This document shows, piece by piece, positions 1 through 58,003 of a DNA stretch of 58,003 bases. Below the pieces are notes generated by a model. The model ran no database searches and was not told the DNA's origin. It was given only the letters and a program-made list of their open reading frames with translations. This DNA comes from Bacteroidales bacterium (GTDB lineage Bacteria; Bacteroidota; Bacteroidia; Bacteroidales; UBA932), in assembly GCA_017398125.1 (NCBI GenBank), contig JAFQHE010000017.1:1-58003 (forward strand), written 5' to 3'. The translations under genes and the position numbers were made by a program. Numbering within the stretch: the first letter of the stretch is position 1; each line of letters opens with the position of its first letter.

Positions 1-195
1 ATAATGCAATAGTTTACATTGCTGAACTTCCGCATTCTTCCATCTGTTTCATATGGTAACGGATAGGTTACTCAGCTTTGGAACAACTTGGCATTACGTT
101 GGTTTTTGCTGGCATTCCTCCAAAAATCAGAATTTCACAAAACCTCTGTCTGCCAATTATTTTGCCCCAAATTTCTCAATTCAACGAATTATATG
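1..195. other. Left-edge non-coding stretch
   Basis: No gene can be supported here. The short open frames have no recognisable protein features. A small hairpin-capable sequence (GTAAC and GTTAC about 6 nt apart) lies near 54-70 but has no T-tract. The region ends in the der promoter. Confidence 0.5.
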
Positions 196-203
196 TAACT
201 TTG
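196..203 (+). promoter_or_regulatory. -7 box (TAnnTTTG type) for der
   Basis: TAACTTTG is an exact match to the Bacteroidota -7 consensus and lies 19 nt before the der ATG, which predicts a 5' leader of roughly 13 nt. No convincing -33 TTTG is seen at the usual spacing. Confidence 0.6.
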
Positions 204-222
204 CACACTAAAAATTTGTATT

Positions 223-1530
223 ATGGGAATAGTAGCAATAGTAGGCCGCCCAAATGTGGGCAAATCAACACTGTTCAACAGGTTGGTAGGTATGAGACAG
301 GCAATTGTAGATGAGACTGCAGGTGTTACACGAGACAGGCATTACGGAAAGGCAGAGTGGTGCGGAAGGGAGTTCTCTGTGGTTGACACAGGTGGTTACA
401 CAAGCAATTCCGATGATGTCTTTGAGGGGGAGATCAGGGATCAGGTTGCTTTGGCAATTGAAGAGGCCGATGTCATTCTCTTCCTGTGCGAGGTTGAGAC
501 AGGTGTTACCGATTACGATGCCGAGATTGCGGGCTTCCTCAGAAAATGCAAGAAACCTGTTATTCTTGCAGTAAATAAGGTTGACACTGGAGACAAGATG
601 TACGGTTCCTATGAATTCAACTCTTTGGGACTTGGTGAGCCATTCTGTATTGCTGCTGTAAATGGAGGTGGCACAGGTGACCTTCTTGACAAGATTTGTG
701 AGCTGCTGCCAGAAGATGAACCTGCACAAGAAGAGGAAAAAGAGCTTCCGCACATTACCATTGTGGGCAAACCGAATGTCGGCAAGAGCTCAATGACAAA
801 TGCCCTTTTGGGAGAGAAGAGAAATATCGTCACTCCAGTAGCCGGAACAACAAGAGACTCCATCTCTACATATTACAACAAGTTCGGATATGAGTTCATG
901 CTTGTTGACACTGCCGGCATGAGAAAGAAGAACAAGGTTACCGAAGACCTTGAGTTCTATTCAGTAATGCGTGCGGTAAGGTCTATTGAGAATTCAGATG
1001 TATGTATTCTGATGCTTGATGCCCAGAATGGTGTTGAGGCTCAGGATATGGCAATATTCAACCTTATAATAAGGAACAAGAAGGGTTGCGTGATAGTGGT
1101 TAACAAATGGGATACCATTGAAAAGGACAACAACACCATGAAGCAGTACAAAGAGGCCATTCTTAAACGTATTGCGCCATTCAATGATGTTCCGATCATA
1201 TTCACATCAGTCATCAACAAGCAGAGAATTTTTGATGTACTCAAAGCAGCAACCGAGGTTTATGAGAACTACTCTCGCAAAATTCCTACTTCACAGCTGA
1301 ACGAGGTTATGCTTGAGGAGATAGAGAACTATCCGCCACCTGCAATCAAGGGCAAATACATCAAGATCAAGTATATCACACAATTACCGAGCAAGAGTCC
1401 GTCATTTGCATTCTTCTGCAACTTGCCGCAATATGTAAGGGATCCGTACAAGAGGTATCTTGAGAACAGGTTGAGGGAGCATTTCAACTTCTGCGGCTGT
1501 CCTTTGCAGATCTTCTTGAGACAGAAATAA
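223..1530 (+). CDS. der: Ribosome biogenesis GTPase Der (EngA)
   Basis: Essential double GTPase that binds the 50S subunit during late assembly. At 435 residues it has the normal family length. Two G domains in tandem are visible: the first has a P-loop GRPNVGKST near residue 8, DTGG near 56 and NKVD near 118; the second has GKPNVGKSS near 181, DTAGM near 229 and NKWD near 293. A KH-like domain occupies about residues 350-435. The ATG follows a TAACTTTG -7 box by 19 nt and no Shine-Dalgarno site is present, as usual in Bacteroidota. The gene stands alone and faces a histidine kinase on the other strand; a repeat element with a strong hairpin lies between them and may serve as terminator. Confidence 0.97.
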
Positions 1531-1589
1531 TTTGACACCCTCTCCTGATCCGGGACCTGACATCCAGACAGGAGTTGCAATATGAATGA

Positions 1590-1677
1590 AAGGCTGACTT
1601 AAAAGACCTCTCATCAAAGGAATAACCCCTATTAGAGTGCCTCTAATAGGGGTTTGCTATTTATAGAGAGCCTTCCT
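1590..1677 (+). repeat. Repeat element copy A (inverted-repeat, MITE-like, right end degraded)
   Basis: About 88 bp starting with AAGGCTGACTTAAAAG. A perfect 14-bp hairpin (1624-1637 with 1641-1654, loop TGC) forms its core. The segment TCATCAAAGGAATAACCCC runs into this hairpin and recurs at 55,490-55,585 in opposite orientation; a third, more divergent copy with both terminal inverted repeats lies at 24,530-24,637. In this copy the right terminal repeat (CTTTTGRGTCAGCCTC in other copies) is degraded. The element lies in the convergent gap between der and the histidine kinase, and the hairpin may act as a two-way terminator. Confidence 0.6.
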
Positions 1678-1707
1678 TGCTTTAAGAAATTGCATCTCAA
1701 AACAGAA

Positions 1708-4700
1708 TTACGCCTCATTTCCATAGTGAACAGGCAGTTTGAAGTAGAAATTTGCGCCGCCAAGTTCTGAGCGGGAGTAGCCGATTGTTCCACCGCTCTG
1801 CTCTATCACATTCCGGCAAATTGCAAGTCCCAAACCGGTTCCGCTGCTCTTTGTTGTGAAGTTTGGAGTAAAGAGTTTTGCCACGTCCTCATCCTTCACA
1901 CCTGGGCCATTGTCTTCGATGGAGACTACATAGTTGCCATTTTCCATCAGCAACGAGATTCTTATATAGCCGCGGCCTACCGCTTCGATTGCCTGCACCG
2001 CATTGGAGATAAGATTGACAAGTACCCTTATAATCTGCCCCTTGCGCGCATATACATAAGCCTCTTCAAAAGAGCTGTTGAATAGTATCTTGATATTATC
2101 CCTGGTATCAAACAGAATCTTCTGCTCCGATATTATATTGAAGAGATTGATTACCGTACTCTCCTCATAGTAGAACTTGGCAAAGCTTGAGAACTCTGAA
2201 GCCGTATCTGAAAGAATATCAATCTGCTCAAGAATTGACCCGGCAGTCTCTTCAAACTTGTCCTCCCAACCAGGCACATTACGCTGTTTCAAACGTACCA
2301 GATGCTGCAGGCTCAAGCGCATTGGTGTAAGAGGATTCTTTATCTCGTGCGCTATCTGTCTTGCCATCTCGCTCCAGGCATGTTCACGCTCAGTCTGCGC
2401 CAACCGTTTTGTACTCTCCTCAAGATCATCTACCATCTGGTTATAGGCCTTGACAAGTACTCCCAGCTCATCATTGTGGGTATAATTGATATGTTCTGCC
2501 TGTCGGGATACATCTACAGTATGCATCTTGCGGCTGATCTCTGCCAATGGTCGTGAAAGGGAATTTGAAACCCATATTCCACAAAGGATAGCTCCAATGA
2601 GGAGGAGAATGTATATATTAATTATGGCCGCCACAATTGATGAAATATCTCCACTGAAATCTGTTGTGCGCACAAAATATGGGATATTGACTATAGCCAC
2701 GAGTTTGCCGTCTATATTTACAATTGGAGCATAGAGTGAAAAGTATGAGAGCTCTGCAATCTGCTCCTTGTTCACGACCTGTCTCTTGCTCTCAATTACA
2801 ATCTGACGGTAAGCCTCATGGTTCATCCTTGAAGACATCAGATAACGCTCAAAGAGTTCTGGCTGGGTACTTCTCACAAGTCTGCCGAGCGGATCATATA
2901 TATTGATGTCTACCTGTATATTGTTTGCCATTCTGTCAATTGTCTGGAAAAGGTCTGAAGAGTTCAGTTCATTATACTGGCCTACATATTTGCAGAAATC
3001 CGAAAGGGTTGACTGTACAGTCTGAAGCTTCTCTTCCATCTGCATGCGGTTTGTTTTGTTGTAGTAGCTCACACCGAACCACACACTGCCCAAACCCATA
3101 AGCAGCAATGATACGGCCAGTGCCAATGCGACAAGATAGGTAATTTTACGTCTGAAAGAGTATTTTGGAAGTCTTGCCCTCATAGATCGTTTTGAGACAT
3201 GCCTCAACCTCGCGACTATGAAAAAGAGCGACCCGAAGAAGAGCATCATGTATGAAAATGAGATGAAGTAGACAAAAAGTGCCCTTTTGGGACGGCTGAT
3301 TATTATCACATTGTCGGGAGAGAACTTGTTGATGAAAAGAGAATATTTGCCTGATTGTGATGTTGAGAATCCATCAGTAAACTCCTCAGATTTTATGGTA
3401 ATGGGATAGTTATAGTTTCCCCGGTACATTATGAGCTCATTATCGGTATACTTGGCATACGAATAGAAGCTCGGCATGTTAATATTGTCTGACTGCTTGT
3501 AATCGAACAGCAGTGCCGGATAACCTATAACATCCTTCATAAACCTGGAATTTAGCTCCAGATAGAGCATAACGGCACCCTCCCTTGTATAGTATGTAAA
3601 TACTCCAAGGTAACTTACACGGCCATTATAGTTATTGAGGAAGAAGAAATTGTACTTGTCAGAAATTGGAGAACCGGCACTTATCACCTCATTCTTGAAA
3701 TAGGAGTTGCAATCAACAAGCCTCTTGCCGTCATTATGCATGAGCGTCTCATTCGGACGGCATATTGTAAGCTGTATCTCATATTTCTGGCTTATATTCT
3801 GCAAATAGTTCTCGCTCAAACGGTTCTTGAGAAGGCCCCTGGTATCTGCGCCCTGAATATGTGCCTGGAGAATTGTCCTTATTATAGGATCGGAGAGCAA
3901 TTTGTTCTCAATCTCCTTCAACTGCAGCTCCAACCCGAGATCTCTCTCTACGGAGAGCTTGTTTGTCCACATCCTGCATCTTTCAACCTCCTTCCTGTAG
4001 CCCTGGTACGATACGACATAGAGCATATATGCTGCAACAATGAAGATATATACCAACATATTCTTGGGCTTGAGAAGAGACTCCTTAGCATATAATGAGG
4101 TAAACATAAGCATTGTCTGCAACAGGAAGAGGAGCGACAAAAAGAGAAGTCCGTAGGAGATGTAACACAGGAATGAGTATATGCTCAATCTCTCCACATG
4201 GTACAGCTCCAGAACAATGTTGGAGTTGTTTATGAGTGAGAGGAGTGTCCAGTGTATATAGGCAATTGTGAGGCCTGCCAGTATACAGAGCAGCACAGTC
4301 ACCAGTACCTTACGCAGTGTTGTATGGCCGAAGAAGCGCACCAGTCTCCTTCTGATTATATATATTGCCAATATAAAGAGCGTCACATAGAGGTTGTTCA
4401 GCAACAGATTGCCCAATGATGTGAACAGGCCGGTATCGGCATAAAGGTTTGGAGAGAACAATGGAGCCTCCATCCTCAACATCTCGCCATAAATGAATGT
4501 TATGCACCTCAGGACTGTAATGCCCAGTATAAATATAAAGAATGAGGCAAAATTTTTCCTGTCATGGAAATAGAAATACAATGTAATGAATGCCAACAGA
4601 AACGAAAGCCATTTGAGCAGTGCATTATTACCCCTGACAGCTGAATGGACATCATCCACAACCGAAAAAAGCACCCCACCATCCTTGCCTTTGACCATCC

Positions 4701-5358
4701 ATCCGTCATCTATATTGAATTGGGTAAGGGAGAGCTTGGCATCTATATTGAATTCGGGATTGAGTTTGCTTACAAGAACCGCATTGTCTGACAGATACTC
4801 CGTCTTGACAAGCAGTCCCGCTATTATCTTTACCCTATCCCTTTTATAAACCTTGATTATATACCATGCAGAACCGAGATTTACATATTGTTCCCTCTCT
4901 GTAAGATATGCCAGCGGAGTATTATAGAGGCTCCGGCTGTTCAGATAGTGCAGTCTGTACCACAGTGGCAATACATCTACGTCGTCATTATGGATAGGAA
5001 ACTGGTTAACCCATGTCTGGAGAGTATCAGCATTATATTTATAGATGACCATATCTTGCGGAAACTCATCAATCTCCAGCCACTCTTCAACCGGATTGTC
5101 AAAGGCCATCTGCACATACTTTTCAAGAAGATATTGCCTCTGCTGTATTTTTTTCTCCAACCTCGCGGCATCACTGCGGGCAGTATCTCCACCAGGAGAG
5201 ATGACAAATGAGACCGAAAAGAAGAGCAATGTAAGCAAAAAGGCAAAGAGAGTCCTGTACCTCACAATTTTATCATAAGGTCCCGACAGTTTTTTTGCCA
5301 CCTCCTGCATTATTCTTTCCAATCCTCGCCTCATCTTATCTGTGATGATATGGTTCAC
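1708..5358 (-). CDS. Large multi-pass NtrY-like sensor histidine kinase
   Basis: Membrane sensor kinase of 1216 residues, far longer than most histidine kinases. The N-terminal part has about ten hydrophobic segments (around residues 35-52, 240-480 in a cluster, 680-710, 735-765 and 915-945) separated by large loops likely to be periplasmic. After the last segment come a HAMP-like region (SRPLAEISRKM), the H-box HEIKNPLTPM near residue 1000, the N-box NLISNAVQAI, DNGPGV, and a G-box with GTGLGLAI. HEIKNPLTPM is the NtrB/NtrY type of H-box. The gene overlaps the 3' end of rlmH by 23 nt; an alternative ATG at 5334 lies just after the rlmH stop and would remove eight residues. The NtrC-like regulator at 6383-7546 is the best candidate partner because no other receiver is in the window. 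The sensed signal is unknown. Confidence 0.9.
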   Translation of the reverse strand: MNHIITDKMRRGLERIMQEVAKKLSGPYDKIVRYRTLFAFLLTLLFFSVSFVISPGGDTARSDAARLEKKIQQRQYLLEKYVQMAFDNPVEEWLEIDEFPQDMVIYKYNADTLQTWVNQFPIHNDDVDVLPLWYRLHYLNSRSLYNTPLAYLTEREQYVNLGSAWYIIKVYKRDRVKIIAGLLVKTEYLSDNAVLVSKLNPEFNIDAKLSLTQFNIDDGWMVKGKDGGVLFSVVDDVHSAVRGNNALLKWLSFLLAFITLYFYFHDRKNFASFFIFILGITVLRCITFIYGEMLRMEAPLFSPNLYADTGLFTSLGNLLLNNLYVTLFILAIYIIRRRLVRFFGHTTLRKVLVTVLLCILAGLTIAYIHWTLLSLINNSNIVLELYHVERLSIYSFLCYISYGLLFLSLLFLLQTMLMFTSLYAKESLLKPKNMLVYIFIVAAYMLYVVSYQGYRKEVERCRMWTNKLSVERDLGLELQLKEIENKLLSDPIIRTILQAHIQGADTRGLLKNRLSENYLQNISQKYEIQLTICRPNETLMHNDGKRLVDCNSYFKNEVISAGSPISDKYNFFFLNNYNGRVSYLGVFTYYTREGAVMLYLELNSRFMKDVIGYPALLFDYKQSDNINMPSFYSYAKYTDNELIMYRGNYNYPITIKSEEFTDGFSTSQSGKYSLFINKFSPDNVIIISRPKRALFVYFISFSYMMLFFGSLFFIVARLRHVSKRSMRARLPKYSFRRKITYLVALALAVSLLLMGLGSVWFGVSYYNKTNRMQMEEKLQTVQSTLSDFCKYVGQYNELNSSDLFQTIDRMANNIQVDINIYDPLGRLVRSTQPELFERYLMSSRMNHEAYRQIVIESKRQVVNKEQIAELSYFSLYAPIVNIDGKLVAIVNIPYFVRTTDFSGDISSIVAAIINIYILLLIGAILCGIWVSNSLSRPLAEISRKMHTVDVSRQAEHINYTHNDELGVLVKAYNQMVDDLEESTKRLAQTEREHAWSEMARQIAHEIKNPLTPMRLSLQHLVRLKQRNVPGWEDKFEETAGSILEQIDILSDTASEFSSFAKFYYEESTVINLFNIISEQKILFDTRDNIKILFNSSFEEAYVYARKGQIIRVLVNLISNAVQAIEAVGRGYIRISLLMENGNYVVSIEDNGPGVKDEDVAKLFTPNFTTKSSGTGLGLAICRNVIEQSGGTIGYSRSELGGANFYFKLPVHYGNEA

Positions 5359-5809
5359 CCTTTATTATTGTAAATGCCCTGTAGAGCTGCTCAAGGAATA
5401 TCAGACGTATAATCTGGTGCGAAAAGGTCATTTTTGAGAGCGACAACATACCGTTTGCCCTTGAATAGACCTCCTGCGAAAAGCCATAGGCTCCTCCTAT
5501 GACAAAGACTATATCCCTTGCGCCGTACGTCATCTTCTTCTCCAAATGGCGTGCCCAATTTTCAGATGTAAAAAAATCACCCCTCTCATCAAGCAGAATG
5601 ACCTCGTCTGAAGGCTTTATATTTTTCAATATCAGTTCACCCTCCTTATCCTTTATCTGCTGCTCACTTAAAGAGGATACCCCCTTGAGTTCAGGGATCT
5701 CAACTTTCCGGTAATTCACATAGAACGACAATCTCTTCTCATATAGGGATATTCCTTCATTTATATATGGGAAAGCCGTCTTGCCGACAAGTAAAAGCGT
5801 TATCTTCAC
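5336..5809 (-). CDS. rlmH: 23S rRNA (pseudouridine1915-N3)-methyltransferase RlmH
   Basis: SPOUT-fold methyltransferase that methylates pseudouridine 1915 in helix 69 of 23S rRNA on assembled 70S ribosomes. The 157-residue length matches the family. The C-terminal knot is clear: VFVIGGAYGFS (SAM-binding loop), LSLSKMTFSHQIIRLIFLEQ and the terminal KGEPYHH motif. It is first in a minus-strand unit with the histidine kinase, which overlaps its stop codon. A TAAATTTG -7 box lies 29 nt upstream of the ATG. Confidence 0.96.
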   Translation of the reverse strand: MKITLLLVGKTAFPYINEGISLYEKRLSFYVNYRKVEIPELKGVSSLSEQQIKDKEGELILKNIKPSDEVILLDERGDFFTSENWARHLEKKMTYGARDIVFVIGGAYGFSQEVYSRANGMLSLSKMTFSHQIIRLIFLEQLYRAFTIIKGEPYHHR

Positions 5810-5837
5810 TATTTAAAAATTAATTGGGTGATCCTTG

Positions 5838-5845
5838 CAAATTTA
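5838..5845 (-). promoter_or_regulatory. -7 box for rlmH and the histidine kinase
   Basis: On the minus strand TAAATTTG matches TAnnTTTG exactly. It lies 28 nt upstream of the rlmH ATG, so transcription should begin about 20 nt before the start codon. It sits in the divergent gap with the DUF4783 gene. Confidence 0.5.
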
Positions 5846-5910
5846 AGAATAAAAATGTAAATTGGCTTGATTTTTGCAACTTTTTAGAACATCTGTTAAC
5901 AAACTTATTT

Positions 5911-6303
5911 ATGAGATTTGCAGTAATTCTTCTTTTATTGTTTAGCCTTCCACTGACAGGTATAAGGGCCCAACAGACCCAGGATGTATTTGTTCCCATC
6001 GGGAAATATATTCAATTGGGAGATGCCGAAAGTCTCTCTGCCTGGTTTGCAAGCAACCTTGAACTGGATATTCTGGGTAACACAAATGAGTGCAGTAAGG
6101 TGCAGGCCACTCAGATAATGAAGGATTTCTTTGTAAACTACACCCCTAAAAATTTCAAGATAATACACAAGAGCGGAAAAGCACCAATGAAATATGCAAT
6201 CGGTGAGCTGAATGCCGGAGGGGAGACTTTCAGAGTTACACTCTTTGTAAAGACCCAAACAAACGGCAATCAGATACAGCAGCTGAGGATTGAACGCGAA
6301 TAA
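5911..6303 (+). CDS. Secreted DUF4783 family protein
   Basis: Protein of 130 residues with an N-terminal signal peptide (MRFAVILLLLFSLPLTGIRA, cleavage probably before QQTQ). The mature part resembles the Bacteroidota DUF4783 family, small periplasmic proteins with an NTF2-like pattern; the function is unknown. The start was moved to 5911 because the upstream in-frame extension has no protein character and this ATG begins a proper signal peptide. It is monocistronic between the rlmH promoter and a two-way terminator shared with the convergent response regulator. Confidence 0.8.
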   Translation: MRFAVILLLLFSLPLTGIRAQQTQDVFVPIGKYIQLGDAESLSAWFASNLELDILGNTNECSKVQATQIMKDFFVNYTPKNFKIIHKSGKAPMKYAIGELNAGGETFRVTLFVKTQTNGNQIQQLRIERE

Positions 6304-6330
6304 ATGTTTTTAAAATTAAAGTTATAAAAA

Positions 6331-6369
6331 GAGACCGGCAAGATTTTCTCTTACCGGTCTCACTATTTT
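6331..6369. terminator. Bidirectional terminator
   Basis: GAGACCGG (6331-6338) pairs with CCGGTCTC (6354-6361) and the stem continues inward with AAGA/TCTT after one mismatch. A-rich sequence before the stem and TATTTTT after it give a T-tract for each strand. It separates the DUF4783 gene (plus) from the response regulator (minus). Confidence 0.8.
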
Positions 6370-6382
6370 TGCACATTACAGT

Positions 6383-7546
6383 CTAACAGACATTCGGCGT
6401 TGCATAAGCCATAACGTCATCCTTTGTTATGGTATTTCCACCAAGTATAAGCAACCTCTCTGTAACATTCCTCAATTCACGTATATTTCCAGTCCAGGCA
6501 TGCTGCTGCAACAATTCAATTGCATCATCATCAATTTTACGCAAAGGCATTCCATTCTCTGCACAGATAAGCTTTATGAAATGGTTTACTAGCAACGGAA
6601 TATCCTCCTTGCGCTCAGCCAAAGGCGGAACATGAATAATTATAACGCTCAACCTATGATAAAGGTCTTCCCTGAAATTTCCCTTCTGTATCTCCTCCTG
6701 AAGGTTTTTGTTGGTTGCGGCAATTACCCTTACCTTGACTGATATATCCTTGTCGCTTCCAACTCTTGTAAGCTTGTTCTCCTGAAGTACCCTCAAGACC
6801 TTGGCCTGAGCCGCAAGGCTCATATCTCCAATCTCATCAAGGAAAAGCGTACCGCCATCGGCCTGTTCAAACTTGCCCTTATGCTGTTTGATTGCAGATG
6901 TAAAGGCTCCCTTCTCATGGCCGAAGAGTTCGCTTTCAATAAGTTCACCAGGAATTGCAGCACAATTGACCTCGATGAAAGGCATAGATTTGCGGTTGCT
7001 GTTCTCATGCAGCCACCTTGCCACAAGCTCCTTGCCTGTACCGTTTGAACCTGTAATAAGTACTCTTGCATCTGTTGCTGCAACCCTATCTATCATCTCC
7101 TTTATTCTCACTATTGCCGCAGACTCTCCAACTATTTCCGGAATGCCTGCAACCTTTTTCTTCAAGACCTTAGTCTCCTTGATCAGGGAGGTCTTGTCTG
7201 TTGCATTCTTCAGCGTAATGAGTATACGGTTCAGATCAAGCGGTTTCTGTATAAAGTCAAAGGCACCTTTTTTTATACACTCTACGGCTGTATCAATGGT
7301 TCCATGCCCGGATATCATTACAATTGAGGTATCCACTCCGCTTTCAACAAGTTTTTCCAGCACCTCCACGCCATCCATGCCCGGCATCTTTATATCACAG
7401 AAGACCACATCATAACTTCCTTGGGAAGCCTTTTCAAATCCCTCTTTGCCATCCTGAGCCAACTCCACATTATGCCCTTCAAACTCAAGTATATCCTTTA
7501 GAGTATTCCTGATACTCCTCTCATCATCTATTATTAGTACCTTCAT
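6383..7546 (-). CDS. NtrC-like sigma-54 activator/response regulator without DNA-binding domain
   Basis: 387 residues. The receiver domain (about 1-120) has the acidic pair IDDE and phospho-acceptor Asp51 in FCDIKMPG. An AAA+ central domain (about 140-375) carries a Walker A variant GSNGTGKE, the sigma-54 contact loop as GAFTSA instead of GAFTGA, Walker B GGTLFLDEIGD and GNIRELRN in the sensor II region. The protein stops right after the AAA+ lid: there is no Fis-type helix-turn-helix, and only about 20 nt separate the stop from the terminator stem, so a frameshifted HTH is not hidden downstream. The start at 7546 was chosen because MKVLIIDDE is the canonical receiver N-terminus. It is last in the cmk-ppx-regulator operon and is probably paired with the large histidine kinase nearby. 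Confidence 0.92.
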   Translation of the reverse strand: MKVLIIDDERSIRNTLKDILEFEGHNVELAQDGKEGFEKASQGSYDVVFCDIKMPGMDGVEVLEKLVESGVDTSIVMISGHGTIDTAVECIKKGAFDFIQKPLDLNRILITLKNATDKTSLIKETKVLKKKVAGIPEIVGESAAIVRIKEMIDRVAATDARVLITGSNGTGKELVARWLHENSNRKSMPFIEVNCAAIPGELIESELFGHEKGAFTSAIKQHKGKFEQADGGTLFLDEIGDMSLAAQAKVLRVLQENKLTRVGSDKDISVKVRVIAATNKNLQEEIQKGNFREDLYHRLSVIIIHVPPLAERKEDIPLLVNHFIKLICAENGMPLRKIDDDAIELLQQHAWTGNIRELRNVTERLLILGGNTITKDDVMAYATPNVC

Positions 7547-7577
7547 TCTCTTCTTTTTTTGTATACAAACACTATAT

Positions 7578-8513
7578 TCAACTATTGAGCCACATTTGAT
7601 AGTGCTCTGCCATGGCACCCTCTTTCAACGAATAGGCGGACTGGTATATAACCTTGGGGTCCAATCTATTGAGCACCATCTGCGTAAATACTGATGCAAG
7701 AACTATATAATCTACCCTTATAGGAGACATTCTCGGCATTGCCAGACGCTCCTGAGCAGTAGAGACGAGCAATCTTTTGTGCAATGAGAGCAAATCCGAT
7801 GAAGGGAGTTCCCTGCATGGCCTGTACTCAGCTTCAGGGCCGAACATGAGATCCTTGAATGTATCAAATGAGCCTGACGAACCTACAAAGAGACGTGGTC
7901 TGTAAATTTCAACCTGCTGCCATAACGGCTCCAGAACGCCATTGCAATAGTTTTCGAACTCCTCTATTACATCTGCGCCGATAGGTTCCTTATAGTTGAA
8001 CTTCTCTCTCATCCTGGCCATACCTATCGGGAAGCTCTCTTTCCACAATATATCCTTTCCATCTGTTATAATGAACTCATTGCTGCCACCACCTATATCG
8101 AGCATAAGTATATTGTCATTGCCGCTCTTTGCCTCAGACGGAAGACTCTGCATTATTCCCTTAAATATGAACTCTGCCTCACGCACTCCAGGAATTACCC
8201 TCACCTCCAAACCAAAACGACTGCGCATAAGCTCTACAAATTCATCTCCGTTTCTGGCATCCCTCACAGCCGATGTTGCATAAGGAATTATTGCATCAGC
8301 CCCACCTGCTTCCTCTATTTTTGCCATAATCCTCTCCATTGCAGCAGATGCTGTGACAAAAGCCTCCTCTGCAATCAGACCCGAAGCCAAACCGCCGCCA
8401 CCCAGTTTCGCAGCACATTTGAACTCCTTTATATAACGGCATCCCTCCTCTGAAAATGAAGCCAGAAGCATATTGAACACATTGGTTCCCAAATCAAGTA
8501 CAGCTACTCTCAT
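7578..8513 (-). CDS. Ppx/GppA-family phosphatase
   Basis: Exopolyphosphatase/guanosine pentaphosphatase family protein of the ASKHA fold, 311 residues, which is the short form without the C-terminal HD-like domain. Visible motifs are VLDLGTNVFNML near the N-terminus (phosphate 1 loop), YATSAVRDARNG near residue 79, and LDIGGGSNEF near residue 140 (phosphate 2 loop). It could hydrolyse polyphosphate or pppGpp; the sequence alone does not separate the two. Its ATG overlaps the cmk stop by 4 nt (ATGA), which indicates translational coupling; the response regulator follows after 31 nt. Confidence 0.92.
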   Translation of the reverse strand: MRVAVLDLGTNVFNMLLASFSEEGCRYIKEFKCAAKLGGGGLASGLIAEEAFVTASAAMERIMAKIEEAGGADAIIPYATSAVRDARNGDEFVELMRSRFGLEVRVIPGVREAEFIFKGIMQSLPSEAKSGNDNILMLDIGGGSNEFIITDGKDILWKESFPIGMARMREKFNYKEPIGADVIEEFENYCNGVLEPLWQQVEIYRPRLFVGSSGSFDTFKDLMFGPEAEYRPCRELPSSDLLSLHKRLLVSTAQERLAMPRMSPIRVDYIVLASVFTQMVLNRLDPKVIYQSAYSLKEGAMAEHYQMWLNS

Positions 8514-9232
8514 GCGATCTCCTCCCCAAAAAGTCCAAATGAGAAACGCTCCTTCATTATGCCATCAAGCCACACAAGCTGTTCATCTATAGTCATATTG
8601 CTATTATCAAGCAAAATGGCATCGGGAGCCTGAGTAAGAGGTGCAGTCTTGCGGGTTGTGTCTATATGATCACGCTCCTCTATATTTTTGAGTACCTCCT
8701 CAAAACTCTCATTGCCACCCTTCTCATGCAGCTCTTTGAGACGGCGTTCTGCCCTTACCTGGGCTGAGGCTGTCATGAACAATTTCAACTCCGCATCGGG
8801 GAAAACTGCTGTTCCTATATCCCTGCCGTCCATTACAACGCCTCTGCTCTCCCCCAATTTTCTGAGTATATCATCAACATATCTCCTGACAAAAGGGAGT
8901 GCCGATATATGACTCACTTTATTGGATACCTCCATGGTGCGTATCTGCTTTTCAACGTTGGTGCCGTTCAAGTAGGTCTCAGACCTACCGTCAGGGCCTG
9001 TCTGCCTGAATGTTATCTGTATGTTGGATATGGCCTTTTCAAGCCACTCCTCCTTTATGCGGCACTTTCTGTCAATAAAGCCACAATTGTATGCAAAATA
9101 TGTTACCGCCCTATAGATTGCTCCGGTATCCACATATATGTACCCCAACTTCCTCGCTATGAGCTTTGCAAAACTGCTCTTTCCTGTAGACGAATAGCCG
9201 TCAATCGCTATGATGATTCTTGATTTGTCCAT
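8510..9232 (-). CDS. cmk: (d)CMP kinase
   Basis: Phosphorylates CMP and dCMP with ATP in pyrimidine nucleotide synthesis. 240 residues. The P-loop IDGYSSTGKSS is followed by the family motif YVDTGAIYRAVTYF, and MDGRDIGTAVFPDAELKLF lies near residue 130. The ATG at 9232 is preferred over an upstream GTG because the -7 box TACTTTTG lies only 5 nt before it, so the mRNA may start at or very near the ATG. It is first gene of an operon with ppx (4-nt overlap) and the NtrC-like regulator. Confidence 0.95.
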   Translation of the reverse strand: MDKSRIIIAIDGYSSTGKSSFAKLIARKLGYIYVDTGAIYRAVTYFAYNCGFIDRKCRIKEEWLEKAISNIQITFRQTGPDGRSETYLNGTNVEKQIRTMEVSNKVSHISALPFVRRYVDDILRKLGESRGVVMDGRDIGTAVFPDAELKLFMTASAQVRAERRLKELHEKGGNESFEEVLKNIEERDHIDTTRKTAPLTQAPDAILLDNSNMTIDEQLVWLDGIMKERFSFGLFGEEIA

Positions 9233-9237
9233 AAGCA

Positions 9238-9245
9238 CAAAAGTA
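9238..9245 (-). promoter_or_regulatory. -7 box for the cmk operon
   Basis: TACTTTTG on the minus strand, an exact TAnnTTTG match. Only five bases separate its final G from the cmk ATG, which predicts a leaderless or near-leaderless transcript. Confidence 0.5.
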
Positions 9246-9257
9246 CAATATTTTTTC

Positions 9258-9265
9258 TATTTTTG
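9258..9265 (+). promoter_or_regulatory. -7 box for ispH
   Basis: TATTTTTG on the plus strand, 41 nt before the ispH ATG. It is immediately followed by a copy of the abundant octamer (TCCCGACA at 9266-9273). Confidence 0.5.
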
Positions 9266-9306
9266 TCCCGACAGTTTTATTGTCAGAAGAACAAATACTC
9301 TACATT

Positions 9307-10248
9307 ATGAAACTTCATGTTGAAATAGATAAGGGGTCCGGTTTCTGCAATGGCGTCATAAGGGCGGTTGAGACGGCAGAAGCAAATCTCAATGGAAATG
9401 GGCTCTACTCCTTGGGAGCGATTGTTCACAACAATGCGGAGCTTGAGAGGCTACGCCAGAAAGGGCTGGAGGTAATTGATATAGAGAGCATGAAAAAAAT
9501 GAGTGGAACCACTGTGCTCATACGCGCCCACGGCGAACCTCCTCAGACATATACCATTGCAAAAGAGAACAATATCAAGCTGATTGACTGCACTTGCCCC
9601 GTTGTGCTCAAACTTCAGGAGAGGATAAAAAAGACATACGACCAGATAAACCAGACAGTTGCCAATGGCGAAGATGGAGAGCTGTCGGGAGGAATGATTG
9701 TGATTTTTGGAAAAGAGGGCCATGCCGAAGTGAATGGTCTTGTGGGACAGGTAAATGGAGATGCCGTAATAACCGATGTAATACATTCGGCCGACGGATA
9801 CTCAATAAAGGGAATATCGCAGATTGATTTTTCCCGCCCCATATACATTTTTTCACAGACAACAAAGGATCCCCAGGAGTATGAACTTGTCTGCAATGTA
9901 ATAAGGGAGAAGATCGCCCAGGCAAAAGGATGCTCATTTGAGGAGGCCGGCAGATATATAAAAATTCACAATACTATATGCCGGCAAGTTGCCCAAAGAC
10001 ATTCCAATCTTGTTGAATTTGCCAAGAGCAAATCTGTAATTGTCTTTGTCAGCGGCAAAGAGAGTTCAAACGGAAAAGTGCTCTACGAACTGTGCCGGTC
10101 AGCCAACCCTCACTCCTATCACATCCAAGGTATAGGTCAAATAGACAGAGGATGGTTCAATGACGGTGACAGCGTCGGGATATGCGGAGCCACTTCAACC
10201 CCAAAATGGCAGCTCGAAGAGGTTGCAGACTTTCTTGCCGGGCTATAA
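9307..10248 (+). CDS. ispH: 4-hydroxy-3-methylbut-2-enyl diphosphate reductase
   Basis: Iron-sulfur enzyme of the last step of the MEP pathway, converting HMBPP to IPP and DMAPP. 313 residues. The cluster cysteines are in SGFCNGV (near 12), IDCTCPVV (near 98) and ICGATSTP (near 290 by position). GKEGHAEVNGLVGQ carries the conserved histidine and HNTICRQVAQRHSNL is the usual central motif. The start at 9307 gives the canonical N-terminus; the longer frame would begin within the promoter leader. It is monocistronic and divergent from the cmk operon. Confidence 0.96.
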   Translation: MKLHVEIDKGSGFCNGVIRAVETAEANLNGNGLYSLGAIVHNNAELERLRQKGLEVIDIESMKKMSGTTVLIRAHGEPPQTYTIAKENNIKLIDCTCPVVLKLQERIKKTYDQINQTVANGEDGELSGGMIVIFGKEGHAEVNGLVGQVNGDAVITDVIHSADGYSIKGISQIDFSRPIYIFSQTTKDPQEYELVCNVIREKIAQAKGCSFEEAGRYIKIHNTICRQVAQRHSNLVEFAKSKSVIVFVSGKESSNGKVLYELCRSANPHSYHIQGIGQIDRGWFNDGDSVGICGATSTPKWQLEEVADFLAGL

Positions 10249-10269
10249 TTGGCAGTCTGAAATCTATAA

Positions 10270-10300
10270 TTGCGTAAAACCTTAATTTTTACTATATTTG
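10270..10300 (+). promoter_or_regulatory. Promoter for efp
   Basis: TTG at 10270-10272 and TATATTTG at 10293-10300 with 20 nt between them, the Bacteroidota sigma-A arrangement. The efp ATG follows 33 nt after the -7 box. Confidence 0.65.
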
Positions 10301-10333
10301 CCCCCTCAAAGGATATAAATACAATAAAATTAT

Positions 10334-10900
10334 ATGGCAACTACAGCAGATTTTAAAAACGGTTTGTATTTCAGCTATAATGGCAAACCTTGTAAACTAA
10401 TTTATTTCCAACACGTTAAACCAGGTAAAGGCCCTGCTTTCGTTAAAACCAAATTCAAAAATCTTGAGAACGGAAAGACTCTTGACAACACTTTCTCAGC
10501 AGGTGAGAAGATTGAGATCATCACTGTAGAGAGAAGACCTTACCAGTTCTTGTACAAAGATGAGGATGGTTACAACTTCATGCACTCTGAGACTTTTGAC
10601 CAAATTCACTTGGATACAGATTTCGTTGAGAATGCAGACCTTATGAAAGAGGGACAATCTGTTGAGATGATGTTCTTGGCAGATGAGGAGAGATGCCTTA
10701 CATGTGAGCTTCCTCAATTCGTGGAGTTGGAGGTTACCTACACAGAGCCTGCAGTTAAGGGCGATACAGCTTCAACCAATGCGCAGAAAGAGGCTACTCT
10801 TGAGACAGGTGCAATCATCATGGTTCCTCTATTCATCCAACAAGGTGAGAAGATTAGAGTAAAGACAGAAGACCGTTCATACGGTGAGCGCGTAAAATAG
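10334..10900 (+). CDS. efp: Elongation factor P
   Basis: Translation factor that relieves ribosome stalling at polyproline stretches. 188 residues, with the three beta-barrel domains expected. The tip loop reads KPGKGPAF, with a lysine at the modification position. The C-terminal segment ends RVKTEDRSYGERVK, typical for the family. It has its own promoter and is followed after 18 nt by a transglutaminase-like lipoprotein gene on the same strand. Confidence 0.97.
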   Translation: MATTADFKNGLYFSYNGKPCKLIYFQHVKPGKGPAFVKTKFKNLENGKTLDNTFSAGEKIEIITVERRPYQFLYKDEDGYNFMHSETFDQIHLDTDFVENADLMKEGQSVEMMFLADEERCLTCELPQFVELEVTYTEPAVKGDTASTNAQKEATLETGAIIMVPLFIQQGEKIRVKTEDRSYGERVK

Positions 10901-10918
10901 TCTACACAGACCTTACTT

Positions 10919-12421
10919 ATGAAAAAACTATTTTTTATTATTTTGTCCATATCCGTACTTTTCGGATGTGGACAATTTTCTAATGAGGCTATGTTCAACA
11001 CTGAGAACATAGACAATATGATTAGAAAAGGAGAGTACACTGCCGCAGAGCAGCTTATCAAATTGAAGATTGCTACCGACTCCCTTACACAAGAGGAGAT
11101 CTACGACCTGAACTTCCGTATTGATGTCATGAACCGCATACGTAAGGACTTCAGCAAGAATGACTCAACAGTAGTTGAATTTATCAGGGAGCGTTACCCT
11201 GAGGTAACATCAGAAGAGCTTGCAAAATGGGAAGCCGAGGGTGCTTTGGAGTGCAAGGTAATTGACGGGCAGAAGAGATATTTCTGGAATGCAGCCCGCA
11301 ACCTCTTCAGAATAAGCAAAGAGGCACAACAGAAACAGAAAGGTATCCAAGGACGCCAGTCAGATGATTTGGATATTTTCCTTGGCGAGTACCTTCCAAA
11401 GGTAACTGAGGCTGTCGGGAAAGGCTATTCAAACACAGGCAAGATGGTAATGCCTGTTGATATGAAGATCCGCTACACCATCACAGTTCCCGCTGGTGAG
11501 GTTCCAGCAGGTGAGATGATACGTGTATGGATGCCATATCCAAGAAACAACGAGAAACACAAGAATATAAAACTTCTCTCAACTTCACAGCCTGAGTATG
11601 TGATTGCACCAGAAAGCTATCCGCACAAGAGCATCTATATGGAGAAGGTTGCCCACAAGGACAGTGCAGCTGTTTTCAGCTACGAATTGAGCTACACATC
11701 ATACAACAGATGGGTAAAGTTCAATCCTGAAGATGTAAAACCTTATGACAAGGAGAGCGAGCTTTACAAAAAATATACAGCCGAGAGGGAGACTCACGTA
11801 ATCTTTACACCGGACATCAAACGCATTACCGACAGTATTGTTGGCAACGAGCAGAATCCTTACCTCAAGAGTGTGAAGATATTTGACTATATAGGCAAAA
11901 CATATCCTTGGGCAAGTGCACGCGAGTACTCGACAATTGAGAATATCCCTCAGTATGTCATTGACAACAAGCACGGAGATTGTGGTCAGGTTGGCCTGTT
12001 GTTCATAACAATGGCCCGCTATGCAGGCATTCCTGCCAAATGGCAGAGCGGATGGATGCTCCATCCTGGTGATGTTAACCTACATGATTGGGCAGAGGCC
12101 TATTATGAGGGTATAGGATGGGTTCCTGTAGACCAGTCATTCGGACATGTTTACGATGCAGCATACACAAAGAATGCAGCAACTGAGCAGGAAGGACGCG
12201 AAGCTGCGGTTGCGAACGATGATGTTTACCACTTCTACACCCGCGGACTTGATGCTTACCGTTACATTGTAAATGATGACTTCTCAGGTGATTTTTATCC
12301 TGCCAAAATACATCCTCGCAGTGAAACAGTAGATTTCCAGAGAGGAGAGGTGGAATGGAAAGGTGAGAACCTCTACTTCGGACGCTGGAAATACAAAATG
12401 GAGGTTGAGTACCTCAACTAA
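10919..12421 (+). CDS. Transglutaminase-like lipoprotein
   Basis: 500 residues with a lipoprotein signal peptide (hydrophobic run then SVLFGCGQF, acylated Cys near residue 17). The C-terminal half holds a transglutaminase-like (papain-fold) domain: the nucleophile in GDCGQVGLLFITMARYAG, the His in HDWAEAYYEG and the Asp in GWVPVDQSFG, all in the usual order. This family includes peptidases, peptide N-glycanases and cross-linking enzymes; the substrate cannot be told. Location is probably the periplasmic face or outer membrane. It lies 18 nt after efp and 11 nt before an O-methyltransferase gene, so the three may be co-transcribed. Confidence 0.85.
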   Translation: MKKLFFIILSISVLFGCGQFSNEAMFNTENIDNMIRKGEYTAAEQLIKLKIATDSLTQEEIYDLNFRIDVMNRIRKDFSKNDSTVVEFIRERYPEVTSEELAKWEAEGALECKVIDGQKRYFWNAARNLFRISKEAQQKQKGIQGRQSDDLDIFLGEYLPKVTEAVGKGYSNTGKMVMPVDMKIRYTITVPAGEVPAGEMIRVWMPYPRNNEKHKNIKLLSTSQPEYVIAPESYPHKSIYMEKVAHKDSAAVFSYELSYTSYNRWVKFNPEDVKPYDKESELYKKYTAERETHVIFTPDIKRITDSIVGNEQNPYLKSVKIFDYIGKTYPWASAREYSTIENIPQYVIDNKHGDCGQVGLLFITMARYAGIPAKWQSGWMLHPGDVNLHDWAEAYYEGIGWVPVDQSFGHVYDAAYTKNAATEQEGREAAVANDDVYHFYTRGLDAYRYIVNDDFSGDFYPAKIHPRSETVDFQRGEVEWKGENLYFGRWKYKMEVEYLN

Positions 12422-12432
12422 CAGGAAAAGTA

Positions 12433-13065
12433 ATGAAAGAGCCACAGAACAGGTATATAACAGATTTTTCACAAGCACAGGACCCTGTACTTGACTGGTT
12501 GGAGAAGCAGACTCATCTGCGTACCAACCACGGGCGTATGTTATGTGGACCTGTAGTGGGCAAACTACTTGAAATGATAAGCGGTATGATAGCACCTGAC
12601 TCCATTCTGGAGTTGGGTGCATTTACTGGTTATTCTTCGATTTGCCTCGCCAGAGGCCTGAAAGATGGCGGTCATCTCCACTCCATTGAGATAAATGATG
12701 AACTCGAGGACCTTATCCTTGAAGCACATGCCAAGGCTGGGCTCCAGGAGAAGATTACACTCCATCTTGGAGATGCGGAAGAGATTATAAAATCTCTTGA
12801 CATAAAATATGACCTGGTTTTTATAGATGCCAACAAGCGCGAGTATTGCAAATACTATAATATGGTATTTGACTATGTCAAACCAGGAGGATATATTTTG
12901 GCCGACAACGTACTTTGGGATGGGAAAGTATACGCAGATCCACTACCTGCAGATGCCCAGACTCAAGGCATCTACAACTTCAACAAACTCATAAAAGAAG
13001 ACCCCCGCGTTGAGAATGTAATCATTCCCCTCCGCGACGGTCTTAATCTTATCAGAAAGAAATAA
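12433..13065 (+). CDS. SAM-dependent O-methyltransferase (COMT-like)
   Basis: 210 residues of the class I methyltransferase family related to catechol and caffeoyl-CoA O-methyltransferases (methyltransferase family 3). SAM-binding motif ILELGAFTGYSS lies near residue 56; the metal-site motif LVFIDANKREYCKYY lies near 127, followed by GGYILADNVLWDGKV. The physiological substrate is unknown; some members modify tRNA (TrmR type), others small catechols. It lies 11 nt after the transglutaminase-like gene and ends 6 bp from the converging leuB. Confidence 0.9.
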   Translation: MKEPQNRYITDFSQAQDPVLDWLEKQTHLRTNHGRMLCGPVVGKLLEMISGMIAPDSILELGAFTGYSSICLARGLKDGGHLHSIEINDELEDLILEAHAKAGLQEKITLHLGDAEEIIKSLDIKYDLVFIDANKREYCKYYNMVFDYVKPGGYILADNVLWDGKVYADPLPADAQTQGIYNFNKLIKEDPRVENVIIPLRDGLNLIRKK

Positions 13066-13071
13066 CTGCCG

Positions 13072-14145
13072 TTAACCCTCAATTATCCTGCATATATAAT
13101 CACCGACCTCTGTTGTTCCGTATGATTTTGCAGCATTACCGGCCAAATCTTCTGTAACAATTCCCTCTTCAATTGATTTCTGACAGGCATTCCTGATCTC
13201 CTGAGCCTCAAGCTTCATTCCAAAAGAGTACTCCAGCATCATGGCTGCAGAGAGAATAGTGGCAATAGGATTGGCTATATTCTTGCCTTTTGCCTGAGGA
13301 TATGAACCATGTATAGGCTCATATAGAGAGACCTCCTTTCCTACAGATGCAGAAGGAAGAAGTCCTATTGAACCTGTAATAACACTTGCCTCATCACTCA
13401 ATATGTCACCGAACAGATTCTCGGTCAACAATACATCAAATTTTCCAGGAGCAGTAACCAACTGCATGGCAGCATTGTCAACAAACATGAAATCAAGTTC
13501 TACATCAGGATATTTTTCTGCCTGAAGCTCCTTTACAGTCTCCCTCCAGAGTCTGCTTGTTGCAAGGACATTTGCCTTATCCACCATGGTAACTGCCCCC
13601 CTTCTTAGTCTTGCAAGTTCAAATGCCTTCTCAGCAACACGTACAATCTCCTCCTTGCTGTATACACATGTATCAAAAGCAACTGTACCATTCTCACTCC
13701 TTCCACGTGGCTCACCAAAATAGAGACCACCTGTAAGTTCCCTGACGATCATAAGGTCAGCACCCTTTATCCTCTCCATCTTAAGGGGAGACTTGTCAAT
13801 CAAGCAATCAAAAGGTGCTATCGGCCTCAAGTTTGCAAAAAGTCCAAGACTCTTGCGCATCTTAAGCAAACCCTGCTCGGGTCTCACCTTTGCATTGGGA
13901 TTATTGTCAAATTTAGGATCGCCAATTGCGCCAAAAAGTACAGCATCGCTCTTCTGGCACAACTCATGTGTCTTTTGCGGATATGGCTCACCGCACTCAT
14001 CTATTGCACAAGCGCCAATAAGACCAAACTCAAAAACGAACTCATGACCAAATCTCTTTCCAACAGCCTCAAGCACACGCTGTGCCTGGGCTATAATCTC
14101 CGGGCCAACACCGTCACCCGGTAAAACTGCTATATTCTTCTTCAT
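13072..14145 (-). CDS. leuB: 3-isopropylmalate dehydrogenase
   Basis: Oxidatively decarboxylates 3-isopropylmalate with NAD in leucine synthesis. 357 residues. Visible are the N-terminal LPGDGVGPEI, the substrate region ERIKGADLMIVRELTGGLYFG, VDKANVL, LTENLFGDILSDE with the metal-binding aspartates, and HGSYPQAKGKNIANP for NAD binding. It is the last gene of the minus-strand leuACDB operon, 56 nt after leuD, controlled by the leader at 17.9-18.1 kb. Confidence 0.97.
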   Translation of the reverse strand: MKKNIAVLPGDGVGPEIIAQAQRVLEAVGKRFGHEFVFEFGLIGACAIDECGEPYPQKTHELCQKSDAVLFGAIGDPKFDNNPNAKVRPEQGLLKMRKSLGLFANLRPIAPFDCLIDKSPLKMERIKGADLMIVRELTGGLYFGEPRGRSENGTVAFDTCVYSKEEIVRVAEKAFELARLRRGAVTMVDKANVLATSRLWRETVKELQAEKYPDVELDFMFVDNAAMQLVTAPGKFDVLLTENLFGDILSDEASVITGSIGLLPSASVGKEVSLYEPIHGSYPQAKGKNIANPIATILSAAMMLEYSFGMKLEAQEIRNACQKSIEEGIVTEDLAGNAAKSYGTTEVGDYICRIIEG

Positions 14146-14201
14146 TTTATAAAAGCTTATCCTATAAAAGAGAGTTATAAATCAATTACTTAAAGCAATT
14201 A

Positions 14202-14798
14202 TTACCTATTTTGCTCGTAATTGGCAATAATTTCTTTTGTTGTAAGAAGGTAATCAATATCCTCAAGACCATTCTCAAGGCAATGGCGCTTGTACTCCCC
14301 TATCGGGAAGTTCTCTTTGATACCTGTACCTGCAATTTCAATGCTCTTTTGCGGCAGGTTGATTTCAAGTTCAACCTTTCCGTTCTTTTTCTGTTCATTA
14401 AAAATTGCAGAGAGGAACCCATCGCTTACCTGCACAGGCAAAAGACCGTTATTCAATGCATTGTTCTTGAAAATATCTGCAAAGAAACTCGATACAACAG
14501 CCCTGAATCCATAATCGGCAATTGCCCATGCCGCATGCTCACGACTTGAGCCACAACCAAAATTCTTTCCTGCAACAAGAATCTTTGCCTCCCTGCTTCC
14601 CTTGGCAAAAACAGAGTCCTCTATCAATTCATTGTTCTCAGTATACCTCCAATCTCTGAACATAGCCTCTCCAAAGCCCTCCCTTTTGGTAGCCTTGAGA
14701 AACCTTGCAGGTATAATCTGGTCTGTATCAATATTCTCCACAGGAGTAGCTATTACCTCAGACCTCAATATATTAATCTTTTCAAAAGCCATATTCAA
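14202..14798 (-). CDS. leuD: 3-isopropylmalate dehydratase small subunit
   Basis: Swivel-domain subunit of isopropylmalate isomerase, 198 residues. Motifs: VENIDTDQIIPARFL near residue 20 and FGCGSSREHAAWAI near 80. It pairs with the adjacent leuC product. An ATG two codons inside (14792) would give MAFEK and is an equally plausible start. It lies 49 nt downstream of leuC and 56 nt upstream of leuB. Confidence 0.96.
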   Translation of the reverse strand: MNMAFEKINILRSEVIATPVENIDTDQIIPARFLKATKREGFGEAMFRDWRYTENNELIEDSVFAKGSREAKILVAGKNFGCGSSREHAAWAIADYGFRAVVSSFFADIFKNNALNNGLLPVQVSDGFLSAIFNEQKKNGKVELEINLPQKSIEIAGTGIKENFPIGEYKRHCLENGLEDIDYLLTTKEIIANYEQNR

Positions 14799-14847
14799 TT
14801 ATTTTTTCTCTTCCCGACAATCTTCCCTCCAGTTGTTTCTAAATCAA

Positions 14848-16281
14848 TTACACCCTCGGATCTGTAATGACACCTGTAACCGCAGCTGCCGCAGCCACTA
14901 TAGGGCTGCACAACATTGTCCTGGCACCTTGTCCCTGACGACCCTCAAAGTTTCTGTTTGATGTTGAAAGCGAGTATGCCCCGCTTGGAACTTTGTCTGC
15001 ATTCATGGCAAGACATGCCGAACAGCCGGGTTGCCTCAACTCAAAGCCAGCCTCATGAAGGATCTTGTCCAACCCCTCTGCCGCTATCTTCTGCTCAACC
15101 TCTACAGAGCCTGGTACAAGCCAGACAGTAACACCACTGGCCTTTTTCTTGCCCTTGACATAGTTTGCAAAAGCCCTGAAATCTTCAATTCTTCCATTTG
15201 TACAACTTCCGACAAATACATAGTCAACCTTTTTGCCCAACATCTTCTCTCCTGCCGCAAATCCCATATAGGCCAACCCTTTCTTTCCGCTCTCATCACA
15301 CTCAGGAATTGTTCCAGTGACAGCTACACCCCTGCCAGGATCGGTGCCATAAGTAACCATAGGCTCTATCTCAGCACCATCAAATAGATACTCCTTGTCA
15401 AATTTGGCATCAGGATCGGAATAGAGTTTGCTCCACTTTTCAACCGCAGCCTTGAACTCAGCCTCCTGCTGCTCACTCCACTCTCCGGCGGTGGAATCAG
15501 ATTGAGGGCCACTCTCTGAAACAGCAGATTGAAGTACATATTTGCGGCCATGAAGATAGTTGAAAGTAGTGCTGTCGGGAGCTACAAAACCACCTCTTGC
15601 ACCCATTTCAATACTCATATTGCATACGGTCATACGTCCCTCCATGCTCATATTTTCAAACACCTCTCCAGCATACTCCACAAAATACCCTGTTCCACCA
15701 CTTGTTCCGAGTTTTGAAATTATATATAGAATCACATCCTTTGGTGTAACACATTTACCCAATTTGCCATTTACGGTAATACGCATCTGTTTGGGTTTGT
15801 TCTGCAACAGTGTCTGGGTAGCCAGCACCATCTCAACCTCTGATGTTCCAATACCAAATGCTATTGCACCAAAAGCTCCATGGGTAGCTGTATGGCTGTC
15901 GCCACAAACTATTGTCATTCCAGGTTGTGTAATACCCTGTTCAGGGCCTATTACATGCACAATTCCATTTGAGGGGTCTCTCAAAGGGAAATACCTGATA
16001 CCATGATTCTTGCAATTTGCCGCCAATGTCTCTATCGGGACACGGCAAGATGGATCCTCAATCGGTTTGTCCTGATTGAGAGTCGGGGTATTGTGGTCAC
16101 AAGTTGCAAATGTCTGGTTCGGACGGAATACCTTTACACCTCTCTTGTCAAGTCCTCCGAAAGCTTGGGGAGAGGTCACCTCGTGAATAAAATGTCTGTC
16201 AATATATAATTGGGTAGGTCCATTTTCAAGTTCCTGGACTATATGGGCCTCCCAAATCTTGTCAAATAGTGTCTTTGCCAT
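14848..16281 (-). CDS. leuC: 3-isopropylmalate dehydratase large subunit
   Basis: Aconitase-family [4Fe-4S] subunit, 477 residues. Cluster cysteines are in [13 protein letters not shown] and [10 protein letters not shown], with a further conserved region [15 protein letters not shown] in the N-terminal half. With LeuD it interconverts 2- and 3-isopropylmalate. It is second in the operon, 59 nt after leuA. Confidence 0.97.
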
Positions 16282-16340
16282 TGCTGTTTTTTTTTTAATC
16301 AGGCTGAATATAATACCATTTCACTTTAATGTTCTGCAGA

Positions 16341-17837
16341 TTATATAAACTTTGATATTGCATCTACAAATGCCTCAACAGAGGCTGTAATAATATCTGT
16401 ATTTGCAGAGAATCCATAATAAAGGTTTCCTCTGTTTTCCACCTGCACGTGAACTTTTCCAACATCATCAGATCCTCTGGTAATAGCCTGCACAAGGAAC
16501 TCCTCTACAACAATCTTTCTGTTCACCAACTGCTTAACAGCCTGGAATGCTGCATCAATCGGGCCATTTCCGCTACTGGTTGCAGTACAAATTTCGCCAT
16601 CTATGTTCAATTTTACAGTAGCCATAGGAACAGATCCCTTTCCTGAGATAACCTGAAGGAATTTAAGACGTATTTTTCTTGCAGCCTCATTACGATTTAC
16701 ACCTACAATGATAAGAAGGTCACTGTCGTTCACATCTTTTTTGGTATCTGCCAGACTCAAGAACTTCTCATACGCACCATCAAGCTCCTCCGGTGTAAGA
16801 TGTATACCCAATCTCTCATAATGATGGTTCAATGCAGCCCTTCCGCTTCTGGCTGTAAGTGCGATTACTGAATCATTCACTCCCACATCCATCGGATCTA
16901 TAATCTCATAACTCTCCCTGTTCTTAAGCACGCCATCCTGATGTATGCCTGAAGAGTGGGCAAAGGCATTTCTACCCACAATTGCCTTGTTCGGCTGCAC
17001 CGGCATACGCATAAGGGTACTTACAAGACGTGAATTTTTATAAATCTGTTTTGCATCAACATCTGTATAGAATGGAAGGTCTTTTCTGCACTTTAGTGTC
17101 ATTACTACCTCCTCAAGAGATGTATTACCGGCACGCTCTCCAATTCCGTTTATTGTCACCTCAACCTGACGGGCTCCATTCATAACACCTGATATTGTAT
17201 TTGCGGTTGCCATACCCAAATCATTGTGACAGTGGGTACTCAATATAGCCTTGTCGGCATTTGGAACATTATTTATCAGGTATTTTATCTTTTCGCCATA
17301 CTCCCAAGGTGTGCAATAGCCTGTTGTATCAGGAATATTAACAACAGTCGCACCGGCTGCAATTACAGCCTCAACAACCCTTGCCAAATACTCATTGTCT
17401 GTTCTTCCGGCATCCTCTGCATAAAACTCAACATCATCCACAAATCTGCGCGCATACTTCACAGCCTTTACAGCACGCTCAATAATCTCCTCCCTGTTTG
17501 AATTGAATTTATAACGTATATGCGAATCAGAAGTTCCTATACCTGTATGTATCCTACCCCTTTTTGCATAGTGCAAAGCCTCAGCCGCAACCTCTATATC
17601 TCTCTCTACAGCACGAGTAAGGGCACATATTGTTGCATTGGTAACATTTTTTGAAATCTCTACTACTGAATTGAAGTCTCCCGGACTTGAAACCGGAAAG
17701 CCACACTCTATAATATCAACCTTCAATGCCTCAAGACTCCTTGCCAATTCAATTTTTTCAATTGTATTAAGCTGACATCCCGGCACTTGTTCACCGTCTC
17801 TCAAAGTGGTGTCAAAGACGTAAATTTTTTGGTCCAT
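16341..17837 (-). CDS. leuA: 2-isopropylmalate synthase
   Basis: Condenses acetyl-CoA with 2-oxoisovalerate, the committed step to leucine. 498 residues: TIM barrel with [13 protein letters not shown] at the N-terminus, metal-binding [14 protein letters not shown] near residue 203, and a C-terminal LeuA allosteric dimer domain (about 390-498) that usually gives leucine feedback inhibition. It is first structural gene after an attenuator with a leucine-rich leader peptide, so control probably acts both on transcription and on the enzyme. Confidence 0.96.
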
Positions 17838-17946
17838 AATTGTTTATCTTTAAATTATACTCTTTCCTAAAATCCATATTCCGCACTTTTTACAACTCTC
17901 TCCAACTTTTCCACTCCTCTCTTTATCTTCAAGTGACAGAACATAT

Positions 17947-17977
17947 AAAAAAGTGCCCCCAAACACATTGGGAGCAC
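17947..17977 (-). terminator. leu operon attenuator (intrinsic terminator in the leader)
   Basis: On the minus strand GTGCTCCCAA (17968-17977) pairs with TTGGGGGCAC (17953-17962) over 10 bp, including one G-T pair, with a 5-nt loop and then six Ts. It lies about 110 nt before the leuA ATG and 50 nt after the leader peptide stop. The alternative partner TTGGGAG at 18021-18027 can pair with its 5' arm (CTCCCAA, 17968-17974) and would disrupt it. Confidence 0.85.
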
Positions 17978-18009
17978 CTGCACATCATATAAAATACCTT
18001 AATTACACA

Positions 18010-18027
18010 TACGACAGCCTCTCCCAA
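18010..18027 (-). promoter_or_regulatory. Antiterminator segment of the leu leader
   Basis: The bases just after the leader stop codon include TTGGGAG (18021-18027), perfectly complementary to CTCCCAA in the 5' arm of the attenuator. The same stretch has GTCGTA (18010-18015), complementary to TACGAC (18063-18068) inside the leader peptide coding sequence. This gives a classic 1:2, 2:3, 3:4 set of mutually exclusive pairings. Confidence 0.75.
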
Positions 18028-18081
18028 CTATAAATTGAGCAACAGTTGCAAAGAATCCAGCAGTCGTAGACGGTAAATCAT
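18028..18081 (-). CDS. leuL: Leucine leader peptide
   Basis: 17-codon open frame MIYRLRLLDSLQLLLNL ending in TAG. Eight of 17 codons are leucine, using CTA, CTG, TTG, CTC and TTA. It lies 191 nt upstream of leuA, in front of an intrinsic terminator with an antiterminator partner immediately after its stop codon. Stalling at the Leu codons would leave the antiterminator segment free; a ribosome that reaches the stop codon would cover it and let the terminator form. The gene symbol is assigned by analogy with enterobacterial leuL, not by homology. No perfect TAnnTTTG box is visible upstream. Confidence 0.8.
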   Translation of the reverse strand: MIYRLRLLDSLQLLLNL

Positions 18082-18212
18082 AAATTCAAACGTTTTATAA
18101 AAATTAACCCTGAATATTAAATTTCCTTCAGGAGAGCGCGAATTTATGAATAATTCCCAATTAAACAAAATAATTATGCCTCATAGGTCCAAACAGGTGG
18201 CGCGGAATAGTC
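18082..18212. other. Gap between the mutB terminator and leuL
   Basis: No gene is seen. The leu promoter must lie here but no exact TAnnTTTG is found; the nearest is TTATTTTG on the minus strand around 18,165-18,172, one mismatch from consensus. Confidence 0.4.
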
Positions 18213-18242
18213 AAAAAAAGGAGCTGACCAATGATCAGCTCC
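18213..18242 (-). terminator. Terminator of mutAB
   Basis: On the minus strand GGAGCTGA (18235-18242) pairs with TCAGCTCC (18220-18227), with a 7-nt loop, followed by seven Ts (18213-18219). It lies 36 nt after the mutB stop. Confidence 0.85.
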
Positions 18243-18277
18243 TCAAAATATTTGAATTTAAGTTCAATCTATATTGA

Positions 18278-20407
18278 TTAGTCCTCAAATTTCTGGTTAA
18301 GCATCTCCATCATCTTAATGGTAGCATAAGCGATTGGAGTACCAGGGCCAAAGATTGCTGCTGCACCGGCTTTATATAGAACATCATAGTCCTGAGCAGG
18401 AATTACACCACCTGCAACTACAATGATATCCTCGCGGCCCAATCTCTTCAACTCCTCAATGATTTGAGGAACCAAAGTTTTGTGACCAGCAGCCAATGAA
18501 GATACACCAACAATGTGAACGTCGTTCTCAACAGCCTGTTTTGCTGCCTCCTCCGGAGTTTGGAACAAAGGACCCATATCTACGTCAAAACCACAGTCTG
18601 CATAACCGGTAGCTACAACCTTGGCACCACGGTCGTGACCATCCTGACCTAGTTTTGCAATCATGATACGTGGTTGACGGCCCTCTTTCTTAGCGAATGC
18701 TGCAACCATCTCTTTTGCTTTCTCAAACTCAGAATCGTTCTTAACCTCTGAAGAGTATACACCTGTATTCATACGGATTACTGCTTTATATCTGCCAACA
18801 ACTGCCTCACAAGCATCTGAGATCTCACCCAATGATGCACGGTTCTTAGCTGCCTCAACAGCAAGCTCCAACAAGTTGCCGGTTTTGTTTCTTACAGCCT
18901 CTGTGATAGCTGCCAAGCACTCCTGTACTTTAGCATTGTCACGGTTAGCTCTAAGCTCTTTAAGTCTCTGGATCTGCTGCTCGCGTACTTTTGCGTTGTC
19001 AACATCAAGGATCTCAATTGGATCCTCTTTCTCCAATCTGTATTTGTTGATACCAACAATTGTATCCTCACCAGAGTCAATTCTTGCCTGCTTACGTGCA
19101 GCAGCCTCCTCGATTCTTAGTTTAGGAATACCGGTCTCAATAGCTTTAGCCATACCGCCAAGAGCCTCAACCTCCTGGATGTGTGCCCAAGCTTTCTGAG
19201 CCAACTCGTTAGTTAGAGACTCAATGTAGTATGAACCTGCCCAAGGGTCAATTGAACGGCATACGTTAGTCTCCTCCTGGATATAGATCTGAGTGTTACG
19301 TGCAATACGTGCAGAGAAGTCTGTAGGAAGAGCAATAGCCTCATCCAAAGCATTTGTATGAAGTGACTGAGTGTGACCAAGAGCTGCACCCATAGCCTCA
19401 ATACAAGTTCTTGCAACGTTGTTGAACGGATCCTGCTCAGTTAGTGACCAACCTGAAGTCTGACAGTGTGTTCTCAATGACAAAGACTTAGGATTCTGAG
19501 GGTTGAACTGGCTTACCAATTTAGCCCAGATCATTCTTGCTGCACGCATTTTTGCAATCTCCATGAAGTGGTTCATACCAATTGCCCAGAAGAATGACAA
19601 ACGTGGAGCAAAAGCATCTACAGAGATACCTGCTTTGATACCTGTTCTCAAATACTCAAGACCGTCAGCCAAAGTATATGCCATCTCAATATCATTGGTT
19701 GCACCAGCCTCCTGCATATGGTAACCTGAGATAGAGATTGAGTTGAACTTAGGCATATATTTAGAAGTGTACGCGAAAATGTCGCCAATGATTCTCATAG
19801 AGAACTCTGGTGGATAAATGTATGTGTTACGCACCATGAACTCTTTAAGAATATCATTCTGGATAGTACCAGCCATCTCCTCAAGTTTTGCACCCTGCTC
19901 CAAACCTGCAACGATGTAGAATGCCATAATAGGAAGAACGGCACCGTTCATTGTCATTGAAACAGACATCTTGTTAAGAGGAATCTGGTCAAAAAGGATC
20001 TTCATATCCTCAACTGAACAGATAGATACACCAGCTTTACCAACGTCACCAACTACTCTTGGGTGATCTGCATCGTATCCACGGTGTGTAGCCAAGTCAA
20101 AAGCTACAGACAAACCTTTCTGTCCGGCAGCCAAGTTTCTTCTGTAGAAAGCATTTGACTCCTCAGCTGTAGAGAAACCTGCATACTGACGGATAGTCCA
20201 AGGTTTTTGTACATACATTGTGCTGTATGGACCACGTAGGAAAGGTGCTATACCAGCGGCATAGTTCAAATGTTCAAACCCTTCCAAATCAGACTCGTTG
20301 TAATTTGTCTTTACAACAATCTTTTCTGGAGTTACCCACTCGTTGTTCTCAACTTTAGAGCAAGCGGCAGCTCCGTTATATTTTAGTTCTGAAAAATTCG
20401 GACGCAT
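18278..20407 (-). CDS. mutB: Methylmalonyl-CoA mutase, large (catalytic, B12-binding) subunit
   Basis: Interconverts succinyl-CoA and methylmalonyl-CoA using adenosylcobalamin, the route to propionate in many Bacteroidales. 709 residues. The N-terminal TIM-barrel domain is followed by the C-terminal cobalamin domain with [18 protein letters not shown] (the DxHxxG base-off motif near residue 605) and a GVSSLAAGH loop. It follows mutA with a 2-nt gap and ends at a strong terminator. Confidence 0.97.
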
Positions 20408-20409
20408 AA

Positions 20410-22269
20410 TTATTTAATACCAAGTTTAGTTTGATAATCCTTTAATGTCTCAAGAACGTTGCTCTTAACGTTGATGAAGTTTGTAATTCCTTTAGCCTCA
20501 AGCTCTGCCTTGCAAGCAGGATCACCAGCTACTACAACAATAGCCTTGTCACCTACAAGGGATGCAATTTGAGGAACGCTCTCTGCGTACTCATCGTCAG
20601 AAGAACAAGCAACGATAATGTCTGCTTTTGCCTCCAAAGCAGCCTTAACACCCTCCTCAGCAGTTGCGAAACGGTTGTTGTCAACAACTTTGAAACCTGC
20701 AACAGCAAAGAAGTTGCATGAGAACTGTGCTCTTGCACGGCACATAGCCAAGTTACCGTAAGTCACCATGAATGCAACAGGTTGTTTGCCGCTCTTGTCT
20801 GTAGTGTAACGCATAGCCTCAAAAGCCTGAGCACCTCTGTATTTCTCAAGAGGTTGGCCAACCATAGCACCTGTTACCTCAGGAGCAGGTTTTCTTGTAA
20901 CAATGTCAAGAGTAACCTCCTCGTTAACCTTCTCAGTGAAGTTAGGATACTGGTTGGTACCAAGGATAGTCTCTCTACGTGTTGCAATATTCTTGTCACG
21001 TTTTGCAGCAGTCTCTTTAATTGCAGCCTGGATAGAACCAGCTTTGAATGCAGCAATATAACCACCCTCCTGCTCAACTTTGCCGAACAATGCCCAAGCA
21101 GTGTCAATGATAGACTCAGTAAGGTTCTCGATAAAGTATGAACCTGCAGCTGGGTCAATCACCTTGTCAAAGTGACACTCCTCTTTCAATAGCATCTGAA
21201 CGTTTCTTGCAATACGGTTACCAAACTCGTTAGGTTTGCTGTATGTATAGTCAAATGGAAGTACCTCAAGAGAATCTACACCTGCAATTGTTGCACTCAT
21301 AGCCTCAGTTGTACCTCTTAGCATATTAACGTATGAATCGTAAACTGTCTGGTTCCACTCGCTTGTTACAGCGTGAACCTTCATCTTTTGGCTGCACTCG
21401 CAATCAGCACCGTAAGCCTTTACAATATTAGCCCACAACAGACGTGCTGCACGGAATTTTGCAATCTCCATAAAGTATGTTGAACCAACTGCAAATGTGA
21501 ATTTGATACGTTTTGCAGCCTCGTTAGGACAAATACCGGCCTCAACAAGTTTGTTCATATACTCGCTACCCATAGCAAGACCGAATGCAAGCTCCTGTAC
21601 ACTGCTTGCACCTGCATCATTGAATGAGTAAGCCTCTACTCCAATAACTCTGATTCTTGGGTAATCCTTAACAACCTCAACAACCTCTTTCAACTGGTCC
21701 ATTGATTTGTCTGAACAGAAAGCTCCTGTCTGGTTAAGAACTCTTAGCGGATCAAAGTCAAATGAAGCTCTCAAATCCTCAGCTGCCACACCTTTGGCAA
21801 CACTTAGGAATGATTTTACAATCTCTGCAGTAGCACAGCAACAACCTGTAAAGTTAACCTCAACTTTGGCAAGATCAATGCCGTTAAGCAAAGTCTGCAT
21901 CTCAGCCTCAGAAACAGCTTTCTTACCGTCAATGCAGAAACCTACAGAAGTGACACCTTTCTTCAAGCCATCCAAAGCCTGAGCATTAGCCTCTGCATAG
22001 TTACCCTCACAAGCACAATAGTCCTGACGGATCAACCAGTCATTATTAGTTTTTGTACCTCTTACAAATGGGAAGCTGCCTGCAGCTGTACCCATATGTT
22101 TCAAACCCTCAAGGTTCTCGGCACGGTAGTAAGGGCGAACAGAGAAACCCTCTTGGGTTTTCCATACGAGTTTTTTCTCGTAGTCGGCACCTTTCAAATC
22201 TTTAATGATCACCTCTTCCCATTGTTCAGTGGAAACAGGTGGAAACTCAGCAAATAATTTTTCTGCCAT
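20410..22269 (-). CDS. mutA: Methylmalonyl-CoA mutase, small subunit
   Basis: Structural partner of MutB, 619 residues, of the same fold. It keeps the barrel part (for example the [16 protein letters not shown] segment) but its C-terminal flavodoxin-like domain lacks the DxHxxG cobalamin ligand motif, as expected for this subunit. The start [13 protein letters not shown] fits the family. A TACATTTG -7 box lies 60 nt upstream. No cobalamin riboswitch is visible in the short upstream gap. Confidence 0.95.
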
Positions 22270-22329
22270 ATTGGTTATTTTTATATGAATGGATATTTAA
22301 TTTAGTCTTTTTCAAGTCCAAATATCGTG

Positions 22330-22337
22330 CAAATGTA
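22330..22337 (-). promoter_or_regulatory. -7 box for mutAB
   Basis: TACATTTG on the minus strand matches TAnnTTTG and lies 60 nt before the mutA ATG in the 83-bp gap after hutU. Confidence 0.55.
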
Positions 22338-22352
22338 CACAATTTTTCTATT

Positions 22353-24446
22353 CTATAGAATAATAGTGTCAATTAAATCATCATCCGCTACAGATGGAAC
22401 GGTAACTTTCAGTCCAGGGGTTCTATCCATCTCTCTCTGAATGGCAAACATTGCCCCTTTGTTGCGTGCCCAGCTGCGTCTTGCAATACCGTTGTTCACA
22501 TCCCACAAAAGCATCTCCTTTATTCTTCTCTCCGCATCTTCCGACCCGTCAATCACCATACCAAAGCCTCCGTTCATAACTTCACCCCAGCCTACGCCGC
22601 CACCGTTATGTATTGACACCCAGGTAGCTCCACGGAATGAATCTCCAATAACATTATGCACCGCCATATCTGCAGTAAGATTTGAACCGTCATAGATGTT
22701 TGATGTCTCCCTATATGGAGAGTCTGTTCCCGACACATCATGGTGATCCCTTCCAAGTACAATAGGCGCACTTATCTTGCCCTCACGGATTGCATTGTTC
22801 ATTGCAAGGGCAACCTTGATTCTACCCTCTGAATCTGCATAGAGGATACGTGCCTGCGAACCCACTACAAGTTTGTTCTTGCCGGCCTCCTTGATCCAGT
22901 GGATATTGTCGGCCAATTGCGACTTTATCTCCTCAGGAGCCTCATTCATAATCTGCTCAAGCACATCTGCTGCAAGTTTGTCGGTATATGCCAGATCCTC
23001 CGGTTTTGAAGAGGTGCAGACCCAACGGTATGGGCCAAAGCCGTAATCAAAGAAGAGAGGTCCCATAATATCCTGCACATACGAAGGATATTTGAATTTT
23101 CTGAAATGCTCGGTATCCTGTGTATTTGCATCAGCCCCAGGATTGAATATATCGGCACCTGCACGCGACGACTCCAAAAGGAAGGCATTGCCATAATCAA
23201 AGAAATACATTCCCTTTGCAGCAAGTTTGTTGATTGCAGCAACCTGTCGGCGAAGACTCTCCTGAACACACTCCTTGAACCTTTCAGGCTCATTTGCCAT
23301 CATATCATTACTCTGCTCAAAAGTATATCCAACAGGATAATATCCGCCGGCCCAAGGATTGTGAAGAGAACTCTGATCCGAACCAAGATCAACCTTAATA
23401 TCATCATTAGCAAGACGTTCCCACAAATCCACAACATTGCCATGGTAGGCAATTGAAACGGACTCTCCATTTTCAACCGCAACCTTTACCCTTTCAAGGA
23501 GTTCATCAAGATTGCCATAAACCTCATCTACCCAGCCTTGTGAATGGCGTGTATTTATAGCCTTCTCATTGACCTCTGCAATCACACCTACCATACCTGC
23601 AATAACCGCGGCTTTAGGCTGTGCTCCCGACATTCCGCCCAATCCTGAACTTATAAACAGTTTGCTCTTTCTCTTCCCGACAGCACCCACACCATCCTGC
23701 ACTCCTGCATCGCCAGCAGCTCTCCTATCCTGCATTCTTGCAGCATTCAAAAGTGTAATTGTAGTTCCATGCACAATACCCTGCGGACCGATATACATAA
23801 ACGAGCCGGCAGTCATCTGTCCATACTGCGAAACTCCAAGAGCATTGAACTTCTCCCAATGGTCCTTGCTGGAATAGTTTGGAATTACCATACCATTGGT
23901 AACAATAAGCCTTGGCGCATCTTTATGTGAAGGGAAGAGTCCAAGCGGATGACCGGAATAGAGTACCAGTGTCTGCTCATCTGTCATAGTTGCAAGATAC
24001 TGCATCGTAAGCCTGTACTGGGCCCAGTTCTGGAATGCCGCACCGTTGCCTCCGTATGTTATAAGCTCATGAGGATGCTGGGCCACAGCATGGTCAAGGT
24101 TATTGCTCAACATCAGCATAATCGCTGCAGCCTGTGTGCTTTTATGAGGAAAATCATAAATTGAACGTGCAGTTATCTTATAGCTTGGTCTGTATCTGTA
24201 CATGTATATGCGGCCATACTCCTCCAGCTCCTTTGCGAACTCCGGTGCCAATGCAGCATGCTGCTCTTGAGGAAAATATCTCAAAGCATTCTTCAATGCC
24301 AGCCTCTTCTCCTGAAGTGTAAGAATATCCTTTCTTTTTGGAGCATGGTTAACACTCTTGTCATAAGCCTTTGCCTGGGGAATTTGAGCCGGAATTCCCT
24401 CTAATATTTCATTTCTGAAATTGAGAATCTCATTATCAATTATCAT
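22353..24446 (-). CDS. hutU: Urocanate hydratase (long form)
   Basis: Converts urocanate to imidazolonepropionate with tightly bound NAD in histidine degradation. 697 residues, longer than the roughly 550-residue Bacillus/Pseudomonas enzyme but in the range of the Bacteroidota form. Recognisable regions include VLYSGHPLGLFPSHKDAPR, GGMSGAQPKAAVIAG (NAD-binding glycines), GSDQSSLHNPWAGGYYP and the C-terminal HNGGGVGWGEVMNGGFGM. No other hut gene is in the window. It has its own promoter (24,487-24,517) and lies just upstream of mutAB, which has a separate -7 box. Confidence 0.94.
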   Translation of the reverse strand: MIIDNEILNFRNEILEGIPAQIPQAKAYDKSVNHAPKRKDILTLQEKRLALKNALRYFPQEQHAALAPEFAKELEEYGRIYMYRYRPSYKITARSIYDFPHKSTQAAAIMLMLSNNLDHAVAQHPHELITYGGNGAAFQNWAQYRLTMQYLATMTDEQTLVLYSGHPLGLFPSHKDAPRLIVTNGMVIPNYSSKDHWEKFNALGVSQYGQMTAGSFMYIGPQGIVHGTTITLLNAARMQDRRAAGDAGVQDGVGAVGKRKSKLFISSGLGGMSGAQPKAAVIAGMVGVIAEVNEKAINTRHSQGWVDEVYGNLDELLERVKVAVENGESVSIAYHGNVVDLWERLANDDIKVDLGSDQSSLHNPWAGGYYPVGYTFEQSNDMMANEPERFKECVQESLRRQVAAINKLAAKGMYFFDYGNAFLLESSRAGADIFNPGADANTQDTEHFRKFKYPSYVQDIMGPLFFDYGFGPYRWVCTSSKPEDLAYTDKLAADVLEQIMNEAPEEIKSQLADNIHWIKEAGKNKLVVGSQARILYADSEGRIKVALAMNNAIREGKISAPIVLGRDHHDVSGTDSPYRETSNIYDGSNLTADMAVHNVIGDSFRGATWVSIHNGGGVGWGEVMNGGFGMVIDGSEDAERRIKEMLLWDVNNGIARRSWARNKGAMFAIQREMDRTPGLKVTVPSVADDDLIDTIIL

Positions 24447-24486
24447 GATTATATTGTTTTTTGTTGTTATTCTAAAGCAAACCTAA

Positions 24487-24517
24487 CAAAGGTATAAAAA
24501 AAAAGAGAAGAGAGCAA
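24487..24517 (-). promoter_or_regulatory. Promoter for hutU
   Basis: On the minus strand TTG (24515-24517), 20 nt, then TACCTTTG (24487-24494). The hutU ATG lies 40 nt after the -7 box. Confidence 0.6.
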
Positions 24518-24529
24518 GAATCATATAAC

Positions 24530-24637
24530 AGCAGAGGCTGCCCCAAAAGGTTTCTCCATTTACAACAAATCCCCGCCAGAGAATACTCCAACAGGAATTT
24601 ATCATTCATAGAGATGACTTTTGAGTCAGCCTCCGCT
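24530..24637 (+). mobile_element. Repeat element copy C (MITE-like, both terminal inverted repeats)
   Basis: About 108 bp. The left end AGCAGAGGCTGCCCCAAAAG (24530-24549) and the complement of the right end (24616-24637) share AGC, GAGGCTG and CAAAAG. The right part, ATTCATAGAGATGACTTTTGAGTC up to the terminal repeat, closely resembles the end of copy B (55,490-55,585). The terminal repeats recall insertion-sequence ends that begin GAGGCTG with CAAAAG a few bases on. No transposase is present, so it would be a non-autonomous element if mobile. No clear target duplication is seen. Confidence 0.55.
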
Positions 24638-24848
24638 ACATATTTTTTTGACAATTGTTATATTGTCAATAGCCAATTATTGAAGTGGGCCCCAACCTGG
24701 ATCATGATTGGTTCCACCATTAGAGAGCGCAAATCCCATCTCCACTTCAACATCAATTACCTCCACACTAGGATGCTCATAAAATGCAATACTATTATTT
24801 TTCATTCCGGTTACCATATACCCGACATACGGGATCTCTTAAATTTAT
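24638..24848. other. Non-coding stretch between repeat C and the rpsU terminator
   Basis: No gene can be supported. The only open frame here has no conserved features, and no RNA structure stands out. Confidence 0.4.
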
Positions 24849-24877
24849 AAAAAACGGGCCGGTAACAGACCTGCCCG
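24849..24877 (-). terminator. Terminator of rpsU
   Basis: On the minus strand CGGGC and GGT pair with ACC and GCCCG around one mismatch, with a short loop, followed by six Ts (24849-24854). It begins about 35 nt after the rpsU stop. Confidence 0.8.
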
Positions 24878-24911
24878 CTCCATATATTTGAAAAATCGCT
24901 AAAACGATGAA

Positions 24912-25103
24912 TTACTCATCTCTAAGCTGAAGTTTCTGTACGTAGATAGCCTTTTTAAGCTCGTCACGTCTTGCTACAGATTTCTTAACGAAAGTCTTTC
25001 TGCTTCTTAGCTCTCTAACGATTCCTGTTTTCTCGAATTTACGTTTGAATTTCTTCAACGCTCTCTCAATGTTCTCGCCTTCTTTGATAGGTACTATAAT
25101 CAT
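24912..25103 (-). CDS. rpsU: 30S ribosomal protein bS21
   Basis: 63-residue basic protein of the small subunit platform, next to the anti-Shine-Dalgarno end of 16S rRNA. The start MIIVPIKEGENIERALKKF and the basic middle with RELRSRKTFVKKSVARR are typical of the Bacteroidota form. The mRNA has an extended Shine-Dalgarno sequence (25,111-25,122), unlike every other gene here, which fits the known autoregulatory relation between bS21 and the sequestered anti-SD in Bacteroidota ribosomes. It has a full promoter at 25,135-25,165 and a terminator; it is monocistronic. Confidence 0.96.
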   Translation of the reverse strand: MIIVPIKEGENIERALKKFKRKFEKTGIVRELRSRKTFVKKSVARRDELKKAIYVQKLQLRDE

Positions 25104-25110
25104 AACTTAA

Positions 25111-25122
25111 ACCACCTCCTTT
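25111..25122 (-). promoter_or_regulatory. Extended Shine-Dalgarno sequence of rpsU
   Basis: AAAGGAGGTGGT on the minus strand, 7 nt before the rpsU ATG, with strong complementarity to the 3' end of 16S rRNA (CACCUCCUUU). The other starts in this window lack such a site. Confidence 0.85.
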
Positions 25123-25134
25123 TCTTTAGGACCG

Positions 25135-25165
25135 CAAAAGTATTTATTTTTCACGAACTTGCAAA
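25135..25165 (-). promoter_or_regulatory. Promoter for rpsU
   Basis: On the minus strand TTTG (25162-25165), exactly 19 nt, then TACTTTTG (25135-25142): a full match to the Bacteroidota -33/-7 consensus. Confidence 0.8.
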
Positions 25166-25232
25166 AAAAATCTCAACAAATCCAATCAAAAAATCAAAAA
25201 AAGCGCAAAAACAGATGCAGTCTCTCCATACA

Positions 25233-25988
25233 CTACTCTTCACCCTCTCTCTTGTGCAGCACTGCCTTACGCAACTCAAAGTTCTGACCCAGATATTTCT
25301 TGCGCACCTCAGGATTATTTGCAAGCATCTCGGCCGTACCGCTTTCAAGAATCCTTCCCTCGTAGAGCAAATATGCCCTGTCGGTAATTGCAAGGGTCTC
25401 ATGCACATTGTGGTCGGTAATTATAATGCCTATATTTTTTGTTTTAAGTTTTGCAATGATATGCTGAATATCCTCAACTGCAATAGGGTCTACACCCGCA
25501 AAAGGCTCATCAAGAAGAATGAATTTGGGATCAATTGCAAGTGCCCTGGCAATCTCACACCTTCTTCGCTCTCCTCCCGACAGCTGTATACCATAGCTCT
25601 TTCTCACCTTCTGCAGACCGAACTCCTGAATAAGGCTCTCAAGCTTCTCCAACCTCTGCTCCTTGGGCATACCGGCAACCTCCATAACAGACAATATATT
25701 GTTCTCAACGCTCATTTTTCTGAACACCGATGCCTCCTGAGCAAGATAACCCAATCCCTTCTGCGCTCTCTTGTACATTGGCAGCTCAGTTATGTCCTCA
25801 TCATCAAGAAATATCTTTCCGCCATTGGGCTTGACCAGACCGGTAATCATATAAAAACTTGTGGTCTTGCCGGCTCCGTTAGGACCGAGCAAACCAACGA
25901 TCTCACCCTGATCCACCTCAATGGAGACTCCCTTTACGACAGTCCTCATTCCATATTTCTTAACCAAATCTTTAGAATATAAACGCAT
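25233..25988 (-). CDS. lptB: LPS export ABC transporter ATP-binding protein LptB
   Basis: Cytoplasmic ATPase that powers LPS transfer from the inner membrane through the Lpt bridge. 251 residues: Walker [11 protein letters not shown] near residue 35, signature [15 protein letters not shown] near 140, Walker [14 protein letters not shown], and the H-loop in [12 protein letters not shown]. The [11 protein letters not shown] sequence after Walker B is characteristic of LptB rather than other ABC ATPases. It lies 67 nt after dnaX on the same strand and could be co-transcribed with it. Confidence 0.94.
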
Positions 25989-26055
25989 CTTTCTTACTCC
26001 TTTCTTATATATAATGTATCTTCTTCCTGAATCTGCAGTGCAGAGATTCTCCGCA

Positions 26056-27876
26056 TTACTTTATATCCAGATCCAAATCCTGCTGCAGTTCCCTCATTTG
26101 GGGATAATTCTTCATCAAAAACTCTGCCTTTTCTTGAGGCATGTAGAGTTTTTTCTCCTGTGGAGCTACTGCCTTAACCTTTATGACCAACTTTACAGAC
26201 TTGTTCCTGAGCTCCTTCTGCAAGAAGCCGGTAAGGCTTAAAAGAGAATTTTTCTCTATCCATACCTGCTGGGCACTGTTGCTCACATAAAACACTACAG
26301 TATGACCATCCTCTGCCAATTCAGGTTTTGACTGTTTTATGGCACTTCCAAGACGTGGATAAGCCGTTTGGCTATCACCCATCTTCAACCAGGCAGCATT
26401 GAGAGCCTCCTCGGTTACTGCCACATCCTCGGTCTCGGCCGCACTCTCCACATTCGCTGCACTGTTGGCCTGTGCCTTCTTGAGTATACCTTTGATTGAA
26501 AGTCCTGAGCTCTTCGCTCCCGCACTCTGCTGAAGCGGTCTGTTTTGCTGTACCTCCTGCTTAGCCGCACCAGCTTGTTCAGGGTGCTCCGGTTGCTCCT
26601 TTTCAGCTCTTACTGGCTGCTGGAGAGGTTCAGACTGCTGTGGTACCGGCTGAGCTTTCTGTTCTTCCGCTTGTGATACCGGCTCCACTTTTGGCTCTTC
26701 CGGCTTCAACTCAGACTTAACCCTCTGCACTTCAACCTGTTGCTGCGCTGTTTGCATCTGTAGCCCTGACAATTGTTCTGCCGGTTTTACAAGTTGTGAA
26801 AGTTTTATAAGCATAAACTCCACAAGCAGACGCTGGTTATTGCTTGATCTGTAGTCTGATTCGCATTTTGTTGTAGCACCCAGAGCATCATAAAGGAACT
26901 TGAACGGACAACGGCCGCTCTGGCTCATATATTTCTCCATCAATGCTGGCGACATCTCCAGCAATTTGAGGGTAGAACTGTCCTTGCAAACCAACAGATT
27001 CCGCAAATGGCTGCTCAAACCTCCTATAAAATAGAGGGCATTGAAACCCTTTGAAAGTATCTCGTCAAAAAGCAACATTGCCTTGGCGAAATTTCCCGAC
27101 AACGCACACTCTATCAAATTGAAATAGTAGTCATGGTCAAGTACGTTGAGGTTCCTGATAACAGACGCATATTCCACATTTGTTCCGCAAAAGGCCACTG
27201 TCTGATCAAAAAGGGTAAGGGCATCACGCATGGCTCCATCAGCCTTTTGGGCTATAACATGCAATGAGTCAGAATCTATTGTCACACCCTCTTTGACAGC
27301 AATCTCCTTCAGATTCTTTACAATATCCTCAACTGATATTCTGTTGAAATCGTATGTCTGGCAACGGGAAAGTATGGTAGGCAATATTTTGTGCTTCTCA
27401 GTTGTTGCAAGAATGAATATTGCATGAGCAGGCGGTTCTTCCAATGTCTTGAGGAAAGCATTGAAGGCCGCAGAGGAGAGCATATGTACCTCATCGATGA
27501 TATATACACTGTACTTCCCGGTCTGAGGAGGTATCCTTACCTTTTCCGTAAGAAGCCTTATATCCTCTACTGAGTTGTTTGATGCAGCATCAAGTTCATG
27601 GATAGAATAAGAGAGGCCTTTGGCAAACGATTTGCATGACTCACATTCACCGCACGGCTCCAAATCGGCCGACGGGTTCATACAGTTGATTGTCTTTGCA
27701 AATATGCGGGCCGTACTGGTCTTACCCACTCCACGTGGGCCGCAGAAAAGATATGCATGGGCCAACTGATCCCGTCTGATGGAATTTTTAAGGGTAGTCG
27801 CTATGCTATCCTGACCTACAAGCGAGAGAAAGTTGTCGGGCCTGTATTTTCGTGCCGAAACAATAAATTTTTCCAT
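26056..27876 (-). CDS. dnaX: DNA polymerase III subunit gamma/tau
   Basis: Clamp loader ATPase, 606 residues. N-terminal AAA+ domain with [20 protein letters not shown], a zinc site with CGECESC, the switch [14 protein letters not shown], Walker B IDEVHML and [16 protein letters not shown] (sensor I region with arginine finger). Residues about 370-470 form a low-complexity Glu/Gln/Pro-rich linker, followed by a compact C-terminal domain ending [19 protein letters not shown]. The start is [16 protein letters not shown] at 27,876. The -7 box TATTTTTG ends only 6 nt before the ATG, so the transcript may be leaderless. Confidence 0.95.
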
Positions 27877-27882
27877 AACACA

Positions 27883-27890
27883 CAAAAATA
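27883..27890 (-). promoter_or_regulatory. -7 box for dnaX
   Basis: TATTTTTG on the minus strand; six nucleotides separate it from the dnaX ATG. If used, transcription would begin at or next to the start codon. Confidence 0.45.
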
Positions 27891-27901
27891 AGGATTTTTT
27901 C

Positions 27902-27909
27902 TAATTTTG
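27902..27909 (+). promoter_or_regulatory. -7 box for the gene at 27,934
   Basis: TAATTTTG on the plus strand, 24 nt before the chosen ATG; divergent from the dnaX box, with 11 bp between the two. Confidence 0.5.
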
Positions 27910-27933
27910 CATTTAAATAGAATGATATTGAGT

Positions 27934-28803
27934 ATGAAATATGTCAAATTTCTTCTTATTGCACTGATTGCAATATTTGTTGCTGTGCCGACTTTTTCAA
28001 ATGGCCAGATACTATCCAAAAAGGAAGATCTGAAAGACCTGAACAGCAAAACTTTAATGGTTGTCCTTGAAAACAACTCAATGATAGACCTAACCCTAAG
28101 GCAGGCAGTAGAGAAAGAGTGGACCCTGAGTAAAATTGAGTTCTGCGACCTTGACCGTTTTGAGAAGATCAAGACAGACACATCATACTACTTTCTTATG
28201 AGGGTGAAGGGAATATTCAAGAAAGAGCGCGAACCATCTATTGAATTCCTGTCACTTCTCAAAGGTGGAGAAGATGCCTATATGGGGCTTGACAAGATGT
28301 ACGATGTGCTCACTCTTCCATTCCAGCATATTGATGATCCCGACGGCTATATCATTCCATATATCGATGCCTACATAAATATCATCCAGGCCCACGTAGT
28401 GAGAGTTCAGAAGAAAAAAATTGCAGCCACACTCGGAATCAGCTGGTATTCAAACAGACTTCAGGAGCTACGTGGCAAGAGGGTTCTTGTAAACAAGCTT
28501 GACTTGAACAGCAATGTGACTGTTGATGAAGCGAACAGGATTCTTGGGAACGGAGGAAAAGTTGTAGATGAAGATGAGATTTATGAGGCTATAGACAATA
28601 AAAAGGGAGAGACTGCATATACCATCTGCATTGGGCCAGAAGAGGGTGACAGATATGGCTCGTACTGCTATAAAATGGTGATAAGTGCCGACAGCCATGA
28701 CATCTACTACTACAGAAAACAGAAGATAACTTCGAAAAATTCAAAAGGTTTTCTGCCTGAAGATCTTAAAAAGATAGCCATTCCAAACGGGTATGAATTG
28801 TAA
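27934..28803 (+). CDS. Secreted protein of unknown function
   Basis: 289 residues. The N-terminus MKYVKFLLIALIAIFVAVP is a signal peptide with cleavage likely after SNG. I do not recognise a family with certainty; it has the look of conserved Bacteroidales periplasmic proteins. The mature part is soluble, mixed alpha/beta, with no cysteine-rich or repeat regions, and contains a segment LPFQHIDDPDGYIIPYIDAYINI near residue 130. A more upstream ATG at 27,922 is possible, but it would leave only a few bases after the predicted transcription start. The stop overlaps the start of the M16 peptidase gene, suggesting coupling. Confidence 0.75.
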   Translation: MKYVKFLLIALIAIFVAVPTFSNGQILSKKEDLKDLNSKTLMVVLENNSMIDLTLRQAVEKEWTLSKIEFCDLDRFEKIKTDTSYYFLMRVKGIFKKEREPSIEFLSLLKGGEDAYMGLDKMYDVLTLPFQHIDDPDGYIIPYIDAYINIIQAHVVRVQKKKIAATLGISWYSNRLQELRGKRVLVNKLDLNSNVTVDEANRILGNGGKVVDEDEIYEAIDNKKGETAYTICIGPEEGDRYGSYCYKMVISADSHDIYYYRKQKITSKNSKGFLPEDLKKIAIPNGYEL

Positions 28804-30088
28804 AAAAATGATTTTTGCCTGCAAGAAGGTAGCTTCACCGGTAGCCTACTGTGCTCTGAGCATCAAAACTGGCACCAGATATGAACCGGCACAATATAAC
28901 GGTATGGCCCATCTTGTGGAGCACATGCTCTTCAAAGGGACTGAAAAACGGACATCAAACAGCATAAACAACGTCCTCGAAAGGGAAGGTGGCGAACTCA
29001 ATGCTTATACCACAAAAGAGGAGATTGTACTATGTGCCACAATATTGAGGGAAGATCTGCCAAAAGCTGTTGATCTGCTGGCAGAACTTGCCTTTACATC
29101 TACATTTCCACAAAAGGAGCTGGAGAAGGAGCTGGAAGTTGTATATGATGAAATCATTTCTTACAAGGACTCTCCAGCAGAATCGATATATGACCATTTT
29201 GAGACACTTCTGTTCAAAGGACACCCGCTTGAAAAGGCCATTCTTGGAGAAAAACGCACTCTCAAAAAGATAGACAGCACTCTTCTCAAAGAGTTCCTCA
29301 CATCCAATTTCAGACCCGATAATATGGTATTTACAGTTGTCGGGAATATTGAAGAGAGTGCATTCCAAAAACTGGTACAGAAGAGTGTGAACAAGTACTA
29401 TAAAACTGAAGTGGAAAAAGGGGATGACCAACCCATTGAGGCTATTCCAAACAGGGAGCTTGACTCTGATCCAGACTATGAAGTGGAGAATATGAGGATT
29501 GCAGAAGAGGGGTGCAGCTCCTTGGCCATAGGTACACCATTCAAGCTTGAAGTGACAAAACGCAACCATCAGGCACACTGCATTATAGGAACCTCAGCCT
29601 ACTCATATTCCGATGGTTTCAAACGGATAGCCTTGGCGCTTGTTACCAACATACTTGGCGGCCCGGCATCAATTTCACGGCTGAACAACATACTGCGCGA
29701 AAAACATGCACTCGTATACAATATCGAAGCGAACTTCACCCCATACTCCGATACAGGCATATTTTCTATATATTTCGGGTGCGACAAGTCACTTCTTGCC
29801 AAATGCAAGGAACTTGTTTACGGAGAACTGGAAAAGATTGTCTCCCAACCATTAACAGAACGTGAACTCAAGAATGCCAAGAAGCAGTTCCTTGGCCAGC
29901 TCTTCATTTCTCAAGACAATGCAGAGAGCCAATGTCTTGCAATGGGCAAATCTATAATGGTCTACGGAAAGATATATCCATTTGAACAGACCCGCAAACA
30001 GATTGAGCAACTCACAGCAGAGGATCTGCAGCAAGTTGCCCAAGAGATACTTTCAAAAGGTCGTCTGAGTGAACTTGTATACAAGTAA
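28793..30088 (+). CDS. M16 family zinc metallopeptidase
   Basis: 431-residue single-unit pitrilysin-type peptidase, similar in layout to processing-peptidase-like bacterial enzymes. The inverted zinc motif HLVEH lies near residue 41 with the distal Glu region about 75 residues on (ELEVVYDEI). The second M16 domain carries no zinc ligands. There is no signal peptide, so it is probably cytoplasmic. Its ATG lies within the end of the preceding gene (11-nt overlap); a second ATG at 28,808 would place the start 4 nt after that stop. Confidence 0.9.
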   Translation: MNCKKMIFACKKVASPVAYCALSIKTGTRYEPAQYNGMAHLVEHMLFKGTEKRTSNSINNVLEREGGELNAYTTKEEIVLCATILREDLPKAVDLLAELAFTSTFPQKELEKELEVVYDEIISYKDSPAESIYDHFETLLFKGHPLEKAILGEKRTLKKIDSTLLKEFLTSNFRPDNMVFTVVGNIEESAFQKLVQKSVNKYYKTEVEKGDDQPIEAIPNRELDSDPDYEVENMRIAEEGCSSLAIGTPFKLEVTKRNHQAHCIIGTSAYSYSDGFKRIALALVTNILGGPASISRLNNILREKHALVYNIEANFTPYSDTGIFSIYFGCDKSLLAKCKELVYGELEKIVSQPLTERELKNAKKQFLGQLFISQDNAESQCLAMGKSIMVYGKIYPFEQTRKQIEQLTAEDLQQVAQEILSKGRLSELVYK

Positions 30089-30105
30089 AAAACTACAATA
30101 GAAAA

Positions 30106-31533
30106 TCAGCGCAAAGATCCAAATTTTACCATTCCGCCAAATGGTCTGTTAAGATTTTCAGTTGCAGAGACGTCAACTGAGCATGGCAGCTGGAGTTGTG
30201 CCGATGATTTAACAGAAGGAGCATTTGCGACAACCTTTCCTGTAATCAGCTCTATAGCTTTTGCAAGACATGGCTCTGACGGATCACCAAAAGGAGTGGA
30301 TGAGAAGATATCGACCTCCACATTATGCACCGGTTCCAGCCCTCCGGTAAAATCAGTAAATCCATCCTTGTTGGCATATTTATAGGCTACAAGGCTCATG
30401 GCCCAGTTTGCTATCTCAGGGATTATCTCTCCTTTGCTGTCCATTGGTTGGATAAGCACGGCTGCACAATATTTTCCATGACTCTTTTCACCAATGGTAA
30501 TAACATCCATATATGGTTTCAAACCAACGATTGTAGCCTCCGATGCCGAAGCTGTAGAGGATGTTGTCAGGATATATATCCTCTTAAGGTCAAGATTGTG
30601 ACCAAGTGCAGCCTCTTCAAATTTTTCTGATAGCATTGCCCCTTGCGAGATCCAGTAATTTGTAAGCGTCGTATTCCATATCTCCTTGAGGAAGAGCTCT
30701 TTGTTAATCAAAGCACTCTTTGGGGCAAAGAGACTGCTTATATAAGTTGACGTTATTGCAGCACCTCCAAGGTTGTAGCGCAGGTCAAGAACGACATCAT
30801 CAACCCCGGCACTCTTGAACTCATCACAAATCCTGCTCATCTTGGCATGTGAAGAGATCAGGTAATCTGTATAACAGATGTAGCCAATCTTATGTCCGTC
30901 AATTTCAATGATAGTATGGGCATTGACAGCGTCAAGTTCCATCTTTACTGCACTCATCTGGTAAATTTCGCCGGTCTGCTCCAATTTACCGTTTGCTCTG
31001 TCATATGTGGCTGTCTCCACAGCCATCGAAGATGAGTAATAAAGATTCATGTAGTTGCTTTCAGTTATCGGAGCTCCATCAATCAGATAGAGAATGTCAC
31101 CTCTCTTCAGTCCTGCCTTCTCAGCCGGTGAGTCTGGATAGACAAAGTTTACAACAGCCGCATACTCCTTCAAATGTGTAAAATTTATCACTGTCAATCT
31201 GTAGCCATAAGTTGTCTCAACACCTTCATAACTGCCAAAAAGGGCCTCCGCATCATCAGTAAGATATGACCATTGGTCCAAATTCCTATACATAAGAGAT
31301 TCAAAAAATGCATAAGGATCTGTCGGGGTCATATAACTTTTGTTGTAATCAATCTTATCGTTCCACAAATAGTAGAGTTCGTTGTATTGCAACACAAACC
31401 TGTTGGCCATCTGCACAAGAGTCATTTCAACATCAAAGTCATCTTGCTTGTCACATGATGTAAAAAGAATTGAAAAAAGGCATAGAAGTGCAACCACACT
31501 GCTATGCCATATAATTCTAATACTATTATTCAT
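30106..31533 (-). CDS. S41 (C-terminal processing protease family) lipoprotein
   Basis: 475 residues. Lipoprotein signal ending FTSCDKQDDFD, whose acidic residues after the cysteine suggest export to the cell surface. A PDZ-like domain (about 125-170, EKAGLKRGDILYLIDGAPI) precedes the S41 catalytic domain. The nucleophile serine is in TSSTASASEATIVGLKPY and the catalytic lysine in IGEKSHGKYC. It follows the PCMD gene at 31,575, but a TATCTTTG -7 box (31,562-31,569) lies between them, so it can be expressed independently of the accessory locus. Confidence 0.9.
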   Translation of the reverse strand: MNNSIRIIWHSSVVALLCLFSILFTSCDKQDDFDVEMTLVQMANRFVLQYNELYYLWNDKIDYNKSYMTPTDPYAFFESLMYRNLDQWSYLTDDAEALFGSYEGVETTYGYRLTVINFTHLKEYAAVVNFVYPDSPAEKAGLKRGDILYLIDGAPITESNYMNLYYSSSMAVETATYDRANGKLEQTGEIYQMSAVKMELDAVNAHTIIEIDGHKIGYICYTDYLISSHAKMSRICDEFKSAGVDDVVLDLRYNLGGAAITSTYISSLFAPKSALINKELFLKEIWNTTLTNYWISQGAMLSEKFEEAALGHNLDLKRIYILTTSSTASASEATIVGLKPYMDVITIGEKSHGKYCAAVLIQPMDSKGEIIPEIANWAMSLVAYKYANKDGFTDFTGGLEPVHNVEVDIFSSTPFGDPSEPCLAKAIELITGKVVANAPSVKSSAQLQLPCSVDVSATENLNRPFGGMVKFGSLR

Positions 31534-31561
31534 ATCTTCAGTCGTTAGTAATTTGAACGGC

Positions 31562-31569
31562 CAAAGATA
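31562..31569 (-). promoter_or_regulatory. -7 box for the S41 peptidase gene
   Basis: TATCTTTG on the minus strand, 28 nt before the peptidase ATG and directly after the stop of the upstream PCMD gene. Confidence 0.5.
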
Positions 31570-31574
31570 GCAAT

Positions 31575-33134
31575 TTATTCGTATGATAAAGAAAACTCAT
31601 CAACATAAAGCACAGAAGATGTTCCACCTGTGAAATAGTCTCCATACCTGCTGGCTGCAGCCACTACAAGGATATATTTTGGTTTCCTGTTCATATCCCT
31701 GTAATGAAGTTTTATCTCAAACTCCTTGTATTTGCCGCCAGTACCCACATCGTCCAAAATCTCCCCATGCGCAATTATATGCTTATCATTCTGAAAATCA
31801 AGAAATTTACCATCCGTAGTATTTATCTCAAACGGCTTGTCCCAATCTGCAAGCACAACATATATATTGCAGCAGTCATTCTTGCCCTTCAAGTGTTCAT
31901 ACTGGCTTCTTGTCTTGTCTATAGGACTCGGCGTGTAGTTGTAATATCCTTTAAGGGAGGATGGTCTGCAAGTAAATGGAATACCGAAATCCAATTGTGC
32001 TCCAACACCTATAGTCTTGACATATTTGCCGGTATAAATGTTTCCTGCTGCAAAAACACCCAATACAGATGTTGATGCCAACTTGGCTGCCTTTCCCTTT
32101 ACAACTACACTCTCTTCGGCTGTTGTAGGATTCTTCTCGCCCAATGTATTTGAGCCTATATTTCCTGAATCCCACACATAATTGGCAGGAGTCAGATCTG
32201 AATTGGGGAACCATGATTTGCCCTCTTTGCACCAGTTCTCAAATCCCGAATTTGGAATCTGTAATGCAGACTCGGTTGTAAACTCCCTCTCTGCTCCATA
32301 GTTGTCTCCTGCAGCAGCCTTTACAACATAATCAGTATCCGGTTCCAGTCCGGTAATCTTTGCAGAAAATGCACCACCTTCAACATCTACATCTGTAAAG
32401 TTATGCCACTCTGTCTCACTTTTTTTTTTGAACATGAAAGATGGGGAACCGAGGCTTGTACTGAACTCTCCATCTACCAAAGCATACTTTGCAAACGCAT
32501 TTACACTTCCTGTTGAGATGCTCATATTTGATTTCACTATCCTTACAGTCCAGGTCTCATATCTCTCCTTATAGAACCAGCCGAACTGCTGAGATACTGT
32601 AAAATCTGTAATATTTGTATAATCCGGGATAATCTTGCTTCCCTGAGGGCCAAGTTTCATATCCAAAATTCTCAATTTTGACAAATCAGCATCTGCCGAC
32701 ACATAGACAATCACAATTTTGCTGTTTGTATCAAACACAGCCTGACCGACCTGGTTTTCTACCCTTATATATCTGTCTATTGTCTGGTTCGCTGATATTG
32801 TCCATACATATTCCTGGAAGGTTGTAAGTGTATAAACCATCGGCTGGGTCAAGTCAATCTGAGATGTGATGGCCGGAGTTACCGTTGCCTCATTGGAGAC
32901 CTCAAAATTGAGTATAGTGACCTTTTTCAGATCCACGGAGTCAGCCAGAAACAGTTCGACTGTCCTATCAGTCTCACTGATTGCGGGTGAACTTATCTGA
33001 CCACTCACCTGAATATTTGTAATTGAACCTTTAAGTATAGGGTAAGGTATATCATTTTCAATACATCCCACAAAGAGCATTACCAAAAGGAGAGTGCTCC
33101 ATAAAGGGATTGTCATTCTATTTTTCATCTTCAT
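31575..33134 (-). CDS. PCMD-domain surface lipoprotein
   Basis: 519 residues with a lipoprotein signal (LVMLFVGCIENDIPYP). After N-terminal beta-sandwich segments (about 30-190) and a fibronectin-like stretch (AKITGLEPDTDYVVKAAAG near 255), the C-terminal ~235 residues form a PCMD domain (putative carbohydrate metabolism domain), with conserved features ENWCKEG, LKGYYNYTPSPIDKT, IYVVLADWDKP and YGDYFTGGTSSVLYVDEF. The same C-terminal domain recurs in the product of 33,913-36,135. Several ATGs lie close together at the start; 33,134 is chosen. Last gene of the DUF4493/PCMD operon, 32 nt after the barrel gene. Confidence 0.85.
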   Translation of the reverse strand: MKMKNRMTIPLWSTLLLVMLFVGCIENDIPYPILKGSITNIQVSGQISSPAISETDRTVELFLADSVDLKKVTILNFEVSNEATVTPAITSQIDLTQPMVYTLTTFQEYVWTISANQTIDRYIRVENQVGQAVFDTNSKIVIVYVSADADLSKLRILDMKLGPQGSKIIPDYTNITDFTVSQQFGWFYKERYETWTVRIVKSNMSISTGSVNAFAKYALVDGEFSTSLGSPSFMFKKKSETEWHNFTDVDVEGGAFSAKITGLEPDTDYVVKAAAGDNYGAEREFTTESALQIPNSGFENWCKEGKSWFPNSDLTPANYVWDSGNIGSNTLGEKNPTTAEESVVVKGKAAKLASTSVLGVFAAGNIYTGKYVKTIGVGAQLDFGIPFTCRPSSLKGYYNYTPSPIDKTRSQYEHLKGKNDCCNIYVVLADWDKPFEINTTDGKFLDFQNDKHIIAHGEILDDVGTGGKYKEFEIKLHYRDMNRKPKYILVVAAASRYGDYFTGGTSSVLYVDEFSLSYE

Positions 33135-33166
33135 CGTCATACTACATAATTAATTGGAGCATCTTA

Positions 33167-33913
33167 TCAGAAATAGAAACTGACACCAATATTGATTGAA
33201 AAAATATCAACTTTGAAGTTTACTCCACTACTCTCAAAACTTCCCTCATATATTCTGTCCCTTGTCTGAGAATACTTCTTATACTCAAATCCAAGCACAT
33301 TTACAGAGGCCTCTACAGCAACATTCTCGGTCAGGAAGCCAATTATACCGGGAATCAGGCCCAGCTGCATCTGCAGGATGTTCTGATAGCTGCCTGTGAT
33401 CTCCTCATTGCTCTCTCCATTCAGCTGCTTTGACTGGCCACCACCCATAGAGAACCGCACCTCATTGAATATTCCAAACCTCTGGCTTCTACCAAGAGCT
33501 ACATAATTTCTCATGAAAACAGAACCCATATACATGTGCTGGATACTGTAAAAGTTCTCAACGCTAAAGTTTAGATCCTCATTGATGTCCAATGAAATTG
33601 AGCCCAAATTTATCATTGACCTGTTATATGAAAAACGGGCTCCGATCGCAAGGTCATTTCTTACAAAATAACCTATAAAAGGACTCACCTTAAAGGTATA
33701 ATTTGTACCTTCAATATCATCCAGAACAAGAAAGTCATAATCCTGAGCCGTATTCTCGCTATAGGAGAATGAGCCTCCGCCCAAAACATATCCTTTAGGG
33801 ACAAGCGTAACTTTTTGGATACCCCTGTCAACCTTTTTCTTTGCCATTGCCGGTCCAACTGCAAACAGCAACGCAATAGCCAGTAAAATTGTATTTTTAA
33901 TAAATTTCATCAT
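33167..33913 (-). CDS. Outer-membrane beta-barrel protein
   Basis: 248 residues. Signal peptide (MMKFIKNTILLAIALLFAVG, then AMA cleavage site) followed by alternating amphipathic strands with aromatic girdles and a C-terminal phenylalanine (SINIGVSFYF), which is the pattern of an outer-membrane barrel of eight or so strands. Function unknown. Its ATG overlaps the TGA of the upstream DUF4493/PCMD gene by 1 nt, so the two are translationally coupled and may work together on the outer membrane. Confidence 0.82.
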   Translation of the reverse strand: MMKFIKNTILLAIALLFAVGPAMAKKKVDRGIQKVTLVPKGYVLGGGSFSYSENTAQDYDFLVLDDIEGTNYTFKVSPFIGYFVRNDLAIGARFSYNRSMINLGSISLDINEDLNFSVENFYSIQHMYMGSVFMRNYVALGRSQRFGIFNEVRFSMGGGQSKQLNGESNEEITGSYQNILQMQLGLIPGIIGFLTENVAVEASVNVLGFEYKKYSQTRDRIYEGSFESSGVNFKVDIFSINIGVSFYF

Positions 33914-36135
33914 CAAAAAGTAAATTCAAACTCATCAACCATCAGCAAACTGCCTACACCTCCTGTAAAATAATCTCCATACTTACTTGAAGAACAAACT
34001 ATTACACAAGTTGTAGGAACCCTGTTATTTCTATACTGGATTGGAATATCAAATGATATATAACCACCAGTGCTGGTATTGCGTTCAAGAGATCCGTAAC
34101 CAATAATATGAGGGTCAGCTCCAGGTTCAGGATTTATAAGCACTTTAGGATCAGATGCGGTATTCACAGCAAAGTATCCCTTAGGCCAATCGGCAAGCAC
34201 AACATAAATCTGGCAAATATCAGGTTGGCCTTTCAGACTTCCATACGGAGATTTTGTCTTGTCGATGGTCGCAGGCTCATAGCTATAATATCCTTTAAGA
34301 CTCAACGGCTTACATCCGTATGCTTTACCAAAGTTGATCTTCGCTCCACTCAAGCCGTCCAACTCCTGGAATGTACCCACAAAATGGCTGCCTGCAGCAA
34401 GAACACCAAAGGCACTCTCGGTCTTCAGCTGAACTGCATATTTTGAACTGCTTGTAGCTGTGGTCGAAGTCTTCGTTGTTGGTGTGATTCCGCCCATACT
34501 TGCAGCCTCATTTCCGTTATCCCAAATTTGTGTAACGCCGCTCGCATTTGCAGAGTTGCCGTTCCACTCCTCAAATCTCATATTGTAGAGCTGGTAAGCA
34601 GGCAATGTGGTAAACTCTATCTCTGTAACAGAAGGTTCTTTGTCAGAAACTGCCCTGTATACATATTTTGTCTGAGGCTCAAGTCCATCGACCTTCACAT
34701 AATAGTACACACCCGATACTTTAAGATTTGAAGTAACCTTGGTCCATGAATCTGTTCCTACCTTCTTATATTCAAATCCCATTCCCGACGGCTGGATCTG
34801 AGTATTGTACATACCATAAAGATATGCATGTTTGCCCCATATCGCACCTATTGTACTTACCGCCATATTACTTCCTGGTGATAAAGTGGTTGTCTCCTCT
34901 GCAGGTATTACACTAAATGTAACATCCACACTTGCCATCTGGCTCTGCATATCCATAACCTTGAATGTCATTGCATAGGAGCCCAAAGGCAGACCGCTGA
35001 CCAAATTTGAAAGGTCTATTGTAGTTGCAGTTGACTCAGAAACGGTTCCGCTCCAACTTATTTTGGCAGCAGAAAGAGCATTTGACTCTGACTGTGAAAG
35101 ATTTGCAAAATCAACATTCTGAGGTACACCTTTTGAAACTAAAGTCTGGTTGCTGTGTGTAAGCCACAAATTCTTTATACCGCCTGCTGCTGATACTGCA
35201 ATACTTCTCTCTGCTGTTGAGCCAAGAGCTATGTATGTTACTGCAGGATCAACACTGTTGCCTGGCAGTGGAGTGGCTGTAAGATCAAGACCTACAGAAG
35301 AGAATTGAGGTTTTGCCTTCTTGTTGAGATTTATCTTTACAGTATAATATCTGTCATTTGTCGACGGGTCTACAGTAATTCCGGGCACAATGGCCGCACC
35401 CTCATCATCACCGGAAAGTGTAAGGTTAAGTATATAATGCTCCCTTACATTTACCCCCTCAATAATTCCGTTTACATCTCCATTTGAAACATCACCGTCA
35501 TTGTTTGTCAATGTGATTGTATATCTCAATGCCCCTATATTGTTCCTGAAATATCCATTCTTGTTGAGGGTTGAATCACTTGAACTGAATATAAGATTAT
35601 TATCACCATTCGTAAAATCCTCGGCATTTGTTACAGTTACTATTACCTCCTTAAAGTTGCTTGTAATTGTACTGTCGGCCTTCACACTTACCTTTACTTG
35701 AGAAAGGGTACACAAAAGATCAACATACTCGGTCCTCCCCTTCTTTATTTCAACGCTCTGCTGGGCCTGATATACCGGAGCATCAAAAATAGCCTCATAA
35801 TCCTCAGGATACTTGCCATTTGCATCTTTCTCCATAACTGCCGACATATTGTAACTTATTCCAACAACAGTATAAGTGCCTGGAGTCAAAGCTATAGGTT
35901 CAGTTATCTCCTTATGGTTGTCAAAACTCTTTATAACAACACCTGCACCATTGAGAATCTTTACTTTATATATAGGATCCTCAACACGTGTATTGACTGT
36001 CACCAATGATTTGTCCTGCGATACGGAAAAGTCCACATAACCGCACTCCTTTTCAGGCCTGCCATCTTCAACCTTGGTACAGGATACCAAAGAGAAAATC
36101 ATAATTGCCAATATATATATTCTGCTTAATTTCAT
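33913..36135 (-). CDS. DUF4493 and PCMD domain lipoprotein
   Basis: 740 residues. Lipoprotein signal MKLSRIYILAIMIFSLVSC followed by TKVED. Domain order: DUF4493-like domain (about 30-230, with VDFSVSQDKS, LTPGTYTVVGIS and VDLLCTLSQVKVSV), a middle of Ser/Thr-rich immunoglobulin-like segments (about 270-420), a fibronectin type III-like unit (about 425-500, DGLEPQTKYVYRAVS), and a C-terminal PCMD domain (about 500-740) paralogous to that of the neighbouring 31,575 gene. Likely surface-exposed and perhaps glycan-binding; this is inferred from domain content. Third gene of the operon. Confidence 0.85.
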   Translation of the reverse strand: MKLSRIYILAIMIFSLVSCTKVEDGRPEKECGYVDFSVSQDKSLVTVNTRVEDPIYKVKILNGAGVVIKSFDNHKEITEPIALTPGTYTVVGISYNMSAVMEKDANGKYPEDYEAIFDAPVYQAQQSVEIKKGRTEYVDLLCTLSQVKVSVKADSTITSNFKEVIVTVTNAEDFTNGDNNLIFSSSDSTLNKNGYFRNNIGALRYTITLTNNDGDVSNGDVNGIIEGVNVREHYILNLTLSGDDEGAAIVPGITVDPSTNDRYYTVKINLNKKAKPQFSSVGLDLTATPLPGNSVDPAVTYIALGSTAERSIAVSAAGGIKNLWLTHSNQTLVSKGVPQNVDFANLSQSESNALSAAKISWSGTVSESTATTIDLSNLVSGLPLGSYAMTFKVMDMQSQMASVDVTFSVIPAEETTTLSPGSNMAVSTIGAIWGKHAYLYGMYNTQIQPSGMGFEYKKVGTDSWTKVTSNLKVSGVYYYVKVDGLEPQTKYVYRAVSDKEPSVTEIEFTTLPAYQLYNMRFEEWNGNSANASGVTQIWDNGNEAASMGGITPTTKTSTTATSSSKYAVQLKTESAFGVLAAGSHFVGTFQELDGLSGAKINFGKAYGCKPLSLKGYYSYEPATIDKTKSPYGSLKGQPDICQIYVVLADWPKGYFAVNTASDPKVLINPEPGADPHIIGYGSLERNTSTGGYISFDIPIQYRNNRVPTTCVIVCSSSKYGDYFTGGVGSLLMVDEFEFTF

Positions 36136-36158
36136 AATTTCTACTTTTTATCCTGTTG

Positions 36159-37445
36159 TTACTCTGCCTTTACTATTGTACATGTTGCAGTAGAAGAGAC
36201 ATCCTCACTGTCTGTAACTGTAATAATGAACTTATGCTGGTCGCCAGGAGTTGCAATCATGATAAGCATCTTCATCAATCCTCCGATAGAGAATGTTGCC
36301 TGAGTCTGGCCGGCTATCGGCTTCTCGGGATCAATAAGTCCCAATGTTGTAAGGAACTCCTTCCTTGTCTGCCCTGCATCATCTGAAGAGAAATTGACTA
36401 TACTGAACTCCGATGCTCCCAAATCCATCTCTGACAAGAACTCCTCTGTTAAGGTTGGAGAGTCTATCTTAACCCATACATCCTTTATTGTCTTGCCATT
36501 CAATGTGCTAAAAGATATATCAACCACAGGATTGGCATTAGCCTGAGCAGCAGTCAAGTATAGTGGAGATTCCAAACCTGTACCAGTAATTACAGGTGCC
36601 GCATCATCACTTCCACCAGGACCGTCACCCGGCTCTTCGCCTTCACCCTCACCTTCACTGCCTGAGCCGCCATTTTCATCCTCTCCAGGAATGATTATTG
36701 TCTCCTCCTTTGGATTAACCTGATAATCCACAACAATGCTACCCTCTCCAAACTCAACATTACCGGTATTGTCAATATCCTCAACATCGAAGGTAATCAC
36801 AATATGATCCCGTGCCTTTACCTCATCAATCACAACAGTATGTGTAATCTCTTCACCATTATCTTTTCTGTATGCCTGAAGGGTTATTGTCAAGGATGGC
36901 GCAACGGTAAAGTAACCGCTGATATTGTTGTCAATATGAGATTTCAAGAAAACAAGATTGGCATCAATGCCATTGGATACTGCAATCTCAAAATTGTCTT
37001 TCACCGCCTCACTGAACTCTTGTGTATATTTAAGGGTAACCTTAACGTTGATAAGTTTGCAGACAAGACTTACAGGCGCTATCACACCTGGGGCAATTGT
37101 AACCTCTGTTTCGCCATAAAAGACCGGTTGGCTGAAAGCTGCCTTTGACTGCCCCTGAGTTCCGGCCTCTATCCTGTATGTACCCGGTGCCATTTCTATA
37201 GTACTTGGCACTTGTGAGTACTTAGCATAACTCTTGTAGAGCTCATCACCCAGAAATATCTTAACATAAAAATCATTTACATCAACCAGATCCTGCGCCT
37301 TAGTAAAGACACCCTCCTGACTCAGGCTCAAGGTCACACCACTTGTATTTCCCTGTGGGATCTCAACTTCATCCAACGATACCTTATGACAACTGCAGAA
37401 CAAGCCTGCCAACAATGCTCCGGTAATAATCAAAACTCTTTTCAT
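36159..37445 (-). CDS. DUF4493 domain lipoprotein
   Basis: 428 residues from MKRVLIITGALLAGLFCSC; an upstream ATG (37,460) would add five residues before the signal peptide. The DUF4493 domain covers about residues 30-230 (VTLSLSQEGVFTKAQ, MAPGTYRIEAGTQG, VSLVCKLINVKVTLKY). A very acidic Gly/Glu/Ser linker (residues about 255-285, rich in GEGEGEEPGDG) leads to a C-terminal beta domain that lacks PCMD. Function unknown. It sits between two other DUF4493 lipoprotein genes, 26 and 23 nt away. Confidence 0.82.
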   Translation of the reverse strand: MKRVLIITGALLAGLFCSCHKVSLDEVEIPQGNTSGVTLSLSQEGVFTKAQDLVDVNDFYVKIFLGDELYKSYAKYSQVPSTIEMAPGTYRIEAGTQGQSKAAFSQPVFYGETEVTIAPGVIAPVSLVCKLINVKVTLKYTQEFSEAVKDNFEIAVSNGIDANLVFLKSHIDNNISGYFTVAPSLTITLQAYRKDNGEEITHTVVIDEVKARDHIVITFDVEDIDNTGNVEFGEGSIVVDYQVNPKEETIIIPGEDENGGSGSEGEGEGEEPGDGPGGSDDAAPVITGTGLESPLYLTAAQANANPVVDISFSTLNGKTIKDVWVKIDSPTLTEEFLSEMDLGASEFSIVNFSSDDAGQTRKEFLTTLGLIDPEKPIAGQTQATFSIGGLMKMLIMIATPGDQHKFIITVTDSEDVSSTATCTIVKAE

Positions 37446-37486
37446 ATATTGTGCAATCATATCTATCCTGTTTTAATATCTGGTCT

Positions 37487-39760
37487 TTAATAGTTCAAAA
37501 CAATATTGTCCACTCTCAATATACTTCCCACAAATGTATCCAGTGACCATGGATTGGCATCGTAGCTGCCATCTACGAACTGGACATAGTCAGATGTCTC
37601 ATTTGTTCCTGACTGGAAAAACACCATTATTGATGATGCCTTTTTGCTGGAATCTGAATATGTGAAATCCATTGTATATTCTGTATATGTTCCCTTTGCA
37701 TCACCTGAAACAAACTCCTGAGTAGATGCTATCACACTTCCATTGGAATCATATACCTTTGCATAGACCTTGAATTTATCTCCATTAAACGGCATATACT
37801 TGTAGCTGAATGAAACAGACAATGGCCTTGACGGATGGCTTATACCCGCTGCAGCAGGCACCGGCGATCCGCTTGTAACATCAGCAGTACCTGTGTAAAG
37901 GTATCCGGCATATACTTTACCGTTACTTTTCATAAACTCCTCAACATTCTTCTGAGCCCAGAAAGCACCGCTTCCTACACTTGTTCCTGCGACACTCTTA
38001 GTTGAAAGGGCCATAGTCCTTATCTCAGCAGCACTGCCACTCACAGCATCTGCAGTTGGTATTGTACACGAATTCCAACGGTAGGCAACCACCTGGTTTG
38101 TAGTTCCTGAAGATGTACCACCATTCACGCCCTCCATTGTAAGGCTGTTTCTTGTACTCCAGCTTTTGTCTGATGCCGATACTCCAGGATAATAGTGGTA
38201 AATCTTCTGCAATCCATAAGTTGTCCACTCAGTGTTGCTCCATGTATCCATATTTCCGTTGGCAAGCTGCTGGGCAGCCTCTGTCACCACCGATACAGTA
38301 TTGGTATAGTACAATCCGTTACAGTAATTTGCCCTGAATATGTATGATGTACCAGGAGCCAATCCTGTTATTTCATATCTTTTTACATTTCCATTCTCGG
38401 CCACAAGTGCAGCATTTGCCTCATTCGGAATATTATTGACAAGATATTCAAATTTGAAAAGGCTCAAATTCTCAACATCAGTAACCAGCTCTATATATGC
38501 TTTTGTAGCCCACATATCATATTCAGGTACATTGTTAAGTGACAATACCGGACGTTTGGCAACCAATGTATAGGTTGTTTTTCCGCTCTTTTTACCTCTC
38601 TTGTCAACAACTGAGACGGTGAAAGTGGTGCTCTCGCTTGCAACACCGCTCCCTACTACCCTTAAATTTCTGGCAAACTCAGTCAAATCTATGGCAGCAT
38701 ATCTCTTGTTCTGCAACTGGTCATCCCATTTGATACCACAAACATTCTGTAGTCTGACTGCATTTTCAGAGTCATGTACTATATCTATGGAATCAGGAAA
38801 TGCCACCTCAACAAACGGAGAGGCAAGACTCACCCTGCAAGAGTCAATGAAAGCCTGGGCCTTTATCATAACCATAACAGGATTTGAAACATCACCCTCC
38901 CAGAACTCAATTGTATTGTTTTCATCAAAACCCTGGTTCATAAGTTCCGGTGCAGGCTTTGAAACAAGGAAAGCAGGAATGGTAATCTGCTGTGGCTTGT
39001 CTGTTGTTGTAGTGTCAAGGTTGTATGATATTACCACATAACCATCTGTACTGCCCTGCTTTCTGCAATCCACACGCAAAGTCAATGAATCCTGCGCTGC
39101 TACAGGTATCGGAGTCTCATGAACATATGTTCTGGTATTTCCAGAGACATCTGTCATTGATACCTCAAGGTTTATATTGCCGGCCTGCACATAACCCGCT
39201 CTTGTCTCATCCTTTGCAAATGACATGGTCTGTTCGGTCCCGACACGCTTTACAACTGCTGAATAGTCCGGATATTCGCTTCTGATAGTATCACCCCAAA
39301 CTACAGCTACCTTTGCATTACCCTGACGGCAAGTTACTGTCACGCCCTGTGTGGTCTTGAGTTTCTCCACCTGGAACCGGGTCCTGCCTACAAAATATAC
39401 GGCATCAAATCCTATTGCAGTTGAGTCTCCATACCAGGCCTGGGCAGTGTATGCGCCTTGATTAAGTTTAACACTTTGCCCCTTTATCTGCGAAAAACTC
39501 TGCCAATTGTTGACCATTACACCACCCTCGTTGAAGATGGCAAATGAAAAATTGTCGGGATTAAGGTTCAAGTCTGCACCTGGAGCCTTTGTCCTTATTG
39601 TATAATCTGTGGAAACAGAGAATTCCACAGCACCCAAATCTGCCGAAGGTTTTTGTCCATTATCCTCATTACCAAAATCATACCCCTCTTTTCCACAAGA
39701 GCATAACATTGCAATTACAAAAATCTGCAGCAACAGATGTTTAAAAATATTCATACTCAT
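37487..39760 (-). CDS. DUF4493 domain lipoprotein with C-terminal carbohydrate-binding-like domain
   Basis: 757 residues, first gene of the accessory operon. Lipoprotein signal ends AMLCSCGKEGYDF. The DUF4493-like domain spans about 35-250 (VEFSVSTDYTIRTKAPG, LNQGAYTAQAWYG). It is followed by immunoglobulin-like segments and a fibronectin-like unit (EITGLAPGTSYIFRANYCNG near 480). The last ~260 residues (from NGNMDTWSNTEW) look like a PCMD-related or carbohydrate-binding beta-sandwich but diverge from the two clear PCMD domains here. A second ATG two codons in is possible. The promoter lies 25 nt upstream. Confidence 0.82.
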   Translation of the reverse strand: MSMNIFKHLLLQIFVIAMLCSCGKEGYDFGNEDNGQKPSADLGAVEFSVSTDYTIRTKAPGADLNLNPDNFSFAIFNEGGVMVNNWQSFSQIKGQSVKLNQGAYTAQAWYGDSTAIGFDAVYFVGRTRFQVEKLKTTQGVTVTCRQGNAKVAVVWGDTIRSEYPDYSAVVKRVGTEQTMSFAKDETRAGYVQAGNINLEVSMTDVSGNTRTYVHETPIPVAAQDSLTLRVDCRKQGSTDGYVVISYNLDTTTTDKPQQITIPAFLVSKPAPELMNQGFDENNTIEFWEGDVSNPVMVMIKAQAFIDSCRVSLASPFVEVAFPDSIDIVHDSENAVRLQNVCGIKWDDQLQNKRYAAIDLTEFARNLRVVGSGVASESTTFTVSVVDKRGKKSGKTTYTLVAKRPVLSLNNVPEYDMWATKAYIELVTDVENLSLFKFEYLVNNIPNEANAALVAENGNVKRYEITGLAPGTSYIFRANYCNGLYYTNTVSVVTEAAQQLANGNMDTWSNTEWTTYGLQKIYHYYPGVSASDKSWSTRNSLTMEGVNGGTSSGTTNQVVAYRWNSCTIPTADAVSGSAAEIRTMALSTKSVAGTSVGSGAFWAQKNVEEFMKSNGKVYAGYLYTGTADVTSGSPVPAAAGISHPSRPLSVSFSYKYMPFNGDKFKVYAKVYDSNGSVIASTQEFVSGDAKGTYTEYTMDFTYSDSSKKASSIMVFFQSGTNETSDYVQFVDGSYDANPWSLDTFVGSILRVDNIVLNY

Positions 39761-39784
39761 CCTACTTTATAAATAAAATTGGTG

Positions 39785-39807
39785 CAAAAATACATCAGCA
39801 ATTCTTT
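39785..39807 (-). promoter_or_regulatory. -7 box region for the DUF4493/PCMD operon
   Basis: TATTTTTG on the minus strand at 39,785-39,792, 24 nt before the first ATG; a TTG lies about 20 nt upstream. The 152-bp divergent gap with the AraC gene would hold any regulator site. Confidence 0.55.
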
Positions 39808-39879
39808 CAAAACAATGAACAGAGCCGTAATTTTATATACAAATCTATCGTTTTTTATTCTTTTATAACCCAAAACAGC

Positions 39880-39887
39880 TATTTTTG
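39880..39887 (+). promoter_or_regulatory. -7 box for the AraC-type regulator gene
   Basis: TATTTTTG on the plus strand, 25 nt before the regulator ATG. Confidence 0.5.
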
Positions 39888-39912
39888 TAAACAAATAACA
39901 ATTTTCAGAGAT

Positions 39913-40776
39913 ATGTCACTTTTCAGCAAAATTTACAAGGAGCCTTTTCCAAAATATGATATACCTGTAGATTATGTCATGGATGACAATGTAAGCGGTT
40001 CAATCCTGGAACTATACAAAATGTTCCCGTGCAAAATCAAGGCAGGTGTCTTTGCTATTTGCCTTAGCGGAGGTGCCAAGGTAACACTGAACCTAAGCGA
40101 GTATATAGTAAAGGAGAATGACTTCATTACCGTTATTCCAGGCAGTTTTCTGCAGATACACGAGATCTATGAAAACACCTCACTTGCTTTCATAGGATTC
40201 AGTTCAAACTTTATCAATACAATCAATTTCTGGAAAAACATAACTTTGAATCTGGCAGAGGTCATCAACAATCCCATACTTCATCTTCCCAGAGAGATAG
40301 CCATTTTTTACAGAGATTCCATTTCACTGATAATGAAAGCAGAAGAAGCTCCAATAAAGCTGCTTAACAGCAATATTATGGCCAGTATCATGGAGGTGTT
40401 CTATAAGATCCATGCAATCATATACAAGACATCAAATGTCCAGATTGCAGAAAAGGGACCGAGGGAACTTGAGGTACTGAGAGAGTTCATACGTCTGGCT
40501 TTTGAAAACTACCCACAGGAACATAAAGCCACATTTTATGCAAACGAAATTGGCCTTACACTGTCACATTTTTGTGCCACTATCAAAAAGGCCACAGGAA
40601 AAACCGCACAGGACATTATAAGACAACTTATAATTATGGATGCCAAGGCACAACTCAAAAGCAGTGATGCGCGTATAAACAAGATTGCCAAATCTTTAGG
40701 ATTCACGCCTACAGCTTTTAACAGATATTTTCTGGAATATGTCAAAATGACCCCCCAGGAATATAGGAACAGTTAG
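39913..40776 (+). CDS. AraC-family transcriptional regulator
   Basis: 287 residues. The N-terminal ~170 residues resemble a cupin-like sensor domain (FAICLSGGAKVTLNLSEYIV and ENDFITVIPGSFLQIHE). The C-terminal AraC DNA-binding domain has two helix-turn-helix units: FYANEIGLTLSHFCATIKKA and INKIAKSLGFTPTAFNRYFL, ending MTPQEYRN. The gene is divergent from the DUF4493/PCMD operon, the usual arrangement for a local regulator, so it is the likely controller of that operon; the effector is unknown. The hydrogenase gene follows 52 nt downstream but has its own -7 box. Confidence 0.93.
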   Translation: MSLFSKIYKEPFPKYDIPVDYVMDDNVSGSILELYKMFPCKIKAGVFAICLSGGAKVTLNLSEYIVKENDFITVIPGSFLQIHEIYENTSLAFIGFSSNFINTINFWKNITLNLAEVINNPILHLPREIAIFYRDSISLIMKAEEAPIKLLNSNIMASIMEVFYKIHAIIYKTSNVQIAEKGPRELEVLREFIRLAFENYPQEHKATFYANEIGLTLSHFCATIKKATGKTAQDIIRQLIIMDAKAQLKSSDARINKIAKSLGFTPTAFNRYFLEYVKMTPQEYRNS

Positions 40777-40785
40777 TTTTTTTTA

Positions 40786-40793
40786 TATCTTTG
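40786..40793 (+). promoter_or_regulatory. -7 box for the hydrogenase gene
   Basis: TATCTTTG on the plus strand, 35 nt before the hydrogenase ATG. Confidence 0.55.
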
Positions 40794-40828
40794 CACCCGA
40801 AAAAAACCCCCTTTTATAAACTTGAACT

Positions 40829-42271
40829 ATGGCATTTACAAATAATGTTATGATTGTGCGCCACAAGTTGTTGGCCACTTTGGTAAAACTTTGGAAAGAG
40901 GATTCACTGGTTAGCGGAATTGACCGTTTGCCTATAGAGCTAAGTCCTAAGAAATCAAGAGTGATGGGACGTTGTTGCATCCATAAGGAGCGTGCCGTAT
41001 GGAAATACAAATCATTTCCTCTTTTGGGTTTTGACATGACTGACGAGAAAGATGAACTGACACCTCTTTCTTACTATGCGCAACAGGCTATGGAGCGCGA
41101 CAAAAATTTGAAAGAGAATATTTTGTGCGTCATTGACGAAGCATGTTCATCTTGTGTGCAGGTCAACTACGAGGTGAGTAACCTATGTAAGGGTTGTGTT
41201 GCCAGAAGCTGTTATATGAACTGCCCTAAAGATGCCATACATTTCAACAAAAAGGGCCAGGCCGAGATTGACCATGACATCTGTATAAGTTGTGGAAAAT
41301 GTTACAAGAGCTGCCCTTACCATGCAATATTGTATATACCTGTTCCATGCGAAGATGCCTGTCCTGTAAAGGCCATCAGCAAAGATGAATATGGAATTGA
41401 GCATATTGACGAGAGCAAATGTATCTATTGCGGAAAATGTTTGAACGCGTGTCCTTTTGGTGCCATCTTTGAGATCTCACAAGTGTTTGATGTTCTCCAG
41501 AGAATCAAAGAGGGTAAAAAGGTGGTTGCAATGGTTGCTCCTGCCATTCTTGCCCAATTCAACACATCAATTGAGAATATATATGGAGCATTGAAGCAGG
41601 TAGGTTTCACTGATGTGATTGAGGTTGCCCAAGGTGCTATGGAGACTACCCGTATAGAGTCGGAGGAGTTCATTGAGAGAATGGAGGAGGGTGAGCCGTT
41701 CATGACAACCAGCTGTTGCCCTGCATATATTGAACTTTCAGAGAAACATGTTCCTGAGATAAAGAAATATATTTCAACAACAAAATCTCCTATGTACTAT
41801 ACCGGAGAGATTGTAAAGAAACAGGATCCTGAGGCATTGACTGTATTTATCGGCCCTTGTATTGCAAAGAGAAAAGAGGCCAGAAAATACCCTGAATTTG
41901 TAGACTACACACTTACATTTGAGGAGATGGGATCCATTCTTGACGGTATGGGTATAGACATCAACACCACCGAGCCATACGCAATGTCGTTCAAATCGGT
42001 TAAGGAGGCACATGGATTTGCACAAGCAGGAGGAGTAACCACTGCTGTGAAAACATATCTTGCACAGGCCAACCTTCAGGCCCTTCAGATTGCAAACCTT
42101 GACAAGAAAAATATAGGACTGTTGAAGCTTTATGCAAAAACAGGCAAGTCGCCTGCCCCATTCATTGAGGTAATGGCTTGTGAAACAGGCTGTGTTACCG
42201 GACCTTGTATCTATACCGACAAGGCTTCTTCTGTAAGACAGATTGCAGCAGAACTTAAAAAGATGGATTAA
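40829..42271 (+). CDS. Monomeric [FeFe] hydrogenase, group B-like
   Basis: 480 residues. Residues about 95-215 hold cysteine-rich ferredoxin-type motifs: DEACSSCVQVNYEVSNLC, CKGCVARSCYMNCPK, CISCGKCYKSCPYHA and CIYCGKCLNACPFGA. The H-cluster domain shows all three signature regions in altered form: TSCCPAYIELSE (L1), IGPCIAKRKEA (L2) and VMACETGCVTGPC (L3). This matches the group B monomeric hydrogenases of Bacteroidales and Clostridia, whose physiological direction is not settled. The maturases HydE, HydF and HydG are not in the window. It is monocistronic, with its own -7 box and a strong terminator. Confidence 0.88.
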   Translation: MAFTNNVMIVRHKLLATLVKLWKEDSLVSGIDRLPIELSPKKSRVMGRCCIHKERAVWKYKSFPLLGFDMTDEKDELTPLSYYAQQAMERDKNLKENILCVIDEACSSCVQVNYEVSNLCKGCVARSCYMNCPKDAIHFNKKGQAEIDHDICISCGKCYKSCPYHAILYIPVPCEDACPVKAISKDEYGIEHIDESKCIYCGKCLNACPFGAIFEISQVFDVLQRIKEGKKVVAMVAPAILAQFNTSIENIYGALKQVGFTDVIEVAQGAMETTRIESEEFIERMEEGEPFMTTSCCPAYIELSEKHVPEIKKYISTTKSPMYYTGEIVKKQDPEALTVFIGPCIAKRKEARKYPEFVDYTLTFEEMGSILDGMGIDINTTEPYAMSFKSVKEAHGFAQAGGVTTAVKTYLAQANLQALQIANLDKKNIGLLKLYAKTGKSPAPFIEVMACETGCVTGPCIYTDKASSVRQIAAELKKMD

Positions 42272-42297
42272 TTGAACATTTGATATGACTATAAAAA

Positions 42298-42330
42298 GAG
42301 GATGGCAGTAAAAACCATCCTCTTTTTATT
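42298..42330 (+). terminator. Terminator of the hydrogenase gene
   Basis: GAGGATGG (42,298-42,305) pairs with CCATCCTC (42,315-42,322) with a 9-nt loop, followed by TTTTTATTTT. It lies 27 nt after the stop codon. Confidence 0.9.
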
Positions 42331-42360
42331 TTGCAGATTAAAATTTATTACATACATTTG
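42330..42360 (+). promoter_or_regulatory. Promoter of the met/thrA/pro operon
   Basis: TTTG (42,330-42,333), 19 nt, then TACATTTG (42,353-42,360): a full consensus match. It implies a leader of about 318 nt before metY, in which a Met-rich open frame and several hairpins are found. Confidence 0.7.
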
Positions 42361-42499
42361 TTTCCGCAAATTGCTTATGCAAAGGGTTATAAAAGCCTTT
42401 AGCTTAATATAAGATTACAATTTTAACATATTTGATTATAATTTGTAAGCAAAAATGAGCTTCTACATTCATATCAATTCAATTTTGTCTTCCCAGACA

Positions 42500-42550
42500 A
42501 TGGGTGTGGGGTTCCCTATGTGTTCAATGTCTATGCGAATGCATCGCTAA
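42500..42550 (+). CDS. Methionine-rich leader peptide (candidate)
   Basis: Open frame MGVGFPMCSMSMRMHR followed by TAA: five Met in 16 codons, four of them in the last 10 (ATG at 42,518, 42,527, 42,533 and 42,539). An in-frame ATG at 42,455 would extend it to 31 residues. It lies 134 nt upstream of metY and is the only such Met cluster noticed between genes in the window. The stop codon sits in the loop of a GCATC/GATGC hairpin that is followed by CTTTTTT (42,561-42,567). By position and composition it is a leader peptide for methionine-dependent control of the operon; the mechanism is not resolved. Confidence 0.65.
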   Translation: MGVGFPMCSMSMRMHR

Positions 42551-42684
42551 GATGCTCTGTTCTTTTTTCAGGAGGATTTTCGCGGGGATAACGGAGGCCT
42601 CCATTCAAACTCAAATTTAGATAAATACAGGTCCTACAGATTCATACAATCTGTCGGGAGGAATCAATTAAAAACAGTTAAAAG
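42551..42684 (+). promoter_or_regulatory. Structured 5' leader of the met operon
   Basis: Contains the T-tract at 42,562-42,567, GGAGG (42,571-42,575) complementary to CCTCC (42,598-42,602), and a perfect 7-bp hairpin ACAGATT/AATCTGT (42,635-42,655) flanked by complementary TCCT and AGGA. No known SAM riboswitch class could be matched by eye. A TGTCGGGA octamer overlaps the last hairpin. Confidence 0.45.
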
Positions 42685-43962
42685 ATGGCACAATATAGAT
42701 TTGAAACACTACAGGTCCATGCAGGACATACACCTGATCCCACTACAGGGGCCTGCGCTACACCGATATACCAGACAGCGGCATACGCTTTCCAGAATGT
42801 GGAGCATGGCCGCAGGCTTTTTGCCCTTGAAGAGCCTGGAAACATCTATTCGAGAATAAACAACCCCACAGTAGAGACTTTTGAGAAGAGGATTGCAGCA
42901 TTGGAGAATGGTGCTGAAGCTGTTGCAGTCTCCTCCGGAATGAGTGCCCAGTTTCTGGCCATTGTAAATCTTTGCGAAGCAGGAGACAATATAATAAGTT
43001 CGTTATCGCTCTATGGCGGAACATATAATCAGTTCAAAGTTACACTTCCCCGTTTGGGAATTAGCACAAAGTTCTGCAAGTGCCAAAGCGAGGAGGAGAT
43101 AGAGTCACTCATAGATGACCATACCAAAGGCATTTATGTTGAGACAATTGCCAATTCAGACTTGAGTGTCCCTGACTTTGACCTGCTGCACAGAGTCTGC
43201 AAAAAGCACAATCTTCCATTAATAGTTGACAACACTGTTGGTTGTGGAGGATATTTGTGCGCACCTGCAGATTGGGGCGCAGACATAGTCACACACTCCG
43301 CAACAAAATGGATTGGAGGACACGGAAACTCAATCGCCGGAATAGTTGTGGATGCTGGAAAATTTGACTGGACATGCGGACGTTTTCCTCAGTTCACCCA
43401 ACCGGCAGCAGCATATAAAGGCATGAGCTACAGCCAATATTTTGGGAATACAGCTTTTGCTGTAAGAGCCCGCACCGAGATGTTGAGGGACTACGGATGT
43501 TGTTTGAGTCCATTCAACGCATTCCTATTGCTAACAGGAGTTGAAACACTCTCATTGCGTGCCCAGCGAGTATGTGACAATGCCCTTGCCCTTGCAAAAT
43601 GGCTTGAGGCACATCCTAAAGTTGAAAAGGTAAATTATCCCGGACTTGAGAGCCATCCAGCCCATGCCAATGCAAAAAAATATTTGAGAAACGGTTTTGG
43701 AGGAATAATAACAGTAGACCTCAAGGCTTCCCGACAGGATACTGCAGCCTTTGTTGACCAGCTGAAGATATTCACTCTTCTTGCAAATCTGGGAGACAAC
43801 AAATCACTCGTTGCCCACCCGGCAACCACCACACACGCACAGCTTACAGACCAGGAGCTGCTGAATGTTGGCATCAAGCCAGGCACTTTGCGTCTGTGCA
43901 TTGGAATTGAAAACATTGAAGATATAATCGGAGATTTTGAACAGGCAATGAAGGTTTTGTAA
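42685..43962 (+). CDS. metY: O-acetylhomoserine sulfhydrylase (aminocarboxypropyltransferase)
   Basis: PLP enzyme of the Cys/Met metabolism family that makes homocysteine from O-acetylhomoserine and sulfide (direct sulfhydrylation). 425 residues, the length of MetY rather than the shorter MetB/MetC. Motifs: HAGHTPDPTTGACATPIYQT at the N-terminus, YSRINNPTVE, AVSSGMSAQ, VDNTVGCGGYLCAP, and the PLP lysine in HSATKWIGGHGN near residue 210. It is first gene of a six-gene operon and lies 11 nt before metX, whose product makes its substrate. Confidence 0.95.
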   Translation: MAQYRFETLQVHAGHTPDPTTGACATPIYQTAAYAFQNVEHGRRLFALEEPGNIYSRINNPTVETFEKRIAALENGAEAVAVSSGMSAQFLAIVNLCEAGDNIISSLSLYGGTYNQFKVTLPRLGISTKFCKCQSEEEIESLIDDHTKGIYVETIANSDLSVPDFDLLHRVCKKHNLPLIVDNTVGCGGYLCAPADWGADIVTHSATKWIGGHGNSIAGIVVDAGKFDWTCGRFPQFTQPAAAYKGMSYSQYFGNTAFAVRARTEMLRDYGCCLSPFNAFLLLTGVETLSLRAQRVCDNALALAKWLEAHPKVEKVNYPGLESHPAHANAKKYLRNGFGGIITVDLKASRQDTAAFVDQLKIFTLLANLGDNKSLVAHPATTTHAQLTDQELLNVGIKPGTLRLCIGIENIEDIIGDFEQAMKVL

Positions 43963-43973
43963 AAGAAGCCATT

Positions 43974-45020
43974 ATGGAAAAACGCATATTCAAATACAAT
44001 AAGGAGTTCAAACTTGAAAGCGGTGCATCACTTCCGCAACTTAAGATATGTTACCACATATCGAGGGAGTATGGTTCAGAGCAGGAGAAAAACAAGAGAG
44101 TTGTTTGGATCACTCATGCCCTGACAGCCAACTCCAATCCATGTGAGTGGTGGGATACTCTTGTAGGTGAGGGAAAATTTCTTGACCCACGCAAATACAC
44201 AATTGTTTGTGCCAATATACTTGGATCATGCTACGGAACAACCTCTCCGCTGTCAATAGATCCTGATAGTGGCAAGCCATACATGCTCTCCTTTCCAAAA
44301 ACCACAGTACGCGATATTGTAAAATGCCATGAGATTTTACGTCAGGAGCTGGGTATTGAATCAATTGATATGCTGGTAGGCGGATCTGTGGGCGGCTTTC
44401 AGGCAATTGAATGGAGCCTTATGAACAAAGAGGCCATCAAAAATCTTGTGATGATTGCCAGCAACGCCAGAGTTACCCCATGGGGAACCGCATTCAATGA
44501 GTCACAAAGAATGGCTCTCTACGCAGACAGCTCTTTTGAAGCTCAGGAGTATAGTGTAAATGATGGCAAGGTTATTACCCATGGCGGCAAAAGAGGATTG
44601 GCAGCGGCCCGCTCCCTTGCACTCATCTCCTACAGGAGCTACAAGGGATACAACGCCACCCAATCCGAAACCGGAGACGACACAGTATGGGCAGAGAAGG
44701 CTGCATCCTACCAGCGCTATCAGGGCAAAAAACTTGTAGACAGATTTGATGCCTATTCATATTTGAGTATGCTTGACCTTACCGACAGCCACAATATAGG
44801 CTGCAACCGTGGAGGAGTTGAGAGTGCATTGAAGCAGATAGTTTCGCGCACCATCTGCATTGGAATTGACAGTGACAACCTCTTTCCCACTTCGGAGCAG
44901 AAATATATGGCGGAGCATATCGCCGGAGCTGAATACAGAGAGATCACATCTCTGTTCGGCCATGACGGTTTTTTGTTGGAATGGGAACAGATAACAGAGA
45001 TTTTTAAAGAAATTTTATAA
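43974..45020 (+). CDS. metX: Homoserine O-acetyltransferase
   Basis: Alpha/beta hydrolase-fold acyltransferase, 348 residues. The nucleophile serine is in LVGGSVGGFQAIEW near residue 140, the Asp in CIGIDSDNLFPTSEQ and the His in LFGHDGFLLEW. ITHALTANSNPCEWWDTLVG and the GSCYGTTSP segment are typical of the family, which uses acetyl-CoA (or succinyl-CoA in some lineages) to activate homoserine for MetY. It lies between metY (11 nt) and the thrA-type fusion (13 nt), so homoserine synthesis, activation and sulfhydrylation are co-expressed. Confidence 0.94.
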   Translation: MEKRIFKYNKEFKLESGASLPQLKICYHISREYGSEQEKNKRVVWITHALTANSNPCEWWDTLVGEGKFLDPRKYTIVCANILGSCYGTTSPLSIDPDSGKPYMLSFPKTTVRDIVKCHEILRQELGIESIDMLVGGSVGGFQAIEWSLMNKEAIKNLVMIASNARVTPWGTAFNESQRMALYADSSFEAQEYSVNDGKVITHGGKRGLAAARSLALISYRSYKGYNATQSETGDDTVWAEKAASYQRYQGKKLVDRFDAYSYLSMLDLTDSHNIGCNRGGVESALKQIVSRTICIGIDSDNLFPTSEQKYMAEHIAGAEYREITSLFGHDGFLLEWEQITEIFKEIL

Positions 45021-45033
45021 CGGTACCACTATT

Positions 45034-47526
45034 ATGCAAGTAATGAAATTTGGCGGCAGCTCAGTAGCCAACGCCCAGAACATCAATAAAGTCATTTCCA
45101 TTGTAAGGGAGGCTTTGACCAAAGACAAGACAGTTGTTGTAACTTCTGCCATAAGCGGATGCACAGACCAGCTTATTGCTATAGGCATGGCCGCTCTTGC
45201 ACAGGACAACTCTTATACCGGAATTATTGACAAATTGGAGCAGAGACACCTTGACCTGATTGATGAACTTATTGTAAATGATGACTCCAGTGCAATCAAA
45301 GAGGAGTGTGCAGCACTCTTCAATGAGTTGAGGGAGATATGCAAAGGTGTTTACCTGTTGAAGGAATTGAGCAATCTGAGCCTTGACCATATTGTAAGCT
45401 TTGGAGAGTTGCTCTCTACCAAAATCATCAGTGCAAAATTGAAATCTTTGAACATAAGCCATTTGTGGAAAGATTCAAGAGAACTTATAAAAACTGAGGA
45501 GGTTGCAGGCAAGAATGCTGTAATCACAGATGTTACAGGCAAAAATATCAAAGAGTTCTTTGAAAGCAGCTCCCACAAGCTCTATATCATGCCGGGATTC
45601 ATCGCCATGGACATGAAAGGACGTACAACCACTTTGGGACGCGGAGGATCTGACTATACCGCATCAATCATAGCTGTTGGTGTCCAGGCCCGCATTCTTG
45701 AGATATGGACAGATGTATGTGGAATGATGACAGCCGATCCACGTATCGTACCTCAGGCACATCCTATCAGAAACATCTCTTATAAGGAGGCCCTTGAGCT
45801 TTCACATTTCGGAGCCAAGGTTGTATATCCGCCAACTATCCAGCCGGTGGTAAAACAGGGAATTCCAATATATGTAAAGAATACTTTTGAGCCTTCAGAC
45901 CCGGGGACACTCATTGAGCGCAATCCACCTGAGGGAAACAATAAAATTAAAGGCATTTCAAGTTCAAACAAAATAGCCCTTCTTTCAATGGAGGGTAGCG
46001 GAATGGTGGGTATTCCAGGCTATTCAAGCAGATTGTTTGATACCCTTACAAAGAATAATGTAAACATTATACTCATTACACAAGCCTCTTCTGTGCATAC
46101 AATGTGCATTGCAATTGACGAGGCCGATGCCGACAAAGCCAAAAAGGCTACCGACGAACTCTTTGCCTATGAGATTTCATTGGGTAAGGTTGACCCATTG
46201 CGCGTAGAGAAAGGATTCTCCATCATATCACTCGTGGGTGATGACATGAAGAACCAGTCCGGTGCAAGCGGCAAAATGTTTGATGCTTTGGGACGTGAGG
46301 GAATCAATATCAGAGCCATTGCACAAGGTTCTTCGGAGAAGAATGTATCTGCAGTTGTCCAGACAGAGTATGTCAATGATGCCATCCGTGCAATCCACGA
46401 GGAGTTCTTTACCAGCAACGCACACCGTATAAATCTCTTCATAGCAGGTTATGGTACAGTGTCAAAAGCTTTGGTTCAGATCATACGTGAAAAGAGAGAT
46501 TTTCTGCTAAGGAGCTTAGGCAAAGAACTTGTTGTATGCGGCCTATGCAACAGCAGAAAATACATTCTCAACAGAAACGGAATTGAACTTGGAACAGAGG
46601 AGCAGATGCTGGCACAACTCAACGATGGGCAACCTGTACAGTCCCAATCGGCGCACAACAACTTGTATATTGAAGCTATCAGCAAGATGAAACTCAGCAA
46701 CTCAATCTTTGTTGACTGTACAGCAAGCAAGGAGATTGCAGGAACTTATGTAGACCTTTTCAGGAACAAGTTCTCAGTCGTTGCCTGCAACAAGATTGCA
46801 AACTCATTGAGCTACGACTCCTATCGCGAACTGTTCAACAACGCATTGGCCGAGGGTGTAAACTACAGATATGAAACAACCGTATGCGCAGCACAACCTG
46901 TACTGGCAATGATCAGGCAGATAATCAACAGTGGTGACCGTATCCTTAAGATTGAGGGTATAGTTAGCGGAACATTGAACTATCTGTTCAGCTGCTACAA
47001 TGCCAAAAAATCTTTTGCGACACTTGTGAAGGAGGCTAAAGAGCTGGGATATACTGAGCCCGATCCAAGGCTTGACCTGTCGGGAACCGATGTGTTGAGA
47101 AAATTCATAATCTCGGCCCGCGAAGCAGGCGAGCAGCTCGAAGGTGCAGATATTGAGTTCAAAGGCTTTGTACCGCAAAGTCTGCTACAGCCAAAAGGAG
47201 CAACATTTGCAGATGACGAGCAGGATTTCTATGCAGGACTTGAAGCAGAGGAGGCAAACCTTAAGGCAATGTATGACAATGCAGCTGCACAAGGCAAAAA
47301 ACTCCGTTTCGCAGCAACTCTTGACAAGAGCGTTGAGGGAGAAAAACCTCTCTACAGAGTCGGACTTATTGAGGTGGATTCAAGCCATCCGTTCTACTCT
47401 TTGGAGGGCAGCGACAATGCAATGCTGATCACAACAGAATATTACCCTAACGGTGTAGTGATCAAGGGTGCGGGTGCCGGTGCCCGTCAGACTGCCAGCG
47501 GTCTTCTTAACGATATATTGAAATAG
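45034..47526 (+). CDS. thrA: Bifunctional aspartate kinase / homoserine dehydrogenase
   Basis: 830 residues, the length of ThrA/MetL fusions. Aspartate kinase at about 1-290 (VMKFGGSSVANAQN, TTLGRGGSDYTASI), ACT regulatory repeats at about 310-450 (IALLSMEGSGMVG, FSIISLVGDDMKNQSGA), and homoserine dehydrogenase at about 465-830 (NLFIAGYGTVSKALV for NAD(P) binding, GIVSGTLNYLF, DLSGTDVLRKF). It supplies the first and third steps from aspartate to homoserine. Whether it is inhibited by threonine or methionine cannot be read from the sequence; its place in a Met-leader operon argues for methionine-related control of expression. The symbol follows common Bacteroidota usage. Confidence 0.95.
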   Translation: MQVMKFGGSSVANAQNINKVISIVREALTKDKTVVVTSAISGCTDQLIAIGMAALAQDNSYTGIIDKLEQRHLDLIDELIVNDDSSAIKEECAALFNELREICKGVYLLKELSNLSLDHIVSFGELLSTKIISAKLKSLNISHLWKDSRELIKTEEVAGKNAVITDVTGKNIKEFFESSSHKLYIMPGFIAMDMKGRTTTLGRGGSDYTASIIAVGVQARILEIWTDVCGMMTADPRIVPQAHPIRNISYKEALELSHFGAKVVYPPTIQPVVKQGIPIYVKNTFEPSDPGTLIERNPPEGNNKIKGISSSNKIALLSMEGSGMVGIPGYSSRLFDTLTKNNVNIILITQASSVHTMCIAIDEADADKAKKATDELFAYEISLGKVDPLRVEKGFSIISLVGDDMKNQSGASGKMFDALGREGINIRAIAQGSSEKNVSAVVQTEYVNDAIRAIHEEFFTSNAHRINLFIAGYGTVSKALVQIIREKRDFLLRSLGKELVVCGLCNSRKYILNRNGIELGTEEQMLAQLNDGQPVQSQSAHNNLYIEAISKMKLSNSIFVDCTASKEIAGTYVDLFRNKFSVVACNKIANSLSYDSYRELFNNALAEGVNYRYETTVCAAQPVLAMIRQIINSGDRILKIEGIVSGTLNYLFSCYNAKKSFATLVKEAKELGYTEPDPRLDLSGTDVLRKFIISAREAGEQLEGADIEFKGFVPQSLLQPKGATFADDEQDFYAGLEAEEANLKAMYDNAAAQGKKLRFAATLDKSVEGEKPLYRVGLIEVDSSHPFYSLEGSDNAMLITTEYYPNGVVIKGAGAGARQTASGLLNDILK

Positions 47527-47588
47527 GCCAAGGCACGGCAGAGTAAGTACCGGTAAATAAAAGAGTACCAAGATTAAAATTATATAAA

Positions 47589-48740
47589 ATGAAAGTAGCA
47601 GTAGTGGGAGCAACAGGACTGGTAGGCTCCAAAATGTTAAAAGTCCTAGAAGAGAGAGATTTTCCAATCAGTGAACTTATACCTGTAGCATCAGCAAGAT
47701 CTAAGGGTAAAAAGGTGTCGTTCAAAGGAAAAGAGTATGAAGTTGTAACTCCTGAGGAGGCAATTGGTATGAAACCTGTTCTTGCAATCTTTTCGGCAGG
47801 AAGCGATGCCTCAAAGGTGTATGCACCTGAATTTGCCAAAGCAGGATGCAGGGTAGTTGACAACTCAGCATGCTGGAGAATGGATCCCGATAAAAAACTT
47901 GTAATTCCGGAGATAAATGGTGATGTGATTGGCAAGGATGATATGATTATTGCAAACCCAAACTGTTCTACAATACAGATGCTTGTTGCAATAGCCGACC
48001 TGCACAAGAAATACAGGATCAAGAGAATTGTAGTCTCTACTTACCAATGTATTACAGGTACTGGACAAAAGGCTGTTGACCAACTTGTTGAGGAGAGAAA
48101 GAGATGGAAAGGCATTGAAGAGAACATTATTGGCGGAGAATACAAGTGCGCATATCCATACCAGATTGACCTTAACATGTTGCCTCATATCGACAAGTTC
48201 CTTGAGAACGGATATACCAAAGAGGAGATGAAGATGGTAAATGAGACCCGTAAGATTATGAGGGATGACAGCATCAAGGTATCTCCTACTGCAGTCAGAA
48301 TACCAGTATTGGGCGGCCACGCAGAGTCAATCAACCTTGAGTTTGAAAAGCCTTTTGATGAGAAGGAGGTAGTGGAGATTTTGAGAAACACTCCGGGTGT
48401 TGCAGTAATTGACAATGTTGCGCCAAACGGTGATGAGCAGAATCCTGCAATTGGAGAGGAGAGTGTAAAGGAGGCCTGCCGAAAGGGCAAGAACGCAAAC
48501 AAAGGTGCCATTGACAAATCGGCCAAAGCAGCTGAATTTGCCCAATTGCAGCAACTTCCATATCCAATGCCACTCTACTCAGAGGAGAGGGATGAGGTAT
48601 TTGTAGGCAGAATCAGAAGGGATCCAAGCCTTGAGAATGGCTTGAACCTATGGTGTGTAGCCGACAATCTAAGAAAAGGTGCAGCTACAAATGCTGTCCA
48701 GATTGCCGAATTGCTTTACAAGAAAGGATTCATAGCGTAA
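47589..48740 (+). CDS. asd: Aspartate-semialdehyde dehydrogenase
   Basis: Second step of the aspartate pathway. 383 residues, longer than the roughly 340-residue Gram-negative form owing to an insertion around 165-215 (EERKRWKGIEENIIGGEYKC). NADP-binding VGATGLVGSKMLKVLEER at the N-terminus, the catalytic cysteine in NPNCSTIQMLVAI, and GGHAESINLEFEKPF with the conserved His. With the upstream fusion it completes the set from aspartate to homoserine. It lies 62 nt after thrA and 22 nt before proB. Confidence 0.94.
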   Translation: MKVAVVGATGLVGSKMLKVLEERDFPISELIPVASARSKGKKVSFKGKEYEVVTPEEAIGMKPVLAIFSAGSDASKVYAPEFAKAGCRVVDNSACWRMDPDKKLVIPEINGDVIGKDDMIIANPNCSTIQMLVAIADLHKKYRIKRIVVSTYQCITGTGQKAVDQLVEERKRWKGIEENIIGGEYKCAYPYQIDLNMLPHIDKFLENGYTKEEMKMVNETRKIMRDDSIKVSPTAVRIPVLGGHAESINLEFEKPFDEKEVVEILRNTPGVAVIDNVAPNGDEQNPAIGEESVKEACRKGKNANKGAIDKSAKAAEFAQLQQLPYPMPLYSEERDEVFVGRIRRDPSLENGLNLWCVADNLRKGAATNAVQIAELLYKKGFIA

Positions 48741-48762
48741 CACTGCCCAACTTTCTCTACAT

Positions 48763-49539
48763 ATGAAACGTATAGCCGTAAAGGTCGGGAGCAATGTTTT
48801 GACTCGTCCCGACGGAACACTTGATGTTACCCGTATGTCGGCAATCGTTGACCAGTTGGCCGCTCTGCACAAACGCGGAATGGAGGTTATTCTGGTATCA
48901 TCCGGCGCTGTGGCTTCGGGCCGCAGCGAAATCAAGATGAACCATACGCTTGATGAGGTCTCTTCACGCCAACTCTATTCTGCCATAGGGCAGGCCAAAC
49001 TTATGGGCAAATACTACACCATGTTCCGCGAGCATAGCATAATCTGCGGTCAGGTACTTACCACAAAGGAGGGGCTTGACAAGGCTGACCACTACAGCAA
49101 CCAGCAGAACTGTATGGAGGTTATGCTCAAAGAGGGTGTTGTGCCTATCATAAACGAAAACGATACGCTCTCCATCACTGAGCTGATGTTTACCGACAAT
49201 GATGAGCTGTCGGGTATTATGGCTGAAATGATGGGGGTTGATTTGCTGATTCTATTGAGCAATATTGACGGAATATACAATGGCAATCCCCAGGATCCGC
49301 AGAGTACTGTAATACGCAGGGTTCATCCTGCTTCTGAGGATATGTCCCAATATATTCAGGCAGGAAAATCTGCTTTCGGACGTGGAGGTATGGTTACAAA
49401 GTCACGCATTGCAAGTAGTGTAGCCGGCAAAGGGATCCCTGTTGTTATAGCCAACGGACGCAAAGAGGATATTATTCTCAAATTGATTGACAACCCTGAA
49501 GATACCATCTGCACCAGATTTGAACCCTTAAATATCTGA
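48763..49539 (+). CDS. proB: Glutamate 5-kinase
   Basis: First step of proline synthesis, 258 residues. It is the short form: amino acid kinase domain only, without the C-terminal PUA domain of the E. coli enzyme. Motifs: [14 protein letters not shown] at the N-terminus, [33 protein letters not shown], and a [13 protein letters not shown] nucleotide-binding segment. It is only 2 nt upstream of proA. Confidence 0.95.
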
Positions 49540-49541
49540 AA

Positions 49542-50792
49542 ATGACTCTCCAGAAAATGATAGAGATGAGTTCCAGGTCTGCCCTGGGACTCGTTTCGCT
49601 TACCGACGACAAAATAAATTCAATTCTCATTGACACAGCCCGTGCCCTTCGCAACGGAAGCTGTTCAATTATAGAAGCCAATGCACTTGACCTTGAACGC
49701 ATGGACAAGGCCAATCCAAAGTATGACCGCCTCAAACTTACAGAAGAGAGGATATGCGCCATAGCAGATGATATGGAGCATGTGGCGACTCTTCCCTCCC
49801 CTCTTGGCAGAATCCTGGAGAGTTATACAAGGCCGAATGGAATGAAAATAAGCAAAACAACTGTCCCATTCGGAGTTATTGGTGTAATTTACGAAGCTCG
49901 GCCCAATGTAACTGCAGATGTCTTTTCTCTTTGTCTGAAGAGTGGCAACGCCTCTCTTCTTAAAGGTGGTTCAGATGCGGAGTATTCCAACCGCAGAATA
50001 GTTGGAATCATCCATGAGGTGCTTGCATCCCATAATGTGAATACCGGTGTATGCACACTCCTGCCCTCAAGCAGGGAAGCCACTGCACAACTGCTCAATG
50101 CAGTTGGATTGGTTGACCTCATCATACCCAGAGGCAGCAGCCAACTGATAAACTACGTGCGCCAGAACTCCAGAGTACCGGTAATCGAGACCGGAGCCGG
50201 CATTTGCCACACATATTTTGATATATCAGGAAGTGTGGAAAAGGGATGTGCAATTATTGAAAATGCCAAGACAAGACGTGTAAGTGTGTGCAATGCGCTT
50301 GATTCTCTCGTTATACATAAAGAGCGTCTGTGTGATCTGCCTGCACTATGTTTGCCTTTGGCAGGAAAAAACGTACTCATTTACGCCGACAGGCAGGCTT
50401 ATAACGCACTTGCAGGCCATTATCCCGACAAACTTCTGCAACCCGCAACAGAGGGCCATTATGGGACAGAGTTCCTTGACTATAAGATGAGCATCAGAAC
50501 TGTCGGGAGTATTGATGAAGCTCTTGCCCATATTGCAAAATACAGTTCAAGGCACAGCGAGTGTATTATTGCCGACGATCCTGCTTCAATCAAGCGTTTT
50601 CAGCGGGAGGTTGATGCGGCCTGCGTATATGCCAATGTATCTACAGCCTTCACCGATGGTGCACAATTCGGTTTTGGGGCAGAAATTGGCATCTCGACCC
50701 AAAAACTGCATGCAAGAGGTCCTATGGCCCTGGCTGAACTCACCACCTACAAATATCTCATTGAGGGTGACGGACAGATTCGTTGCCAATAA
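49542..50792 (+). CDS. proA: Glutamate-5-semialdehyde dehydrogenase (gamma-glutamyl phosphate reductase)
   Basis: Reduces the ProB product to glutamate-5-semialdehyde. 416 residues, aldehyde dehydrogenase fold. Visible are [18 protein letters not shown] near residue 105, [27 protein letters not shown], and the catalytic cysteine in [12 protein letters not shown] near 250. Last gene of the metY-metX-thrA-asd-proB-proA unit. No convincing terminator was seen before the next promoter at 50,819. Confidence 0.95.
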
Positions 50793-50818
50793 GATAAGTG
50801 TTGGTTACTTTTTTTGAT

Positions 50819-50826
50819 TATCTTTG
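50819..50826 (+). promoter_or_regulatory. -7 box for the topoisomerase gene
   Basis: TATCTTTG on the plus strand, 24 nt before the ATG at 50,851. It overlaps the longer reading-frame start (TTG at 50,824), which argues for the downstream ATG. Confidence 0.6.
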
Positions 50827-50850
50827 CAGGATATTTCAAGAAAAGACCAG

Positions 50851-52818
50851 ATGAATTCAAACACAGAGAACAACGAACTGTTCAAGGCTTCAGGGGCAAG
50901 CGCAGCAGGAAACTACACTGAGGATGATTTTGAGACGCTGAGCTGGAACGAACATATACGCCGCCGTTCAGGAATGTATATCGGCAAATTGGGAGACGGC
51001 TCCAGCCCTGATGATGGCATTTACGTACTCTTCAAGGAGATTGTGGACAATGCCATTGACGAGTTCATTATGGGCTACGGAAAGCAGGTGAACATTACCC
51101 TTGAGAACAATGAGGTCACTGTAAGGGACTTCGGACGCGGCATTCCGTTGGGCAAGGTGATTGAGGCCGTGAGCAAGATGAATACAGGTGCAAAATATGG
51201 CAGCGGTGCTTTCCACAAATCAGTGGGTCTCAACGGTGTGGGAACAAAAGCTGTAAATGCCACCTCAACCCATTTCTACATCCAGTCATTCAGGGATGGT
51301 GAAAGTTTCTATGCAAGATTCAGCAAAGGTGATCTGATTGAGAGCGGAAGTTGCACAACTACAGAGAAAAACGGTACACTTGTAAAATATATTGCTGATG
51401 AGACATTGTACGAAAACTACAAGTACAACATGGATTTCATTGAGACAATGCTCCGCAACTATGCATACCTCAATACAGGCCTTACCCTCTCATTCAACGG
51501 CACTGATTTCAAATCCAAACATGGATTGCTTGACCTGATAAATGACAATCTGTCGGAGACTCCTCTATATCCGGTGATTCATCTTAGCGGACAGGATATT
51601 GAGATAGCAATTACACATGGAACCGAGAATGGAGAGAACATCAGTTCCTTTGTGAACGGACAGAATACAATTCATGGTGGAACCCACCTGGCTGCCTTCA
51701 GGGAGGGTGTTGCAAAAACTGTAAAGGAGTTCTTCAAAAAGGATTTTGATCCGAAGGATGTACGCCAGTCCATTGTTGCAGCCGTAAGCATCAAAGTTGA
51801 AGAACCTTCATTCTCTAACCAGACAAAGACATTCCTAAACTCAAAGGATGTCGCCAAGGATGGCCCGAGTGTAAGGAACTTCATTGTTGACTTCATAACC
51901 GAAAATCTTGACAACTACCTCCACAAAAACCAGGCGGTTGCAGATGTCCTTCTCAAGAAGGTGATCGAGAGCGAGAAGGAGAGAAAAGCAATCTCAGGAA
52001 TCCAGAAACTTGCAAGGGAGAGAGCCAAAAAGGCGAATCTCCACAACCGCAAGCTCAGGGACTGCAGAATACACTACCACGACAAAGACCCGCGCAACGA
52101 GGAGTCGATGCTCTTCATTACAGAGGGAGACTCAGCGAGCGGATCCATTACTAAGAGCCGTAACGTCAATACACAGGCGGTATTCAGTCTGAGAGGAAAA
52201 CCCAAAAACACATACGGACTCACAAAGAAGATTGTATACGAGAACGAGGAGTTCAATCTGCTTCAGGCTGCCCTCAACATTGAGGAGGATATTGCCAATC
52301 TCAGATACAACAAGATCATAATTGCAACAGATGCCGATGTGGACGGTATGCATATCCGCATGCTGCTGCTTACATTCTTCCTTCAGTTCTTCCCGGAGGT
52401 AATCAGACAGGGACACCTCTACATACTCCAGACTCCGCTATTTAGGGTAAGAAAGAAGAAGCCGTCGGCCCAAGGCGAAAAGAAGAGGGGAAAAGGCAAG
52501 GACAAGGATGATATGGAGACCTACTACTGCTACTCTTCTGAAGAGAAGGAGCGTGCCATTGCCAAACTTGGAAAGAACCCGGAGATTACCCGATTCAAAG
52601 GTCTTGGAGAGATCTCGGCAGACGAGTTTGCCAATTTCATTGGAGAGGAGATTCGTCTCGACAAGGTGAACTTGAGCAAAGATGACACAATACACGAACT
52701 GCTGGAGTTCTATATGGGCAACAATACCATGGAGCGACAGAATTTCATAAGGGAGAACCTCAGATCCGACCTTATTCTTGAGGAGATCCTTGAAGAGCCC
52801 GCGGTTCCACTATCATAA
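50851..52818 (+). CDS. parE: Type IIA topoisomerase subunit B (ParE-type)
   Basis: 655 residues from [19 protein letters not shown] ATPase domain with [21 protein letters not shown] and [12 protein letters not shown]; transducer domain; TOPRIM domain with [11 protein letters not shown] near residue 430 and [20 protein letters not shown] near 500. The length and lack of the large GyrB insertion favour the topoisomerase IV B subunit of Bacteroidota over GyrB, but the partner parC is not in the window, so GyrB is not strictly excluded. A basic Lys/Gly-rich stretch ([19 protein letters not shown]) lies near 545. The acyltransferase gene follows after 42 nt. Confidence 0.88.
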
Positions 52819-52860
52819 ATATTCCCGACAAACAAACACGAACAGAAAAATCATCATATA

Positions 52861-53421
52861 ATGAAATCTATTTGCAAATTTCTTATGAAACTGCTTGGGT
52901 GGAAAGCGATGGATCCGCCTGTTGATGGACCAAAAGGAATTATCCTTGGCGTTCCGCACACATCTGTATGGGACTTTATAATTTCCTGGATCTATTACAC
53001 ATCTGTTGGTGGAAAAGCCAGTGTAATGGTAAAGAAAGAGTTCTTCTGGGGACCGCTTGGCCCGATTATGAGACGTATGGGTGGCGTACCGGTTGACAGA
53101 AAGAGGGGTGCAACAGTTGCCAAGCAGATGATTGATGCGATGAACAAGGCCGACCATATGCACCTTGCAATTGCACCTGAAGGCACAAGACAGCTTACAG
53201 ACAGATGGAAAACCGGTTTCCACACAATTGCCCGCGCCTGCAACGTTCCGGTTTACCTCGGCTACTTTGACTGGGGCAAGAAAGAGGTTGGAAGAGGCAA
53301 GGTTTTTGAGCTTACAGACGATGCGCAGGCTGATTTGAAACGTATCCGCCAGATCTATAAGGAGATGGGTCTTAAAGGAAAACATCCCGAACTCTTTACA
53401 ACAGGCAACGACCTTGAATAA
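52861..53421 (+). CDS. PlsC-family acyltransferase
   Basis: 186 residues, shorter than the usual 1-acylglycerol-3-phosphate acyltransferase of about 240, but with the family motifs: GVPHTSVWDFI (HX4D, near residue 40) and APEGTRQ (EGTR box, near residue 105). There is no clear membrane helix, so it may bind the membrane peripherally. It could transfer acyl groups to lysophosphatidate or another lysolipid; the substrate is not proven. It precedes an acyl-CoA ligase gene by about 100 nt, which suggests joint work in lipid acylation. Confidence 0.85.
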   Translation: MKSICKFLMKLLGWKAMDPPVDGPKGIILGVPHTSVWDFIISWIYYTSVGGKASVMVKKEFFWGPLGPIMRRMGGVPVDRKRGATVAKQMIDAMNKADHMHLAIAPEGTRQLTDRWKTGFHTIARACNVPVYLGYFDWGKKEVGRGKVFELTDDAQADLKRIRQIYKEMGLKGKHPELFTTGNDLE

Positions 53422-53522
53422 TAATACTATGGCCATCAAAGATGGGTGCTGGGACACTTCTCTTTGGTGGCACATTTTTTGATAACTATACCGCCAAACC
53501 TACAAAATTTTCACTTTATATA

Positions 53523-55457
53523 ATGAACTTTAAAACATTACGAGAATTATTCTATTCAAAATCAAAGCTTTTCGGCAAGAATAAATTTCTATGCACAATA
53601 GGTGGAGATTTTTACACTTACGAACAATTCGCACAAAAGACAGAAGAGATTTCCGCACTACTGCTCAATAACGGAGTAAAGGCCGGAGACAAAGTGGGAA
53701 TCTTGTCACAGAATATGCCCAACTGGGGTGTCTCATTCTTCAGTTGTATGGTTTATAACAGAATTGCTGTTCCGATGCTTCCTGACTTCTCTGAAATGGA
53801 GATTGAGAATATTATCAGGCACTCTGAATCAAAGGCAATTTTTGTTTCAAAGAAGCTCTACAGAAAGTTGAATGATGCAGCCAAAAGTATGCTTGACATC
53901 ATTATTGCAGTTGATGATTTTTCAATAATCAAAGGCCATAGCGGTCTGGAGGAGGTATATCCGAATATTGAAGGATTGAAATCTGCAATGCAACAGGATG
54001 CCTACATTCCAAAAGAGGAGGATCTTGCCACCATCATCTACACATCCGGCACAACCGGTAATTCAAAGGGCGTGATGTTGAGCCACAAGAACTTGTGTTC
54101 ACATTTGAAATCTGCGATGCAGTTGCGTCCAAGTTTCGAGTGGGATGTATGGCTCTCAATCCTTCCGCTTTCACACACATTGGAGAACAGTTTGTCATTG
54201 CTGCTTCCTTTTTCAAGCGGCTGCTCAGTATACTACCTCGACAAGGCTCCTACCCCAACTGCCCTACTGCAGGCATTCAAAGTGGTAAAACCTACCACTA
54301 TACTTGTGGTTCCGCTTATTATTGAGAAGATCTACAAGAACTCAATTCTGCCAAAAATAAAGGCAAAAAAGATTACCGCCACAATGTACAAAACAGTACT
54401 TGGCCGTAAACTTGTGCACCGCATAGTCGGCAAGCAGATGACCGAAATGTTTGGTGGAAGAGTACGCTTCTTCGGTATTGGCGGAGCAAAACTTGACGGC
54501 ACAGTTGAGCGCTTCCTTCTTGAGGCCAAATTCCCGTATGCAATTGGCTATGGCCTTACAGAGTGCTGTCCGCTGCTTGCCGGTGCCATTCCAAGCATGG
54601 TAAAATGGCAGACCACAGGCCCGGCTGTTCCTGGTGTACAGTTGAGAATTGACAATATTAACCCTGAGACCGGAGAGGGCGAGATTGTTGCCAAAGGCGA
54701 CAACATCATGATGGGCTACTACAAGAACCCTGAGGCTACAGCCGAAGCATTTACCCAAGATGGCTGGTTCAGAACCCAGGACCTTGGTTATATAGATGAA
54801 AAGGGCTGGCTCTCAATCAGAGGCCGTCTGAAGAATATGATTCTTGGTCCAAGCGGAGAGAATATCTATCCGGAAGAGATTGAGACAGTCATAAACTCAC
54901 ATCCGGCCATTGCAGAGTCTTTGGTACTCTTGATAAAGGGCAAACTGATAGCAAAAGTACATCCAAGCCCTGAGAAACTTGAATCTTTGAACAAGACCAA
55001 AGAGGAGCTATGGAAGGCTTATATGGCAAAGAAGATGGAACTTATCAAGGAGTATGAGACCAAAAAGGCAGAAATTGCCCTTGCATACCTTGAGAAAAAG
55101 GCCACCTACGAGAATTTGAAGAGCGAGTACTCACATGCCATTGAGGAGAAGAAGGCCCAGTACACAAAGGCATACGAACTCAAGAAATCGGAATATGCCG
55201 AGCAGTACAACAACAAGCGTCGTGAGCTCTTCAAAGCCTACGAGACCAAGAGAGACGAGGCTGTTGCAGCATACCACAGAAAGAAGGAGGAGATGTCGGG
55301 CAACATGAGTGCATATTATGAAAAACTCTCAAAAGAGATTGCACAGTATGTAAACTCAAAAGTGAACAAATTCTCCCAGATTGCAGAGGTCTACATTCAG
55401 GAAGAGGCCTTCCAGAAGACCGCCACAAGCAAAATCAAGAGGTATCTGTACAATTAG
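53523..55457 (+). CDS. Long-chain acyl-CoA ligase with inserted 11-residue repeats
   Basis: 644 residues from MNFKTLRELFYS; the open frame extends further upstream but without protein character. AMP-binding motif YTSGTTGNSKGVML lies near residue 175, LPLSHTLE near 215, and GYGLTECCPLLAG near 340; the C-terminal subdomain ends with the lysine-containing TATSKIKRYLY. Unusually, residues about 504-591, inside the C-terminal subdomain, are a charged helical stretch of 11-residue repeats of the form KxE-x4-Y-x2-K (for example KAQYTKAYELK and KSEYAEQYNNK). This accounts for most of the extra length over usual 550-600-residue ligases. The gene follows the acyltransferase and is followed by repeat element copy B. 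Confidence 0.9.
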   Translation: MNFKTLRELFYSKSKLFGKNKFLCTIGGDFYTYEQFAQKTEEISALLLNNGVKAGDKVGILSQNMPNWGVSFFSCMVYNRIAVPMLPDFSEMEIENIIRHSESKAIFVSKKLYRKLNDAAKSMLDIIIAVDDFSIIKGHSGLEEVYPNIEGLKSAMQQDAYIPKEEDLATIIYTSGTTGNSKGVMLSHKNLCSHLKSAMQLRPSFEWDVWLSILPLSHTLENSLSLLLPFSSGCSVYYLDKAPTPTALLQAFKVVKPTTILVVPLIIEKIYKNSILPKIKAKKITATMYKTVLGRKLVHRIVGKQMTEMFGGRVRFFGIGGAKLDGTVERFLLEAKFPYAIGYGLTECCPLLAGAIPSMVKWQTTGPAVPGVQLRIDNINPETGEGEIVAKGDNIMMGYYKNPEATAEAFTQDGWFRTQDLGYIDEKGWLSIRGRLKNMILGPSGENIYPEEIETVINSHPAIAESLVLLIKGKLIAKVHPSPEKLESLNKTKEELWKAYMAKKMELIKEYETKKAEIALAYLEKKATYENLKSEYSHAIEEKKAQYTKAYELKKSEYAEQYNNKRRELFKAYETKRDEAVAAYHRKKEEMSGNMSAYYEKLSKEIAQYVNSKVNKFSQIAEVYIQEEAFQKTATSKIKRYLYN

Positions 55458-55489
55458 TTACAGCCATAAGCCTCACTTTTAAGGAACAT

Positions 55490-55585
55490 AAAGGTGACCC
55501 AAAAGGCATCTCCATGAATAGCCCCCCCCTATTAGAAAGCGATCTAATAGGGGTTATTCCTTTGATGATCTTTTAAGCCAGCCTC
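55490..55585 (-). mobile_element. Repeat element copy B (inverted-repeat, MITE-like)
   Basis: About 96 bp read on the minus strand from GAGGCTGGCTTAAAAGATC to CTTTTGGGTCACCTTT. The core hairpin is CCCCTATTAGA (55,526-55,536) with TCTAATAGGGG (55,543-55,553). The minus-strand stretch ATCATCAAAGGAATAACCCC is shared with copy A at 1.6 kb, and the ATTCATGGAGATG end is shared with copy C at 24.6 kb. It lies 33 nt after the acyl-CoA ligase stop, so the hairpin may also work as its terminator. Confidence 0.6.
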
Positions 55586-55841
55586 ATACGTTATTCATAG
55601 ATAGAACTATGAATCATCATATCAATTTATAAACATCATATTCTTTACCCTAATATATTTTCTTGTATAAGATTATTTGTTCTATTTTATAGTTTTGCAA
55701 AACAATGCCCTACTCTCTGCAGGGCGCAAATTGCAGAACCGCCAAGTCCATAGATAACGGCTTTTATGAACTTCGCTCCCAACTGCTCTAAGCCAGATAA
55801 ACGGAATGTTGTTGTCAGGTCCTGATAATACTGAATATGTT
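55586..55841. other. Intergenic stretch upstream of the BspA-like gene
   Basis: No gene is supported. It contains an inverted repeat TTCATAG/CTATGAA at about 55,594-55,613 and a GCCCT/AGGGC hairpin near 55,708-55,727, both without T-tracts. The AT-rich composition and lack of frames suggest a regulatory or degenerate region. Confidence 0.4.
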
Positions 55842-55869
55842 GTTCCAATAGGATAGTTCCAACAGGATA
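55842..55869 (+). repeat. Tandem 14-bp repeat before the BspA-like promoter
   Basis: GTTCCAATAGGATA and GTTCCAACAGGATA in direct tandem (one mismatch), ending 6 nt before the TATATTTG -7 box. It occupies the place of the -33 region and could be an operator or arise from slippage. Confidence 0.6.
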
Positions 55870-55875
55870 AAATAG

Positions 55876-55883
55876 TATATTTG
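55876..55883 (+). promoter_or_regulatory. -7 box for the BspA-like lipoprotein gene
   Basis: TATATTTG on the plus strand, 34 nt before the ATG at 55,918; the -33 region is taken up by the 14-bp tandem repeat. Confidence 0.55.
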
Positions 55884-55917
55884 TAAAAACTAAGAGTCCA
55901 ATTTATACCCGTTTGTT

Positions 55918-57696
55918 ATGAAGAGAGTTAAATGGCTCATTGCCGAGGTTGCCAAGGTTGCCATAATTACCAAGATTGCCGAAATTACCAAGATCACCAC
56001 GGTTGCTGCAATTGCTACGATTGCACTGCTGGCAGCAGGTTGTATCGAAAAGGATCCTGTTGACGATGATCCCAATTATGGCACCTTTACTGGAGTTGTA
56101 TCAGAAGCCCAGAGCCTACAGGGCGTAGAACTCCATTGGCATGAGATGGACCAGATATCAATCTTTACATCAACACTGAACGGGCAATACCAGTTCAAGG
56201 GGCAAACCGGGGAGAACTCAGGCACATTCAAGAGGATGTCAACTGAATCAGGCACCGAAGGGGCTTCACTTGCCACCATCTATGCTGTCTACCCATACTC
56301 CAAAAATACTTCAATAAGTTCTGACGGAACCATAACCATGGAGTTGCCTGCCGAGCAGGAGTATGCCAAGAACTCATTAGGCATGGGTGCCAACAGCATG
56401 GTCGCAGTAACAGCCGGCAAGGAGGATCTGTTTTTGCCGTTCAGGAATTTGTGTGGCTACCTAAAGATTAAGGTTTATGGAGAGAATATAAACATAAGGA
56501 GCATTGAGTTGAAGGGAAATAATGGCGAAGTGCTCTCGGGCAAGGCTACCGTTACAGCAAAATACCAGGCAGATCCGCAAATGAGCCTATCACCTGAGGG
56601 CGGCAAGTCAATTACACTCAACTGCAATGCATCGGGCGTAAACATTGGCAATTCTGCCGGTACTGCCACAGAGTTCTGGTTTGTAATACCTCCGGTAACA
56701 TTCACAAAGGGTTTTACACTCTCATTTGTTGATGTAAATGGAAACAAGGTAACCCAATCCACATCACAAACTTTAACGGTTAAGCGCAACACAATGGAGG
56801 CCTTTGATGTAATGTTTGTGGCAGACAATTGGGAGTATCAGATTACCTACACCACAAGCGACAACACAGCCATTTCAATAAATGAATCCCATTTTGACGC
56901 CACCATACTCTCCCATTCTTATGACAAGGAGGGCGGCATGGGCAGAATAATTTTCAACAAGAGACTCACAACAATAAAGGAGGGAGCCTTCAGGTCAAGG
57001 ACAACACTCACAAGCATAACCATTCCCGAAGGTGTTACAACTTTGGGCTACAGTCTCTTTGCAGAGTGCTCAAGCCTTGAAGAGGTAACTTTGCCGAGCA
57101 CACTCAAGGCAATACCGGGTTACATGATACAAGGCTGCTCCAATTTGAAAATATTTGTAATACCTGATGGGGTGACAAGCATTGAGAATTGTGCTTTTTC
57201 TGGTGGCACCAGTCTTACAGACATTACCATTCCAGAGAGTGTGACCAATATTGGAGCCTCTGCCTTTTACGGCTGCCGCAAATTGACAGGCATTACCATT
57301 CCTGAAGGAGTGACCGCCATTGGCGGCAGTACTTTTTACGGTTGCAGCAGTTTGGCAAGCATCACGATTCCGGAGAGCGTAACCTCTATAGGAGGATCGG
57401 CTTTTTATGATTGCAGCAGTTTGACAAGCATCAATATTCCTGAGAATGTGACCAGTATTGGAATCAGCGCCTTCAAGAGTTGCCTCAGTTTGACGAGCGT
57501 CAACATTCCAGAGGGTGTAACCAGCATTGAATCCAGCACTTTTTATGATTGCAGCAGATTGGCAAGCATCGATATCCCCGAAGGGGTGACCAGTATTGGG
57601 GAATCCGCTTTCTGGTACTGCAGCAGTTTGACAGAGATTACCATTCCAAAAGGTGTGACCAGCATTGGATTCAGCACTTTTTTGGGTTGTATTTAG
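55918..57696 (+). CDS. Fimbrillin-like/BspA-type leucine-rich repeat lipoprotein
   Basis: 592 residues. The signal peptide is odd: residues 7-36 are ten tripeptides of the type x-[IV]-[AT] encoded by a 9-nt periodic sequence, before a lipobox LLAAGC and an acidic tail (IEKDPVDDD) typical of surface lipoproteins. Residues about 55-300 resemble fimbrillin-family beta-sandwich domains (WHEMDQISIFTS, LNGQYQFKGQTGENSGTF, AVYPYS). Residues about 360-592 are ten 23-residue LRR_5 units of the type LTSITIPEGVTSIGxSAFYxCSS, a fold found in BspA adhesins. The frame stops one residue short of a full last repeat. Likely a surface adhesin or glycan/host-binding protein; this is inferred from family. Confidence 0.88.
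   Translation: MKRVKWLIAEVAKVAIITKIAEITKITTVAAIATIALLAAGCIEKDPVDDDPNYGTFTGVVSEAQSLQGVELHWHEMDQISIFTSTLNGQYQFKGQTGENSGTFKRMSTESGTEGASLATIYAVYPYSKNTSISSDGTITMELPAEQEYAKNSLGMGANSMVAVTAGKEDLFLPFRNLCGYLKIKVYGENINIRSIELKGNNGEVLSGKATVTAKYQADPQMSLSPEGGKSITLNCNASGVNIGNSAGTATEFWFVIPPVTFTKGFTLSFVDVNGNKVTQSTSQTLTVKRNTMEAFDVMFVADNWEYQITYTTSDNTAISINESHFDATILSHSYDKEGGMGRIIFNKRLTTIKEGAFRSRTTLTSITIPEGVTTLGYSLFAECSSLEEVTLPSTLKAIPGYMIQGCSNLKIFVIPDGVTSIENCAFSGGTSLTDITIPESVTNIGASAFYGCRKLTGITIPEGVTAIGGSTFYGCSSLASITIPESVTSIGGSAFYDCSSLTSINIPENVTSIGISAFKSCLSLTSVNIPEGVTSIESSTFYDCSRLASIDIPEGVTSIGESAFWYCSSLTEITIPKGVTSIGFSTFLGCI
55936..56025 (+). repeat. 9-nt periodic tract in the BspA-like signal peptide
   Basis: Ten in-frame 9-nt units, for example GAGGTTGCC, AAGGTTGCC, AAGATTGCC, GAAATTACC and ACGATTGCA. 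The encoded tripeptides alternate charged and hydrophobic residues. Such a tract can change length by slippage without shifting the frame. Confidence 0.7.
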
Positions 57697-58003
57697 AAGC
57701 CTAAAACAACCAAAACCAACCAGAAATAACCATTTGTAAACCTTTAATTATCAACACATTCTAAAATTTAACACTTTCAGGCTACTTTTTGATGGTTCCC
57801 AAATTTCCACATATTTTTGAGACATATTTCTGACGTGGAGAATTTGCGGAGCTTATTTTTTGTCATTTCGTGTAGATAGTTGACAAGGGTTTACAACCGT
57901 TTACAATGAGTGACAAATTCCGCCCCGATATGTGAGGATAATCACATCGTGTAGAAAGGCGACAACGGTTGACGACTGTTTACCTCCGTTCACCACTTCA
58001 GAT
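57697..58003. other. Right-edge non-coding stretch with imperfect direct repeats
   Basis: No gene is seen. TCGTGTAG occurs at 57,868 and 57,947 (79 bp apart), and each copy is followed by a similar stretch with repeated GTTTAC or GTTGAC units at about 10-nt spacing (57,888-57,915 and 57,966-57,995). A TATTTTTG sequence at 57,812-57,819 could be a promoter for a gene beyond the window. Confidence 0.4.

Follow-up and report, generated by a model that had tools for sequence, protein, structure and literature searches.

A short, methionine-rich reading frame with a hairpin over its stop codon precedes the metY-metX-thrA-asd-proB-proA operon of a Bacteroidales bacterium, and comparison with relatives supports that this frame is a translated leader peptide of metX/metY operons. 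Judged from sequence comparison and modelling, the element is fairly probably a cis-acting attenuator of the metX/metY operon that is read by the ribosome. The DNA analysed, here called the window, is a stretch of 58,003 nucleotides, and corresponds to contig C10 in a genome of 2.2 Mb; the family that holds this genome and its relatives we take to be UBA932.

The leader and its reading frame

An earlier note on this DNA had proposed a consensus promoter and a leader of about 318 nt ahead of the operon, and both are present in the sequence, the gene families being assigned by profile match (Table 1). The transcript presumably starts near 42367. A second, looser promoter box (TATAATTTG) is located at 42437-42445. 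Boxes resembling the window promoter, TACTTTTG/TAATTTTG, precede the leader frame in L105, L075, and L085. With a permissive TAnnTTTG pattern, used with no chance control, a promoter-like box is found within 60 bases of the leader start in 76 of 88 leaders, where it ends 4-47 bases 5' of the start codon; the remaining 12 have short sequence or no box that could be seen. Further upstream in the window, at 42298-42332, a GAGGATGG...CCATCCTC hairpin followed by a T-run is the likely terminator of the preceding monomeric [FeFe] hydrogenase gene (40829-42271). By eye, some relatives (L003, L008, L012, and L013) also carry hydrogenase gene sequence 5' of the leader.

Table 1. Features of the leader and the operon in the window
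Feature	Position	Strand	Basis
Bacteroides-type promoter: TTTG (42330-42333), 19-base spacer, TACATTTG (42353-42360)	42330-42360	+	sequence; Bacteroides consensus
Leader ORF, 31 codons + TAA, MSFYIHINSILSSQTMGVGFPMCSMSMRMHR	42455-42550	+	frame, start, and ending same in relatives
Conserved core CGAATGCATCGCTAAGATGC, CGAAT-GCATC-GCTAA-GATGC; codons R-M-H-R-stop + 5 bases	42536-42555	+	comparative
Core hairpin GCATC-GCTAA-GATGC, stop codon in loop	42541-42555	+	pairing kept through several changes in relatives
Pyrimidine-rich tract TCTGTTCTTTTTTC after core hairpin	42556-42569	+	similar tracts in many relatives, by eye
Candidate second hairpin, AGGAGG (42570-42575)/CCTCC (42598-42602), no T-run after	42570-42602	+	sequence; also in close relative G017 (L101)
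Candidate hairpin CAGATT-CATAC-AATCTG 5' of metY	42637-42653	+	sequence
metY, O-acetylhomoserine aminocarboxypropyltransferase, 425 aa	42685-43962	+	NCBIfam TIGR01326 above cut-off
metX, homoserine O-acetyltransferase-like, 348 aa	43974-45020	+	NCBIfam TIGR01392, 2.5e-94, below curated cut-off
thrA-type bifunctional aspartate kinase/homoserine dehydrogenase	45034-47526	+	NF006959 above cut-off
asd, aspartate-semialdehyde dehydrogenase	47589-48740	+	NF011456/TIGR01296 above cut-off
proB (48763-49539) and proA (49542-50792)	48763-50792	+	TIGR01027 and NF001221 above cut-off

The frame ending MCSMSMRMHR-TAA that the note had described is found in the window, with its stop codon at 42548-42550. 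The note had counted five or six Met residues depending on which of two in-frame ATGs is used. The homologous start codon is an in-frame ATG further 5', at 42455-42457, which gives 31 residues with six Met, the initiator included; the two ATGs of the note, 42500 and 42518, code for internal Met residues. Sequence comparison places the start of the leader at the corresponding position in relatives.

For the comparison, 88 distinct core regions were reduced to 80 leaders by omission of 13 rows. Five of these (L165, L167, L168, L169, and L179) were replaced by longer copies (L259, L261, L262, L263, and L268), L093 is located at a contig end, and in L084, L120, L203, L207, L215, L240, and L243 the start or promoter is unclear or the leader has diverged. 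Dropped earlier were L087, L094, L119, and L121, which are from outside Bacteroidales with no met gene matched, and L115, at a contig end. All 80 distinct leaders have an open frame between start and core, compared with 6 and 60 for the other two frames. Internal in-frame Met codons amount to 197 of 1351 across the 80 leaders; the other frames contain 5 and 3 ATGs, and 300 shuffles of the bases give 22.3 +/- 4.3, with a maximum of 37. The Met-codon excess is thus confined to the leader's own frame. Of the 80 leaders, about 60 came from the DNA core pattern, by which the core codons are fixed, and about 20 from a search for ORFs containing the motif, by which an open frame is given; the RMHR codons of the former and the open frame of the latter are therefore not independent evidence. 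In L105, L176, and L195, only one or two internal Met codons occur before RMHR.

The scan for the exact core CGAATGCATCGYYAAGATGC in 84,980 genomes returned 61 stretches, three of which repeat another, and these include Ca. Cryptobacteroides, Ca. Egerieousia, and further Bacteroidales. For 56 of the 61, the core lies 5' of metX or metY, whose product is the first matching operon protein and which begins 88-247 bases away; one of the others is at a contig end, and four lack an operon match (two Pseudogulbenkiania, a Clostridia bacterium, and a Ruminococcus). In the window's genus, the 23-base ATG plus core with at most three mismatches is present in 17 of 39 genomes (own included), in one copy each, and in all 14 that have a close MetY (E <= 1e-150). 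When 61 genomes were searched at the DNA level, G017 alone matched over the whole leader (84%); the remaining matches mostly cover 24-54 bases at the end of the peptide, and a few are elsewhere. When the family was sampled by metX (100 places), the leader was present at 52 and absent from 43, and 5 places were cut; the positives include doubtful rows for g221 (twice), L188, and L203. Leaders occur in 14 of the 21 genera sampled, or 13 without the doubtful g221.

Looser descriptions were also applied. The pattern ATGMGNATGCAYMGNTRR matched 14 of 393 genomes of the order (own included) versus 6 for the reversed control, and MGNATGCAYMGNYARGAYGC matched 5 of 393, namely the own genome, one family member, and three sites inside other genes. 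Model R1, under stricter filters, matched 4 of 295 genomes: two in the family, one in a lipoprotein-like gene, and one before rpsL (genes by eye). No genuine copy outside one Bacteroidales family was found by these three descriptions, which differently worded Met leaders would escape. A conserved Met-rich short frame before metY/metX, for which the note had proposed to look in Bacteroidales, is borne out in this family by the comparison of the 80 leaders. That the frame is a chance occurrence with no function would not be excluded by the window alone, where the fold is ordinary, but is refuted by the conservation across relatives, and we give it practically no weight.

The residue preceding RMHR is Met in 55 and Lys in 22 of the 80 leaders (77 in all), with Ser before that in 43. 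Leaders that end in RMHR range from 14 to 49 codons, and the stop codon follows immediately in most. In the window's genus the C-terminal residues and the stop position are fixed, with stop exceptions in G002 and G430, and the 14 MetY-bearing genomes all keep CGA-ATG-CAT-CGY. A recurrent ending of this kind would be expected of an arrest peptide of the TnaC or SpeFL type, for which the nascent ...M-S-K/M-R-M-H-R would stall the ribosome on a ligand (methionine or SAM) and thereby set the RNA structure. TnaC responds to tryptophan in this manner. We consider an arrest peptide unlikely here. The sample leans towards RMHR because some 60 of the 80 leaders were retrieved with the exact core and the others passed a motif filter, and the ending varies where the hairpin is kept, as for RMQR in L244 (compensated), RMRR, RMRL, and RMRI in g224, and RMHL in L195 and L206. 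Several groups also read past RMHR (QDA, KMLA, SSMHGFLFCR), and the enrichment of Met codons upstream of the ending would need another reason.

The hairpin over the stop codon

As the earlier note had pointed out, the stop codon lies within the loop of a GCATC/GATGC hairpin. The CTTTTTT said to follow is also present, but seven bases separate it from the stem, so that the two do not make a canonical terminator; the hairpin is among 3 terminator-like sites in 2 kb, with 1.7 expected. Over its full length, the window's leader has a fold no more stable than expected by chance (z -1.15; 11 of 100 shuffles were equally good), and the evidence for structure in the leader is therefore comparative. 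In alignment A1 of 47 leaders, the core helix is 89.7% paired, compared with 14-43% when slid, and exceeds 500 of 500 shuffles on each measure. The helix is mostly invariant, with shuffled pairing at 88.5%, and two pairs alone change on both sides, in one sequence each; in this analysis the 3' arm is misaligned (MAFFT) in L203 and perhaps in L240. The variants are more informative in kind. In L244, the arms are GCAAC/GTTGC, which is compensated and replaces His with Gln, and in g218 and g27 (L238, L223) GCATCG/CGATGC arms occur with shifted loops. The doubtful leader L203 has GCGCC/GGCGC arms, and the g28 leaders have four-base loops with reading continued past RMHR. Among relatives, the loops comprise 4, 5, or more bases. 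Mainly from these unusual variants, we argue that the core hairpin acts as RNA.

The same palindrome, GCATC-N5-GATGC, could in principle be a DNA operator bound by a dimeric repressor, and a perfect inverted repeat in single copy in each of 17 genus genomes would suit such a site. Spacers of 4 to 7 or more bases occur, however, and the arms change together, which disfavours an operator; the palindrome also sits inside a conserved frame, at a varying distance from the promoter. An operator is for these reasons very improbable.

Conservation of bases beyond the codons, after the stop as well, raises the alternative of a structured RNA only, in which the hairpin would be bound by a protein or small ligand and the reading frame would be incidental. 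The 14 MetY-bearing genus genomes differ only at two loop pyrimidines and, in G430, before CGA, and Cryptobacteroides-like leaders have a second, covarying hairpin whose loop is mostly [AG]GGAU; the conservation of CGA (77 of 80) and CAT (75 of 80) is inflated by the search pattern. An incidental frame is difficult to reconcile with open frames in 80 of 80 leaders and a Met excess found in-frame only. The absence of an Rfam match at threshold and of CsrA in 39 of 39 family genomes also speaks against this alternative, which we hold to be improbable. The note had set a conserved frame against a conserved structured RNA; both the short frame and the hairpin turned out to be conserved, and the assignment to a known riboswitch did not follow.

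Two further elements of the leader region may be mentioned. The second covarying hairpin of Cryptobacteroides-like leaders is positioned about 40 bases past the core, and its mostly [AG]GGAU loop resembles a CsrA site, CsrA being a protein that favours such loops. CsrA was absent from all 39 family genomes searched, and a CsrA reading of the GGAU loops was rejected on this ground. By eye, a CTGTCGSGA element recurs 5' of metY in the window (42651-42659), L044, L083, L080, and L101, often within a hairpin.

From leader to operon genes

For the ribosome-read attenuator that we favour, the following sequence of events can be envisaged. A ribosome would translate the short leader, and would stall on the Met codons when Met-tRNA is short; with ample methionine, it would pass RMHR to the stop codon and depart. 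In Cryptobacteroides-like leaders, g28, and part of g218, the leader codons are complementary to the metX/metY translation start, such that a standing ribosome would uncover the start and allow translation of the genes, and once it has departed the duplex could close. By covering the last codons and the stop, the core hairpin may keep the free leader closed or set the pace of the ribosome. For at least two species in the window's genus, an intrinsic terminator seems to be the output. Stalling, Met-tRNA as the signal, and the direction of the response are what we infer. The view of the note that translation of the Met codons reports methionyl-tRNA or methionine supply is supported in part; methionine or SAM acting on the nascent peptide could also be the signal.

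In the Cryptobacteroides-like leaders, codons I7-S8-M9-M10 (e.g., TCATATCAATGA) show 9-12 bases of complementarity to the stretch at or immediately 5' of the metX start, an example of the leader-start duplex being CATATCAATGA with TCATTGATATG. Three close g218 leaders have a different sequence, TGAATATTTCAG, that is matched by its own complement; in g218 the paired codons include no internal Met. In g28, the Met-codon run ATGATGATG is complementary to ATCATCATC 5' of metY. Leader-downstream complementarity of at least 9 nt is present in 24 of 80 leaders, and in 23 of these begins 5-22 bases 5' of the start codon. A complementary run of 7 is missing from 22 of 80, window included. An earlier version of the count, from which five leaders and one without a gene start were omitted, gave 21 of 74 versus 4.3 expected from permuted starts. 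Ile is found at leader position 7 in 69 of 80 leaders, with codon ATA in 56 (42470-42475 in the window). CATA is found at a fixed 17 (53 of 80) or 15 (12 of 80) bases from the start codon despite the varying leader length. Pairing with the start could explain the fixed Ile7/CATA in some genera only.

Own leader-start duplexes are stronger than permuted ones in 29 Cryptobacteroides-like/g27 leaders, of which 11 come from records named Cryptobacteroides (0 of 5000 permutations as good), and in 11 g28/g216 leaders (3 of 5000, and 0 of 5000 on repetition). The same holds for the 66 of the 80 leaders that were tested together (0 of 5000), 26 representatives give the same result, and two control regions gave no leader-start signal. 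No leader-start covariation was detected in 15 leaders of the window's genus, window included (4456 of 5000 permutations as good), or in nine leaders of g225 (1623 of 5000), and pairing with the start region was rejected as a general output on these grounds. In the groups where it occurs, the use of Met (g28) and Ile-Ser-Met-Met (Cryptobacteroides-like) codons as the strand predicted to cover the start fits sensing by ribosome progress.

Ribosome positions were modelled in 22 chosen leaders, with no shuffled control. In ten leaders of the pairing groups, opening the start is predicted to cost 8.0-12.9 kcal/mol, and 2.1-6.1 kcal/mol with a ribosome at the best position. With the ribosome at the last codon, the predicted cost is 8.4-14.0 kcal/mol in L109, L122, L182, L238, L071, and L142, and only 4.7-6.3 in L106, L263, L196, and L261, where the start stays fairly open. 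Helpful positions in the Cryptobacteroides-like leaders span about codons 2-14, which is most of the ORF and extends beyond the Met codons, a spread that makes us slightly less confident of the attenuator and of the more specific proposal made below. In the window, the start is already open, and its cost of 2.4 kcal/mol with the leader free stays at 2.4 at best when the leader is masked. Among the 11 further leaders modelled from outside the pairing groups, the largest gain is 1.4 kcal/mol.

As for termination, clear intrinsic terminators are found in L044 and L083 (-19.0 kcal/mol with a T-run). L044 (genome G034, on a single contig) has a metY broken by frame changes together with an intact leader and terminator, and could be a pseudogene or an assembly error. 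A hairpin and T-run of -12 kcal/mol or below occurs in 7 of 80 leaders (0 of 240 shuffles), and among these only L044 and L083, which are close relatives, belong to the window's genus. At -6, -8, and -10 kcal/mol, the counts are 15, 12, and 10 of 80 versus 23, 14, and 8 of 240 shuffles. A recognisable terminator is missing in 65 of 80 leaders, and no strong one was found in the window leader. Weak terminators with a possible 1:2/2:3/3:4 arrangement are present in L114, L097, L117, and L108. With just 7 of 80 leaders at or below -12 kcal/mol, an intrinsic terminator was likewise rejected as the general output.

Taken across genera, the sensor seems to be shared and the output to differ. A more specific proposal, which we put forward tentatively and with less than even confidence, is that the leader Met codons could be sensor and switch at once by blocking the metX/metY start, with the stop-codon hairpin as the reset and an output that varies by genus (start blocking, termination, or a third way in the window's species). 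The variation in output is suggested because pairing is absent in the window's genus and g225, and clear terminators are present in L044 and L083.

Relation to known systems and significance

A covariance-model search with Rfam 15 gave no match at the gathering score in the window, for SAM or any other family, in agreement with the earlier note, which had seen no SAM riboswitch. At a loose threshold, 23 sub-threshold matches were obtained, mostly over the terminator of the upstream gene; the best, ncr1015 (36.3 bits with a cut-off of 60, E 0.0011), is on the minus strand of that terminator. SAM-I (S-box, RF00162) elements likewise control met genes, in other bacteria, and differ in that the window has no SAM match. 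In L243 (genome G434), a SAM-I riboswitch (positions 651-756, 63.9 bits) is located directly 5' of a diverged leader ORF, MTSYILHSFINTIHVGRMRA, before metY, a tandem which suggests that SAM and the signal of the leader may be separate inputs. The other 19 of 20 loci scanned, most of them picked because the motif was missing, had no SAM match.

Among described designs, the nearest is the LEU element of Actinobacteria, a comparative prediction in which a run of Leu codons pairs with the leuA Shine-Dalgarno box (PMC1262725). A comparable pairing of end-product codons with the start region is predicted for the Met codons of g28, and not for the window. The LEU element differs in the amino acid, the phylum, and the use of a pseudoknot, unlike the hairpin over the stop codon found here. 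PMC1262725 doubts codon sensing for the LEU element and prefers a binding protein, and it places methionine under S-boxes in other species and describes no conserved RNA structure before the Met operons of Actinobacteria. The tRNA-Met T-box of methionine synthesis in Staphylococcus aureus, described in PMC3771891, shares tRNA-Met as a signal, but relies on direct tRNA-RNA binding and no leader peptide. Leader-like short ORFs in Bacteroides thetaiotaomicron are mentioned in general terms in PMC7366714. In a mostly open-access literature screened by title and start of abstract, no description of a methionine-codon leader peptide was found.

The classical trp, his, thr, and ilv attenuators also have a leader rich in the regulated amino acid, and a stop codon in a 1:2-like loop and terminators in some species are further likenesses. 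Here, by contrast, the amino acid is methionine, most leaders have no recognisable intrinsic terminator, and the output looks translational in two groups. As with the ermC and cat translational attenuators, stalling within the leader would make the start of the downstream gene accessible; the signal here would be a missing aminoacyl-tRNA rather than an antibiotic, and the leader codons would form the blocking strand.

To our knowledge, methionine synthesis is a textbook case for riboswitches, T-boxes, and repressors, and not for leader peptides. A conserved Met-codon leader would fill this gap in the control of methionine synthesis, and would raise the question of how the initiator and elongator Met-tRNA pools are told apart. 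The covarying pairing between codons and start would be a compact design, with coding sequence and regulatory strand in one, and CGAAUG plus hairpin offers genome annotators a motif that has no Rfam 15 match at threshold. In many gut Bacteroidales, the leader probably lets the progress of the ribosome switch on the methionine-synthesis genes when methionine is short, and for a gut family that is largely uncultured it would supply a control circuit amenable to testing.
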